Assembly (NCBI GenBank): GCA_003116975.1
Contig: BGKB01000036.1
Span: forward strand, 1 to 64,000
DNA: 64,000 nt
DNA from: Aurantiochytrium sp. KH105
Taxonomy: Eukaryota; Sar; Bigyra; Thraustochytrida; Thraustochytriidae
Direction: 5' to 3'
The position numbers and the translations under genes are program-made. Shown here piece by piece: positions 1-64,000 of this stretch (position 1 is the stretch's first letter; each line of letters starts with the position of its first letter). The notes under the pieces were generated by a model that was not told the DNA's origin, searched no databases, and saw only the letters and a list, made by a program, of their open reading frames with translations.

Positions 1-1603
1 TGTTGGCTCATCGTCGTTGGCTCAATCCATCCATCTTCAAGCCGCTCCAACGGCAAGGCGCTGCGGCGAGACCTGCCACGAGCGCGCGTCCGCCTGAGCA
101 CGTCGGGCTCTCAACGCCATCTGTCAAGGCCCGCGCGCTGCCTGGGCGCGCCCCTAGCGTCTCCGCGATTCCGGGCATCATCTCTGCGTTGGCGGCGGCG
201 ATGAGACAAGAGAAATTCGCCAACCCTTCGCCGATTGCGCCTGGCTGTTTGTTCATTTGCACGGACCAATGATTCACTTTGCAGCGCGCGGATAACACAC
301 TTGGCTGTTGTAGATCTTGGCACATCGACGAGCTCGCAGCTGCAGCGCGGCGAGTTAGACACCGACGTCAAAGCCAGACACGTGGCTCACGAGGCAGTCT
401 TGGTCGAAGAGAAGAATCAAGGGCGAATGTTTGTCACTGCTCGAAAAGACGTGTTCATCATTGCCGCAACCGTCATGCCTTTTATCCCATTGAAGGAGGA
501 AACAAAATACTTGCGCTCAACCAACTCACAGCTGGTCTCGCCCCAGTCTCTCGCCAAACGTCTTCGAATACCGCCGTATGGCACTAAACACCGTCCGAAC
601 GACACTTCGCCGAGAGTAAGAATAAGAAGATGATGAAGATCTCCACTCGTCTGTCGAGCTCTTTGGCGGCCACGCAAGCTGCACTAGCACGACCATTTTT
701 CTTTCCCCTGGGAGCCCGCTCAGATCGTCTCCGGAAATTATCGTCTCGGTAGCCACCAGGGGCAGCGCGTCTCCTCCTTGCGTCCTGGGCTCCGGGCCAG
801 CCTGCTACCCAGGCCGCTTTGGCGCAGCGCGCGATGCGGACCCTAGCAGCAGCAGCAGCATCCTCGAGGCGGCCCTCGCGGCGCGTGCCGCAGCTTCGGA
901 CACCCCTTCTCCCTCCCCTTTCTCTCCTCCTTCTCCCCTTTCCCTCCGCGCACTGCAGCATTCGAATGCACGTAGCCGCGGCCGCTCGTCCCTGCCCGCC
1001 ACAGCCACCATGGCCACTGCCGCCTCGATTCCCAGAAAGAGGGTGTGCGCGCCCAAAAAGGAGACCCGGCCGCAGCCGCTGCGACCTTGGCCAACTCGCT
1101 CGATCGATCGGTCACCGAGGCAAGAAAGCTCGCAGTGCAGCGGGCCGACGCGAGGTCTCTTCGTGGCGCAGCAGCAGCGGAGCACTCCATGCGCGCGTCG
1201 GCGTCGGCGTCAGCAGCGCAGCGCAGCGCCGCGCCTGCCAGCCCTCCCTACTCGGAACGCGACGGTCTTGCGCTCGTTCCTCCTGGCCTGGCCTGCTTCT
1301 TCGCAGACACGCCGGACTTGCTTCGGAGAATTTCTGGTATTCACGGAGAAACTAGGAAGGTTTTCCCGGCCGATCCTCGCGAGAACGCGATGCGAGCAGA
1401 ACGCGATTGATCACACGTTGGTGGGCTCGGCTCGAGGCAAACGCGCGCGCGCTCGTACGCGTCGTTCGTACGTGTGGCGCCCCCTCCCGCGCTCACTTCG
1501 CTGCGCGCCCTTCTTGCCTGCTCTCGACCCGCGCGGCGTGCTGGGCGATCGGCGACCAGCCGGACGTACAGACGCCGTCTTCGTCACATCTGACTGTCTG
1601 CCT
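1..1603. other. No recognisable gene
   Basis: Several overlapping open frames of 70-280 codons occur on both strands. They are Arg/Ala/Ser-rich, unlike any family I know, and look like the by-product of GC-rich DNA. A stretch near 1036-1140 loosely resembles 9078-9165, upstream of the NLR-like gene (see findings). No RNA gene was recognised. Confidence 0.5.
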
Positions 1604-1859
1604 TGTAGCACACTGTACCGACGGTATACACACATTGTTACAGGCTTGGTTCTGCCTGGTTCTACAATATTTATACAAGCAGATTGGGATCGAGGACCAC
1701 CCGATCGAGGCAACCCAAGACAAGGGATAGGGTTTGCCTTTCTGAACATAGCCCCGAGCAACATACCTCTATTATACCAACTAAAAAAAGAAAACAAAAA
1801 AAGCGGCCGAGCGCGGAGCGCTCGACCCAACAACGTTGTTGTTAGAAGTTGACGAGACA
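1604..1859 (+). repeat. Candidate 5' LTR of the Ty3-type fossil
   Basis: The segment begins TGTAGCA and ends GAGACA, matching the TG...CA ends usual for LTRs. It has a TATA-like stretch (AATATTTATACA near 1666) and is followed directly by TTTGGCGACGCG, which sits where a primer-binding site would. Both borders are inferred, since no 3' LTR exists for comparison. Confidence 0.35.
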
Positions 1860-1994
1860 TTTGGCGACGCGCAGGTAGGTCACGCCGGGAATCGTGACCG
1901 CCCCACCCACGGGAAGAGCTTGGTGCGCAACAGTTTTTTAAAACTGAAGCTTCAAGTATCAGGCGAAAGTGGTTGCTTCTAGAAGTAAGGAAAA

Positions 1995-3803
1995 ATGGCA
2001 GAAGAGGATGTCGACGAGGCACCAGTATTGCCACACGAGAGTGGAAACGGAGCCGCGGCGTATGCCGGGCAAGACCACAATGGTGACAACTCGGAGGCTG
2101 CAGGAGGCCCCGACGTTGAGGCCGGTGGAGAAGACACCGGGACAACTGAAAATGGCAACATTTACATGGAACAGTTGTACAAAAAAATGATGGCAATTTT
2201 CGAAGCCCAGCAAGCGGATTTCAAAGCCCAGCAGCAGGACTTAAAGGCTCAGCAAGCAGATTTCAAAGCCCAGCAGCAAGACTTCAAGGCTCAGCAAGAG
2301 GATTTTGCATCACGCCAAAAGGAGTTCGAAGCTCGCCATCAGGAAGCCATGATGCGGGCCGAAGAGGAGGCCCAGAAAGTCAGGAGAAAGGCCCAAGAGG
2401 AGGCCCAAATTGTCATGGAAAAGGCCCAAGAGGAAGCTCAGAAAGTCAAGGCAGAGATCGAACGGCTGCAACGACAGGTTGACGAGCTGATGGGAAAACT
2501 TGGGCGACAGAAGGACAAAGTGTCTTCGGATAGCGAATCTGAGGACAGATTTGGATTCATGGCGGAGACGCCAATCATATCGGAAAGGACCCAACGGCGA
2601 CGGAGCCGGGGCCAAAGTTTGGAGAACGAAATGCTACTGAAACGACGCCAAAGTGGGGCAAATACTGGTCTTGCGCGGCCAGGGGATATGCTTGGTTATC
2701 ATTCAAAGTACGAAGATGACCATGATAAGCACAAAGCCACGAAAATTGCCGGCCAAGGACAGCCCTCGGGTAGACCGAGATCAGGATCGCCAGCACTTCC
2801 GACTCTCCCAGCAAAGTTCACGAAGGTACAGTTCCTGAAATGGCACTCTCGGTACCGGACCTACACAAGGAAGTGCATCGACATGGATCTGACCCCATTG
2901 GAACCGCGGCGCGGATTCCCAGAGGCGGCTATGCAGGAATTGCAGTATCTCATGAGCAGAAACGCACTAGTGGCAGGTGAATCATACCTGAGGAGATGGG
3001 TGGTAGTCACGAGGGCCTCGCTGAGGAATGAGGACCTTAATAGACTTGCGGACATCTTCGACGTTAGCGAGCGGTCCGTTTTCAGGACCCACTTGTCCAA
3101 GGACATCGTGAAAATTTTCCAGACGCACCTGCAGAGGGTTGGCATCCGCGAAGTGATCGACGGGTTCCACCGCGTGACAAGAGCGCTGCACCAGCTTGCG
3201 GACAAACATGGTTTCGACAGCGTCGGACACTTGATCGCAAAAGTGGAAGAGTCTGCGTCGCTGCGGCTAGACATGTACGCGGAGATCAAGCGAAAGTTAC
3301 CATTGGAGATCCTCGATTATGTGCTGAAACAAGGCTCGGACGATGACGAGGACGGAAAAAGTGTCGTGGCCATCTGGGAGGCTGTTGCGGGGCTGGCTGG
3401 CGAGTGTGAGCACGCTCTCAGACTTGTAGGTAGCGCCGAGCGAGTAGCGGGAAAGCCCGACGGCGTCGAGTCTGACCGTAAGCATCGGCCAAGGCGCGTG
3501 GAGGGGCGAAGACAGCGAGGACCTCACGAAACGATGCTGCGAGACCGTCCTGACCGAGCCAGGACCGATCAGGGGGTGCTGAAGCACGGCCGGACGGAGA
3601 GAAGCAAGCGCCCTGAGCGCACGGTAGTGGCCAAGCCAGGTGCCCGATGCGCAGGCTGCCACGAGACCGGCCACGAGTTCTTCATCTTCAAGGCCGATGG
3701 TAGACTCGTACGAAACTGTCTGAAGCGTATTCCACAAGAGGAGTTCGCGGCATTGCGCCAAAAGGCGCTGGCTCAGGCCAAGCCCCGGGCACGCCGCATT
3801 TAG
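1995..3803 (+). mobile_element. gag part of the Ty3-type fossil
   Basis: This is a 602-codon frame from an ATG in an AAAATGG context. Residues of about 55-185 form a charged coiled coil built on six or so copies of an AQQ-D-F/L-K heptad, then alternating EEAQ/KAQ blocks. The middle of the protein is helical and capsid-like. Near the C-terminus, C-x2-C-x3-GH is followed by a further Cys, resembling a degenerate nucleocapsid zinc knuckle. The assignment rests on position upstream of protease and RT parts and on general gag architecture. Confidence 0.7.
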
Positions 3804-5749
3804 GCGACAGCCACGGACCCAGCCCGCTCTGGTTTGCAGGCCGCCTCGGAGCACGATGACAATGTCTCAGTTCCTCCTGCCCCTACTGTGAAAATGGGTT
3901 GCTCTGAGCTGTCCGTTACTTCTGCCAGCCATCCATTGGAAAATGGGTTGCTCAGCGACGAAGTCTATTTTGGCAAGCAGAAGACGAGGGCGCAGTAGAG
4001 TGTGAGCCACGCAACGCGGCCGCCGTGCGGACGGTGGAAGCCTCGCGAACGGATCCTACGAACGATGGGCCAGGTGCTGCGCCGGCGGGCGCGCACAGCG
4101 GCAGTGCCGGGGGCGACAACCCGTGGCAGTCGCCACGCCATCTTGGATCGATAATGGTGTTTAGCAACCAGGATGCGGCACCACTTACCCAACGTCCATA
4201 CGCGAAGATGGATAGTTGGCTGTGCGACTCAGGCGCGGATGTGTCCGTGATGAGCGCGCAGCTGTTTAGGGAGGCCAACAGGGCCGGCGTGCCACTGAAG
4301 ATGGCCGCGCCTCAGCCTGGCCAACCAACCGCAGTCTCTGTCGCAGACAGCACACCGCACCAGATTCAGGGCTACGCAACGTGCTGGGTTGCCCTGCCGT
4401 CCCATTTGACGGTGGGTGGATCTCTGCTTCGATGTGCTTTCGCAGTGCCGGCGGACGACTATAGAGGCGATGAATTGCTTTTGGGCCGTGAAGTATACGA
4501 CGAGCTTGGCATCCCATCTCTCGAGCAGCAAGTAGGAAAAAGCTGTCTGGGAAGTCCCTGGATACGGTCGAGCATGTTGAGCGTGCCCTGACCGGGGATG
4601 AAAAAGTTATGCTGACAGCTGCTCGGGGAATACAGATTGGTGACATGGTCAGGCCCGCACAAAAGCAATCGCGCCTTGCGCGGATTCGGGTCACCCCGAC
4701 GGCGGAGATTCGTCACCTCTCCACACTCGAGGCGAAGACGGCGCACATTTGTCTACGGAAAGAACGCTGGATGCGTGTGTAGACCATGTGGGCATGGACG
4801 ATGTCCTCGATGGTTTCGGCGTGGAGCCGGACACTAGCGATGACGAAGTTCTGGGCACAGCTTTTGACCATTTGGGTCATGCCGAGAAGATCAGCGACCA
4901 GGACGCACGCGTGGCGGAAGAGCTGGAGGAAATTGTGCAACGTGCGCTGACAGCGGCGCTCCCTTGCGAATATGAGGAAAAGCTCTGGACGCTACTTTTT
5001 AAGCATCGGCCAGTTTTTGCATTGGACTTTTGCCTCGATCATCAGCTTTGGGACACGCAACTCTATTCGGAGATGCTACGTGACGACGATGAGGTCCACG
5101 CACGACGGCCACCGCCGCGGGCGTATCAGCCGGAAGCTGATGCGTACCTAGAAATAACGGTGGACAAGTACATCGAGTGTGGGAAAATGCAACCATTCGT
5201 CAACAACGAGAGCACGGCACGGCTGCCTGTGAGTTATTCCCAAGCCGGAAAAGTTGGGCCAGCCCAGGAAATACCGTCTCACGTGGGATCTACGGGCAGC
5301 GAACAAACGTGTTCGACCATTGCACTATCCCCAGCCGACGGCAGACGCGGTCATTGACTCACTCATGAGCTGCACACCCACAGCGTTTTTTAGTTGCGAT
5401 ATAAAGGATGCCTACTGGCAAATCCCCATCGACGAGAAAACATCGGTTTTTTACACGTTGGTGACGGCCAAACACCTGGTGCAGCCCAGGTCACTACCGC
5501 AGGGTTCACGCAATGCACCGGCTGCATTTTGCATGAAAATCCAGGAGACGTTTGAAGACATTATGGCCGATGGTGACATGGTTGCTTTTGTCGACGATGC
5601 GGCGGGCAGCGCGCCCAACATTGAGGAGCTTTTTCGGAAACTGGAGCGATTTTTGACACGATGCATGGACAGGCATATCTACCTCTCACCGTCAAAATTT
5701 GTCGCCTACACGAAGCGTCTGCCGTACCTAGGACGGATGTGAGAATATG

Positions 5750-6520
5750 CTCATCAGCGAGGCGAATCGTGAAGGGAGTCGCGAGGGGATGCAACGAAGA
5801 AAAGAGAGAGCGCGCGCCAGAAAGGGTGCGCGAGCAACCCGAATCCACCACGGCGAGAGAATAAGAAGAGGAAGACATTCGTTTACGGAGAATTTCCCAC
5901 CCAGCTACGCGGTCGCGGAGCGCCGCAGGGACCTTGGATTGCCAAGCAGGATCGACGCGAACGTCGGGAGCTTTGCATGCAAAACACGCATGGCCCCTGC
6001 GCCCGCAACGAAAACAAGTGGGCGTGCGACGGGCGGCGGAGGTGGAGCGCGGGGCCGTCGCGGTCATGGCCAGAGCGGGAGATAGCGGTTGCTGGATGGC
6101 GTGCTGACGGAGAGCTGCGTGTACGTCCACGAAGAAACGCTCGAGGTCGTAACAAGCAGCGGTTGCGTCATCGGAGCCGGTGCTAATGTTCATGCGAGCC
6201 ACAATGGCTGACACGGACGGGATGTGCACTGGTGCCGCGGCGAAAACGTCAGGGAAGGCGTAGACGTGACAGCTGGCGGCATGAGCGGGGGAACGACGGA
6301 GCGTGGTCAGGATGGATTTCGTTTCGCGAACGTAGGTTTCCCATGCATCGGGATCGCCGTCCTGCCGAGTGCTGATAAGGCGCAATTTGTTCAGGAGGGA
6401 ATGAAAGTGAGACGGCTCCAACCGTTCCATGGTGGCGAAGCGGAAAGAAGGCGTAGCAAGAAGATGCTGGTGCCCATGAGAAGGGCCCGGTCGCAAGGGC
6501 AAAGAAATGACTCTCAATCT
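5750..6520 (-). mobile_element. Copia-type retroelement fossil, gag to protease only
   Basis: On the minus strand, a frame with a likely start near 6430 (MERLEPSHF) encodes a gag-like helical region. It continues into a CCHC zinc knuckle (C-F-R-C-G-x3-H-x4-C) and a protease segment with V-D-S-G-C-S-R-T-L-S-G. That order and the DSGCSRTLSG context are typical of Ty1/Copia polyproteins. The copia-like sequence stops at about 5750, where it abuts the Ty3-type RT of the opposite strand. Integrase, RT and RNase H are absent, so it is a truncated fossil. An LTR could not be delimited to its right. Confidence 0.7.
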
Positions 6521-9320
6521 ATTGATCCATCGAGGAGTAGAAAAGATCGATGATGGTTGGAATTAGGAATTGCTGGCTATGGCACGCCGCGCGGCACTCC
6601 GCTCGGTGAAGGTGCGCGGGGCGGCAGGTCGGTCAAGGCTCGCGAGGCGACGGACTGTCCGGTACGTTGCCGATCGCGCGAGCTAACGCACAGCGTAGCC
6701 GCACGGTTGAGCGGGCCGTCTACGCTGGTCTGCTCTATCGATGAAGCATGGCGTTGGCACGATGCCCACGCAGGGCAGGCTGTACTCGTCTGGACTGCGG
6801 GTGCGCAGACGGACAGTAAGTACGGCGCGCGCGCGCGCGCGCGCGTAGCTAGGCCGCGTGCCGGCCGGCCCACACGCCAGGCTGCACAGCGATCATGCCG
6901 CGCAAGTAGGCCGCGCACGAGCCAGCTGCTCGAGCCAATGTGTGTAAGGCACGCGAGCCCTTGGAACCTTCAGAACGCTTGGCCTGTTAGGCCTGAGCTC
7001 GCGCTCGAAACGGATCTTTGATCTTGGTTTTCTCTGACTCTTCCCTCATCAATCCTAACACAACTCAACCGTGAGCTCGGTGCGAACTCATTGCGCGCTC
7101 GAGCAGTCTCGTGCACAGCACACCCACGCTGCCTCGTCCCAGCCTTCTTCGACTGCGAGCACTCGCCAGGGCCCCTACACGCTGCGGAATCTTCTCTTCG
7201 CCTTGCTTGCTGGTGCATGCGAGGTCAAGTCGTCGGACAGCGCGAGACCACCTTTTCGACTCGCGTGCATGCGTTCGCCGCAGTGCAACTTGATAGTCCA
7301 CTTCGCAGCGCGAAAAAGTCACTTGGCAAGCGCAAGTCTTGGCGCAAGCTTGCAAGAGCTTGCAAGAGCTTGCAAGAGCTCGAGCTTGCCAAGGATGAAT
7401 GGGCACGCCAGGCGACTCGAAACAGCCTCGTCCGCGAGCTAGCCCGGCCTGGCATGCTTGGCACACTTGATGATCGCGACTCATCGAGGCTGCTTGAAAT
7501 TAGAATTTGAAAGGCGCAATCCTGCACGATATGCTCAAGCTGGTGCTGGCATGAACAAGATCATCGACTCCGTCATCGTGGCAAAAATAAGCGTGTATTG
7601 GGATGGCCGTGAGCGATGTTGAAAGCAAAGAATGCTGAGAATGCTGCTGCAAATGGCGAATAATTCTTTTTTTGCAGTGGTCCTCTTGCGAAGATCCAAG
7701 TGAGGTCCCAGCCTTCTTCACGTCCGGCCTTGAAAAGCCTCGTGCTACCTCAGACCAAATGCTTACGCTCTAGAAAAGGGCAAGAGCTAAGTCGGCGCTG
7801 CGCCCAACGCGCCAGCTCGTGCCGGCTTCTTTTGCCCGACATTTTGTCAGCGCATCGCAAGAATGACAGCAAGCACCAGGAGAGAACAGGATCATGTGAC
7901 GTGTAAGCACGTATCGCGTGACGAAAAGCTCATACAGTTGTCGTAATCTGGTCCTGAAACGCCTCTTCAAGCTAGAGTGCCGGGGCAATCATCAGTATGG
8001 GAAAAGATACGCATATCTTCGAAACCAGTCAGTCAGCAATCAAGACTAGCAAGTCCCGGCCATCTCTCATTTCCGATCTCACCTTGGCCATATGGACACG
8101 AGTCAACCTTAAGCTACCTTCTCTGCTACCGTATTGTCTCTGAGATCATCGTTGAGAGCTTCTTCGACAAGCTTGCCAATGCTGCTTCAGCTCGGAAACG
8201 CGGCGGCGCAATTTCAATCTCGCTAAAGTCTAGCAAGCAGCACTCGTGCTCGTCGCGCCGTCTTCTTGGATTGGGTTTTCGCATATTACACGCCTCAACG
8301 CAGCACGCCGGCCGGCCGGCAAGACCCAAACTCGCGTATGCGCACGCACATACATATTCAGGTCAAGAAAATTCAAGTTTCTGGCAAGGCTCATGGCGAC
8401 CGTGTTTCGAATCGACGACGATGTCCGCTCTACACGCGAGGTTATCTGGCAGACCCGCAGAGAGAATTTCAAAAGATGCCTCTGGCCTGCTCAGCTGAGG
8501 AATGCCAGGATGGAACGATCAAGACAAGTAGCAACCAAGTGGCTTTCACAACGCCGGCCGCAGCACGCTTGGAGCGCTCGGTGTCCAAGTTCGTGAGCCA
8601 GTGAGCCATTGCCAATGACACATTGTCCAAGCGCACAGCGCCAGCCAAGTCTCAGGACTTCGATGCCCTTCGGCCTCTTGCTCGTCACCTGAAAGAGCAA
8701 CAGCGCCGCCCGTTTCGCCGAACGATGTCATTTCCACTGATCGAGATTCTTTCGCGTGCACGAGGTACAGCAGCAAGCGACGACTTTGACGACATGGCGC
8801 CTACATTCTAGCCTCTAGTGCCAGCGATCGTGGGCGCATGATCTTATGGATCGATGCCCCGTTGTCCCTCGAGGCAGCATCAAAAAAGCGATTGGCGCTT
8901 GCAGCCGCGATTCCAAAAAAGCAATTGACTTTGCTGTAGCCGACTTGAACGTGAGTTCGATGCAACACCGCCACACGCACGAGTAAGCCATTGCATGTTG
9001 CATGCACGCTGCGCCGCTCGAGTCTTCTTTGATCACAAGCGCTCGCCAGTGCACGATCCAAGTGGTGTGCTTTCACGGAAAAGGGGGTGTGCGCGCCGAG
9101 GGGAACCGCAGCCGAAAATCACTCACAGTCAATCGATCATCGAAGCAAGAAAGCACGCAGCGACAAAATCCAAACGCGCTTCGACACCGCGCCTGACCTG
9201 CTCGTGTCCGTGACTGAGAGCGGGATTGCGAGGCGCGCGCGCGCGCGCTCCCCCTCCTCCTCGTCCTCGTCCTCCTCTTCTTCGCGCCATCGAGCCAAGA
9301 AAGAAATAGGCAAGATCGGC
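6521..9320. other. 2.8 kb without recognisable gene; simple repeats
   Basis: No open frame here resembles a known protein. Visible structure includes a (GC)n run at about 6825-6846, three perfect copies of TGCAAGAGCT at 7351-7380, another (GC)n run at about 9230-9250, and a TCC/CTC-rich tract at about 9251-9285 just upstream of the NLR-like start. The last few hundred bases presumably hold that gene's promoter. The region may contain eroded repeat DNA. Confidence 0.5.
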
Positions 9321-12300
9321 ATGAGTTGGGCGACGCGCTTGCTCGCGCTCTTCAAGGGAGGCGGCGACGATGGAGCATGCGCCGAGGACGAGCCGAGAGA
9401 TGAACCTCCTTTAAGCATTGCCGTCCTCGTGGTCTACGATCCTGCGGACGAGGCTGCTGCCAAGCACTTAGTCGATGCGATCCAGCCCAAACTGAGCTTG
9501 CCGGTGCGCACCGCCAGCCACGTCGGAGGCAGAAAAGAAGGCTGAGGCGGCCAACGTTGCTGCGATGCTAGTGAGTGCAGCTTTGCAGCAAAATGAGCCT
9601 CTTGTCAGGGCCGTGGCCGGCAAATTGCCGAATGCGCTAGTGCCGGTGGTAATCGACGCGTTAATGGCCTTGCAAAAGTCTTGGCATGGTGAAATCAGCT
9701 ACCATATGGCCAACGAGCTACACTTTGATTTTTGCGACCCCAAGATGGCCACGATATCTTACCTTCTCGGTCAGTTTCGAGACAAAGTAAATGGCGTGCG
9801 AATTGACAAAGAATTCGACGTTTTCATATCGCACGAGTGGGGCGTTCACAATATCGCAAAAAAGCTCGCGGAACTACTCGAGAGTAGTCACCGTTTAAAA
9901 GTCTGGCTCGATGAGAGGGAAGTTACTGGAGGTGTCGATGCAAGTATGTCCCGCGGCATCGAAGGGTCAAAGGTCTTTCTTGTCCTAGCGACCGAGAGAT
10001 ACATGGGGAAGATCAATCGTGGAGACCGGAGCGACAATTGCCTAAAGGAGTTTCACCACGCTGGTAACCAGCGCGCGGATCGTATCGTGATTGCTGCGTT
10101 AGAAGAGGACATGGCCAAGGCTGCAACGAAATGGACCGGGCCATTTCAGCTTGCTTTGTCCCGCCAGACACCAGTTAACCTCACCACTCTCTCAAACAAG
10201 GCAGTCCAGCGCCTTGCCGACGCCATTGGGACGCGCATCAAGACCCCCAAGGCTTCATCGGGCCTGACCCCTTTGATGTGCGACATCTATTCTCGCCTTA
10301 ACCCGTGCAGCTCTGAGGTGTGGGCCAAGGGCAAGGCCAACAAATTTACCATCGGCACGCGGAGCTGGATAATCGACGAACTCTGCAATTGGTACATCAG
10401 TGAGAAAAGTCCTGTTTTCATTCTCATTGGCGACGGCGGCGTCGGCAAGAGCGTCATCACGGCCGAGATTTGCCGTCGTGGAGGCACTCTCCGCACCGAC
10501 AAAGTTACCGAAATGAACGGGGATGATGAAATCGACAAAATCCAACAAGAGTATTCACATGGGCCTGACCTGTCGCATCGTGGAAAGAGAAAGCTGCTGC
10601 CTATTGATGTGGCGGCTTACCACTTCTTTCGGCATGATCAAGTCACGGCTGCTTCGCCGAAAGAGGCTCTCATGAGCATTGCATGGCAGCTCTGTCAGCG
10701 TGTGCCCGGCTTTGCCGATGAGCTGGACTCCGTGAGCCTTAGCGATATCCGCGACAAGCAATTGACCGAGGTCTTCCAGACCATTCTCGTCAATCCTGCA
10801 AACAAGCTTGGCCCAAACCAGGTGCGAAAAGTGGTCGTGCTCGACGCTCTCGACGAGTGCGGCAAGAGCGACGATGTTCTGCGAGAAATTATTCGTACGT
10901 GGAAAGAAATGATGCCCTCGTGGCTTGGCTTGGTTGTGAGCACACGCCCCGAAGGCGAGATCCAGCGTGGCATCGTCAACAACAGCCTTGACTTCACAGT
11001 GCTGGATCTCAAGGACGAAGAGAACTTTCGCGACATCGAGAAGCACATCGAGCACCTGCTGCGCGACATGAGCGGTGTCGTGGAACAAAGCGACGTTGCT
11101 CATTGCGTCAAGATTCTTTCCGAGCGATCCGAAGGCCTCTTTCTCTGGGCGAGCTTCCTTCCCGAGACCCTGAACCGGATGCACGAGGAGAAACAAGGTG
11201 GACTGCTGACCTTGCAGGACATCTCTCACAAAGACGCCATCCCCAATGGGCTTGGCGGCATGTTCAAAGAGTACTTTGAGCGCCTGCAAGAAAAAGTTGG
11301 CGGGGAGATGACGTACAAGATGCTCCTGGCGCCAATCGTAGCTGCTCGTGAACCGCTGAGTGTCGAGCAACTAAGCGCAGTTCTGCGAATAGACCAAGAT
11401 GACATGGACGATATTGTTGACGACGCGTGCAATCTCTTATATCGAGGCGGCGATGGTCGTGTGGCACTCATCCACAAGCGGATGGCAGATTGGCTCTCAG
11501 ATAAGAAGCAGAGCGGAAGACAGCTCTTCGTGAAGAAAAAAGACGGGCATAAACAATTGGCCGACTACTGCAGCAGCTCGCGGGACGACGTTTTTTCGCT
11601 CCGTCACGCCGTCTTTCACCTCGTCAAGAGCGGCGAGCACGCTGCGGCTTTCGAGCTCCTGAATGACTTTGCATGGGTAAAGAGCGCCATCTCTGTCGGT
11701 GACGATGAAGCGCAAAGGCGCACAACAATCGGAAACCTCATTCGCGACTGCGTCGAAGTCGACATCTACTTTGCGCCCGAAAGTGATACGCCCCGCTTCC
11801 TGAGCAAAGCAGTGCATGCTCTCAGCTACGACCCCAACGAACTTGCGTCGCAAGTTCTGGCGCGTCTTGGTCACGACTCGAAAGATCCCTTGGCACGTAG
11901 TCTGCAAACACCTGATCAGCAATGGCTGGAGCCTACCCGCGTCACCCTTGCTCATCCCCGCGACCCCTTGCTGCATGTGTTGAAGGGGCACTCTGGTCGG
12001 GTCAACAGTGTGGCGATACAGGGCGACACCATCGTCAGTGGGTCCATGGACAAAACGGTGCGCATCTGGAACGCTACGTCGGGCGAGGAGCAGCACGTGT
12101 TGAAGGGGCACTCTGGTTCGGTCAGCAGCGTGGCGATACAGGGCGACACCATCGTCAGTGGGTCCGATGACGGCACGGTGCGCACCTGGAACGCTACGTC
12201 GGGCGAGGAGCATCACGTGTTGAAGGGGCATTCTCTTCCGGTCAACAGCGTGGCGATACAGGGCGACACCATCGTCAGTGNNNNNNNNNNNNNNNNNNNN

Positions 12301-13204
12301 NNNNNNNNNNNNNNNNNNNNNNNNNNNNNNNNNNNNNNNNNNNNNNNNNNNNNNNNNNNNNNNNNNNNNNNNNNNNNCGTCAGGCGAGGAGCAGCACGTG
12401 TTGAAGGGGCACTCAGGTCCGGTCAGGAGCGTGGCGATACAGGGCGACACCATCGTCAGTGGGTCCTCGGGCAACACGGTCCGCATCTGGAACGCTACGT
12501 CGGGCGAGGAGCAGCACGTGTTGAAGGGGCACTCTGGTTCGGTCTTGAGCGTGGTGATACAGGGCGACACCATCGTCAGTGGGTCCTCGGGCAACACGGT
12601 CCGCATCTGGAACGCTACGTCGGGCGAGGAGCAGCACGTGTTGAAGGGGCACTCGGGTTCGGTCTTGAGCGTGGCGATACAGGGCGACACCATCGTCAGT
12701 GGGTCCTCGGGCAACACGGTCCGCATCTGGGACGCTACGTCGGGCGAAGAGCAGCACGAGTTGAAGGGGCACTCAGGTCCGGTCAGGAGCGTGGCGATAC
12801 AGGGCGACACCATCGTCAGTGGGTCCGTTGACAATACGGTGCGCATCTGGGACGCTACGTCGGGCGAGGAGCAGCACGTGTTGAAGGGGCATTCTCTTCC
12901 GGTCAGGAGCGTGGCGATACAAGGCGACACGATCGTATCACAGTCATGGGATGCGACTCGTTGCTGGTGCGCTCGAACGGGCGAGGCATTCGACGCGGAT
13001 ACGGCAGTGGCATCGACTACACCTGGAACAAAGACGTTGGTGAACGTTGAGAACGGAACGCATGTGAAGCTTAGCGGAGGTATAGGCTTCACTACGGATC
13101 ACGCAATCTCTGACACAGCTTGCCAGGGAGGTATTTACGTTATTGGCGACAAGAGCGGGATGGTACACATCTTGCATGTCCAAGGAATTAAACCTGAGAC
13201 CTAA
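9321..13204 (+). CDS. TIR-NACHT-WD40 protein (NLR/STAND class), one frame break and one assembly gap
   Basis: The likely ATG at 9321 opens about 70 codons containing an alpha/beta segment (VLVVYDPADEAAAKHL). The frame is then lost near 9525 and continues one frame over through SEAEKKAEAANVAAML. Numbering from the ATG at 9565, a TIR domain spans about residues 83-225: FDVFISHEWG, VWLDEREVTGG, SRGIEGSKVFLV, and CLKEF with Glu162 at the place of the NADase glutamate. A NACHT ATPase follows, with Walker A GDGGVGKS at 289-296 and Walker B LDALDE near 425, then a helical region. From 11974 come near-identical 40-residue WD repeats, broken by 97 Ns. A short C-terminal region contains a degenerate WD-like unit (GDKSGMVHIL). 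The architecture matches signal-transducing NTPases used in innate immunity or heterokaryon incompatibility; the role here is inferred. The break may be a sequencing error, since the rest is intact. Confidence 0.85.
11974..12994 (+). repeat. Tandem array of near-identical 120-bp WD40 repeats
   Basis: Units start at CA[CT]GTGTTGAAGGGGCAC positions 11974, 12094 and 12214, then after the gap at 12395, 12515, 12635, 12755 and 12875. The spacing is exactly 120 bp (40 codons). Most bases are invariant between units. Differences cluster at unit residues 8, 9 and 11 (after KGHS) and 25-27 (after VSGS). The last unit diverges after VAIQGDTIVS. At least eight units are visible, one of them cut by the gap. 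Confidence 0.95.
12281..12377. other. Assembly gap (97 Ns) inside the WD array
   Basis: The run of N falls between GACACCATCGTCAGTG and CGTCAGGCGAGG. From the 120-bp period the missing length should be 36 bp plus a multiple of 120. The value 97 does not fit this, nor does it keep frame, so it is a size estimate rather than a measured gap. The true repeat number is unknown. Confidence 0.95.
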
Positions 13205-13880
13205 TCGTGTGGCTTTGCGCTACCGTGTGCCATGCCTGCGTGGGCGACCGACGTTAACTGCTTGTAATCACTTACTGCGACGCAGTAGGAGTATCTCACT
13301 TATAAACTTTTGCTTTTTTTGTTTGCTTCTTTTCTCTTGTTGCACGCGCCGCAACAAAAAAATCATGTTTTATAAAGCTGTGATAGATCGAAGGTCGATA
13401 ATTCCACGAAGCTTTGTCTGTCCTTGGGAGGCGGGAGACGGCACAAATCTCCTCCGATGGCACGACTACAATTGCGAGGAGAGCGCACCTCAAGCACTCT
13501 TTTGCTGATGACTTCCGACACTTACCTAGCCATGACAACGGTTACAGCTCAATTCTCCATCTACCGACCTTTTCGAGTGTTCATCGTCAAGCGTACTTCG
13601 TCATCAAATCGGTGTTCCCTCTTTTTCTTCAAGAATTGGGCCGCAAAGAAGTTTTGGCTGGCATGAAAGAGCAGCGCAAGAATTTCCGACTCAAAATAAA
13701 AATCTGGATACGACTCGCGGAGGCTCATTGGGATCGTTTTGCTCTGAGCGCCTCGAATTCTCGACTGAACTTGCCCCATCTAGCCACGGCCAGCCTCAAG
13801 ATCCGTCCCTGCCGTTCATCGCATCAATTGCTGGAAAAAGTGTACTTGGCTGATCAAACCCGTAAGCGTGATATGGCTCA
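13205..13880. other. 3' flank of the NLR-like gene, no recognisable gene
   Basis: The stretch is AT-richer than its surroundings, with T-rich tracts at about 13305-13340 that may belong to the NLR-like transcript's 3' end. A 156-codon open frame on the plus strand (13414-13884) has no recognisable motif and is probably fortuitous, although it could include eroded upstream parts of the membrane-protein relic that follows. Confidence 0.4.
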
Positions 13881-15429
13881 ATGACACATTGGCACTGGTC
13901 TGAACAGTATCCCGAAGTCGACATCGAGGCCGGCGCACGTCTGCTACACACCTATTGCAAGAACTACTTCGCCTTGGCGCTACTGATTTGTCTTGAATAT
14001 GCCAAAAAAGGCAGAGCAACATTGCAGGCGACAACAGGCTTGACCTCTGCGAGTTTTCCGACGACGATGAGGACTTGCGATACGTGCAAAGGCATCGAAG
14101 CTAGAGCTGCGAGTAAGTTGGGATGGCCAACTGGATGCGGTACTATTGACAAAGCAAATATAAGATTGGGCGGGACTTTTGCTATAATGAGCAAAAGTGC
14201 TGCAGGCTACGACAAAGGTCAAATATCTTTGGTTTAAAAATGGGCTGGCGGCGAAGTTTCACTTCAACGCCAATTTTGGAGCACTTCTCAATACTTTCTC
14301 TCTAGGCTGCGCTGTGCACGACAATCATTACGTGACAGTCATCGTGGTCACGCTCTGGCCATTGCTGCTTGCGCTCGTGCTTTCTGGGTGCCGTCACGCT
14401 GGGCCGATTGATGACAATTGACGCTGCCGTCAATCTCGCCCTCAGCGTCTTCACGGAAATTATTGTGCTCGTTTATCCTGGTGTTTCGGCAACCATTCTG
14501 TCCGTCTTCGTGTACGACTCCAATACGCATTACGAGCAGGACGCAGCCGGCAATTCTGACCCGTCGCTGTACCGTATCCTTCAACAGGACTCTACAATCG
14601 ATTTCGACGATGACCTAAGCAAGGCGATACGTATTTACGCGGACGTCATGATCTGTGTATATAAATACGCGGGCGTCAGGATCTTTGTGTACCCAATTGG
14701 AGTGGTGGTGCTCTTGGTAGCCGGTACATCTCTTCAACGTGCCTCCAAGGGCTCACGGCCACTCGAGCAGGGTGTGCGCGAAATACTTGTCGTGGCAGCA
14801 CACGTCGTGCAGCACAGGTACAAGCCAGGTCATGCCAACATCGAGCTGATGCGGCGCCTGCTGTTAACCTCGGAATTCCTACTCATACTTTTGGCGAGTT
14901 TTACATTATTTCATTGCGTCCAGCGTTCTCTTTCTTTGCATTCTCTTTTACGCCAAGCCGTATGCACGTGAGGACAATGATTGGTTTGAGATTGTCTCAC
15001 AGGCGCTGCTAGTCGTCCTGGCGCTTCGCGTAACCTCGCTGACAAAAGTGAGCATTGCATGACACAGCTTCTGTGGTGGTCTGGGTCTGCTCGATGGAGC
15101 TCGTCGTCTTTGTCGGTTTGTCGTTTGAGAGTGGGTACCGTGGTGCTTCTGTGAGCGTGTCGGAGTTGGAGCAGTCATCTTCTTTCGCTAAAGACGCCAA
15201 GGTTTCATTCCGATGCCCCAAATCCAAAAAGCTACCTTCCTGGGACCTCGAGCTGAGCGAGGAAGGTTTTATCCCATTTCCGCCGCCTAACAGTCCCACT
15301 GCACAGCAGCAGCTTGCACTCTCAACGCTCATAGCTTCATCTGGGAGCAACAACAACAAAGAAGAAGAAGAATCTGAGAACACCGTTGACGATGCCTCAC
15401 ACGTCGATAACGATGTTCTCTCGCTCTAG
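13881..15429 (+). pseudogene. Frame-broken multi-span membrane protein gene (stramenopile Cys-rich surface-protein C-terminal type)
   Basis: Coding-like segments in successive frames read as one membrane protein. First comes a segment with hydrophobic spans near 14290-14390 (VTVIVVTLWPLLLALVL). Next, at about 14410-14760, come VYPGVSATILSVFVYDS, a D-STIDF motif and VYPIGVVVLLVAG. Then LLLTSEFLLILLASFTLF continues in another frame with LCILFYAKPYAREDNDWFE near 14920-14990. Finally, a frame beginning about 15055 has a hydrophobic span and an acidic tail ending at 15429. The order YP-VS...D-SI...YPIG...KPY resembles the C-terminal membrane domain of large cysteine-rich surface proteins in oomycetes and thraustochytrids; this comes from memory of the family, not a search. 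At least three frame changes and no splice signals at them suggest a pseudogene. Heavy sequencing error is the alternative. A 30-bp tandem duplication lies at about 14636-14695. Confidence 0.5.
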
Positions 15430-15556
15430 AACCAACCCCTTAGCAAGATGTGATGTCGCGATCATCACCGTCAGCGCTTTCCAAAAAGTTACGGAGGACT
15501 TTTCACCCATCCACGGGTTTAAAAATAAGCAAATTTACTTCATAGAATGTGCCCAG

Positions 15557-17920
15557 TCATGCTTTCCGCGCGAGCGCTTCGTATTGCGCAGCAAGCGCCT
15601 CATCCGTCTCACTGCCTGCCAACGATTTGCGAAGACGTGCAGCTTGTTGCACACCGTCAGAGCGTGCGGATGACATTCGATCGAGGGTAGGCGCAAAGAT
15701 GGCCGCAAGGCTTGTTGCGCCTTCGTGTGCCCCTTGCCATGAATCTGATGTCTGTTCGTCCTGTGCAGCCAGCGCGAATGCGCGGCGTTGTCGCAGCGCC
15801 AGAGCAATGCATTCAAGCGCTGCAGATGCTACACCTGGCCGTGTGCGCGAATTCGAGGCCACACCGTCGAGAATATCCATGAGAGCCTCGAGATCATCCC
15901 CTTGTCTCAGCAAACCCTGGACGCGAGGCAGGGCGCGCTCAACGCCCATACGACCATTCTCCAAGAGAGCCGCGACGATGAGAAAGGCTTGTATACGTGC
16001 AGCCAAACGCTGAGCATCTACAACGCTCTGGATTGTGTCCCCGTGGGAGAAAACATGCCAAAGTGATACTCTTTGTGACGAAAGCCAGGCGGATCGTGCG
16101 CGATAGTGGAGTAAAGGAGATACGGGGACGAGACGCTGGGCGAGAACGTGCAGCACGTAAAATTGCGCAAGGTGCAGTTCGTCCCTTGATGCAGCACGAA
16201 CAGGAAACAAAAGAGCGTCTTGAAGAGCCTGGGTCTCTGCAGCCTCGCGTGTTCGCCAGAAAGAGGCCTCGTCGTCCAAAGGTAGCTGCTGCAGGATCTC
16301 GTCCATGGGTCGTCCTGCAAACACAGGCGCCTCCAGCTTGTCTGCAATTCCATGAACCACAAGAACGTTCGCGTGGGGCAGAGCGATTTCTTGAACGAAA
16401 ATGCCGGCACCAATGTGCAAATTGCGCCGTAACGCGGTTCGCTGTAAACCAACCACAAGACTCCCAGGTCCCACATGCCAACGACCGCAAAGTCGGGAAT
16501 CGAGAACTAGACTGCCCGTGTCCACGGTGCCGGTGCCTACGAGCAAGCTATTGAACACCCTTGCCCCAGCCTCTACCCGAACATGCGCTTCATCGTGTAC
16601 GGATCCGGAACGGGAGCTCACACGTTGACGCGTTGTGCTCTGGGGAAGTGCTGCGGACTCGTACGCTTCGCTGGTTGTCGACGCGGCCGAGTCCACACGA
16701 ACTTGGCGTGTCGCTGCCATGCCAGCGACTGCTTCGACAGCTTTGACGCTCTCGGCGACTTGTTTGCACCCATAGACCTGGAGGGCGTCAAGAAGGTCGG
16801 GGGGCGTGACTGTGTGCAATTGCAGGAGATCTTCTGGCGTGAGAGGCCAAAAAGCTACAGTCTCGGCTGCTTCGTCGTCTGCAACAACGACCTGAAACTT
16901 GCGTTTCCCATGGAGCTCCGAAAACACCGTCTGCCGCGCATCTGCCGACAGGCGATCAGAGCTGGACGAGGCGAACCCGTCGGCCGTGCAATTGCTCGTG
17001 AGGGCTTCAAAGACGTCCTGCACGACGTCAAGTTCGCTTTCGATGCCATGATCTTCCGCGAGACCGGCAATTTGCTCGCAGAGCTCGAAATTCATATAAT
17101 ACAAGAGGCAGGCACCATTGCCGGCATCTCTCGGTCCTTGCTCTGGTGTAATGAGACACTCGACTGATTTGTCGATTGGGTCATAGGCCGCACGAAATCG
17201 TCGTTGCGCTTCCTGTGGACGCAGTGCATTTGATACAATCACAAAGGCATCTGGCGAGGTTGGTGTCTTGACGTTAAGTTTGCTCAGAATGAGGCCATCG
17301 CACGGGCACAGCCAGAGGCCCGGACGAGCTTGCATGCTTCCGATGACGTCGACGAGAAGCTGCGCAACCGTGACAATATCCTCGCAGTCGGCGTGAGCGC
17401 TTTCGGAACCGTTCTTGTCGGCCTCTGCACGCATCAACGGTAGCGCGCTCATTGCTGAGGACCACGGCCTCGAGGCCTCCACGGACAGGACCAGGACGCG
17501 TTTCATTCGCGCGCTGCCGCGATCTGCGTTCGTTTGTCGAAGCCACCTTGTCGCAGCACGCAGGCCTCCGTTAAAGGCATGTCCTTGAGTCGTGCTTGTG
17601 CCACGCGCAGCCACCTCAAGGTGGCACGTGTATCGTCGGCGGGCCAGTTCTTGAAGACATGCCGTTGCAAGGGTTGCGGCAGGTTGATGATCATTGTTTT
17701 GCTCTTCGTGGTGCTTCTGGTCCTCGTTTTGCACGTCTCCCAGGTGCTGTTGAGCGCTATGCTCCTCCACGATAAAGATGGCGTCCCACGCGCTCAGCGT
17801 GCGCTCCGAGGCCCACGTCGCGCGCTTCGCCGACCCGTGCCCGCTCGAGGAGCTCGACCTCACCGCCTCCGAGGCCGAGCCCGTGCTATCCGCAGCTTCG
17901 CGCGAATCTGTCGCGCCCAT
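15557..17920 (-). CDS. Fucokinase/fucose-1-phosphate guanylyltransferase-type protein lacking the GHMP kinase domain
   Basis: The 787-residue product aligns by eye with the N-terminal part of animal fucokinase (FCSK) and plant FKP. Shared landmarks are AWDAIFI near 44-50, GGLRAATRWL near 118-127, PGLWLCPCDGL near 200-210, a left-handed beta-helix-like stretch (SLLVGTGTV, SLVLDSRL, HVGPGSLVVGL), and the helical domain that precedes the kinase in FCSK. The protein stops there, with no GHMP-kinase glycine motif, and none is encoded just downstream on this strand. In FKP the N-terminal half makes GDP-fucose from fucose-1-phosphate, so this protein may do only that step of the fucose salvage pathway. 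Residues 1-40 are Ser/Ala-rich, and the true start could be slightly later. It is a single exon, convergent with the membrane relic. Confidence 0.65.
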   Translation of the reverse strand: MGATDSREAADSTGSASEAVRSSSSSGHGSAKRATWASERTLSAWDAIFIVEEHSAQQHLGDVQNEDQKHHEEQNNDHQPAATLATACLQELARRRYTCHLEVAARGTSTTQGHAFNGGLRAATRWLRQTNADRGSARMKRVLVLSVEASRPWSSAMSALPLMRAEADKNGSESAHADCEDIVTVAQLLVDVIGSMQARPGLWLCPCDGLILSKLNVKTPTSPDAFVIVSNALRPQEAQRRFRAAYDPIDKSVECLITPEQGPRDAGNGACLLYYMNFELCEQIAGLAEDHGIESELDVVQDVFEALTSNCTADGFASSSSDRLSADARQTVFSELHGKRKFQVVVADDEAAETVAFWPLTPEDLLQLHTVTPPDLLDALQVYGCKQVAESVKAVEAVAGMAATRQVRVDSAASTTSEAYESAALPQSTTRQRVSSRSGSVHDEAHVRVEAGARVFNSLLVGTGTVDTGSLVLDSRLCGRWHVGPGSLVVGLQRTALRRNLHIGAGIFVQEIALPHANVLVVHGIADKLEAPVFAGRPMDEILQQLPLDDEASFWRTREAAETQALQDALLFPVRAASRDELHLAQFYVLHVLAQRLVPVSPLLHYRARSAWLSSQRVSLWHVFSHGDTIQSVVDAQRLAARIQAFLIVAALLENGRMGVERALPRVQGLLRQGDDLEALMDILDGVASNSRTRPGVASAALECIALALRQRRAFALAAQDEQTSDSWQGAHEGATSLAAIFAPTLDRMSSARSDGVQQAARLRKSLAGSETDEALAAQYEALARKA

Positions 17921-20031
17921 GCTGCCACGCGTTCGGCGCTCCGCGGGTGCCGCGAGCCTCGCGGCCTCGGCGCCTCGGCGGCGGCGGCCCCGCGACCTCG
18001 CGCTGCTCGCACGGCGAACCTCGACGAGATCCTAGGCCTGCCTAGGCCTTGTGATGGAAAAGGTTTGCTCGCTTGCTTGCCTCGATCATCGTCATTGGCA
18101 CTGGTGCATGCACGCGACCACAGGATCTTATTACAGCGAACGGTTTTACTTCGCTTGTTGAAAGTACACTTGGTGAAAAGCTCGTTGTTGTATCGTCAAG
18201 CGCCTCTACTGAAGTGCAGAGCAGTGCAGTGCAGCGCAAAGCCAAGCAAACCGATTGTTGAGACACTGTCGGAAATTGGAGCGAGGATCCTACCTTGCTT
18301 GAGGGATGGAGTTGGAATTGGAGATCGCGTCTGACGAGATGTCTCGGCAATCTTCAAGAGCGATGCTGACAAGGGCAGCACGCCAATCCTTTCCTGTTCC
18401 TTTGAAGTTGTTGGCTGAGAGCAGAGCGTTGTATTTCTCAATTATGCACCCTGTTGGTCTCATTTCTGAACTTGTCCAGCTTCATTTTCCCAAGCACTCC
18501 ATCACAGGCAGAGAAAGAACCTGGATGTCTCATGGTGTGTGAAAAGACGCAATAGTTGCGCTTGATCTTCGCAAAAAGAGACTTTCGCTTATGCTCTGAC
18601 CTACGAGACCTCGAAGAGTTTCCTGTGAAGCGAGGCGAAATACACGCTGCACCAGACGCATTCTGCATGCATCCGGCCCTTCCTTCTTGACCACAATCCA
18701 ATCAACGACGCGCATGGCATGAAGTCCACATTCCGTGGTTTCCAAGATCAATCAATGCGGTGGTCGGCCTCCCGGCGCCTCCTCTGCCGCGCGCACCTCG
18801 TCGCCCAAGTCGCTTCCGGACGCCTCCCTCGATGCGATCGTTTGACCGACCTCTCCCCCTCCACATTCCCATGCAGCCGGCCGGCTTCCGCGCCGCCGGC
18901 CTCGCCCGCCTTTGCTCCCGGACCGGCGCAGAGCACCGTCCGCCGCGCGGGCGCCTCGGGCCGCGCCGCGCGGGCGCCTCGGGCCGCGCCGCGCGGGGTC
19001 CCGCCGCGCATCCTGCGATCGATTCCTGGCCGCACATCCCGCGCAGCCTCGCCTGCTGAGCACCGCGTGCGCGATATCAACAACCTCCTCAGGCTCGCTT
19101 GCTTGCTGCCTGTGCTGGCCGCAGCCGCTGGCTCCAACAGGTGATCTCCGACCACCCCGACGGGAATTGCCGCTCCGGCGCCTTTCTGGCTGCCGCAGCT
19201 GCTGCTGCTCGTCCGGCCGGCTTCGAGGATCCCTGCGTCTAGCGCCGGCAGACGCCGACGATGGCGACGTGATCAGCAAGGTCCTTCGAGGAGACTTCCT
19301 TCCTTGGCGGCGATTGGGTTGGTTGTGATGATGACAGCGAGCTCGAGCTCGAGCTCGAGCTCGCTCACGCTGCTTTACCACCTTCACGCAGCAGCAGTCC
19401 TATAATCCAGGCCGAGCAGGCGGGTCAGACTCTCTGCCCGCCCCCGTCGGTGCCCTGTGCTCTGGGTTTGCGTCACTGCTTGAGGGGGGTGCGAGGCGAC
19501 TGTCGGCCTGCACCGCGGCGGGGGTTTCCCCGGCGGCACGCGCGTGCGAGCATACCTCCAACCCGCGCGCTCGATCAGGCAGGACCGCAAGCCCGCCCGC
19601 GCGCAGCGAGCGCCCTCCGCCCGAGCCTGCGAGAGCAGGCCTCCGCCCCGCCCCGGCGCAACGAGCTCGTAGCGACGGCCGCCACCGCGAGGGACGCGGC
19701 GAAGGAGAAAGTAAACGAGAAAGAAAAACTAACAGAGACCGCACGCGCGGCACGCGCACAAGCAAGCTTGTGCGCACACGAGGCGCGCGCCGCTTTCGTG
19801 CGTGCGTGCGTGCGTGCCCAGTCTGCTTGCGGAAGACAAAGCCGCCTCCTTCCCTCGCTCGCTCGCTTGAGCGGGATAGCTGAAGACCCGCGCCCCACCA
19901 AGGCGCAGGCAGGCAGCCAGACCTCGAACGAGCCCACGCGCGCGTACGGTCGCCCGCGCAGGCACGTCTGCACAAGCGCGCGTCGGCACTTGCGCACACG
20001 TACGAGGGAGACCGAACGCTAGACTGGCGCC
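17921..20031. other. Divergent intergenic region (promoters of the fucose gene and myosin)
   Basis: No protein or RNA gene was recognised. Open frames here are low-complexity Arg/Ala/Pro translations of very GC-rich DNA (about 18780-20030). A (GAGCTC)n run lies at about 19341-19371, and GCGTGCGTGCGTGCGTGC at about 19799-19816. The two flanking genes are transcribed away from each other, so both promoters should lie here. Confidence 0.5.
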
Positions 20032-22566
20032 ATGTCTTATCGCGGCGCAAAGAGCGGCGTGGTCAACGACTTGGTCTTGCTCGACGGGTCGGGCGAGCAG
20101 GAGATCGTAGAGGCCCTGGCCGCGCGCCACCGCGCCGATGAAATCTACACGTACATTGGCGAGGTGCTCCTCGTTGTGAACCCCTACCGTCTCATCAGCG
20201 GACTCTATGGATCGAGCAAAATTCGCTCCTACGTCTCGAAAAAGCTCTACGAGAGACCTCCCCACGTCTACGGCATCGCAGAGATGGCGTACCGGTCCAT
20301 GATGCTCAACACTTCCAACGAATGTGTCATCATCACCGGCGAGTCCGGCGCCGGCAAGACCGAGGCCAGCAAGACCGTCATGGAGTACGTGGCGGCCATG
20401 GCAAGCAAGAGCAAGCAGGTCCAGCACATCAAGGACGAGCTCCTCCAAACCAACCCTCTGCTGGAGGCCTTTGGTAACGCCAAGACCCGCCGCAACGACA
20501 ACTCTTCGCGCTTCGGCAAGTACTTTGCCATCAACTTTCTCTATGGCGACCCCAGTGGAGGTTCCATCTCCACTTATCTGCTGGAAAAGACCCGCGTCAC
20601 CCATCAGCAGGAAGGTGAGCGTAACTTTCACATCTTTTACCAGCTGCTCTCTGACAGCCGGAGGCGCGGCGACTTCAAGCTCTCCGGCAGCCCGGGCGAT
20701 TACAACTTTTTTGGCGACCCCGGCGCCGCCAAGGTGCGTAGCATCGACGATGCCAGGGACTTTAGCGAGACCACCCGCGCCATGGACTTTATCGGCATGG
20801 GCGGTGACGAGCAGAACGCCATCTTTGCCATTCTCGCCGCGATTCTCCACCTCGGCAACGTCGAATTCGAGTCCCGAGGCCGTGACGCTTCTGACATTGT
20901 CAACGCGCGCGCCGTCTCCGAGGCCGCCAGCCTCCTCGGCGTCAACGAACGCGACCTCAGCACGGCGCTTACCCACCGCACCGTAAAGTCCGGCACCGAG
21001 AGCGTGCGTACCAGTCTCAGCGCCGAGAAGGCTGCCTTTGCGCGCGACTCGCTCGCCAAGTCGCTCTACGGTCGCCTGTTCGACCACATTGTCGCTCGCT
21101 GCAACGAGACCATCCATACGGAGCAGTTTTCCACCTGCATCGGCGTTCTCGACATTTACGGCTTCGAGATCCTCGGCGTTAACGGCTTCGAGCAGCTCTG
21201 CATCAACTACACCAACGAAAAGCTGCACGCGCTCTTCATCGAGCTCACGCTCAAGGGCGAGCAGGCAGAGTACAAGCGTGAGAACATTTCCTGGGTTCCT
21301 GTCGACTTCTTCGACAATACTCCCATTGTCGAGCTCGTCGACCGCCGCGGCGGCCTCTTCTCCCTCATCGACGAACAGAGCATCTTCCCCCAGGCCACCG
21401 ACGCGACGCTCTTTCAAAAGTTCCAGTCCAACATTCGCGCCCGCGAGCTCTCCGTTCCTCGAGGCGCTGCCCCCGGGGAGTTTGAGATCCGCCACTACGC
21501 CGGCACCGTGCTCTACAACACCGAGGGCATGCTCGAAGCCAACAAGGATACACTCTTTCCGGATCTCGTCCTTGTCGTCTACCACACGGCACGCAACCCC
21601 ATTGCAAAGGATCTCTTTGCGGACCATCCTGCTGTGGACGCCGGCCGCAAGACGAACAAGCGCCCGCCTACGACCTGCATGCAGTACAAGAAATCCGTGG
21701 CTGACCTCATGGACACGCTGCGCTCCAACAACCAGCACTACATTCGCTGCATCAAGCCCAACGAGTCCAAGCGCGCTGGCATGTTCGAGGGCGACATGGT
21801 CATTACCCAAGTCCGCTACCTCGGCATCGCCGAGAATCTCATTGTGCGTCGCGCTGGCTACGCCTTCCGCATGACCTACGACGAGTTTGCCGCAAAATTC
21901 AAGTGCGCCGTCGCCGGAACCGACCGCTGGGAACCAAATACGCGCAAGGCCACCGAAGATATTCTCCGCAAGGGAGGAGTCAAGCACTACGAGCTTGGTC
22001 GTACCAAGGTCTTCATCAAGGACGCCAAGGATCTCTTGCGCATTGAGGATGCCCGTCGCAACTTTCTCGAAACGGCGGCAGAGTACCTTCCCGAGGATGA
22101 TGGCCTCATTGGTGCCGATCGTGTCATTGCCTTCAACGCCAAGGCCGTGCGCGTGCCTCTTCTTCTCGTCGTTGGAAGCAAGGGCCTCTACCTCTACGAC
22201 CCGGACGGTCGCCAAACGGAGCACCACGCTGCTTTCAGCGAGGTCGACAGCCTCGCCTTTAACGAAAAGGAGGGATGGATTGCTGCCCTCTCCACGTATC
22301 CGGGCAAGCACCAGGAGGACCCCGAGGTCCAGGTCACTTACCTCATGGAGAACATTCACATCTCCGAGGTCCGCAACTGGGTCGAGGTGCTCAGCAACGT
22401 CGGCGTTGACCTTCCCCTCACCGCTTCCTCTTCGTACCCCATGGATGCTGTCGATGGTCCGGCCTACAAGGCCAACCTCAAGCTCGTTGGTTCCGGCGCT
22501 CTCAACCTTCCTGCCATTCGCAACGGAGGAGGCGCGCCTGCTGGGGGCTGCTGTGTCATTGCCTAA
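20032..22566 (+). CDS. Class I-like myosin heavy chain with C-terminal CaaX box
   Basis: The 844-residue product has a complete motor domain (about 8-680): P-loop GESGAGKT at 103-110, NDNSSRFGKY in switch I, DIYGFE in switch II, and LRSNNQHYIRCIKPN in the actin-binding region. A tail of about 160 residues resembles the myosin-I TH1 lipid-binding domain (LLLVVGSKGLYLYDPDG, VTYLMENIHISEVRNWVEVL). Between converter and tail I see no IQ motif for light chains. The protein ends GGCCVIA: the last four residues, C-V-I-A, form a CaaX prenylation box predicted to favour farnesyl transfer, with an extra Cys next to it. The role is inferred to be actin-based tension or transport at membranes. The start ATG lies in a GGCGCCATGT context. 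It is intronless. Confidence 0.93.
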   Translation: MSYRGAKSGVVNDLVLLDGSGEQEIVEALAARHRADEIYTYIGEVLLVVNPYRLISGLYGSSKIRSYVSKKLYERPPHVYGIAEMAYRSMMLNTSNECVIITGESGAGKTEASKTVMEYVAAMASKSKQVQHIKDELLQTNPLLEAFGNAKTRRNDNSSRFGKYFAINFLYGDPSGGSISTYLLEKTRVTHQQEGERNFHIFYQLLSDSRRRGDFKLSGSPGDYNFFGDPGAAKVRSIDDARDFSETTRAMDFIGMGGDEQNAIFAILAAILHLGNVEFESRGRDASDIVNARAVSEAASLLGVNERDLSTALTHRTVKSGTESVRTSLSAEKAAFARDSLAKSLYGRLFDHIVARCNETIHTEQFSTCIGVLDIYGFEILGVNGFEQLCINYTNEKLHALFIELTLKGEQAEYKRENISWVPVDFFDNTPIVELVDRRGGLFSLIDEQSIFPQATDATLFQKFQSNIRARELSVPRGAAPGEFEIRHYAGTVLYNTEGMLEANKDTLFPDLVLVVYHTARNPIAKDLFADHPAVDAGRKTNKRPPTTCMQYKKSVADLMDTLRSNNQHYIRCIKPNESKRAGMFEGDMVITQVRYLGIAENLIVRRAGYAFRMTYDEFAAKFKCAVAGTDRWEPNTRKATEDILRKGGVKHYELGRTKVFIKDAKDLLRIEDARRNFLETAAEYLPEDDGLIGADRVIAFNAKAVRVPLLLVVGSKGLYLYDPDGRQTEHHAAFSEVDSLAFNEKEGWIAALSTYPGKHQEDPEVQVTYLMENIHISEVRNWVEVLSNVGVDLPLTASSSYPMDAVDGPAYKANLKLVGSGALNLPAIRNGGGAPAGGCCVIA

Positions 22567-23347
22567 AGTTTCCCTCTTCTTCTGTCCCTTTGACCTTTCT
22601 TTCTTACCTTCTTTCATCCGTGTTCATCTTCCGCAAGAGTTCGACCAATACTACACAGGTGAACATGGATGGTGTTCTTTAAAAGGAGTCATGCTTTCCT
22701 CTGTTGTTTGTTTGCTTGTTTGTTCGACTTTTTTGTTGTTGCTACACCTCGAAATCACGCTCACGCGATCGGGCCAAGCACTGTCCCAAGTAAAGTATAA
22801 GCTAATGAGCTCCAATTCGCGCTATGGCGAAGAGATTGCGATTCTCAAAAGCATTTTTGATCAAACGTGGTTGGCGGCGCCTTCAATTCTAAATGAACTA
22901 TTCCGACGAAAATAGGCCGGATTAAAAAGAAAAAAAGAAGTGAGGTCCCTAGACCGATCCTCTTCACGCCGCTTCTGAGGTGTGCTAATGATTGTCTCGA
23001 GAAAGCAATATTGCCTTTGGCACTGCCGTGCGACTCTCACGAACAAGAGTGTTGTGCCATGCGTTGGTACATTAACACAAGCGTCACTCTGGCACAAAAA
23101 GACAACATCATTAACGACGACATTCTGCCGCAGCTTCAAGTATCGGACCACGGCCAGTGGGCCGTCGCGCGGCCGTCACACATCGCGGTAGATTAGGCAA
23201 AGGTTTTTCAGTACAAGCGCCTTGCTTGTCTGCTTGCTAAAAGTTTCAGACAATAAAGAAAAAAGCCCCAAAACTGACCTGCGGTGACCCACCACATCGA
23301 AAAAAAATTCAAAGAAATGTCTCTAATAAAAGGGTGTGCGTATCTAG
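22567..23347. other. Convergent intergenic region
   Basis: This segment lies between the 3' ends of the myosin and armadillo genes. It is pyrimidine-rich just after the myosin stop (22567-22640) and AT-richer than the flanks, as expected for 3' untranslated sequence. No gene or RNA was recognised. Confidence 0.5.
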
Positions 23348-26300
23348 CTAGCATCGATGCGCATTTACAGGAGAGGTTGCCTTGCAATTCATGCATTGAA
23401 ACATCTGAGCACCAGGAGGCGCGCCGAGAAGCGTGCTGCAGTTGGGGCATTTCACACGCGTCAAATTGCTCGAACCGCCAGGACGTGCTGCATTACACAT
23501 TTCACATTTGCTAGCCTCGGGCTTGTTCTCAAATGTGCACTGTGGGCATGACCACAGCTTTGGTTTGCTTGCCGGCGGCGAAGACCGCATCGAGGACCCA
23601 GTCTTGGCTGCGCGCTCTCTTGCACGTGCATCCTCCTCAGCCTGGAGCTTCATGGCCAGCTGCGCGTCAGTCATTGCCGTTTCCTGGCTTCCACCCGAAC
23701 GGCCCGTGAAGCTGGATCCCAAAGACTTGTTGCTGTACGTGGGCAAGAGCGTTCCGCTGCCACCCATGCTATGACGACTACTCATGTTTCCACTGCTGCT
23801 CACGCTGCTACTACTGCTGCTTCCGATGCCACCTCGAAGTGGAGGCGGGCCAAGGGCTGGCTGCTGCGGTGCCAATAGAGGCGACGCCTTGGGCAGCGAA
23901 CCCTGACGCCCATTCGCACTCATTGGCATCGGCGGAGGAGGAGGCCGCGAGGCGCTCGTACCACCTACACTGCTCCCACTTCCCGCGAACGACGCCTGCG
24001 GGGGTGGTTTGGGCGTCACATGACCATTCATGCTCGAAGAACCTGAAGACACCGACCCAGGACCGCGAGGACGGTTCTGTTGCCCACTCGGCACGGGACC
24101 GGTCCCTGGTCCTGGTCCTGGTCCTGGTGGCGGCGCGACACGGGGTCGGGAAATGTCTTGCTTCAATGTCTCACCCGTGCCAATAAAGCGCACAACATTC
24201 GCTGCAGTCTGTGCGGCAAAGGTCTCCGAAGTCGCGCTCGTGGCGATACGCTTCAGAGCGGCCATAAGCTTGGAATTTTTGCCAGCCTTGAGACGCGCAT
24301 CGTTCACCAGCAAGAGCGAGTTCAATCCGAGCAAACCTTCCGTAACCACTGCAGCAGATTGCACTTTGTCCCCGAGGATCAGCTTCACACAAGAGTCAAC
24401 CGCGCCCTCGAGCTGCGAGTCTCGGTCGCTGACAGCCGTATCTTTGCCGTTGCGCACCTCCTCGCCTTCCTCCTCATCATCCTCATCTTGTTCTTGTTTT
24501 TGTGGTTTGAAAGACCCCATCACTGCCACTAAACCACAAAGATGGCGCAAAAGCGACGCTGCATCCTGGGCAAACTCACCAGGCTTGCCACCTTCTTCGA
24601 GCATTGCATCAAGCTGCGTGAAAATGCCACGCTCGATAATCACCTTGCCGAGCGAAGGCACCATTGCGGACACACCAAGCGCTTGCAACGCGGGCCCACG
24701 CGCATCCTTAAAGTCAGCCTCGCTCATGACCTTGTCGACGAGGCCCATCACGACTTCCTCCTCGAGCACGGCGGGACCCAGGTCAGCGACAAACTGCGTG
24801 GCGGCCTTGACAAGGCCAGGGTCCTGTGCCGAGGCAAAGACGCGGCAAGCAATATCCGAAAGGCTCGGATCTGCGCTCACAATAGCTTCACGGTGCTCGC
24901 CCAGGGTCGCAAGACGCGAAAGCGTTGCAAAGGCGTGCGTCGCACGCTGTACATTCTCCTCGCCTTCCATATCGAAACGAGAAACCACTTCGGCCAGAGC
25001 TGGAAGAACGCTATCGCCACTTTTCATAATCGCCTTTTGCACAGCCGGTCCGCCGCGAGCCAGAGACGCAATCGCCTCTAGTCCGGCCGAAAGAGCGGCT
25101 TCCGCATGCTCTTCCGCAGGGAAAATTTCCTGCGCTCGCGTCAGCAGTGTCGCCAGGGCCGGAATCGCCTTAGTGCCAATGATTGCATCATCCACGCCAC
25201 GATCCCCGGCGTCGTGAACCAAGGACGCCAAGAGCTTGGCCGCCTGAAGCACAACGGCAGCCTCGAGGTCCGCGGCGGCGGTGGCGTCTTCCTCTTGATC
25301 TTGCTGTTTCAAAAGGGGCTCCAAGAGCCTTGCCACCGTCCGGATCGTTCCTGCAGCGGTAAGCGTAGCCACGAGCGAGGTCTCCTTGGCAAGACGGCCG
25401 AGAGTTCGCAGGCACGCCTTGGTGAGCGGCTCTGGGCAAGCTTCCGCCATGACCAGATTAATGGACCGCGCGGATCGACCAAGCAGTGTCGTTTCATTCG
25501 GCGAAAGTGAGCCGGGGAGTCGGCCCAATAACAAAACGGCGTGCTCACACAGTTCCAGACGATCGCAACCGCTCGGCGTCGGGCTTGCGTCACGAATATG
25601 CGCATCCAAAATCGTAATGACGGCGTCGATCGTATCACGTCTCTTGCCAAGCTTTTCAATGCCGGTCCACAGCGAAGACGTGGGCGCTTCGTCGCCCGCC
25701 GCTTCTTCGTCAGCTTCCTGGCCACTTCCAGCGCCTTGAACAGCCGCACTCAAAGAAAAGAGTGCCGAAAGCGTGTGCTCCGACGTTGCCGAACGCGGTC
25801 GCCCCAGACGCCGCTCCCGCAGCAGGAGCGCAACGAGACTTGGAATGACACCTGCAGCCACGAGCGCATCGCGGGCCACGGACGACCCAGAGAGAAGCGC
25901 ACATGCCGCTGCAGCCTCCTTGGCTGGTGACTCGGACTTATCAGCACCAAAATGCTCAGGGGGCGTCAAAAGTTGCACCATAACGGGCAAGACATCCAAA
26001 ATAGTTGGCGAGGCGCACAGCGCATATCCAGGTGAGTCGCCGCACAGAGCCGCAATGGTTGAGCACGCCTGGCCCTGCACACGAGGAGGCCCTAGCTTGA
26101 GCAACGACACGGCCGAGTCGATGTCAGCATTCACCACGAGCTGCTGCCATAGCGTGTCGCTATCCTTGGCGACAGCAAGAAGGATTTCGAGCGCCTGCGC
26201 GGCCACGCTGCTGTCCGGCGTCTTCAACAGGCGGAGAAGGGTGTCTGTTGCCCCCGTCTCGGCAGTAATCTTTGCAGCATTGGCAGCCTCCCCCGCCAAA

Positions 26301-29300
26301 ACAGACAGGCACTTGAGCGAAAGCTCAGGGATCGGTACCTCGCGCTGCTCGGCGAGGTGCAAAAGCTTTGGAGCAGCCCCTTGGTCCACAATAGCGACGC
26401 GACACCGCTTCGAGGACTCGGCGAGCGCCGTCAATGTCTGCAAACCGGACTCTACGGCCTCGCCGCCCTTTTCTGACAACAAGCCCAAAAGTGCAAAAAC
26501 AGCTCCGGCATCGAGTACCATGTCAGCATGTTTCTCGAGTTTGGCCAAATTGGAAATCACAGACGCAATATCCGCGAGCAGCGTCGACTGCGAGTCGCTG
26601 CTCAAGAGCATTTCAATCAGTTGCGGAAGCGCAACCGAGGCAATCGCCTCCCAATTGCCGCTGTGATACGAAAGACTCCGCAATGCCCGGACCGCGGACA
26701 GCTGCATGGCCAGGTGCTCCTCATTTGAAGCACCCACAGACGGTGCCTCGAGCACACGCGCGATTGCGCGCACGCCAAAGCGTACGTCGTCCGCCGTTGC
26801 CGTTGAAATCGTGTCGGAGCGTCCGCCCGAAGCGTTCCCGCCGCTGCACAGCCGACCAAAAAGTGCAATGCCATACTGCCGCAGCTGCGTCACAAGGTGC
26901 CCAGCCTCGGCGCTTCCCGTTTCAATGCCCAAGGAGTCGTCGAGAGCACGCACAACGGCCGTCACGCCGCCATTTTTAGCCACGGCTGTCGCACCATTCA
27001 CGGAACTGCACACGGAGAGAAGAAGACGAAAGGCCGCGAGCACGAGCGCTGGCTGATGGTTAACCGACCCGAGCAGGGGCAAGATCAGCTGCGAGCCATT
27101 GCTGGCAACCAGATCCCGAGTTTGTGTCTCGGAAGCAGTCGCCTCCGCCAGCGCTACATCGTCAGCGAACTGATCACCGTCGCGAGCGCCGCACAGCACC
27201 GCGACCACAAGCAAGAGCATTTCCACGGTGTGCATGTCCAGCGAGTTCGCGTGCGCCCCACCGAGCAAGCCCAAGAGCTTCATGGCCATGGAAGGTGCCG
27301 CGATCCGCCGCGTCAAGACCTCCAAGAGAGAGGCATCAGATACAAACGAGTACACTGCCCCAACGAGCTGCTGCAGTACGTGCGGATCAGAGCTATTCTC
27401 TAGCCCTAGCAAGGCCTCCACGCCACCTGCATCCACGACGACTTGCTTTTCATGCGATCCAGCCTGCAAAAGTCCCACGAGAGCGCCCGCGGCTGGGGCA
27501 CGGACGCGGTTGTCGCGGTCACGCACGAGTCCAACGAGAGCCGGGACAGCCCGCGCCTCAATAATCAAGGCCGCACCCTTTTCATCAGCCGCAAAGGCCT
27601 CACAAAGCGCTGCCGCATTGCTTCGCGATGTAGCGTCGTGCGAACCAAGCAACGGGATGGCCATGGACAAGCCCCCACGGTCCAGAACTTCTGCACTTCC
27701 GGCCATGCTGCACTGAGCAATGTTGCGCAGGAGCTGCGCAGCACTTGCCTGAATGTCACCATCACTGTTGCTCAAAAGAGCAATCACAAGAGGGACAGCG
27801 CCAGCCGCACGCACGAGCTCGGCTTGCCCATTGGAAAGATGCATAATCAGCTGAAGCCCACTGCGCGCCACGGTTGCATTGTAGTCTTCCAAGAGTCGCA
27901 CGGCTGCGCTTGTGCCACCAAGTGAAACGATGGCGTCACGAATTCGAGATGCCAGCGCGTGTCCGCGACGCGGATCGCTCACCTCGAGCTCGAGCCCGGA
28001 ACAAATCGCTGCCGCGGCGGCCTCTTTAATTTCACCGTTCGTTGAGCTCAGCAAAAGCACCAGCGCCTGCATTCCGTTCGCTTCCAGCATCGCTTCAATG
28101 TTGTCCGCGTTGCCAGCCACGAGCTGCGCCACGGCGCGCGTCGTCCACACCTGAAGGTCCTCTTCGGAGGCCAAGAGGTCTTCGCAGAGAGTTCTCAGGA
28201 TGCCCTCTTTGCGCGTGGCCGCCTGAATCTCGCTCATGTCACCCAAAAGATACATGGCGCGAGCAATGTGCATACGCGCTTGCCATGGGGGGCTGCTCAT
28301 GAGCATCGTGCCAACGCTTTTCATAGCAAACGATCCGTCAGAGAGATCGTTGCGCAGCGACGCGCGAGAGAGCACCGACGAATTGTCTGAAGGAAGCTGG
28401 GAGGCAACTGTAGCAATGCTCGCCAACATTGCGCATGCCTCCACCTGGGTATTGCGCTCGTCGTCTGTAGCCAAGAGGTCAATGAGTGCTGACGCGCCGC
28501 CGCAGCGCTCAATCTGGTTGAGCGTGCGAAGTGGCATTGCCTGGACCTCAATGCTCGCATACGGTTGCATGGCCTCGGGGAGCCGGTCCAGCAGCTGCAC
28601 AATGCCCTTGAACGCGAGAAGGCGATCGTCGCGCCGCGAAGCGCCGGCGTCGCGCAATATGCCCATGTATCGCAGGAAGCAATGCCTGTCTCCGGCGGAT
28701 TGATGTTCAAAGCAAATGTTGCAAACACGCCGTTCCTTCACATCCTCTCCGCGGACGGCAAATTTGACCTTGTGCGAGCTGCATTCCTGGCAATAAAGAC
28801 CGCCGGAGCAGCGGCAGTGGTGTTTGCGATTTTTCCAATCAAATGGTTTGCCGCAGAGAGTGCAGACCATCGAGTATTCGTCTGGAACAGAGAACGGCTC
28901 CAAATCGCGCGGGTCTGTCACCTCTACGGTGCGCTCGATGGCGTTCAGTGCATCTGCGCCGGGGTCGTCTTCTGCCTGGGCAGCCGCAATGGCAGCGGCC
29001 GTGGCTGCGTCAATGGTGTCGTCGCCACCGTATCCACCAGAGCCGTAGTGTCCACTTCCGCCTCCGCCCGAGCTCGCATTCGAGCCCGAGGCCGCACCAG
29101 GCAGAGAGGTCCCGCACACAGAGCAAGCTGAATCGCCGGGGTTATTTTCAAAGGTGCACGCCGGACAGGCAACCATACCGTTGCCGCTGCTGCCACCGTG
29201 GCCGGAGCCCGTCCCCATATTGCTACTGCTGGGCCCGGCATCGGCATTGTTTGAGGACTCGCCAAAATTCGGGTAAGACACCTGCGCAGAAGTGTCGAAC

Positions 29301-29521
29301 GAAAGTCGCGGGTCCTCCCATTGCGTTTGCTGCGTGTTGTGGTTGATAAAAAAGATGCGGCCCTCGCCGTCGCGTTGTTGCTCCCAGCCGGCCGGGAGCG
29401 GTTCCTCGACGGGCGGCGTCCAGCTCGTCTGCATCGTCTTGTGGTTAATGTAAAACGTCCTCCCCGTCTCCTCGTCCACGGACATCTCCCAGCCCTCCGG
29501 GAGGCCGTCATTGCTCGCCAT
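23348..29521 (-). CDS. WW-FYVE-armadillo-zinc finger protein
   Basis: The single-exon product has 2057 residues. In order: two WW domains (about 7-37, LPEGWEM...TSWTPP; 41-72, LPAGWEQ...TQWEDP); a RanBP2-type zinc finger (CPACTFENN...CSVCG, about 119-136); a Gly/Ser linker; a FYVE-type finger (about 214-275) with RKHHCRCSGGLYC but without a clear WxxD motif; then about 1400 residues of armadillo repeats (about 300-1700). A Pro/Ser-rich linker follows. The C-terminal 70 residues carry a second RanBP2-type finger (CPQCTFENK...CEMC) and an LSD1-like finger (CPNCSTLLGAPPGA...CMNC). FYVE fingers bind PI3P on endosomes, WW domains bind Pro-rich partners, and RanBP2-type fingers often bind ubiquitin. 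Together these suggest an endosomal scaffold, which is inference. I do not recognise a named orthologue. Confidence 0.9.
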   Translation of the reverse strand: MASNDGLPEGWEMSVDEETGRTFYINHKTMQTSWTPPVEEPLPAGWEQQRDGEGRIFFINHNTQQTQWEDPRLSFDTSAQVSYPNFGESSNNADAGPSSSNMGTGSGHGGSSGNGMVACPACTFENNPGDSACSVCGTSLPGAASGSNASSGGGGSGHYGSGGYGGDDTIDAATAAAIAAAQAEDDPGADALNAIERTVEVTDPRDLEPFSVPDEYSMVCTLCGKPFDWKNRKHHCRCSGGLYCQECSSHKVKFAVRGEDVKERRVCNICFEHQSAGDRHCFLRYMGILRDAGASRRDDRLLAFKGIVQLLDRLPEAMQPYASIEVQAMPLRTLNQIERCGGASALIDLLATDDERNTQVEACAMLASIATVASQLPSDNSSVLSRASLRNDLSDGSFAMKSVGTMLMSSPPWQARMHIARAMYLLGDMSEIQAATRKEGILRTLCEDLLASEEDLQVWTTRAVAQLVAGNADNIEAMLEANGMQALVLLLSSTNGEIKEAAAAAICSGLELEVSDPRRGHALASRIRDAIVSLGGTSAAVRLLEDYNATVARSGLQLIMHLSNGQAELVRAAGAVPLVIALLSNSDGDIQASAAQLLRNIAQCSMAGSAEVLDRGGLSMAIPLLGSHDATSRSNAAALCEAFAADEKGAALIIEARAVPALVGLVRDRDNRVRAPAAGALVGLLQAGSHEKQVVVDAGGVEALLGLENSSDPHVLQQLVGAVYSFVSDASLLEVLTRRIAAPSMAMKLLGLLGGAHANSLDMHTVEMLLLVVAVLCGARDGDQFADDVALAEATASETQTRDLVASNGSQLILPLLGSVNHQPALVLAAFRLLLSVCSSVNGATAVAKNGGVTAVVRALDDSLGIETGSAEAGHLVTQLRQYGIALFGRLCSGGNASGGRSDTISTATADDVRFGVRAIARVLEAPSVGASNEEHLAMQLSAVRALRSLSYHSGNWEAIASVALPQLIEMLLSSDSQSTLLADIASVISNLAKLEKHADMVLDAGAVFALLGLLSEKGGEAVESGLQTLTALAESSKRCRVAIVDQGAAPKLLHLAEQREVPIPELSLKCLSVLAGEAANAAKITAETGATDTLLRLLKTPDSSVAAQALEILLAVAKDSDTLWQQLVVNADIDSAVSLLKLGPPRVQGQACSTIAALCGDSPGYALCASPTILDVLPVMVQLLTPPEHFGADKSESPAKEAAAACALLSGSSVARDALVAAGVIPSLVALLLRERRLGRPRSATSEHTLSALFSLSAAVQGAGSGQEADEEAAGDEAPTSSLWTGIEKLGKRRDTIDAVITILDAHIRDASPTPSGCDRLELCEHAVLLLGRLPGSLSPNETTLLGRSARSINLVMAEACPEPLTKACLRTLGRLAKETSLVATLTAAGTIRTVARLLEPLLKQQDQEEDATAAADLEAAVVLQAAKLLASLVHDAGDRGVDDAIIGTKAIPALATLLTRAQEIFPAEEHAEAALSAGLEAIASLARGGPAVQKAIMKSGDSVLPALAEVVSRFDMEGEENVQRATHAFATLSRLATLGEHREAIVSADPSLSDIACRVFASAQDPGLVKAATQFVADLGPAVLEEEVVMGLVDKVMSEADFKDARGPALQALGVSAMVPSLGKVIIERGIFTQLDAMLEEGGKPGEFAQDAASLLRHLCGLVAVMGSFKPQKQEQDEDDEEEGEEVRNGKDTAVSDRDSQLEGAVDSCVKLILGDKVQSAAVVTEGLLGLNSLLLVNDARLKAGKNSKLMAALKRIATSATSETFAAQTAANVVRFIGTGETLKQDISRPRVAPPPGPGPGPGTGPVPSGQQNRPRGPGSVSSGSSSMNGHVTPKPPPQASFAGSGSSVGGTSASRPPPPPMPMSANGRQGSLPKASPLLAPQQPALGPPPLRGGIGSSSSSSVSSSGNMSSRHSMGGSGTLLPTYSNKSLGSSFTGRSGGSQETAMTDAQLAMKLQAEEDARARERAAKTGSSMRSSPPASKPKLWSCPQCTFENKPEASKCEMCNAARPGGSSNLTRVKCPNCSTLLGAPPGAQMFQCMNCKATSPVNAHRC

Positions 29522-30339
29522 CTTCGCGCTGCCTTGGGGTCGCCCTCGCGTCGGTTCTCCGGTTCCTCGAGCCTTGGCTCGCCCGCTCGCTCCTTTCCTG
29601 GCCTATCCTCACGCGAGGCAACGCTGCGCAGCGTAACGCAGCACAACGCAACGCAACGCGACGCGGCACGACGCGGCGCGACGCGACGCAGCGCAGCCGC
29701 TGCTCTGGCGTCGCGCGAGAGGCGCCTTCGTCCGCGCGCTCGCGGCTCGATCGATCTCCACTCCGCCTCGCTCCTTCTCTCGGCTTCGCGCCGCCGCGAT
29801 GCCGCTCGCAGGCGACCGTGCGTGCGTGCGCGCGAGCGAGCGAGCGAGCGAGCGTGCGGGCGCGCAGGCCGCGCGCGTCCGCCTGCGTGCGGGCGAGCGT
29901 GCGCCGGGCGCGGCTGGTCTCGCGCGCGACGAAGCGTCTCGCGGAGAGTGCTTCTTCGATCAAACGATTCTGGGTTTGCTCGCTTCACTTGGTTGCTGCG
30001 AGCATGGATCCGAAACAGCCTCCTTGGGAAAGATAGGCCGAGAACCTCTGGAATGGGGGACGATTGCTGCCATGTCGGGAGCGATTGGAGCGCCTGGAAC
30101 AAGGGACGAGGATCGTTGGGAGCGATCGACGGGGAGGAGCTGGAGGTCGCCCTTGGCACAGACAACGAGCATGGCCTGCGAGCCAAGCAGTGCGCCTTCT
30201 CTTGGGTGTTCATACTTGGCAATGACGGGGAGCGCTTGGAAGCTTTGGATGATTGCATGAGCGATCATCATGATGCAAGGTGCAAAACAACGAATGATCA
30301 AATTTGTTATCATTCTAAAAATGCGGGTGGTGCAGGATT
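29522..30339. other. Intergenic region upstream of the armadillo gene
   Basis: This segment lies between the ABC transporter's 3' end and the armadillo gene's start, both on the minus strand. The first 450 bases upstream of the armadillo start are extremely GC-rich with CGCAACGCAACG-type and GCGAGCGAGCGA microrepeats (about 29620-29860), probably promoter and leader. No gene was recognised. Confidence 0.5.
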
Positions 30340-33300
30340 CTATGCACGTCCAAAGGTGAGGCGGCGCAGAGCAAAGTACTCGCCGAGCTTGAACACAACA
30401 GCAAAGAGGAGCGCGTAGCCAAAGTTGTACGCAAAGGTCTCATCGGGGACCTCAAAGTTGGTCGATACGTACTGCCAGGCGGTGACCTGCGTGCGCGCAT
30501 CGGCGGATAACACCACATTGAGCACGCTGCAGCCGGGCAGACTCGCACTGCAGACATCCTCGCACGCGAGACCTCCATTGCAGGTGATCGCAGCTGCATT
30601 TAAATTGGCATCCACAGCACAATCGCAACGAAGCTGCGACTGCATCATGCCCTGAATGACAAAGTACAGCGGCGAAAGCGGAAAGAGCCATTGGAAGACT
30701 CGGTGCGGCGTCAGAGCGGCTAATGAGAAAACTTGCAAAAGAGAATGAAGAAAGAAATGACCATGACGATGAGAAAGAGCGCAACGCGAATGTTCGGTGT
30801 CGACGCAATGAACATGTTACTCATAAAGGAAAACACCACAAAGTTGGCAAAAAAGATGCTCGCCAGACCCACAAAGCCCTCAAAGTCCGTGCGCAGTCCC
30901 ATGATAAAGTAAAGCGGGATCACAGACACCACCGCTGTCACGATGAGAGAGATGATTTCCATGATCATGGAACCGCTCACGTACGCGGCTGTAGAGTAAA
31001 TGTGGTTGTACTTTTCACGGTAAAAAACACCGCGGCTCTTGTACATGAGATCCATCGTGGCAAGCGCCACAAGGAAGCTGGCTAGGATGAGGCAATAATA
31101 CAGCGCTCCCACATAAGACTGTGTCTCCGCGACCGTGTCAAGACTCGTCTGGCCCACGAGAGTCAGGCTAAAGAGGAAGAGAAGGATGACCATAGCCAAG
31201 AGGCGAGCAACGGTGACCTCCAGAGACCGCCAGAATGCCCGCCCCCAACGCCGCCACAAGGCAAGGGTCGTCACCATCGTCGACACCTTGGGCTTGATCG
31301 CCTGAGCCGGATCATTGCTGACTTGAGCAGAGCCTTCAACGACCGCTGCAATATCATCCTCGAGTGCAGCATGTTCTGGCGAGTCATGATAGAGCACGGC
31401 CCAGTCCACGCGTGTTTGGTTCACCCCAGTTGATTCCTCGCCCATTTGCTCGGTGTCAGCGGAATCCTCGCCCTCTTCGCTCGCAACGCTGGCAGCAGAG
31501 GAGGAGGAGGAGGAGGAGGAGGTGGAGGAGGACGCATGGCCGCCCTGGCCAAGGGCCAACACATCAAGAGCATAATTGCTCGGATTAAAATCCCCTGCAG
31601 GAACCGGCACCGTGTTAACCTCGTAGCGCGAAAAGTACGAGACCATCTTGGCAACAGGCCCGTGGTAGGCGACGCGGCCACCCTTTTGCAAGAGCAGAAT
31701 ATCGTCGAAGAGCGCAAAAACCTCGCGGCTCGGCTGATGAATGGTGCAAAGCACCGTGCGTCCTGCCGTGCACACGCGCTTGACCGCGCGCATCGTTACT
31801 TCCGCTGCTGTGGCGTCAAGGCCCGAGGTAGGTTCGTCGAGAAAGAGGATGGCAGGATTGGTGGCGAGTTCCACAGCGACTGTAAGCCGCTTGAACTGTC
31901 CCACAGAGAGACCGCCATGACCCTTGACGCCAATTTTATCGTTCGCGATTCCTGCAAGATCCAGCGTCTCGAGCACAGCGTCCACAAAGACCTCTGCTTC
32001 CGAAGTCGACGTTCCCGCGGGAAGCCGCAAACGTGCCGAAAAGAGGGCCGCCTCCCGCACCGTAGAAAAGGCGCAATGGTAGTCCTCTTGCTCACAGAAG
32101 CCCAGCAGGCGCTGGTACATGCGCGTTTCCGTGACGAGTCGTCCGTTAAGCAGCAGATCACCCGTGCTTTGGCCCGATGTCTTGCGCAAAGAAATCTGAT
32201 TCAGCAAGGTTGTCTTGCCGGCGCCCGTGGCACCAATAATGGCACACATGCGACCACTACGCACGTGACCGGTGACCTTGGTAAGCAACATCTTGGGGGC
32301 CTTCGCGCCCTTGACTTTGACTGCATAGCTAATGTCGCGAAAGGTAAAGTCGACCTGCGGGCAAGGCATGCTCGTGGCCAGCTTGGCGGCACCCGCCAAC
32401 GCTCGCGAAGAGGGCTGCACCTGCACTGCCGCCGCCTTTTCCACATCATCCACAACTGTCGCATCGCGCTCTCCCTCGTCTTCGCTCTCGTCGCCAAGCC
32501 CAGAGTCGCTTCCTTCGCGACGTCCGCGATGGCCGGTGAATCGAACGAAGCGAAGAGCCGCCCATTGCAAGACCATGCACAAAACGCCAATAAATAGACT
32601 GTAAAGGATGGCGACCCAGATCCAATACCGCTCCGGGCGAACGCCCCAGAGTTCGAGCGCGATGTCCGTTCTGTCTGCAAAGGTGTCGCTGTCGAGAATG
32701 ATAATTGTTGCAGCACGAAACAGGTAGCTCACGGGCGAGATCCAATAGAACCAGATGAGCCAATCGGGGATCGTGCTTTCAGTGATGATGAAGCCACCAA
32801 AAAAGTAGCACGCTCCAGGCAGAATCACCGCATGCATCATAAAGGCCACGACCAAGTTGGGCATGCTATACGCGATGGCGCGCGTCATGGTGTTGCACAC
32901 GAAAATGGCAGCAAAATTGATTGCGAGAAAGAGACCATAGGTTTCCATGACATCGGCCGCGCTTGAGTCCACGAGGTTTGTCATCCAAAAGGCAAGAGAT
33001 GCAACGCAAAATGCCTCCGGGATGTTCGCGACGCACATGGCCAGCGTATCTGAAATTACGTACGAAGACGGGCGGAGCATTTTCGCATCAAGCTGCTTGT
33101 GCAATACGTCACGGGTTGCAAGCACGAACGGAAGAACTTCGAACGAGCTCGTAGAATAGAGGAAAATGGCAAAAAAGGTCACGGCCAGTCTGTTTCGCAG
33201 CCACGAGATATCGCTGCTATTGTCATTCTCTGGTGTCGTGGGCAACTGAAAGAAAATCCATCCAACGAGTCCGCTGATGAAGATGCCTCGCATTACGAGC

Positions 33301-34637
33301 AAAATGTAAATAATGCGGTCTCTCCAGTACGTGCGGCCCACATGCCGGCAGACCACCATGAAGTCGCTCCAGGCATCAAGCACAAAGGGACTTCCTTTAC
33401 CCTTGTGGTCTGGTGACGACTTGAGGTAGTATGCCGAAACGGGCGCGTCCTCCGCGGAGACAGTTTCTCCAACAACAGCCACAGTATCAGCAGCAGAAAT
33501 CGACTGCGCCGCGAGCCTTGCGATACCGATGGGGGCTTGCGTCCCCGCGAAATAGCGGTTTCGGCGAGGCGTCGTCATGTCTGCCAAGAACTCACCGAGG
33601 CTTCGACCGGGACGGCACACAAAGCCAAGCGCCTCAAAGTGCTGGAGCACAGACTGGACGGGGCCATGATAAATGATCTGGCCCTCGCTCATCATGAGCA
33701 CGTCGTCAAAGAGTTCAATGACTTCCGGACCCGGTTGCAGGAGCGAGATCACCACATTGGACTGCATGCGGCGCGTCGAGGCGCACAGGGCCTGCACGAG
33801 CTTGAACGTGGTGGCGCTGTCGAGCCCGGTGCTGATCTCGTCCAAGAGGAGCAGAGGGTGCCTTCCGAAAAGCATCTCGCCGAGCGTCGTGCGCCTGCGC
33901 TCGCCGCCAGAGACCCCGCGGAAGAGCTCGTTGCCGATGATCGTGTCGGCAGCTCCGGTGAGGCCGAGCACGTCAAGCATGTCGTCCACAGCGGGAGCGA
34001 GCGCCTCGTGAACCTCGTCATCGGTAGCAGCACCTTTGCATCGGTTAGTGTTCGTAAAAGCCTGGGCGCTGCCCACGGTATCCTGGGCGAAGCCAAAGAT
34101 ATCGCGGACAGTTTGAAGAGCGAGATGCTCGTCAAGCTGGCCTACATAAGTGGCCACTTTGGCCATGTGCAGACTCGACTGCGCAACGCCATTGTATGTG
34201 ACTTCTCCCTTGAGGGTCGCAGCCTTGTCGACGCGCAATCTGCCGGCGAGCAGCTTGAGAAGGCTCGTCTTGCCGCTTCCCGGTGCACCGAGAACCAGGG
34301 TGCTTGTGCCTGCGCGCAAGGTCAGCGACAAGTTTTTGAGAATGTGCAGGTCTTCACGTGTGGCTCGCTTGCACAGGTTGAGGGCATCGCGCGTTGCCGT
34401 GGCCACGTTCTGCACCTTTTTGCTCGTCTTTGATACTTTGGCCGTGAACTCAATCCCCGCGACGCGCACGGTGACCGGCAGCCTCGGCTCGCCGTCGAAG
34501 GGCTCCAGCACGCATCGTGCTTTCTCGCGCTCTTGCACTTGGACACTCACGTGGCTCGTGGGCGACGACGACGCTTCTTCGCAAGGTTCTTTCTCGTTCG
34601 CCTCTTCGCGTTTCTCTGGTACGTTATCGCCCAGCAT
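30340..34637 (-). CDS. Full-size ABCG (PDR-type) transporter, frame break near the 3' end
   Basis: The order is NBD-TMD-NBD-TMD, as in pleiotropic drug resistance transporters. NBD1 has Walker A GAPGSGKT (117-124), signature VSGGERRRTT and LLLDEISTGLDS. NBD2 has Walker A GATGAGKT, signature LSVGQFKRLT and ILFLDEPTSGLD. Each NBD precedes a block of about six membrane spans. The main frame stops at about 30720 after FFILFCKF. The final 130 residues (LTPHRVFQWLFPLSPLYF, a Cys-rich extracellular loop, the last span and the end RRLTFGRA) lie in another frame down to 30340. The two parts join as one family-typical sequence and I see no splice sites between them. A single missing base in a T-rich run at about 30725-30755 would explain it, as sequencing error or recent mutation. 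The role is ATP-driven export of lipids or xenobiotics at the plasma membrane. Confidence 0.88.
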
Positions 34638-34735
34638 TCTCGTTCACGCAAGGGCGGGGTAATAGTATTGGCCTACTATGTGTCGAGTTTTGGTTTTGCG
34701 TCTCGAGTTGCGGACGATTGATCCTCCTCCTCCTC

Positions 34736-34767
<32 letters not shown>

Positions 34768-35913
34768 CGGACCAACGCGCGCTCCTCCTCAATGTTTCCC
34801 ATTCTGCTCTCCCTCACTTTCCCTCAACTGCGCACGGGCGTACTTCGAAGGTTTATTCCAGCCAGGTGCGCTAGCCAGCCGACCAGCCCTGCAGCCAGCA
34901 GCCCCTCAAACTACCCAAAGCTGCGGCCGTTTCGCATTCCGAGCGAATCTCTCGAAACTGGAAAGCTCTTTTTCACAAAGTGTTTCAAGCCGGAACATGA
35001 GCTTGTCCCCGAGAAGTGTGTGTTGTTCAAACAGGCTGCAGTGCTGTCTCTGCACTCAATTCATCGATCGATCCATCAACCCATCCATCTACTCATCCGC
35101 TCATCCATCCACTCTTCGCTCGCGCCCGCTCTCCCGCGCCAAGCAAGGAAGGCGGCCAGTCTCGCGAGAAGCCAGGCGCGACCGACGGGCGAGTTGCTGT
35201 TGAGGGGCGCGTCTCTCTTCACTGGCTCTCCCTTCTCTTCTCCTCTCCTCCTCTTCCTCGTCGTCAACGCGACTGCGACGCGGGCCGCGATTCTCGCCAA
35301 AGCCGACGATTTGCGAAGCGAGTGCGACGCGACGAGCCCCGGCAGCTAGCTAGCCGCAGCGCAGGCAGCAGCCGTGGCCTGGCAGCGGCGGCGGAATCGG
35401 CTGGCCGGTGTTGACCTGAGAGCAAAGGCTCTGGAAAGTGGGCGCGGAAGAGGGGACGGGTCCGTGCCTCCGTGGAATGGAAGACGGCCGATCTTGGGGT
35501 ATGAAACTGCTCTGCGAGGGAGCGGCGATCGACGCGTCGGACTCGTCATGGTCCATGCCAACGGTGCGGCCGGCAGCCCCTCAAATCTAATCCGAGTATG
35601 CTTGACAACGAGGGGTCTCCGGTCCCAGGGCCGCTGCGGCGAACGACTGGTTGAGGGCATCGCAACGTGCGGTTCGTCAGGTGCGGTGCGGGTAAGCGCG
35701 AGCAAGCTGGGAGTCAAGCCTATTGGGCGACTCGAAAAGTGATATTCTACGTAGGGGTCTATAAACTAATTTGGTGGTTGACCATTCTGACGTTTCGTAT
35801 CAACGAAGCGGTGCTTGGTTGGTCGTGCTATACTTATCTAAAACCTGACTCGATCTCGCGTTCGTCATCGACGAAGAGCCGCCGTCAAGCTACCAAGGGC
35901 TGGGTCGCTTGCT

Positions 35914-35951
<38 letters not shown>

Positions 35952-36097
35952 TGCCGGCCACACCACATGCCCTTCTCGGGACATTCCTGTGACGCGTTCC
36001 TGTGACCCTGCGGCGATCGCACTTTGCTGCGACGAGCAAGCCCGCCAGCAACAACTGCGAGCAGAACAAACTGCGCGTCGGCGGAGCCTGGCGACCA
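34638..36097. other. Intergenic region between NPHP1-like and ABC genes
   Basis: The segment contains (CTCCTC) and (CTG)n runs at about 34725-34767 close to the ABC start, and a (CTGC)n run at about 35914-35952 after the NPHP1-like gene's 3' end. On the minus strand, an ATG at 35556 opens 68 codons of non-repetitive sequence ending CCLRCG at 35350. It could be a small gene or a first exon, but nothing supports that further. No RNA gene was recognised. Confidence 0.4.
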
Positions 36098-39000
36098 TCA
36101 CAAGGTGGCCTCGCGGATGTCGAAGGGGCGGAAGAGCAGCGTGGAGGCCTCGGCGTCGCGGCCCTTGGCGCCCGGCGCGGGGATGGCCGAGAAGAAGTGG
36201 TCCGCCGAGGGCTTAGCCGCGCGGCGCGTCCTGCGCGCCGTGGGCGAGAGCAGCTGCGCGTCGCCCCTGCGCTCCACGGCGCAGAGCATGGGCCACATGC
36301 TCAGCACGCAGCGCGCGAAGGCCGCCCGCCGCCGCCGCGCGTCGCGCGAGAGCACGCCGCCCTGCGAGGACGCCTGCCACCTGCGCGCGAGCCGCGCCAG
36401 CAGCTCGGCGTCCTGCGCGATCTGCGGCAGGATGCGCAGCACCGGCGCGAACTCCACGGCATCGCCGTCCGCGCGCGCGCGCGCGCGCCGCCCGAGCGGG
36501 GCCGCGCGCGCGCCCGCGTTCGCGCCGCGGGCGGCGTCGCGCGCGGCCTGCGCGGCGGCGCGCAGCTCCATGTAGACCCTGAGCAGCGGCACGGCGGCGT
36601 GCGGCGTGATGAACGGCGCCGGCAGCATCCGCAGCGCCGCGCGCAGGGCCCGGCCGGCGCGCTGCAGGCCCTGGCTGCGCAGCCGCAGCTCCGGCCGCGT
36701 CTCGCCGCTGCGCAGCGACCGCCGCAGCGCGCGCCAGCCGCGCCGCCGCGCGAGGATGTCGTCCTTGGCGATGTCGAACGGGCACGCCGGCGACCCGCCC
36801 GAGACCGCCGCGCGGACCTCGCGGCCTTCGTGCGAGGCGCGGTCCAGGGCCTCGAGCTCCACGCCGCTCCAGCCGCAGCTCATCTCCACGGGCGGCGCGC
36901 GATCGTCCGCGCCCGTCTCCACCAGCAGCGAGAGCTCCACGAGCAGCACCAAGCTCTCGCCGCGCACACGGCACAGCTCCCGCAGCCCCTCCGGGATGCG
37001 CACGAGCACGTCGTCCGCGCCCCGAGCGCTCGAGAATTGCCACACGTCCTCTTGCGCGCGATCCCACCCCGCCGGGGCAATGTACGAGTTCCCCGCGTAC
37101 CGCAAGTGCGTATTCGCAGGCCGTTGCAGCTCGCGCCGGAGGGCTTGGACATCATCATCATCATCATCGCCTCCATTGCCATTCTCTTCGTCGTCGATCT
37201 CCTCGCCGCTGCCGAGAAAACTCCTCTCGTCGTCGTCACTTCCTGTGTGCGAGTTGCTCGCATGGCGGCCGTATGCGCCGTCCTCGCCGAGGACAATGGA
37301 GGCCGGCTTGCGCCACAAACAAATGCGCGCGCGGCGCTCGAGCACACGCTGCGCAAGCTTGTCGTCCGCAATTACCGGAATGCCCCGCGCAACGCGAAGC
37401 TGAATCTGCAGCGTCTGCGTTCCGTCTGAAATGTGCGCCTGCGCTTGCGCCTGCGCCTCTGTGATACGCGAGTCGTGAGCAAGGGGTTCCACCAATGCAG
37501 ATTCGGCCGTGTGCTCTTGCGACTTGTTCAATTCCTGTGTCACTGGTGGACGATAATTGCTCGGCGTGCGGCCGAAAGTCTTCAGGTACGCCATGGGATC
37601 CGGGACAGGACCCCGAATCACCTTGTACAACGCAGCCCGCGTACGCTTGTCGGCACGCGGCCATGGCCCGCCTCGTTGCAGGGTTCCTAAAAACGCGGCA
37701 ATGTTCAATTGCCCATCCCGGTCCGAATCTGCGAAACGGACGAGAAGTTTGATCTCCTCTCGAGAGAGCTCGCCCTTGCATGCAACCTGCATGCTCTCCG
37801 CGAACTCTCGCGATGAAATCGTCCCGGTACCCGCACGGTCTGCACGACCCAAAACCTCTCGAAGTTGCGTGCTGCGCACCGCGCCAAGTTTGTGTGCGGA
37901 AGCTCGCATCAGTCGCAGACCGATCTTGACAAACTCGCGTCGTGAAAACTTGTCGTCTTCTTTGCTGTGCCCCGCCTCCCTCGCAATACTGCGGCCCGAG
38001 CACTCATGCCCCAAGGCCAACATTGCCCGACCCAAATCTCGCTGGTCCACCGAACCTGCGTTTTGAGCATCGATCGCATCAAAAGCCCGACGAAGCGAGC
38101 GCTCCATTGCGCGCTGGAATCGTACGTCCAACACTGGACTTTGCTTCTTGCGTTTGCTCACGCGTGATGCTCGACGATGTTGGGGTGACTCAACGCTGTC
38201 GTCGCTTTCGTCCTCACTCGAACTTGAACCATCCCCATCCCGTGTTAAACTTGAGCGCCGCCGGCGCCGATCCTTGGGCCGCCGCGACCCAGACCAGCTT
38301 CCAGATTCGGACGAGGAAGACCCAACGCTTGCGAGATCGTCAGAAGCAGACTCGTCAACGCTATCTTCTCCCGACAAGCTTGCCTCTTCATCGACTTCGT
38401 CTTCCTCTGAAGAAACCGACATTTCATCGTCATCATCATCTTCACTGTCCTCATCGGCACTTGACCCGTCCTCCTCAGAGAGATCGTCTTCCCCGCCAGC
38501 GTTTGACGACACGCTTGCATCCGAGTCCTCGGTTCCGCTACCCTCCGAATCGTCGTTCTCATTTTCCGTGTTCATTCCAAGCCGCCCTCGGCCTCGCGCA
38601 AACTCGGAAACAAGCTTGAGAGAAATCTGCGCATCGTCCTCCTCCTCCTCCTCGTCGTCCACTTGACTTGCCAACGACAAGCACCGGAGCTCGTGCTCGC
38701 CAAGCGGAACGCCAGTGCGGTCCATAAAAGTATAAAACTCTTCGCGATCAAGCTTCTTCTTCCCCTTGCTCGCGTGACCCTTGAGCCCTCGCCGCAGCTT
38801 CTTTTCAAGACGCTTCGTGTCACATGATGCGGACATCATGTCCGCGAGGTACGCGCCTGGAGAAGACTGCTGACTCATGTACGCGCAAATTTGTTCCAGT
38901 GCCTTTTCATTGCCTGCCTTGAGTTTGTGAGCCTCCAAGGACTTTTTCAGCGCTGAGGACTTGCTGACCCCCTTCATCTTGCGAAATGATTGCAAAAGCG

Positions 39001-42000
39001 CTGCTTGCTTCTTCTTGCTGAGATCCCTAAGTTGCGCCTGTATTTTATCAAGCACACGTCGAGAGCTCTTGGAAAGCGGCTTGAACAACAAAAACACGAG
39101 ATCGTCGACGTGCGCTGCACTTTGATCGCCATAACCAAGAACGCTGACAAGAGCATTGATCTCCTTCTTGGACACCTGGGCCGTCTTGAGCAACGCGCCA
39201 GTCCATGTCTTGCGAGGAATGAAGCCCTTTCCACCACGAGAGGCTTTGCGCAGTTGGCCAACAAGGGCCTTCTTCCGCTTGGCGTCAAGCGATGCAAGCT
39301 TGCTTCGTAGGCTCGAAGAGATAATAGCCTTGTTCCGCGGCGCAAGAGAAGTCTCGCTCTTTTCTCCATCACTTTCACTGTCGTCCTCGTCAGACGCTGT
39401 ATCTGATTCGGCGCCTGCAGAGTCCGAGTCGGACGATACGCCATCGTCGTTGCGTGATGGCTTTGGGGCACCCTGGGATTTTCGAAAATTTGTGAACCAT
39501 CGCGAACCCTTAACCGAGCGTTGCGTCGTAGACTTGTTATCCTCGTCTGATTCTTGCTCGCTCTCCGACGCATCGCTTGTCCCCTTGTCTTTATCGCCGT
39601 CTTCATCGGAAGAATCCGAGGCGGACGAATTCTCTTCTCCCTCGCTCTGAGATGATGCTGACGATGCATCTTCGTCTCTCGCCTTGACATCCTGAGCCTC
39701 CTTCTCAAGCTTTCGGAGAGCGGCGAGACTCACCATGCCATCACCAGCTTTCTTTGTCGTGAGCATTGTCGCAAGTGCATACACCTCGGAAGGCGTTAAA
39801 TTTGCACCCATGGTGTACATTGCACGGGCAAAAACAGCTTCCTTGATCGTTTTTGCAGTCAATGCATTCTTTTTCTCCCTTTTTCCCGCTTTTACATGCT
39901 GATTGACGAGGTCTATCAAACTACTCTCCTCGGCAAAGAGATCAATGGCCTCCATCAAATGTCGCAAGGCAAACGTAACATCTACGCGCGAAGTTTCCGG
40001 TTGCAAGGCTGCTGCCAGCGCCACCGCATCCACAGCGCCCTCTTCTGAGCCTGCGGCAGCAAAGTGTTTGCAAATTGCTTCGGATTGCACCTTGTCGACT
40101 TTGGCTCCCAATGCTTTGGCTACACTTGCAATGGCCTTCTTGCCGTCAATCTTTCCTGAACGAGCCGTGTCTAGCTTGGAGAGCTCAAGGCGAGCACTCG
40201 CGGGCACTTTGATCCGGTACTTCTTGCCAAGGTCACGTACCAAGGCAGCTTCATCCGCACCGTCCAAAAGCTCTGCAATGTGCTCTCGCGTAGCCAGCTT
40301 TGGGGCTTTGGCTTGAAGCACCGACTTCACGCGAGCCTTCAATGATTTGTCAGCATCCAGAAGACCGTGGTGTTGGCTGGCCAAGGCTGCTTGCGTCTGG
40401 GCATTTGCAGCCCTTCGAAGCTTGTCAATCGCCAACGCAGCAGGGCTCTCAGCTTTGGGCACCCCCGGTCCACGAAGTGATTGCGTCAAATGCACCAATC
40501 TAGTGATGGCCTTTTGGTCACGTGAGATGGGTCCGTGCGATCCAACGAGCACGCAAAGCATTTGCGCAGTCTCGACGTCGAGACCAATGTCTTTGCCAAG
40601 AAAGCTTGCGAGGCCACTCGGTTTAGACGTGTTTCTGACTTTGCGAGGCGACCTTTGCGTATGCTCGTTCTCACCGTCGCTTCCCGAATCCTCGCTGTCT
40701 CTGCCTTGACCCTTACTGCTTGCTGCTCGCAAGGCTTTGCGCAAAGCTTTGGCGGGATCCTTCCCTCCCTTAGGAAGTCTTTTCTCGAGAGCTTTAAGAA
40801 ATTCTTTGCGCTGCTTGGCACCAAAAAAGGTCACCAAACCACTCGATTTCGATGCATTCGAGTCCGCGTCCGAGTCGCTTTCCGCGTCCACTGAAGATTT
40901 GTCGCTTGCATTGCTATCGTCTTCGCTTCCTGAACTCTCTCCGCTCTCGCTTTCTGACCCAGAGTTCCGCTTACCTTTTCCATCAATCTCGTTTGCATCG
41001 ACAATGAGCTTGGCTGCGCTGTGCACGTCAATTTCGCCGGTCCTCTTGGCATCCAAGTGTTCGAGAGCAGCGCGGACGAGAAGCGTTTTGCGAGCGCATT
41101 TTGCCTTTTTCTCCTCAAGAAGAGCCCAAAATGCCTTGCGCGAAATTACGCCGCGGCCACTGTCACTTTCATCGTCCTTGCGTTCGTCCTCTTCGCCATG
41201 GCTTGCATTAAAGAATGCGATTATCTGGTTTCGTGTCGAACCCAAGTGCTTTCGAAGATGACCAAGGGCCTCGGCGCGTCCACCGGCATCGACCATGCGG
41301 GCCTTGACCAGCCACTTTTTCAATTTGCCCGTGTCGACGGCAACTTCCTCTTGCGACTTGCCGGAAAGCGCGCCGCCAAGCTGCGCGCAATGCGTCAACA
41401 GCTCGGGCGTGACTGTGAGTCCATACCGATCAACCAGCTGCTGAAAAAGCGTAGCTTCGGAAAGAACCTTTTTCTTGCCAAGCTTGGCGAGCCACTCTTT
41501 CGCGTTGGATGTCAAGAACAAAGGCTGTACGCAAAGTCGGACGCGCGCTTCGTCGAGTGGAGGACTTGCCATGGCGCCGATGAAGACATCAAAGGAGAAC
41601 TTGTTGGGCCCGTTCCGCTTGAAGCGCCATTGATTGATGGAGAGTTTCCGCGACGTCGCCTGCCGCTTCTGCGTCGAACGAGCATCTCCCCCGTCGCTGT
41701 CGCTGCTACTGTCGCTGCTCGACCCATCGCCCTCCCCGTCCTTCTTGTTTGAGCGTTTTGATTTGGCCAGCGATTCGCGCGCGGTGGCAAAATCGATCTT
41801 GAGAATCGCCTCGATATCCTTCTTGTCCACACCAGCGCTCTGCAAAAGGGTGCGAGCTGTCTTTGAATCTACCTGACGATCCGTGACGGCGCCTTCGACC
41901 TTTTCAAAGTCCTTGAGCAACCCGCGCAAAACTTTTGATAGGCCCTCTTTGCCGTGCATGTGCGCGCGAGCGCGATTGAGCGCAGCGGAGGCGGTCTGCG

Positions 42001-43645
42001 GAACATGCACGTTCATACATGAAGCGTAGTAGAAAATGTGATCGCCGGCAACCATGCCGTCGCCTCGAACGTCAAGCCCGGCATGAATCCACGCAAGCCC
42101 GTCCGCTGCAGAAAGCGATTTTCTTGCTCCGAGATTATCGAGCGCGGCGCGAAAATCGTCGAGACTGAAGTGGTTGCCTACCAACTTTTTGGCGGCCTTG
42201 GCTCCCGCTTGAAGAATGCACGCGCTCAGCGCCTGTCGAAGAGCGACGCTCGCCGGCGCAAGATCAGCAGCCACCTCTGGTTCCTCTGCTTCGTTTCTCG
42301 TTTTGGCATCTTGAAAGCTTGCAACTGTGCTCTTGACAGCCGCAAGAAATTGACGGACATCAAGACTGTCAGCAGAGTCCGAGCCGCTGGATGGCTTGCG
42401 CGATGGGAACATTGCTACGGCTGCTGCAGCGTCTCGCTTCGTCACGATCATATTTAGCGCGTCCCGCAGAGCCGCCGAAAGTCCTACCCGCGAGAGCGCG
42501 TTTGCAGCGGTGTCCTGGCAAGCGTTCTTGAGCACTGTTCGCAGCCGCGCCAACGTGAGCGCGCGAGCTTCGTCGGGTTCAAGGTCTCTGGCTGGAACAT
42601 CGCGCAAAGTAGATCCGCTCTCGTCCAAGGTCACATCAAACGTCCCGCGCAACGCACCAAGGGCCGAAATGACGCCCGGTTGAGTACGCCTTCGTCCCTT
42701 TGTCGCCAAAGCCGACTGGCTCACCAAGACCGCAGCACCAGGGGCCAGCGAGCCCCCGCTCGCAATGGCACGTGCCAGCATCTCCACGAGTTTGCAGCAC
42801 TTGGCGTCGTCGTCTTTTCGACCCGTCTCCACAACGCGTTGCTTGCGCCTTACGAACTTTGGGTCAAGCTGGCGATCGACATCGCCATCGTCGTAATGAA
42901 TATCAAGTGTTCCATTGCGATGAACTCGAGCGATCTTGCCGGGGAACTCCTTGCTGTCATGCTTGCCTCGGAATCTGGCCATGACCGGCATGTCAACTTT
43001 GAAGTGTGGTGGTGACGCAGGAAGCTCGTCTTCTTCCTCGTCTTCTTCTTCTTCGTCTTCGTCGTCGTCTTCAGACTGAGAACCTGATTCCGAAGCGTCA
43101 CTGGAACCAGAAGTTGCACCAGGTCCTGGTGCTCGCTTTGTAGGTCCCTTCTTGTCAAGAGGTCGCGCTGCAGACATGTCGAGATTGACGTCCTTGTCCC
43201 CGTCATCATAGTTGACGTCAATGCGCCCAGTTCGAGGATGAATTCGGGCGATTGTACCGGGATACTCGTCCCCCTTGCCGCGAAATCGACAGAGAACTCT
43301 GTCACCTGTCGCCAGCACATCGTTGTTCATCTTTTTTTGCACTTTGCCTTTGGTTCCTTGCTTTGATGGCGAGGAGGTGTCAACAGACGGTCGTCGTGAC
43401 GCAAAGCGCCTTTGATTCTCGCGTTGGACCAATTGTGGCCGGAGTTCCTTGTCAAAGTCTCCGTCGTCGTAGGCAACATCAAGTCTCCCATTGTCATGGA
43501 CACGCTTCACCACCCCTGGGTACGTCTTGGCCTCCGGGTTGCCACGAAAGTGGGCCAGCACGCGCTCGCCCTCGACGAAAGCGTCCTCCTCACCACGGCG
43601 GCCGCCGCTGCCGCCGCCACCACTCCTGCTTCTACTTCGACTCAT
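36098..43645 (-). CDS. Giant Tudor-like/EF-hand protein with nephrocystin-1 C-terminal region
   Basis: The product has 2515 residues from the ATG at 43645 (MSRSRSRSGGG). An in-frame upstream ATG at 43756 adds 37 residues that look like leader. The N-terminus has three Tudor/Agenet-like modules (about 15-260), each with FRG...YPG-I-RVH-G-LDV-YDDGD. The middle is long, helical and Ser/Asp/Glu-rich with degenerate EF-hand-like pairs. C-terminal EF-hands at about 1850-1980 include DRAGTGTISSRE and DSDRDGQLN. The last 400 residues match the nephrocystin-1 (NPHP1) C-terminus by eye: EMSCGWSGVEL, SGGSP, LRLRSQGLQR, FAPVLRILPQIAQDAELLARLARRW and a final RPFDIREATL. NPHP1 sits at the ciliary transition zone, so a Ca-responsive scaffold at the cilium base is inferred. 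The SH3 domain of animal NPHP1 is not seen. It is a single exon of 7.5 kb. Confidence 0.8.
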   Translation of the reverse strand: MSRSRSRSGGGGSGGRRGEEDAFVEGERVLAHFRGNPEAKTYPGVVKRVHDNGRLDVAYDDGDFDKELRPQLVQRENQRRFASRRPSVDTSSPSKQGTKGKVQKKMNNDVLATGDRVLCRFRGKGDEYPGTIARIHPRTGRIDVNYDDGDKDVNLDMSAARPLDKKGPTKRAPGPGATSGSSDASESGSQSEDDDEDEEEEDEEEDELPASPPHFKVDMPVMARFRGKHDSKEFPGKIARVHRNGTLDIHYDDGDVDRQLDPKFVRRKQRVVETGRKDDDAKCCKLVEMLARAIASGGSLAPGAAVLVSQSALATKGRRRTQPGVISALGALRGTFDVTLDESGSTLRDVPARDLEPDEARALTLARLRTVLKNACQDTAANALSRVGLSAALRDALNMIVTKRDAAAAVAMFPSRKPSSGSDSADSLDVRQFLAAVKSTVASFQDAKTRNEAEEPEVAADLAPASVALRQALSACILQAGAKAAKKLVGNHFSLDDFRAALDNLGARKSLSAADGLAWIHAGLDVRGDGMVAGDHIFYYASCMNVHVPQTASAALNRARAHMHGKEGLSKVLRGLLKDFEKVEGAVTDRQVDSKTARTLLQSAGVDKKDIEAILKIDFATARESLAKSKRSNKKDGEGDGSSSDSSSDSDGGDARSTQKRQATSRKLSINQWRFKRNGPNKFSFDVFIGAMASPPLDEARVRLCVQPLFLTSNAKEWLAKLGKKKVLSEATLFQQLVDRYGLTVTPELLTHCAQLGGALSGKSQEEVAVDTGKLKKWLVKARMVDAGGRAEALGHLRKHLGSTRNQIIAFFNASHGEEDERKDDESDSGRGVISRKAFWALLEEKKAKCARKTLLVRAALEHLDAKRTGEIDVHSAAKLIVDANEIDGKGKRNSGSESESGESSGSEDDSNASDKSSVDAESDSDADSNASKSSGLVTFFGAKQRKEFLKALEKRLPKGGKDPAKALRKALRAASSKGQGRDSEDSGSDGENEHTQRSPRKVRNTSKPSGLASFLGKDIGLDVETAQMLCVLVGSHGPISRDQKAITRLVHLTQSLRGPGVPKAESPAALAIDKLRRAANAQTQAALASQHHGLLDADKSLKARVKSVLQAKAPKLATREHIAELLDGADEAALVRDLGKKYRIKVPASARLELSKLDTARSGKIDGKKAIASVAKALGAKVDKVQSEAICKHFAAAGSEEGAVDAVALAAALQPETSRVDVTFALRHLMEAIDLFAEESSLIDLVNQHVKAGKREKKNALTAKTIKEAVFARAMYTMGANLTPSEVYALATMLTTKKAGDGMVSLAALRKLEKEAQDVKARDEDASSASSQSEGEENSSASDSSDEDGDKDKGTSDASESEQESDEDNKSTTQRSVKGSRWFTNFRKSQGAPKPSRNDDGVSSDSDSAGAESDTASDEDDSESDGEKSETSLAPRNKAIISSSLRSKLASLDAKRKKALVGQLRKASRGGKGFIPRKTWTGALLKTAQVSKKEINALVSVLGYGDQSAAHVDDLVFLLFKPLSKSSRRVLDKIQAQLRDLSKKKQAALLQSFRKMKGVSKSSALKKSLEAHKLKAGNEKALEQICAYMSQQSSPGAYLADMMSASCDTKRLEKKLRRGLKGHASKGKKKLDREEFYTFMDRTGVPLGEHELRCLSLASQVDDEEEEEDDAQISLKLVSEFARGRGRLGMNTENENDDSEGSGTEDSDASVSSNAGGEDDLSEEDGSSADEDSEDDDDDEMSVSSEEDEVDEEASLSGEDSVDESASDDLASVGSSSSESGSWSGSRRPKDRRRRRSSLTRDGDGSSSSEDESDDSVESPQHRRASRVSKRKKQSPVLDVRFQRAMERSLRRAFDAIDAQNAGSVDQRDLGRAMLALGHECSGRSIAREAGHSKEDDKFSRREFVKIGLRLMRASAHKLGAVRSTQLREVLGRADRAGTGTISSREFAESMQVACKGELSREEIKLLVRFADSDRDGQLNIAAFLGTLQRGGPWPRADKRTRAALYKVIRGPVPDPMAYLKTFGRTPSNYRPPVTQELNKSQEHTAESALVEPLAHDSRITEAQAQAQAHISDGTQTLQIQLRVARGIPVIADDKLAQRVLERRARICLWRKPASIVLGEDGAYGRHASNSHTGSDDDERSFLGSGEEIDDEENGNGGDDDDDDVQALRRELQRPANTHLRYAGNSYIAPAGWDRAQEDVWQFSSARGADDVLVRIPEGLRELCRVRGESLVLLVELSLLVETGADDRAPPVEMSCGWSGVELEALDRASHEGREVRAAVSGGSPACPFDIAKDDILARRRGWRALRRSLRSGETRPELRLRSQGLQRAGRALRAALRMLPAPFITPHAAVPLLRVYMELRAAAQAARDAARGANAGARAAPLGRRARARADGDAVEFAPVLRILPQIAQDAELLARLARRWQASSQGGVLSRDARRRRAAFARCVLSMWPMLCAVERRGDAQLLSPTARRTRRAAKPSADHFFSAIPAPGAKGRDAEASTLLFRPFDIREATL

Positions 43646-44021
43646 CGCGCAGGTTTGCGAAGTGGTCGTCTCTCCACGCGAAAGACTCTGCAACACGTTC
43701 CGCGTGAGATGGCGTCTACGGCTGCAAATTGAACATGCACATGCGTCCCTTTTCACGCGCGCGGGCGACTAGCTCTTGCTCCAATTTGCAAAAATTAAGA
43801 AATGACCGTTGAATAAAAAATAACTTGAAATTCTATTTTTTGAGGGGGGAGGGGGGGAGGAAGGAACAGGAGCTTGGGCTGTGCAACAACATCATCCAAA
43901 AGTCTGTTTGACTCGATATGACAAAGACAAAGCGGCTAGGGGATGCGAAGGCAGAGCATTGTCTCGTGGCGCCAGACAAAGTACAGACGGTTCAATTTCT
44001 GAAGAGAACAATGGCAATCCA
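43646..44021. other. Short intergenic region
   Basis: These 376 bases separate two minus-strand genes. An AT-rich stretch followed by a G-run tract (GGGGGGAGGGGGGGAGG, about 43844-43860) lies upstream of the NPHP1-like start. The half next to 44021 would be 3' untranslated sequence of the Sec7 gene. No gene was seen. Confidence 0.5.
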
Positions 44022-47000
44022 TCAGCGGTGGCGCGCAAAGGGAGGCGTCGGCGGAGGCATCGAAGGCGGCGGAGGCCCGGGCTGTGCCGATGGTGTCCGA
44101 AAGCCGTACTGTGCATACGTAGCATCACCAGCATGTGTCGCAAGGCGCACATCAGTGGGTGTGGGCGGGATCTCCTCGACAGGCCCAGGGCCAACAAATG
44201 GAGATGCAGATGCGGCTCCCGCTCGAGGCGTGTTCTCGCGGCGTCGCTTCTTGTCTGGCTTAGGCAGCGAGTCCACAATTACGCCATTCGCATCATAAGC
44301 TGGTGGTGTAGGCATTGGAGCGGTTGGAGGCGCTGGAGTCGGCACCATCATGGGCGAGCTCGGGGAAGAAGTGCTCGGTGAGGTCATGTGCTCGACACCA
44401 TTGTCCTGCGGCAAATCAGCATCAATGTCACGATTTAGAAGCGCCGTAGCCTTGCCAATCAGCGAAGCATATGCATTGGTAAGCTCTTCAAGTGTCTGGG
44501 GCACGCTTGCAAGGGAGGGGGGTTCATCTCTCGTTTCGACATTGGCTGTCTCGCTTGCGCCGGCGGCGCCCTCTTCAGGCCCGACTGATACCACACGGCC
44601 AATCTTCGTCTCCTCATCCTTTTCCTCTTCTTCTTCTTCTTCTTCTTCTTCTTCTTCTTCCTCGCCATCAGTTTCCTGAAGTGCTCTCAATTTCTCCTCC
44701 ACAGAAGGACATGCCTCGTCATCATCTGACGACAATCCCGACTCATTGTCGGAAACAGCTCCCGTCTCATCGATCTCCAATTCTTCCTGTGTTTGTTGGT
44801 TTTTCTGCTGCTGTAACGGCTGCGCAGCCTTGCCCTTGGAAGGCAATAAAGGTGTCAAGGCGTTGTTCCAAAGCACGTAATCCTTGAGGGTAGGAGCTGC
44901 ACAGGCGCACAGAACCTGTAGCTCACTATTAACAAGCTCGAAAGGAAAAAGGCCCTGCTCTTTGGCCCACTTGTGATTTGTCGGAACAAGCATGCGCAAC
45001 TTGCTAAGATCAATCACACCATGATGATCGAGGGAAGTTGAATCTTTTGAAACGACCATTTGTTTGCCGAGTAGCGAGCAGTATCGTTCTGTAAACCTGA
45101 TGGAGTACAGGTCGTCGAGCGTCTCTTTCTGCTTGCCGCTAGCAACCTCGTCGTCACGAAAGGCCGGTTTTCGTATCCACAATACGCCTTGCGTGACTTC
45201 CCCGCGGCGATTTGCCCATTCCAAATCGTGCATGATCTTTGCATGAGCAGAAGCCGAAGCCGAAACACGAGCAGCGTGGCCTTCGTCCTCATTACAGTAC
45301 CGCTCCACATTTGCTGCAAACTCTGCGCTCTTGGCGCCCTCTGGAGAATGCAAGCCACCACGAAAGGCATCGAGCCAGCGAAGCGCGTCGCTTGGCGACT
45401 GTGCGACAAATTCAAGCGAGTTTATGATCAGTGGAGAGGCGCCATGGCCTCGCCCCCTCGTAGACGAGCCTTGCTGCCGCGAGGCGGCGCGGGACGCGGG
45501 CGGCGCCGGCGAGGCCAAGGAAAACATTCGGGTATACCAAGGCCGGCGTTTGGGGCGATTGGACGTCTGCCTTGTCCGTTGCTGGTTCGTTCCTTCGGGG
45601 GCCTGGAGAGCGCCTTTCGTGAGAGCCACTTTCATGCGTCCTTCAAGATACACGCCTCGGGCCCGAAGATCAGGCTCGACGTTGCTCAGCGGCGCAATCA
45701 TCAAAAGCTCTCCAGGTTCGCGGGATGACCGGTATACATAAAGAACCCAGTCTGCCAAGACGACCCAGCGTCGCTCCCACGGACACGGCAAGGCGTCCAA
45801 AGTGGGTAGCCACAGGTATCCTTGACAAATGCCTTCTCCACTTGCGGCTACATGGCTCAGCTCGGCAGGAGAAGGTGACGACATAACAGTAGTAGTAGTA
45901 GTAGTTGAAGAAGAAGAAAAGGGTGACGATAACGAGAGCGAAGACAATGACGACTCGGCAGCTAGAATGTAACGAAGTGGCGTGGCAAATGGTTCTGCGT
46001 AGACCCGACGGAACATGGCCACAAGCATTGTTTCGCGCAGGTTGGGCGCATCAAGCGACATCATCACATTTTGACACGTTTCCACAAAGTCGGAGGCTGC
46101 CGCGTCGACGGCTGCTGATCGGGTGGGGCTGCGGGCTTGACTCGCACCGCCGCCGCCGCCACGGCCAATGCTGCTGCCGCTGCCAGAAGCTATCCCCGCG
46201 GAAGCAGCGTAGCGAGTTCGTGGGGCGAGGTAAGCGGCTCGGTTCTCGCTCAAGCTCACGAGCTGAATGACAAGCGCAAAGACGACCTTGGCACTTGGAA
46301 GCCACGCCGCTACAATGTCCTCGTTCAGCGACCAATACCAGTCCGCAAACGTTTGACATGCAAAACGCTTGTGCTCCAACGCGTCACTCTCGTTCACGCG
46401 CCACGCCTCGCCATCCATGTCATCGCCAGGTCCAAAGTGTGACCTTGGCGAGTCAGCGTAGCTCTCTCCGGTTGTAGGTGACGGAAAGTTGTGCGTGTCG
46501 CCGCTATGAGTGTCGAAAGGCCTCGACCGAGCGTGCGACGAGGACGAAAAGGACGCCCGTCGGCGCAGACGCTGCGAGAAAGAAACAGAGCGTGAGGCGT
46601 TGGACGAGGTTGAAAACCGTCTGCTACGTCTACGACTTCGCCGGCTTGAGCTCGCGCTGCTACTGCTTGCGCTGCTGCCCGTGCTAGAACGTTTTCCTAG
46701 GGACCGTCGCCACGATCGGGACGAGCTGGGGGCTCTCGATCCCCAGTTGTGGAGAGCATCACTTGGCGAGGCAAAGACGCCGAGGGCACCAAAGACCTCG
46801 CGAAGCGCCTCATCGAGCGGGCGGTCGCGGACGTCAAAGAGACGTACGTACGCCTCGAGGACAGGTTTGGACGAAGCGAGGAACTCCCAAAGCGCGCGAC
46901 GGTCGAGCTCCTCGTGTGTAAAGAGAAATTTGGCCACTGCTGCGTCGCACGGACTTGCCGCGCCAAAGACGCCGGCCTCCGCCCAAAGGTGCACTGCTTC

Positions 47001-47240
47001 CTGGGGTTTCCTCGCAAAGAGCTCTTTGCCCAGTCTGAAGGCGCGAACGTCGGGTCCGCCGCCCTCGGTGGCCGTCTCCACGCGCGCGTGCCCGTGCCAA
47101 TGATCCAGTCGTGCTCGTTCAGGAGCGTCGGTCGTCTCCTCTTTCTGTGTCGCGTCTGCCTCCGTCTTGGCCACGCACGAACATCGTCGCGCCTGCCCTT
47201 CTACGAGCTCTGGCGTACCGCGAGCCGCGCGCAGCATCAT
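44022..47240 (-). CDS. Sec7-PH-PH protein (ARF-GEF family, atypical active loop)
   Basis: The product has 1072 residues. The Sec7 domain is split. Its first part (about 67-155) reads FRLGKELFARKPQEAVHLW, VAKFLFTHEELDRRALWEFL and VLEAYVRLFDVRDRPLDEALREVF. A Ser/Arg-rich insert of about 130 residues follows, then the final helices (about 290-335, FADWYWSLNEDI, ALVIQLVSLSENR). In ARF exchange factors the loop after helix 6 carries the glutamic finger (YLGERE in ARNO). Here it is LASSKP, about four residues shorter and without that Glu. Two PH domains follow: about 470-650 (QGYLWLPTLDALPCPWERRWVVLADW, with an insert) and about 700-850 (QGVLWIRKPAF). An acidic stretch near 890-920 and a Pro-rich tail complete it. 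Membrane-bound regulation of ARF GTPases is the family role, but catalysis is doubtful. Confidence 0.78.
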   Translation of the reverse strand: MMLRAARGTPELVEGQARRCSCVAKTEADATQKEETTDAPERARLDHWHGHARVETATEGGGPDVRAFRLGKELFARKPQEAVHLWAEAGVFGAASPCDAAVAKFLFTHEELDRRALWEFLASSKPVLEAYVRLFDVRDRPLDEALREVFGALGVFASPSDALHNWGSRAPSSSRSWRRSLGKRSSTGSSASSSSASSSRRSRRRSRRFSTSSNASRSVSFSQRLRRRASFSSSSHARSRPFDTHSGDTHNFPSPTTGESYADSPRSHFGPGDDMDGEAWRVNESDALEHKRFACQTFADWYWSLNEDIVAAWLPSAKVVFALVIQLVSLSENRAAYLAPRTRYAASAGIASGSGSSIGRGGGGGASQARSPTRSAAVDAAASDFVETCQNVMMSLDAPNLRETMLVAMFRRVYAEPFATPLRYILAAESSLSSLSLSSPFSSSSTTTTTTVMSSPSPAELSHVAASGEGICQGYLWLPTLDALPCPWERRWVVLADWVLYVYRSSREPGELLMIAPLSNVEPDLRARGVYLEGRMKVALTKGALQAPEGTNQQRTRQTSNRPKRRPWYTRMFSLASPAPPASRAASRQQGSSTRGRGHGASPLIINSLEFVAQSPSDALRWLDAFRGGLHSPEGAKSAEFAANVERYCNEDEGHAARVSASASAHAKIMHDLEWANRRGEVTQGVLWIRKPAFRDDEVASGKQKETLDDLYSIRFTERYCSLLGKQMVVSKDSTSLDHHGVIDLSKLRMLVPTNHKWAKEQGLFPFELVNSELQVLCACAAPTLKDYVLWNNALTPLLPSKGKAAQPLQQQKNQQTQEELEIDETGAVSDNESGLSSDDDEACPSVEEKLRALQETDGEEEEEEEEEEEEEEKDEETKIGRVVSVGPEEGAAGASETANVETRDEPPSLASVPQTLEELTNAYASLIGKATALLNRDIDADLPQDNGVEHMTSPSTSSPSSPMMVPTPAPPTAPMPTPPAYDANGVIVDSLPKPDKKRRRENTPRAGAASASPFVGPGPVEEIPPTPTDVRLATHAGDATYAQYGFRTPSAQPGPPPPSMPPPTPPFARHR

Positions 47241-47561
47241 CTTTCTGCGTGCTCGGGGTTTGCTGGCGCACTCGCCCGCTCGCTTGCACGAGCCGAAACG
47301 TTTTACTCGCCTGTCGCTGAGAAAAGCGGGGTAAAGATGAGCTCGAATAGGGGAGGCGGCGAATCAAAATGAAAATAAGAGCGGACCAACTTGAATCGTA
47401 TAGGCATTTAAAAAAGGGGGAAAAAATGTGTGAACAAGCCTCGCCGCGATCAACACATAGGACCTGGGCCAAGGTCTAGCATGTGCAGTCGACCGAATAC
47501 AAGTTTACCTTCATCCGATGAAATCACGTGGTATACAACAGACAGAAGATGTGGCATTTGC
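47241..47561. other. Short intergenic region
   Basis: These 321 bases separate two minus-strand genes and would hold the Sec7 gene promoter and the TPR gene 3' end. A TTTAAAAAAGGGGG-type stretch lies at about 47407-47425. No gene or RNA was recognised. Confidence 0.5.
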
Positions 47562-49536
47562 TTAGATAGATGATGTTGGTGTCCCAGACTTTGGTGGAAC
47601 AGGTCCCGATTCTTCGTCAGCGTCGCTTGAATTCTTGCAGCAGGGAAGACCCGCGCATGCACAGCTCGAGGAAATGTCCACATCTGCATCAACGAGTGCG
47701 TGACTCAGTTCATCGGCGACCGCGCGGAGTTCATCGGCCGGGACTGGGTCCTTGCGAGAGAGACAGTCGTGCAGACCGGTGAGTGACCATGGATTGGCGG
47801 GGTAGCGCTTGAGGTCGGCACAAAAGACTGCTTCGGCCTCGGACACATGACCTTGCTCGAGAAGGAGCGCCCCGAGTGCATGCTATGTGCAATCAATGTG
47901 ATATTTGGTGACAGAGAGCGAATAAAAGAGAGTGAGAAACAAGGTTGAGCGATACGAACAAACAAGAGGATAAACTTACGCGGATTGGCTGCATCTGGCC
48001 CCAGGGCTCGTCATATGCCAGATTTTCTTCTAGTTCCACCGCGAGACGAAGGCGTTCAAAGGCAGCCTCAAATTTGCTTTCGCGATACAAGATCTCGCCG
48101 TCCAGCATGGCCGAGCTCACCGCAAAGAGATGCTCGCACTTATTGTTGTGCATGATGCGAACGCGAACAGACTCGACAGCACGAAGCTTTTCAAAAATGT
48201 CCTGCTCCTTGCGTGCTTGTGCAATCTGCCCCTTGGCCGCGAACGCAAGGCCGCGAGCGTAGCGCAGCGTCGCGTTCGTAGCGCAATAAGCCTCGACGTC
48301 TGTATGAAAATGCTGCGCCAGAATCTCATCCCAGCATCCGAAGCGAATAAGGACATGGTAAATTACGGCGTGATAGAGATCGAGGTCCACCGCCCTCGTT
48401 CGGTGAACAGCGACCGAATCTTCAATAAAACGCATGAGCGCCATGCCCTGGCCTCGTGCTGCCTCTTCCATACCCGCCATCATGGCCGCATAAACGTACA
48501 TGTGGAAATCGTGGGCAATGTAGCCAATATACAAGGAAAACTCTTCACCAACCCTGTGCGCGTACTCAATGTACTTCATGTTGGCTTGCAAGGCCTGTGC
48601 GCTCGCTTGCACGGCATCGGCATACTGACCAACCAACATGTCGATGTGTGAGGGCATATGCTTGAGGTGACCCAGGTCACGGACTTGGTCTGGATCGCGG
48701 AAAAAGCGAGCCATTGGCAGCGCGTCACCCGGTTCTGGACTCATCTCTTTGAGGTGCAGAAACAAGTGTAGCAAGCCTGGGTGTTGCGGGAACCGTTCGA
48801 GAGAGACGAGCAGCGTTTCGTTAATCTCTGCGGTTTGCGGTGCCTCCGTGCCCTCACGGCGATCATAGAGCTGCCACGGCGAAAGCTGCATGAGCGAGTC
48901 TGCGAATACGCAAGCCACGTCGGCATCATCGCGGTAGTCATGAAACACGAGTCGCATGGCTTGCGCATATGGTTCGAGAAGGAGCCGCGCAAAGTCAGTC
49001 GCTGGCCAGGTGCATCGAAGGCGCAACGCGGAGATGAGCGCGCGACCCACAGGATTTGCATTGCGCTGATATTCGACAGCCTTGGTGATCGCCTCGAATG
49101 CTCGCTTCTGTGAAGGAAATCCATCTTTCTGCTTGCTCAGCGTAAAGTAGCCATTGTTCTGATGCACGTTATAGTTGGGCCCGTGACACAGTGCGATGGC
49201 CCACCACGCCATGCAAAAGTCTGGTTCCAGCTGCAGACTTTTGCGAAAGCACGCGATGGCATGCTCGTGATGAAAGCCAAACATCCAATTCATGCCGCGG
49301 TGGAACCACTCTGCCGTCTCGGGCCTGCGCGTGATAATGTCGTCCCTCCGGTAGCTGCCCACGTCAAAGGGGTAAGCATCTGAAATCGCTGCAACATCCT
49401 GCGACACCACGCCACGCGACGCGTCGCCGGAGCCGTGTGCCTCTTTCTGGACGTCATCCTCCGTGAGCGTATCAAAGACCCATGCGGGTCCTTCCGGCTC
49501 CGGCGGGGCTTTGCCTGAGGTCGTGGTATTTCCCAT
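47562..49536 (-). CDS. TPR protein with one intron and a probable N-myristoylation signal
   Basis: Exon 1 is 49536-47980 and exon 2 is 47882-47562, together 625 residues. The 97-nt intron begins GTAAGT and ends ACATAG. Joining the exons keeps frame and gives an uninterrupted TPR-like helix (QPIR then HALGALLLEQGH). The first ATG, at 49536, encodes MGNTTTSG, which fits the myristoylation consensus G-x3-S/T; upstream in-frame codons lack ATG. TPR-like helices recur throughout (GMNWMFGFHHEHAIACFRKSLQLEP; MAWWAIALCHGPNYN; YADAVQASAQALQANMKYIEYA). The sequence resembles a widespread family of unnamed TPR proteins sharing the MAWWxIALxxGPN motif, whose function is not established. It is divergent from the Ash2-like gene. 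Membrane attachment is inferred from the N-terminus only. Confidence 0.85.
47883..47979 (-). other. Spliceosomal intron of the TPR gene
   Basis: On the minus strand the segment starts GTAAGTTTATCC, carries pyrimidine-rich sequence in its middle (CTCACTCTCTTTTATTC), and ends TTGCACATAG. Its 97-nt length is not a multiple of three and the phase is 0. This is the only intron in the window that I can define by both splice sites and protein continuity. Confidence 0.85.
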
Positions 49537-50001
49537 TTCCAGGACCACTCCACAAGCCTCGAGCCCTCTCCTCGCGATCCAGTTCTGCTCTCGCTCAACA
49601 CCTCTGTCGTGCGCTTCTCGTCTCCTCCTCGGCAGCCGGACAGAGTTCTCTCCTCGCTGGTTCTAGCAAAGATAAGCAGGGCCCAAAAGGTCGTCCTGAC
49701 CGACCCTTGCAGCCGCCGCCGCCGCTGCTCCTGCTGCTGCTCCTGCGCCAAGTTTCTCGCCGCGACCGGACTCGGAGGGCGCTGCCGCGCCCGCCGCTCT
49801 CGCCGACGCTACGCTCCGCTCGGGAGGCGTCGCGGACCGGCGCTGGCGCTCTGCGATCGGGGTCTGCGCTGTCTCGGCTCGGCTCGTCTCCTCTTAGCTC
49901 TAGCGAAGCAAAGCAGAGCAAAGCAGAGCAGAGCAAAGCAAAGCAAAGCAAAGCAAGCAAGGCAAAGCAAAACCAGAAGCGGCCGCGGCTACGCGCCCGC
50001 C
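49537..50001. promoter_or_regulatory. Divergent promoter/leader region of TPR and Ash2-like genes
   Basis: These 465 bases lie between two start codons on opposite strands, so both promoters or one shared bidirectional promoter must be here. Just before the Ash2-like start is a degenerate AGCAAAGC/AGCAGAGC repeat (about 49909-49972) that would form an A/G-rich 5' leader on the plus strand. A reading frame stays open through it, but the GGCC-rich context and the ATG at 50002 favour leader over coding. Confidence 0.45.
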
Positions 50002-51153
50002 ATGAGCGGCAGGTCCCTCGCGCCGCGCAGACCTGCCGCGCCTGCGGCCCCCGCGGGCGCCGCGGGCTCTGCGCCGCGCAAGCGCGGCCGGCCCCCGCGG
50101 ATGGCCGCCGCGGATGAAGACGACGTTGAGATGGCGGACCCCGTCGTGGAGGACGACCACCTCGCCGGCGGCGGCAGTGCGAGACGACGCCGCGGCGACG
50201 GGCATGCCGGCGATGACGATGTCAAAGCTGAGGACGACCTTGGCGCCAGCCGGCACGATGACGACGACGAGGACGAGGAGGACGAGGAAGAGGAAGCCAA
50301 CGTGGACGTGGACGACGAGGACGAGGACGAGGACGAAGACGAGGAGGACGAAGACGAGGAGGAGGAGGAGGAGGAGGAGGAAGACGGTGAGGACGCATCG
50401 ACGCGCAAGAGAAAAAGGAGAAAGGACAAACAAGGCGACGACAATTTCACAAAGCTGGTCTTTGGGGGTGACCTGCGTCAAGTCGTCGCGGACCACATCG
50501 AGTTCTCGCGGTCCGACTGCGCGCACCGCCTCAAGAGGTCCGCAGACGGACTTTCCGTGAGCGGCTACAAAGGTTTCCGCTCCTGTCGAGTCAATTTTGG
50601 CGTGCTCTCGGGTCATTGGTTCTGCGAGATGCGCATCGAGGAAATGAAGGCATCCGCTGACGTCAAAGTTGCCGGCCACGTGCGCCTCGGATGGAGCCAA
50701 TACTCTTCGCCTATTGAGGCGCCTGTGGGTTTCCACAAGTCCGGATTCGGGTATCGGGACGTGGATGGCTCCAAGGTGAACGATGCGCTGCGTGAACCCT
50801 ATGGGGACGCCGGCTTTGTCGAGGGCGATGTGATCGGTTTGGAAATCAATGTGGACGTCGAAGACACCTCGGCATCCTTTATTCGCTTTTATAGAAATGG
50901 TGAGGATCAAGGCGTGGCGTTCCGTGGCATGTTACCGGACAAAATAGGTTTTTTTGCCACCGTGTCTCTGTACCAAAGCGCTCGTGTTGCTCTTGTTCCG
51001 GGTCCCGCGTTTTCGACCTCGAATGCGCTTCCCCAGGGCGCTCGCCCGCTATGCGAGCTTGCGGCTACACGATTGCCGCCACGACTTGCAACGCCGCCTC
51101 CATCTTCAGAGATCGCAGCGGCACCTGCGGCAACCAAGCAACAGGATACCTGA
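50002..51153 (+). CDS. Ash2-like SPRY-domain protein (COMPASS histone methyltransferase subunit type)
   Basis: The product has 383 residues from the ATG at 50002 (CGCCATGAGC). An AT-hook-like motif RKRGRPPR lies at 26-33. A very acidic Asp/Glu stretch (about 75-135) and a basic KRKRRKDK signal follow. The SPRY domain (about 155-350) shows the Ash2 pattern: LSVSGYKGFRSCRVNFGV, HWFCEMRI, HVRLGWSQYSSPIEAPVGF, GFGYRDVDGSKVNDALREPYG, FVEGDVIGLEI, IRFYRNGEDQGVAFRG. In Ash2L this domain helps activate MLL/SET1 H3K4 methylation. The N-terminal winged helix/PHD region of animal Ash2L is missing. The chromatin role is inferred from the SPRY similarity. Confidence 0.82.
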   Translation: MSGRSLAPRRPAAPAAPAGAAGSAPRKRGRPPRMAAADEDDVEMADPVVEDDHLAGGGSARRRRGDGHAGDDDVKAEDDLGASRHDDDDEDEEDEEEEANVDVDDEDEDEDEDEEDEDEEEEEEEEEDGEDASTRKRKRRKDKQGDDNFTKLVFGGDLRQVVADHIEFSRSDCAHRLKRSADGLSVSGYKGFRSCRVNFGVLSGHWFCEMRIEEMKASADVKVAGHVRLGWSQYSSPIEAPVGFHKSGFGYRDVDGSKVNDALREPYGDAGFVEGDVIGLEINVDVEDTSASFIRFYRNGEDQGVAFRGMLPDKIGFFATVSLYQSARVALVPGPAFSTSNALPQGARPLCELAATRLPPRLATPPPSSEIAAAPAATKQQDT

Positions 51154-51953
51154 TAAGATCGAATTGATACTGTTTTAACCTGTATTGACGACATGGATAT
51201 TTTGACCAGAAAATTAGAAGAAGGTTTTGTGCACCCGGCGCATCGCCTCGTTCGTGGGCTCCAACGAAAATTTGGCAAGTAGTAATCCTGAGATTCGGTT
51301 GCAATGGATACCGTGAAGAAAAGGAAGCAGTATAATCATGCAGTCGCTACCAACTGCAAAACCATTTTTCTTGCACCTTTTCCTTCTCCCATGGCTTACT
51401 ATGGCGCGAATTTAGATGGGCCTTACTATGGCGCGAATTTTTGATGGGCTAGTTGTACCAGCGTTAATTGGTCATGTCATTGGTTATTTGGTATTGGCAT
51501 TGGTACTCAATCTGTCGCAATCTACTGGAGCTACTTGCACGAGACGCGCCCGGCCAATGTGTCGTGGATTCCGGTGAGAGCCTCAAATTTATCTTGGACG
51601 AGATCATGTTCTTCTCCTTTTTCTTTTCTTTTTTTCAATTTTGTTTCTAATACGTTTTGGCCAAGGCATGGTCAAGTTCACGCACATGAGTCGATTTCGC
51701 GGCATGAGCTTTTAGTAGCAAATAGAAAGTTTGAGTTTTGTCTTTTCATTATGAAACAGAAAGTGAACTTGTTTCGATGGCGAGCCTTGTACGCCGTGGA
51801 AACACGGCCTCCTTCCTCGCCTTTGATGTGGACCTGCGATCGGTCGCGGGCGTTTTAGCCACACAGGAAAAACGTCAATTTCTCTGCCTGGCTGACAGTT
51901 GCTTGCATTGCATACTACGTTCTTGTCATTTCCCCCGAAATAGAAAGGGGTAA
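51154..51953. other. Convergent intergenic region, no recognisable gene
   Basis: About 800 bases lie between the 3' ends of the Ash2-like and PAP2 genes, with T-rich tracts (about 51605-51650). A short direct repeat, TTACTATGGCGCGAATTT, occurs at 51391-51408 and again at 51424-51441. Small open frames are without motifs. Confidence 0.55.
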
Positions 51954-53576
51954 CTAGTCAGAGCAGCTGGGACGCGAGATGAAGAGTAGCTGCGGAAACA
52001 CAAAGAGCGCGCAAATCACGGCGAGAAGCCGGCCAAGAGACGGCATGTGCAAAAGATATGCCAAGGTGTAACCCATGGCCATTTTCGAGATAAAAGATGC
52101 AATGGCGAGCAGAGCCCCGACGTTGCAGAGCTCCAGCTCTGGGACCGACTCGAATGAGAGTGCCGACGACGATGACGAGGGCGACCGCAAAACGCGACCC
52201 GAGGACATGGTCCCGTATGGCCCCGCGCCTGTCCCAGGATTCTCCTCGTCTGGCAAAACGTCCGCGCCTTGGCTGTCCTTGCGCAGACGACTGTGGCGGG
52301 GACTTGTCCTGGAAAGACTCAAGGCGTACGGACGGTTACCATCGGGTCCGCGGCGACCGTCAATCAGTGACGAGACACCGCCAGGGCGCATGGCCGCGAG
52401 AGCAACGGCGATGAGCCAGCCAACGATGATGGCGATTCCATTGAAAGCCTTCACTTCGGAGCCTTGCAAGGTGTGCAGTGTGACCCTGCACTCTTTGAGA
52501 GCACGCTCGGCCCAGCGGGGTGGATCTGGATCCTGGCTGGCAAGATGCTCGCAAAGCAAAAGGTAGAGTTCGGTGGCGCCGAGAAGGACCAGTGCAACGC
52601 CTGCTGCGCGCGCCAGCACCTCGGCAGCGCGCATCAAGAGCGACGTCGCGGCGTCGAGCTCCACCGTGAGCGCGATGCGATCAATGAGAATCGCCACGTT
52701 CCGCTTGGTCAGGATCTGCAGCAAGAGCGCACCGCAGACGGTGCCCATGAGCAAGCTGTGCAGAAAATGCGTTCCGAGGTACATGCGGCCCACCAGGCAT
52801 GTCGTGTACGCAGCGACAAGCAGACTGGACCCTAACAGCGGCAAGAGGGCCTTGCCGCCGCCGCACGGGAGCGAAAAGCACGAAGAGGCGGCGGGCTTGG
52901 AACGCATCCTTCGGCGCGTCCGTCGGCGCCAGGCCCAGAGCTCCTCGACGAGAGGCGCGACGATGAGCAAGAGGATAAATGCATGTCCCGAGGGGAAACC
53001 ATAGTTGGTGGGACAGTGCCACATTTCAAGCTTTCTGTCCACCCAGAAAGGCCTGCCCTGGCGAAAGGTAACGTTCATTGTCCACTGCACAACAAGACCA
53101 ACTCCCACGAGCAGAATCATTCGCGCCGCCAAAGGCCGCCCCGCAGGGAAGCCAGCGAGGGCGATCGAGGGCATGAATCCCCAGAAATCCGTGGGGAAGC
53201 TCATGATCCTGCCGAAAAAGTCAACAAAAGCACCCTTTTCGCCGCCGTGCCCGCCGGCTTGCATCTGCTTTATGAGAGAACTCCCTACCTTTTCGAGGTG
53301 CGGTTTCATGACGAGCTCTGCCACGGCCAGCAGCAGGAAGACGCAAAAGGTGTAAAAGAGCCCGACGGCGTCGACCGAGAACTCCTTGTACGCGAGTCTG
53401 CCCTCGCCCCTTGGCTCCGCGGGTTTCCTCGCGCGGCTGTCTTCGGCGCTCCAGATGAGCAGGTCCCGGACCTGGAAGGAGTCTTCCTCCTCCTCAAGGC
53501 TCTCCTGCGAGGGTACGCGCCGCGCGCCGCCGTCTCCCGCGCCGCCGCCCTCGCTGGCGCCCAGCCCGGAGGCCAT
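51954..53576 (-). CDS. PAP2-type phosphatase, glucose-6-phosphatase-like, polytopic
   Basis: The product has 540 residues from the ATG at 53576 (CGCCATGG). The upstream in-frame stretch to 53900 is Arg-rich leader-like sequence. Active-site motifs of the PAP2 superfamily are complete: FRQGRPFW (about 170-178), GFPSGHAF (about 193-200, His198) and GRMYLGTHFLHS (about 263-274, Arg264, His270). The spacing and the R-x2-Y-L-x-T-H-F-x-H string resemble glucose-6-phosphatase (SRIYLATHFPH). There are about eight to nine hydrophobic spans, with the catalytic residues near the same membrane face. A Ser/Arg-rich loop separates the last two spans. Likely substrates are a sugar or lipid phosphate; glucose-6-phosphate in the ER lumen is possible but unproven. 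Confidence 0.8.
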   Translation of the reverse strand: MASGLGASEGGGAGDGGARRVPSQESLEEEEDSFQVRDLLIWSAEDSRARKPAEPRGEGRLAYKEFSVDAVGLFYTFCVFLLLAVAELVMKPHLEKVGSSLIKQMQAGGHGGEKGAFVDFFGRIMSFPTDFWGFMPSIALAGFPAGRPLAARMILLVGVGLVVQWTMNVTFRQGRPFWVDRKLEMWHCPTNYGFPSGHAFILLLIVAPLVEELWAWRRRTRRRMRSKPAASSCFSLPCGGGKALLPLLGSSLLVAAYTTCLVGRMYLGTHFLHSLLMGTVCGALLLQILTKRNVAILIDRIALTVELDAATSLLMRAAEVLARAAGVALVLLGATELYLLLCEHLASQDPDPPRWAERALKECRVTLHTLQGSEVKAFNGIAIIVGWLIAVALAAMRPGGVSSLIDGRRGPDGNRPYALSLSRTSPRHSRLRKDSQGADVLPDEENPGTGAGPYGTMSSGRVLRSPSSSSSALSFESVPELELCNVGALLAIASFISKMAMGYTLAYLLHMPSLGRLLAVICALFVFPQLLFISRPSCSD

Positions 53577-54735
53577 GGCGCCTATCCAATCAACCCTAGA
53601 AAAAAGCTCGCTCGCGCGAGACGTTGGATCTCGCGCCTCCTCGCGGGCCCGCCTCCTCGCTGCCTCGCCGCGCCGCGCCGCGCCGCGCGCCGCGCGCCGC
53701 CTCGCCGCGCGCCCGCTGCCGCCGCCGCCGCGCTGCCCGGCCTGCCTGCCCGGCCTGCTCCGCTCGCCGCGGCGCGGCTGCTGCTCGCCCTCGTTGCGTG
53801 TCTGGATTGGCTGGAGCGGATGCCGCCGCTGGCTCTGCATGCTGCTTCCTCGTTGCTTATGAGGCCCCGAGGGGAGAGCATCACACAACAACCGCGACAC
53901 GAAGAAAACACAGCAGCGGTGGCAGCGGCATTGGCATTGGCAGGAGCATTGGCAACATGGGCATTAGCATTGGCAACGTGGGCATCATCGTCATCATCAT
54001 CATCATCAGCAGCAGCAGCAGCAGCACGGGCTGGAGCAGCGACATGTTATAGTTGGAGCAAGAGCAACGTTGGCAAGGTTGGCGACAGCGACCGCAAAAG
54101 CAAGAGCACCAGCCACCGGGTGAGGATCTGCAACAGCAAGCAACGATGACGAGTGAGAACGACGGCGACAACGACGGCGAGGCCACGAAGACGACACCGG
54201 AGAGACGGAGGACAAGGAGAAGACTCTGGCGACGACAGTGATCAGAACGACCTGACCACGCTGGCAGTGAAAAGTGATCAGGAAGAGCACAGAGAGTAGC
54301 AACGAGGTCGGCCCTCACCTCCCCGGTGGCCAAAATCGCCGTTGCGAGCAGCAGAGCAAGCAGGCTTGCGGAATAACGGCGATGGACTTCTTCATAACGC
54401 AAGACTCGGCTCTCGGCTCGAGCTGATCGCGTGGGCTCAACTTAGCCCAGCCCACCCAAGCCAGCAAAGCCCAGCCGACGTGCCGCGCGTGTGTACATCG
54501 TAAAAAGTCCGAAGACACGGCGGACGCACCATCGGCATGCAAAGTGCCCGCGTCGCGCTTTCGCCGTCGAGACCCCTCTCTTGTTAATCATTCATCATGA
54601 AGCCTGGGACGAAGCCCTGGAACCCGTCGTCTTCGATGACCCAATGGATGGATCATCTTCATGCACGTTGCTCTTTGACCGTCAGCCTCGCTCGCAGACC
54701 TGAAGCAAGGCCGACCGAGGCCGACCGAGGCCACG
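53577..54735. other. Divergent promoter region with simple repeats
   Basis: This segment lies between the starts of the PAP2 gene (-) and the L-galactose dehydrogenase gene (+). Directly upstream of the PAP2 gene the DNA is extremely GC-rich (53640-53790). A GCATTGGCA-type degenerate repeat spans about 53920-53970, followed by (CAT)n and (CAG)n at about 53983-54026. No gene or RNA was recognised. Confidence 0.5.
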
Positions 54736-55848
54736 ATGGCGCAGCGCGTCTCGACCTTCGTGGAGGGCTTCCACGAGGCCGCCGCGTGCGCGCGCATGCC
54801 GTACCGCGCGCTGCGGCCCTGGCGCGAGGGCGAGGCCACAGAGCCTCGGATCTCGGCCCTGGGCCTCGGCGGGAGCCCCTTTGGCGACGTGTACGGCGAG
54901 GTGCCGCAGGAGAGCGTGGACGCCGTCGTCGAGTGCGCGATCCGAGGCGGCGTCAACGTCATTGACACTGCCTACTGGTACGGCCAAGGCGCGTCAGAAA
55001 GTCGGCTCGGAAAGGCCCTGCAAAAGATTCCTCGCGAAGCGTACTACCTGCACTCCAAGTGCGGGCGTTACGAGAAAGATGTGCGGAAAATGTTTGACTT
55101 CTCAGCAGAGCGAACGCTTCGTGCCGTGGACGAGGCGCTTCGTCGTCTTGGCGTCGAGTACCTCGACTGCATGCAGATCCACGACCCCGAGTACGCGCCT
55201 TCACTCGATGTGATTCTTGAAGAAACCTTGCCAGCCCTGCAAAAAGCCAAAGACGCAGGGAAAATCCGTAAAATTGGAATCACTGGGTATCCTCTTGCTC
55301 TGCATCGCGAGCTTCTCAAGCGCAGCACCGTACAAATCGACACCTGCCTCTTTTACTGTCATTACTCTCTCAACGACACATCGCTATTCGACGACCAGGA
55401 GCTCTTTACGCTCTTGCGAGACAAAGACGTTGGTTGGCTCAATGCAAGTCCCATTTCAATGGGTTTGCTCAGCGGCGGAGACCCACCGAAGTGGCACCCG
55501 GCATCGGCAGAAGTCAAGACCGCGTGCCAAACTGCTGCCAAAATCTGTCGCGAAAAGAGCGTGTCGCTTCCCAAGCTCGCAATTGACTTTGCACTCAGAA
55601 ATTCGCAAGTGCCATGCACGCTTTCTGGCGCCGCCACAAAGGAGATCATGCAAGCTAATCTCGAAACCGCGTATTCGGCTGGCAAGCTTTCCGGGGTCGA
55701 GCAAGAGGTGCAGACCGAATTGAGGGAGCGCGTCTTTGCTACCTTGTCACAGCCTTCCTGGGAGGGCGTGGAAGTCGCACAGTATCACGAGTTACTGCAG
55801 CGGGCAAAGGAGACGGGCGAGGCAGGGGCCACGCTCTCTACAAACTAG
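54736..55848 (+). CDS. L-galactose dehydrogenase-like aldo-keto reductase
   Basis: The product has 370 residues with a TIM-barrel aldo-keto reductase fold. The catalytic tetrad is visible: Asp77 and Tyr82 (NVIDTAYWYG), Lys108 (HSKCGRY) and His149 (MQIHDPE). The family hallmarks ALGLGGSPFGDVYG, FDFSAERTLRAVDEALRRLGVEYLD, GKIRKIGITGYPL, YCHYSLNDTSL and GLLSGGDPPKWHPA match plant L-galactose dehydrogenase. That enzyme oxidises L-galactose to L-galactono-1,4-lactone with NAD in ascorbate synthesis. The N-terminal 35 residues are an extension relative to the plant enzyme. No signal peptide is seen, so it is probably cytosolic. It ends 240 bases from the convergent metallophosphoesterase gene. Confidence 0.88.
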   Translation: MAQRVSTFVEGFHEAAACARMPYRALRPWREGEATEPRISALGLGGSPFGDVYGEVPQESVDAVVECAIRGGVNVIDTAYWYGQGASESRLGKALQKIPREAYYLHSKCGRYEKDVRKMFDFSAERTLRAVDEALRRLGVEYLDCMQIHDPEYAPSLDVILEETLPALQKAKDAGKIRKIGITGYPLALHRELLKRSTVQIDTCLFYCHYSLNDTSLFDDQELFTLLRDKDVGWLNASPISMGLLSGGDPPKWHPASAEVKTACQTAAKICREKSVSLPKLAIDFALRNSQVPCTLSGAATKEIMQANLETAYSAGKLSGVEQEVQTELRERVFATLSQPSWEGVEVAQYHELLQRAKETGEAGATLSTN

Positions 55849-56088
55849 CTATTGGCCTAAGACCCTTTACCTTCCTTTTTTTTCCCATTGGCCAGTTGAA
55901 GTGAAGGCGACAGAGAGGAAGAAAAAGACTGACAGTGAAACCTGGCAAGCAATTGCATTCTGGTTTTAGAAAACAATGCCACATCGGCGCAAATGTCCTA
56001 CTTTCTCTTTTCTGTAAAACGAAGGGGACGCAAGATGCAGTTTGAATCAATCTGTGGCTTTGATGTTCATGAAATGCTATATTCTATC

Positions 56089-59000
56089 CTAGCCTGAGGC
56101 CTCATCCTGAGACACCATCGAGTTGAAAGAAGGCAAAACTTTGGGAAAGACTCTGCGCTGCTCCAGACTCTCAAAGGGTTTCCACCAGTCGCCGGCAGAA
56201 ACGGTCGACTTGCCCCGACGTGGCTTGAGCCAGCTTCGCTTGCGGGGAATGCAAAAGTAGTCGACAATACGGGGATCTTGCTGCCTTCGATGTTTGCGAT
56301 TCGGCTCGTACGCCGGAATCCAGCGACTCGGACACTCGACACCGTACGAGGCAATCGACGGGTCAAGCTCGTCCACATCGGGTGTGTCCAAACGTTTGGC
56401 ACGGTAACGAAAAAGAGTCGACGTCCATCGCGAGTCGTCACGCCACTTGCGCGGCACTCGATCAATACCAATCGTGTATGCGTGCAGGTCGCCGTCTGCA
56501 TCAATGTGAAAACGCGTAAAGGTCTTGTAGTCCTCGCAGCGAATCGAGCTAAAGGCCTCATTCCAGTGCAGCTTGAAAAAGGTCACGCAAACGTACAGGT
56601 AAAGCCCGAGGATCATCGCGCCGAGATCTGCTGCAATAATGTACATGTAGAGGTAGTTGCCAAGGTAGTAGCTCACAAAGTCAAACCTCGAAAGCTGCGA
56701 TGGCGCCAAGGGCGCGCAACCGACACCGGGCGCCGGCACGTCGCCCTTGCAGATCTTGACGCGCGTGGTGGCCATGTTTTCGGGTAAATCAAAGATCCGC
56801 AGCATGAAGCGCATGCATGTCTCCAAAAGGCCGTTCGTCCACCACGCCTCGGGCATCGTGCGCCGCTCAAAGTTCTGGAAAATCTCAAAGATTGAATCAT
56901 ATCCCTGCCCCGCCAGGCCATCTTGGATGGCCAGCTCTGCCACGATTTCTAGCAAAAGAAAAAGCGCTACTGCGCAGCTCACGTGCGCGAGTGTGTGCAC
57001 GGAGGCAATAATGAGCTGCCGCAGCGTGCCGTGATGTTGGTCTGCAAAGCAAAACGATGTCACATACACGATCAGCGTCACCACGAGCGAAACGTAAGCC
57101 TCGGAAAACAGTTCTCCAAAAATGAGAACCATCTCGTACCCAAAAGCCTTAAGACCCTCGGGGTAAAAGTGTGGAGCGTTCATGATGCGATCAAGATTGC
57201 ATCGCGGAAAGAAGCTGCACACAATGAGGAAATATACCGTCGAACCCACAATGTCAAACCGCCAATTTTGCATCCGAAAGCCTTGGCCCAGGTTCCTCAT
57301 TCCCACCATTCGCGACTCCGAAAATGACGGGTACGCTTTCTCAAGCTTGTAATAGGCAGCCATCTCCTTGTAGCGCTCCGGAAAGGTATGCGTCGGATGC
57401 AAAAAGGCACCGCCGCCGCCCGAAGTGACGAGAAACGGAGCCGCGCCCGCGCGCAACGCTGAATACGAGAGAGGCTGCTCCGCATTGTATCGCATGTAGT
57501 TGTGCACGTCACCGGCGATACGCATCGCCACTCGCCCGCGAAGGTGTCTGCGCACGAGCTGCTTCAAATTTTTGGAGGTTCGCGAAATCGGCTTGTCTTC
57601 CGGATGCGGGTCGTTCAAGTACGCATCGAGCAGCCACGTCGGCTCGTGCGAGCATAAAATGACTTGGTCGTTCTCACCGAGACAACGGTGCGCCACCGAA
57701 GCAAAGTACTGATACTGCAGACCATCAATATCGTCCTCAAGGGCAAAATCGAGGCCAAAGGCCCACCATCCGTGCGGCAGCTTGAGTGCAAAGTAGGACT
57801 TGGACTGCGGCATGCGCCAGCCCCCAATCCAGTCCCGATAGCAAATACATTGCATGAAGGTATCAAGGCCGTCGAACCAATCATGGTTGCCCGGAATGGC
57901 ATACGCGCAAGGTGGACCCTGCCATACTTTGGCGCCTTCTTCCTTTGCCTCCTCGCCGCTGTTGACTCGGTTTTCTTTCCTATTGGATTTCGCGATCTTC
58001 TTGCGCGCTGTTTTCTTGCTGCCGGGGCCTTTGCTCTCGTCCTCGCTTTCCTCGTCTTCGCCGTTCGAGGTGTTGCCGTCGTTGCTGAAGACACTGCTCC
58101 CTCCCGTGAAAAGAGAGCGCGATGATCCCGTCGTCCGCACCGAGTCCATCTCGGTGTAGTCGGGGTCGGTAAAGTCGCCGACTTTAAAAACTTCGCTCAT
58201 TTGTGGTCGCAGCCCTGGAGGACCGCTCATCGGAGACCCAGCTTTCGAGGATCCCGCCGAGGACGGCGTCTTGACGCCATGCAAGAGATTGCTGTTCGAC
58301 ATGGAGCGATCACGCGGCATACGCCCGAGGGGCATAGAGTATCTCGTATTGTCTAGATGACGCATACTGAGCATGCTAAAGCGCGTGGACGTTTCAGCGG
58401 TCGAAGCGTCGTGGACGTTCTTGGCCAGAGAGATATCGTCGCGATGATAGGAAGGCGGGGGTTCCATTGCGTACTCAAAGGGCTGAAAGAGACGGCTCGC
58501 GTACTCTTGGCGAGACGGCGTGGGGTAAGCGAGGTCTCCGCCCAAAATCAGGAGATCGCCGCGCTTGAGGTTTTTCACAGCAACCTTCTCGTCCTTTTGG
58601 GGCCGCCCCGCTGTATGCATTGGCACCGCGAGCGAAGGCTGAGCAACCGCTCGCGCAATAGCGTAGGTCGGGTTGCCTCCGTCGCCAGTGTCAGCAAGCC
58701 AATCAAACCACATCTCGTCGAGATCTGCGTAGCGGTCATCCACGAGTGAGTCCGTCACTCCAGTCTCCGCGGTCGAGCCTGCCGCGCTTTGCGGACTTTT
58801 GATCGGTCCAGCGGATGCAGAGGCTTCTTTGAATGTAAAAGATTCCTCCTGAATGCTGTCCGGTGTACGCGCGTTGCGCTGATGGGTGCCATTGCGCTCT
58901 TGCGGGTTGCATGAGCCATACGCGCCGCCCCGCGAGTTCAAGGGCCCGTCACCGATGGCCGCCTGCATCGTTCGCATGTCGAACCTGCCAAGAAAGAGTT

Positions 59001-60240
59001 TCATGGAAATGAGCAAGTCAAAGGCAGTCCTTGTCACGGCCAGAGAGTACCATTCAGCCATGGGGCGAAAGTTCGTGGGCGCCGCTTCGCGTCGAGGATT
59101 GTGCACGGCGCCCGTGGTCGTGGCTCGCTTCGTTTCATCTTCGTACTCGTCGTCACTACTAAGATCGTCCTGCGCGTCTTCGGCGTCCTTTTCGTCTTCG
59201 TAATTGTTGCTTTGGTCGTGACCTGCAATCGGTTGACTCGTCCCCGCTGAGGATGTCGCTCCTCGTAGGCCACCGGAAGTTCTCGCCTGCGCCCTGGCCT
59301 CCTCCTCGCGGCGACGTCTCACCGCTCGACGCTGGAGGGACTGATTGATGCGCTTCGTTCGGCGGAGTGTGTAGTAGGTGGCCCAAATGGCGACGCCGCT
59401 GAGCCAGAGAAGGCCCACGGGGCTCTCGAGCAGGGAGAATTGGCCAAGGTTGACGCCCAGAACCTTGATATGAAACGTCCCATCCTCGCCGACCTTGCCC
59501 CAGAGCTCGTCTAGTTCGGGCATGAGGCGCATGCAGACAAGTTCGCTCAGGTCCTGCGTGTAGCTTGGGCGGCACGAGGTTGAGGTGGTCTGTCCTGCTT
59601 CGGATTCGTCCGAGGTAGCCTCGTTCACGTCGGCCCCAGGCACGAGCATCGCGAGCGTAGACTGCTTCGCCGTAGACCCCTTGATGGATCCTTCGTCGAC
59701 AATAATGCAGCTCGTGTCTGGCACGGTGCCGCAATAGGCAAAAACGAGGCTGACGGTAGCGGAGAGAAGGATGCTGCCCTTGAGAATCGCCTTGAAGGAT
59801 CGAACGGAGCGCAGACCGGGGACCCAGAGCGTTTTGGCGAGCTTGGGAAAGCAAATGCCCAGCGCCCAGCACACGAGATGGTGCAGCATCGTAAAAGCAG
59901 CGAGCGTCACGTGCGTCACGACAAGAAGCAGAATAAAGAGCGAGATGAAGGGTACGCTCGGGTGATCCTCCATTTCTACAGAACTAGCCATGGGCATGTG
60001 CAGCATGGCCGCAGAGAAGAGCCACACGATGAGGGACAGTCGCAGATCCGTGTACACGCTTCTCTTGCCCCGCAAGAGCGGGGCCATCGCTTCGTACGAG
60101 AAGAGCATGAGCCCGAGCAGGATGGCGAGCCATCGGATCGACTGTCCCTCCTTGGACTCGCTCGCATCCTCCTGTACGCCCTGCACTTGGCGCAGCCTCT
60201 CCTCGAACCAGCGCACCACGCGGTCTTTAACGTCCGCCAT
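56089..60240 (-). CDS. Polytopic metallophosphoesterase (calcineurin-like)
   Basis: The product has 1383 residues from the ATG at 60240 (MADVKDRVVRW). About five N-terminal spans (to residue 300) precede a long, Ser/Asp/Glu-rich cytosolic region. The calcineurin-like phosphoesterase domain (about 505-960) shows DWLADTGDGGNPTYA, GGDLAYPTPSR (near 567), IPGNHDWFDGLDTF (near 783), SHEPTWLLDA and AGDVHNYMRY (near 910), that is all metal-binding blocks. About six more spans and a soluble C-terminus follow. The ADTGDGG...GDLAYP...GNHDWFDG string is typical of a family of uncharacterised membrane phosphoesterases in protists and bacteria. Substrate and location are unknown. The linker between the second and third metal-binding blocks holds a disordered insert of about 150 residues. 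Confidence 0.82.
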   Translation of the reverse strand: MADVKDRVVRWFEERLRQVQGVQEDASESKEGQSIRWLAILLGLMLFSYEAMAPLLRGKRSVYTDLRLSLIVWLFSAAMLHMPMASSVEMEDHPSVPFISLFILLLVVTHVTLAAFTMLHHLVCWALGICFPKLAKTLWVPGLRSVRSFKAILKGSILLSATVSLVFAYCGTVPDTSCIIVDEGSIKGSTAKQSTLAMLVPGADVNEATSDESEAGQTTSTSCRPSYTQDLSELVCMRLMPELDELWGKVGEDGTFHIKVLGVNLGQFSLLESPVGLLWLSGVAIWATYYTLRRTKRINQSLQRRAVRRRREEEARAQARTSGGLRGATSSAGTSQPIAGHDQSNNYEDEKDAEDAQDDLSSDDEYEDETKRATTTGAVHNPRREAAPTNFRPMAEWYSLAVTRTAFDLLISMKLFLGRFDMRTMQAAIGDGPLNSRGGAYGSCNPQERNGTHQRNARTPDSIQEESFTFKEASASAGPIKSPQSAAGSTAETGVTDSLVDDRYADLDEMWFDWLADTGDGGNPTYAIARAVAQPSLAVPMHTAGRPQKDEKVAVKNLKRGDLLILGGDLAYPTPSRQEYASRLFQPFEYAMEPPPSYHRDDISLAKNVHDASTAETSTRFSMLSMRHLDNTRYSMPLGRMPRDRSMSNSNLLHGVKTPSSAGSSKAGSPMSGPPGLRPQMSEVFKVGDFTDPDYTEMDSVRTTGSSRSLFTGGSSVFSNDGNTSNGEDEESEDESKGPGSKKTARKKIAKSNRKENRVNSGEEAKEEGAKVWQGPPCAYAIPGNHDWFDGLDTFMQCICYRDWIGGWRMPQSKSYFALKLPHGWWAFGLDFALEDDIDGLQYQYFASVAHRCLGENDQVILCSHEPTWLLDAYLNDPHPEDKPISRTSKNLKQLVRRHLRGRVAMRIAGDVHNYMRYNAEQPLSYSALRAGAAPFLVTSGGGGAFLHPTHTFPERYKEMAAYYKLEKAYPSFSESRMVGMRNLGQGFRMQNWRFDIVGSTVYFLIVCSFFPRCNLDRIMNAPHFYPEGLKAFGYEMVLIFGELFSEAYVSLVVTLIVYVTSFCFADQHHGTLRQLIIASVHTLAHVSCAVALFLLLEIVAELAIQDGLAGQGYDSIFEIFQNFERRTMPEAWWTNGLLETCMRFMLRIFDLPENMATTRVKICKGDVPAPGVGCAPLAPSQLSRFDFVSYYLGNYLYMYIIAADLGAMILGLYLYVCVTFFKLHWNEAFSSIRCEDYKTFTRFHIDADGDLHAYTIGIDRVPRKWRDDSRWTSTLFRYRAKRLDTPDVDELDPSIASYGVECPSRWIPAYEPNRKHRRQQDPRIVDYFCIPRKRSWLKPRRGKSTVSAGDWWKPFESLEQRRVFPKVLPSFNSMVSQDEASG

Positions 60241-60598
60241 CTCGTCGGCCCGCCCGACTCCCAAACCGACGACACCACCCAGCTATCCCCTCCGCCGCCT
60301 CCTCTCCGTCGACCTTCCCCTCCTGCTCAGCCCTGGCAGGCCCGCTCGCTCGCTCGCTCGCTCGCTCGCTCGCGCGCTCGGGATCTGCTTTGGCCTCCGC
60401 CTTTGCTTCGCTTTCTCGCTGCTCTTGTTGTTAGCAGCTGCAAGCAAGCACACAAGCAAGCAGGCAGGCGAGCAAGTTAGGGTCTCTTCCTCGGGTCCGA
60501 GACGCCCCTCCCCGAACGGACGCGCCTCTCCGCGCGAGCCGCTGCCGGTCGAGTCGCGGCTCGAGCGGCGCCGCGGCCCTGCCCGCGCGCGGGCGCGG

Positions 60599-60638
<40 letters not shown>

Positions 60639-61256
60639 CAGCTGCTGCCTCGCGGCCGCCGCCACCGGGCAGAGACTCACGATCGCGGACTGCTTCCTCA
60701 TCGCGCTCGCCGTGGAAGACGGGCGCGCGGTTGATTGATGTGCAGCAGTGCAGCAGTGCAGCCGTGGCAGGTGCGCCGCATCTTCGCGGCAAGGAGGAGG
60801 AGGAAGAGGGCGGGCGGCCAAGCAGGGGCGGCGGGACTCGCGCAGACATGGGTGAGGCCGCGGCTGGCCGCGGCCGCACCCAGCAGCGTCATGCGGGCTC
60901 GAAGTCGGGGGCCGCCAGATGCTGACTGACGCTGCAGAGGACTCGCGGCGGGCTTTGGCCTTGGGGAGAGCCCGCGGGAGGGGGGAGACGAGAGTTACGC
61001 GGATGCGATGGGTCGCTGCCACGGGCGACAGCGAGTGCTTGCTGCCTGCCATGGCTGCTCTTTTGACGGGTTGACTGTCTCCAGGACCAGGCTTCCAAAT
61101 GTCACTGAAGTCAGCCTCAGCCTCAGCTGCAGTCAGCACCTCATGTCAAGATGAAAACGAATAATGAAATTGATGATGATCGATAAAAGAAAAGAGAAAG
61201 AAACTGCTGGCAAAGTCCAAGTCCGTGAACCGCATGTCCGCCAGTCAGTACATTGG
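60241..61256. other. Intergenic region with tetranucleotide repeats
   Basis: The region carries a (CTCG)n run at about 60344-60372 and a (TGCC)n run at about 60601-60638, both upstream of the metallophosphoesterase start, plus very GC-rich DNA. The part near 61140-61256 is AT-richer and probably 3' untranslated sequence of the next gene. No gene was recognised. Confidence 0.5.
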
Positions 61257-63137
61257 TTAGTCCTGGAGACCATGCTTTTGCCTCGCAAGGCGAATAAGAG
61301 TGCGGTGGTCGACGAGCTCCACGTCGGGCGCCTGCGCAGCCAGAGCAGCAGCGTACTTGTCGAAAATAAGAGGATTGATGCCCCAGGAAATGTCGTAAAT
61401 GAAGTTGAGGCTGCCCGCAGGTTGCTGGGCCACAAGTCGAACCATATCGTCAATCTTGAGGCCCTTGCCATTATTGGAGTCCTTTCCAGAAATATCGTTC
61501 CAACGCGTCAGCTCGCTAAAGAGCACGACACCGCGCGTGGGATCCGCCGGGTCTCTGTAGACCTGATCGCTCTTGTAGCCCAGTTTGACAAAGGGCGTCT
61601 TCTCATTGGGACTCAGCAGCCACGGTGCCGCAGACCAGAACACAGCCTTGATCGGAGTCCCAATGAATGAGCGAATGTACTCACGGTGCTGCGAGCTCAG
61701 AAAATTGAAAAAGAAATCCCACACAATTGTTGCTTCGATCCCCAGGTTCGAGGCAACCTCAACGGTGTGGTCACGATGCTCCGAGAGGCCCTGCTTGTCC
61801 ACCGCAGCCGCGGGGTAGAAATACGTGGCACCCGAGGGCGGCAAGATGAAACTGTCGGCGCCCTGCACGCTCTCCGCGATTTTGTACATGGTGCGAATGG
61901 CCGCTGCCACTGTCTGCGTTTGCCCCGACACCGTCCAGGCGCGCGGAGGGCATGGCGTCGTGCGCTTCGGGTCCGTGCACACCTTGCGACGCTTTTCGAG
62001 ATTGTCCGTCGACTTGGCGAGCAAGGAAAGATTGTCGCCATCGCTCACCACGTGCGCAACGTACACCTTGGAGGCATTAAACTGGAGCGCGCCGTCCTGC
62101 GGCGGCTTTTGCTGCAGGGTCTGGGTCGTGTTAATCTGAACTGTCGCCTCCGCGCGTTGCACGGCAATGAGAAACGACAGTGAGTCTGCAATATCGCTCG
62201 CCGCCACGCCCATCGTCTTGTCTCTCGTGCAAAATCCCGTACTCTCGTACATTCCAGCACTGTACCCGTACATGGTGAGCGGCGTGACAGACTCATCCCA
62301 GTAGCCGGAAGAGGTCAGATCAAGAAAGGGTTTGAGACCGTTCCGGCGCGCCACGAGCTCTGCCAGCGCCTTGAAGGGGGCAAGATTGTACTCGGTGCAC
62401 TTCGCAGCAATGTTTGACACAAAGACTGCCACTGTACGTTCCATCACGATGAACGGCATGAGTTTGGTCTGAGGCGGCCGGTACGTGATTTTGTGCTTGT
62501 TCGACAGCGGAACGAGATGTTCGAGCGTCCACTGCGTCGCGGCAGCATCGGTGCGGAAAAAGCCGCCAGGAAGGCTTGCCGTGCGGTTCTCGCGAAAGTC
62601 AAAGGCCACGGGCAGAGCCTCGACATCTTGGCTCAGGGGTTCGAGCGCAGGGTCGCCGTCTGCGACGGGCAGCAGGTCATGAATGCCTGCTGCGCTCAAC
62701 GCGAGGTTCTCGCCGATTGTATCGCTCCTGTCAAAGAGCACGCGGCCCTTGAATAGTTTTTCCTGCAGTCCCCGCTTCACAAACTCGCTCTGCTCCACCT
62801 TGGCGATCTTGTACCCTAGCTTTTGCGGCCAGTACGGCAGGCAGTCTGCCACAGGTCCTTTGCGATTCATCAAGCCGACCGTCGCCCCCACCGACGGCGC
62901 GTACAAGCAATCGGCGATAAGCACGACATTTTCCTCGGAAACGAGACCGACCTCTTCGTCGGAGGACTCCTCCACGCTGACGCCCGGCACGCTCCCGCCT
63001 CCCACGAGTCGCCCTCGCGGTCCTGCGCACGCCGCGAGCGCCGTCGCGCCCAGCACCAGGCACGCGAGCGCGGCCCTTTTCCGCGGCCGCGCGCCCTTTT
63101 CCGCGTGCGCATCTCGCTGCGGCCTCGCCGTCGCCAT
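61257..63137 (-). CDS. GxGYxYP-type putative glycoside hydrolase, membrane-anchored or secreted
   Basis: The product has 626 residues from the ATG at 63137 (MATARPQR). A hydrophobic stretch at about 23-37 (ALACLVLGATALAACAG) after a basic N-terminus looks like a signal peptide or anchor. The pattern VSDGDNLS (near 364) followed by PPSGATYFYP (near 436) and a late YDISWG matches my memory of the GxGYxYP family, although the second Gly of the name motif is Thr here. The N-terminal half (VVLIADCLYAPSVGATVGLMNR, VLFDRS) would be the family's N-terminal domain. Members are annotated as putative glycoside hydrolases without defined substrates. Secretion or a membrane anchor implies an extracellular or endomembrane role. 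It is intronless. Confidence 0.6.
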   Translation of the reverse strand: MATARPQRDAHAEKGARPRKRAALACLVLGATALAACAGPRGRLVGGGSVPGVSVEESSDEEVGLVSEENVVLIADCLYAPSVGATVGLMNRKGPVADCLPYWPQKLGYKIAKVEQSEFVKRGLQEKLFKGRVLFDRSDTIGENLALSAAGIHDLLPVADGDPALEPLSQDVEALPVAFDFRENRTASLPGGFFRTDAAATQWTLEHLVPLSNKHKITYRPPQTKLMPFIVMERTVAVFVSNIAAKCTEYNLAPFKALAELVARRNGLKPFLDLTSSGYWDESVTPLTMYGYSAGMYESTGFCTRDKTMGVAASDIADSLSFLIAVQRAEATVQINTTQTLQQKPPQDGALQFNASKVYVAHVVSDGDNLSLLAKSTDNLEKRRKVCTDPKRTTPCPPRAWTVSGQTQTVAAAIRTMYKIAESVQGADSFILPPSGATYFYPAAAVDKQGLSEHRDHTVEVASNLGIEATIVWDFFFNFLSSQHREYIRSFIGTPIKAVFWSAAPWLLSPNEKTPFVKLGYKSDQVYRDPADPTRGVVLFSELTRWNDISGKDSNNGKGLKIDDMVRLVAQQPAGSLNFIYDISWGINPLIFDKYAAALAAQAPDVELVDHRTLIRLARQKHGLQD

Positions 63138-63810
63138 TTCCTCGCCCCCGTGCTTTTCCTGCCTCTGCCGCGTCTCGTGCGCGCGGGCGAGCGAGCGAGC
63201 AGGCACGGGGCTGATCGATCGATCGAGCGATCGATCGATCGATTGATCAATCCGTCAGTCTGGCCGATCGATTGCTGTTTGCTTGCTCTGTGCTCGTCTC
63301 ACTCGGGCTTGATTGCATCGTCCCTTTTCCGGATCTATCTTTAGCGCAGGCCGAGGCAGGTTCTTGACCCAAGTATACTGGCCGACGGGCCAGCTCCGGG
63401 CGGCAAGACACACGATAAGAGCACGCGCGGTGGGACGCGCGTACGCGTATGCGAGACGTCTCGCAGCGCAAGGCTCGCCGCCGCTACAGCTAGCTATGGT
63501 TATCTAGCGGCAGGCTGGCCGGCGGGTGGAGGAGAGAAGGGTCTCGACAGGACTGCTTGATACAGGGAGAGAAAAGGGCCGGCCTGGGACGACCGTTGCC
63601 GAGGGCCTTTCTTCTGCAGTCACTGACACTGGCAGTGAGTTGCGCGGCCTGTTCATTACGCTATCCGGCGGGCGCTGGAGACGCGGCAGGGACGAGGACC
63701 TCGTCAATCTTGAGCAGCAGTCCCGGACGGGCAGCACGCTGTGTCTTTGCGTTACTTTCGGTCTGTCTGTCCGTCTGTCTGCCTGTCTGCCTGTGCGTTG
63801 AGCAGCAAAC
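63138..63810. promoter_or_regulatory. Divergent intergenic/promoter region
   Basis: This segment lies between the starts of the GxGYxYP gene (-) and the last gene (+). It holds a (CGAT)n run at about 63213-63245 and a (GTCT)n-like run at about 63761-63792 immediately before the plus-strand start. No defined promoter element was recognised. Confidence 0.4.
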
Positions 63811-64000
63811 ATGGCGTCACGCTGGGACGCGCACGCGAGCGCGCAAAGAGTGCAGCTTGTGCAAGAAATTGTCAAGGAGTTCGCAGCACAGGATGGGGAA
63901 GCGGACGTCGCAATGCTTGTGGTGCCTGGCATGGACGGTCGCTACAATACCAATGCGCAGCGATTACTCAAGTATTTGCTCCTGGGCGCCAGCGGGGAGA
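63811..64000 (+). CDS. 5' end of a gene running off the window, possibly DAAF9/Shulin-like
   Basis: An ATG at 63811 (AACATGG) opens a frame that stays open to the window end: 63 codons, MASRWDAHASAQRVQLVQEI then AMLVVPGMDGRYNTNAQRLLKYLLLGAS. The block VPGMDGRYN...LLKYLLLG recalls the N-terminus of DAAF9 (C20orf194, ciliate Shulin), a packaging chaperone for outer-arm dynein. I place this from memory and from a short stretch, so it is tentative. Confidence 0.5.
   Translation, partial: MASRWDAHASAQRVQLVQEIVKEFAAQDGEADVAMLVVPGMDGRYNTNAQRLLKYLLLGASGE

Follow-up and report, generated by a model that had tools for sequence, protein, structure and literature searches.

Does the stretch of DNA analyzed here (the window, 64,000 nucleotides of contig C36 of the thraustochytrid Aurantiochytrium sp. 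KH105) encode an immune-type receptor, and can the answer be read from a single gene? A first-pass annotation had described one gene at 9321-13204 combining a TIR domain, a NACHT ATPase and a WD propeller. Its domains were rightly recognized and its single intact gene was not; the interest of the locus lies in the gene family and in a hypervariable sensor. What the window contains is a single copy from a large family of NLR-like receptors with a mosaic history.

When the frame that opens at ATG 9565 was compared with Pfam, it matched TIR_2 at 44.3 bits (cut-off 28; E 3e-11), an NPHP3_N-type STAND NTPase at 64.1 bits (cut-off 24.8; E 2e-17), the winged-helix model HTH_TANC1 at 28.8 bits (cut-off 27), and WD40 at 66.4 bits (cut-off 27). 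The TIR domain with its NADase-position glutamate and the WD sensor were both recovered as claimed (Table 1). The NACHT ATPase was recovered in part: Walker A and Walker B are intact and the NPHP3_N match is clear of its cut-off, but the Pfam NACHT model itself reached 21.8 bits, under its cut-off of 26.7. The same model scored 28.7 bits, above the cut-off, in the paralogue C26:1132707. The copy follows the NLR/STAND order of an N-terminal TIR effector, a central NTPase and a C-terminal repeat sensor, and the known immune layout attributed to it holds.

Table 1. Features of the receptor locus, in window coordinates.
Feature	Position	Strand	Basis or remark
N-terminal reading frame MSWATRL..., 74 codons then stop	9321..9545	+	Matches the beginning of L010 and of other paralogues; homologous to the family N-terminal module
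Main open frame to the N gap (first ATG 9565): remaining N-terminal module, TIR, NTPase, winged helix, first WD repeats	9496..12280	+	
TIR domain	9820..10185	+	Pfam TIR_2; predicted fold resembles TIR structures
NADase-position glutamate codon (CLKEF; Glu162 counted from ATG 9565)	10048..10050	+	
NACHT/NPHP3_N-type STAND NTPase	10354..11037	+	Pfam
Walker A GDGGVGKS	10429..10452	+	Sequence
Walker B VVVLDALDEC	10831..10860	+	Sequence
Winged helix (HTH_TANC1 model)	11320..11601	+	Pfam
WD repeats 1, 2 and part of 3 (120-base units)	11977..12280	+	
Assembly gap, 97 N within the repeat array; frame differs on either side	12281..12377	.	
Four WD repeats and one degenerate repeat, 3' of the N gap	12398..12997	+	
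C-terminal tail common to the family (GFTTDHAI..VHILHVQG) and stop	12998..13204	+	

The single gene did not survive inspection. The frame of ATG 9321 meets a stop at 9543-9545, ahead of a TIR domain that lies in another frame, and the repeats are interrupted by 97 N. Relative to a copy on contig C363 (96% DNA identity over 3209 aligned columns), which is open in the same N-terminal region, the window has a 2-base gap near 9526. A recent frameshift that made this a young pseudogene may account for the break, as may faulty assembly or a start site farther on (e.g., ATG 9565). Whether the window copy is a pseudogene with no function of its own is evenly balanced in our judgment: the interrupted frame, the N gap and the open C363 copy speak for it, whereas ATG 9565 still yields TIR, NTPase and repeats, dN/dS of the TIR domain is low between the C36 and C363 copies (0.008/0.047), and an assembly error may have produced the break instead. 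The copy is probably damaged or mis-assembled, and the argument is therefore carried by the family and not by this gene.

Further along the window lie a myosin head (20032-22563) and genes for Sec7-PH and WW-FYVE-Arm proteins, which indicate a eukaryotic nuclear contig and not bacterial contamination. The retroelement fossils reported beside the gene came down to one Pol_BBD match nearby, at 5564-6517 on the minus strand, and a weak one (21.2 bits against a cut-off of 27); this element has 15 matching places in the genome including that of the window, 8 of which contain an internal stop. Recent transfer from prokaryotes or viruses was considered and set aside, since no tblastn relative at E 1e-3 was found in the phages, plasmids, prokaryote contigs (28 pattern stretches) and viral contigs (106 stretches) scanned, the two contig scans being bounded by the patterns used. 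In keeping with its thraustochytrid origin, the genome also contains a fatty acid synthase of the PfaA type for polyunsaturated products, which scores 930 bits (below the model cut-off of 1010) in a match that spans positions 6-1035 of 2582.

The genome assembly comprises 76,034,492 bases in 367 contigs, and the presence of several genes on two contigs each suggests that the genome is diploid. A query with the NTPase core returned 77 matches, all of which were scored: 65 are family members (at least 53% identity) and 12 are distant relatives (27-37%). Merging of fragments on C27, C131, C51, C123 and C213 leaves about 59 family loci, which supplies the paralogue count called for by the first-pass annotation and makes the window gene one of about 59. 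We read 39 of these loci in sequence (L009-L047, with L009 the window copy). In 26 of them a single frame carries the complete set of TIR glutamate motif, Walker A, four or more GHS/GHT WD motifs and C-terminal tail; the remaining 13, to which the window copy belongs, are without one or more of these features, some being cut by contig ends or gaps. Walker A (GxxxxGKS) is present in all 39, and Walker B reads LDALDE in 38 and FDALDE in one. Contig size is known for 43 of the approximately 59 loci, and of the 33 that lie on contigs of at least 150 kb, 19 fall within 30 kb of a contig end, against 5.0 expected. We do not claim a subtelomeric location, given that neither the window nor any of the eight loci inspected showed a TTAGGG-type array and that repeat arrays break assemblies.

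The TIR glutamate is kept in 35 of the 36 loci with letters at that site, the exception being L045, in which a coiled-coil-like N-terminus replaces TIR. The family profile aligns this residue with the Lys-Glu of C. elegans TIR-1, whose glutamate we take to be the catalytic one. Structure prediction, proposed earlier as a check, gave a fold that matches TIR structures and placed the glutamate (model residue 83) within helix 77-91, in a single-sequence model of low confidence (mean pLDDT only 63). The profile matches to TIR-1, Avs1b and ThsB are weak. NAD depletion by the TIR domain is what this fold and this one residue would predict. The N-terminal module that precedes it (e.g., VLVVYDPADEAAAKHLVDAIQP) looks TIR-like by eye, and a tandem TIR was entertained and rejected at a profile-profile probability against TIR of 0.9%; the best match of the module in a PDB search was to sugar isomerase/deaminase entries, at E 0.26. 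Median dN/dS, calculated only from pairs with dS of 0.02-0.8, was 0.24 for TIR, 0.28 for NTPase plus winged helix and 0.46 for the N-terminal module (118, 597 and 140 pairs, respectively). TIR and the NTPase with its winged helix are under purifying selection, and the N-terminal module less so.

These parts of the molecule do not share one history. Over 528 pairs, the pairwise identities of TIR and N-terminal module correlate at r 0.81, and their correlations with NTPase are 0.41-0.44 (0.41 for TIR). For example, L015 and L021 have a DNA identity of 94.5% in the NTPase and of 58.4% in the N-terminal module. Because TIR and N-terminal module covary largely independently of the NTPase, we conclude that family members have swapped heads and bodies. 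Evidence from the repeats is less marked. Adjacent repeats in an array differ at 21.0 places and non-adjacent ones at 23.4, and DNA-identical repeats are common only to L020/L023 and to L030/L032. Exchange of repeats between genes is the least supported step of the explanation that we favor below. Repeat arrays may also be mis-assembled, a caution that has been raised for such arrays (PMC12222747).

The repeats themselves provide the most informative pattern. Among 248 near-consensus 40-residue repeats, strong variation occurs only at positions 7, 8, 10, 24 and 26 (2.3-3.8 bits), the remaining positions reaching at most 1.43 bits, and the five positions together form 221 distinct five-letter combinations. 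Positions 8 and 10 flank a conserved V9, and positions 24 and 26 a conserved D25. In the predicted propeller, the d-a loop contains positions 7 and 8, position 10 opens strand a, and the b-c turn contains 24 and 26; these sites coincide with the hotspots R1-2, R1 and D-1. The residues found there show a strong bias toward Trp, Tyr, Asn and Asp: at positions 8, 10 and 24, Trp is 7.2 times and Tyr 4.8 times as frequent as in random codons, and across the hypervariable positions Asn is raised 3.9-fold while Ala, Val, Cys and Gln fall to 0.2-0.3 of the level under free mutation. Enrichment in Trp and Tyr is usual for binding surfaces. Across the family, then, the residues predicted to contact a partner vary wildly and the rest are conserved, a contrast familiar from fungal genes for self/non-self recognition.

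In 3127 pairs of repeats 1-10 bases apart, pN was 0.430 at the five codons vs. 0.016 at the other 35, and pN/pS was 1.47 vs. 0.36. Tree-based counts, which are approximate because repeats recombine, gave omega at the five codons of 1.27 (274 repeats with score of at least 24, backbone tree), and of 1.44 (backbone tree) or 1.13 (full tree) for 211 repeats with score of at least 28, a set from which one member of each of six close pairs had been dropped. At the other 35 codons omega was 0.32-0.35 across the three tree and subset choices. Codon by codon, omega was 1.81 at codon 8 (p 7e-6), 1.36 at 10 (p 0.041), 1.32 at 7 (p 0.047), 1.21 at 24 (p 0.14) and 0.64 at 26. Of the five, codon 8 alone stands well above neutrality; the excess at 7 and 10 is marginal, that at 24 is not significant, and 26 lies below 1.

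Could the five positions simply be unconstrained surface sites of young duplicated WD repeats, in a housekeeping or regulatory family with no selection for diversity? A mean omega of only 1.1-1.4, with codon 26 below 1, would agree with this, and variable hotspot sites are general in highly repetitive WD40 proteins, as far as the excerpted text of PMC5587647 describes them. Three of four likely allele pairs also show few differences in the hypervariable codons (3 N/3 S of 65 in L030/L032, 2 N/5 S of 55 in L046/L047 and 4 N/4 S of 40 in L026/L037), and among the four compared only L021/L031 bursts there (38.9 N/8.1 S of 50). These pairs argue against a fast process, and they count against the explanation favored below as well. 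The residues, however, are far from the free-mutation expectation, with the Trp and Tyr excess at positions 8, 10 and 24 speaking against mere loss of constraint and Asn pointing the same way, and codon 8 exceeds neutrality by a wide margin. Furthermore, single-step non-synonymous changes number 109.8 per codon at the five positions vs. 15.6 elsewhere (7-fold), while single-step synonymous changes number 22.8 vs. 18.1. We regard relaxed constraint as unlikely.

These single-step counts bear equally on a mutational origin of the diversity, in which targeted mutagenesis (such as that of a diversity-generating retroelement) and not selection on ordinary mutations would be responsible. Bacterial elements of this kind diversify NACHT-linked sensors in multicellular bacteria, according to the part of PMC10907252 available. 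The total per codon does reach 278 changes at the five positions, against 43 at the others, and a rise is also seen in synonymous changes when multi-step ones are included (228 at 5 codons vs. 720 at 35). Single-step synonymous changes are nevertheless not clearly raised, and their similarity beside so large a non-synonymous excess speaks for selection over a local mutator. Each of the three positions in the five codons shows all four bases, without an adenine-only pattern. We regard targeted mutagenesis as very improbable.

How does the family compare with known systems? Plant TIR-NLRs, bacterial Avs/TIR-STAND defence proteins and SARM1/TIR-1 combine, as here, a TIR effector with a catalytic-position Glu and a STAND switch; their sensors are LRR, TPR or ARM. 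Fungal NWD/HNWD genes (HET-D, HET-E and HET-R of Podospora anserina) likewise form a family with NACHT and WD repeats, and their repeats are similar save for two codon pairs around a fixed codon, located on the top face of the propeller (available portions of PMC1805685, PMC4986451 and PMC2873952). In the fungal repeats, conserved codons 8 and 26 are flanked by the pairs 7/9 and 25/27, which correspond to 8/10 around V9 and 24/26 around D25 here; the fungal pairs are under diversifying selection in HET-D/E (PMC1805685, in excerpt) and are located on the binding face of the propeller (PMC3419727). The two families differ in several respects. The thraustochytrid genes carry TIR and a further N-terminal module instead of HET, a domain that was not found at the family N-terminus among the best 25 of 39 and the best 25 of 45 Pfam family matches. 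The repeat has 40 residues here and 42 there, the loci number about 59 here and 10 there, and position 7 is an extra (fifth) variable position. Fungal repeats evolve in concert and are more than 80% alike per gene; here identity is 79.0% within and 77.9% between genes, hypervariable positions counted. As to positive selection, which acts on all four codons in fungi, support here runs from codon 8 (p 7e-6) through 10 (p 0.04) to 24 (p 0.14), with an omega of 0.64 at 26.

Other likenesses are partial. In the red alga Chondrus crispus, NB-WD40 genes account for 58 of the 61 NB genes, and a TIR is included in 23 of the 58; a transmembrane dipeptidyl peptidase-like domain is also ascribed to those 23, and the likeness considered here is one of domain layout (PMC7145615, in the part available). 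Brown algal ROCO and NB-ARC-TPR receptors share shuffled repeats and four positively selected binding-face positions, but belong to multicellular organisms and join LRR (one per exon) to ROC-COR or TPR to NB-ARC; the available text of that account does not mention TIR-NACHT-WD40 (PMC11378527). Conserved repeats with diverse hotspot sites are also found in highly repetitive WD40 proteins (PMC5587647, in excerpt), of which 305 were studied, 86% of them from bacteria and fungi; these are a general class, and the main text of that paper contains neither 'TIR' nor 'NACHT'. Fungal NLRs with a true TIR are described as a small group (PMC10197012, in part), and choanoflagellates have NACHT-LRR proteins and SARM1 homologues that retain the glutamate (PMC6040629, in part). 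For protist TIR-NACHT-WD40 NLRs, the open-licence PMC literature offered nothing closer than PMC7145615 among the matches listed, judged mostly by title and start of abstract, and no open-licence PMC paper was found on TIR plus NACHT in thraustochytrids or on a labyrinthulomycete TIR domain. What is added here to the first-pass annotation is the hypervariability of sensor positions across a protist TIR-NACHT-WD40 family.

We consider it probable, from these sequence patterns and by analogy, that the genes form a diversified family of intracellular non-self receptors with a TIR NADase head. The role in defence or allorecognition first suggested for the window gene, which is itself probably damaged, has become much more likely because the binding-face positions are hypervariable family-wide. 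Each WD array would fold into one or two propellers, whose top face would display a private combination of residues and bind a non-self protein of a parasite, a virus or a conspecific. Binding would free the NTPase to oligomerize, and the oligomer would gather TIR domains that cleave NAD+, whereupon the cell would die or mount a defence. The families named above are the source of our inference as to ligand, oligomerization, NAD+ cleavage and outcome. New specificities would probably arise from mutation and exchange of repeat units, with selection acting on the binding positions. The pattern appears to fit allorecognition and defence against parasites or viruses alike.

A broader proposal, to which we give somewhat less than even weight, is that a unicellular, non-fungal eukaryote keeps an anticipatory repertoire: dozens of TIR-NACHT-WD40 genes over two haplotypes, each presenting a set of binding residues of its own, with recombination and selection refreshing the repertoire. 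Evolution would then have arrived independently at the allorecognition sensor of fungi and coupled it to a TIR death head of plant and animal type. Receptor repertoires with diversified sensors have been studied in plants, animals and fungi. They have also been studied in brown algae (PMC11378527, in the part available). A large family in a probably single-celled protist would offer a system for asking what such receptors sense where there is no tissue to sacrifice, whether death by TIR NADase pays in a unicell, and whether evolution repeatedly picks the same propeller positions as a recognition surface.

In L045, a paralogue of the window copy in the TIR-NACHT-WD40 family, a coiled-coil-like helical region stands where other members carry the TIR domain; this N-terminal region matched PigL_N weakly (E 4e-4, under the cut-off) and the protein carries 16 WD repeats. 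Judged from its sequence, L045 is a family member with a swapped head. The conserved N-terminal module of the family gave no Pfam match when the 74 residues of the window copy were searched, no Pfam family among the best 25 of 45 covered it in the paralogue L010, and comparison with the PDB yielded no convincing match. A divergent member, L042 (2016 residues), contains a long second stretch resembling degenerate propeller repeats.

Features located in the window and on other contigs (C) of the genome
Feature	Position	Strand	Remark
Conserved N-terminal module	window 9321-9800; alignment A2		precedes TIR
Pol_BBD match, weak (retroelement polyprotein)	window 5564-6517	(-)	profile match
PfaA-type polyunsaturated fatty acid synthase pieces	C72:311448-314582, C155:172083, C290:39390, C61:503		paired contigs

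Family loci were concentrated towards contig ends: among the 33 whose contigs measure 150 kb or more, 19 lay within 30 kb of an end, against 5.0 expected, an excess that may reflect either a subtelomeric location or assembly breaks. The Pol_BBD-matching stretch of the window has 15 matching sites in the genome, its own included, and 8 of these contain an internal stop. The fatty acid synthase pieces hint at a thraustochytrid.

Further NACHT proteins (L001-L004) are sited on paired contigs; by eye, one has a WD40-like, TEP1-like C-terminal end and another has TPR-like repeats. The genome holds at least 150 TIR_2 domains above the curated cut-off (150 scored among 258 first-look candidates). Coordinates place about 30 of these at loci of the TIR-NACHT-WD40 family, and the genome therefore seems to hold other TIR families besides this one.
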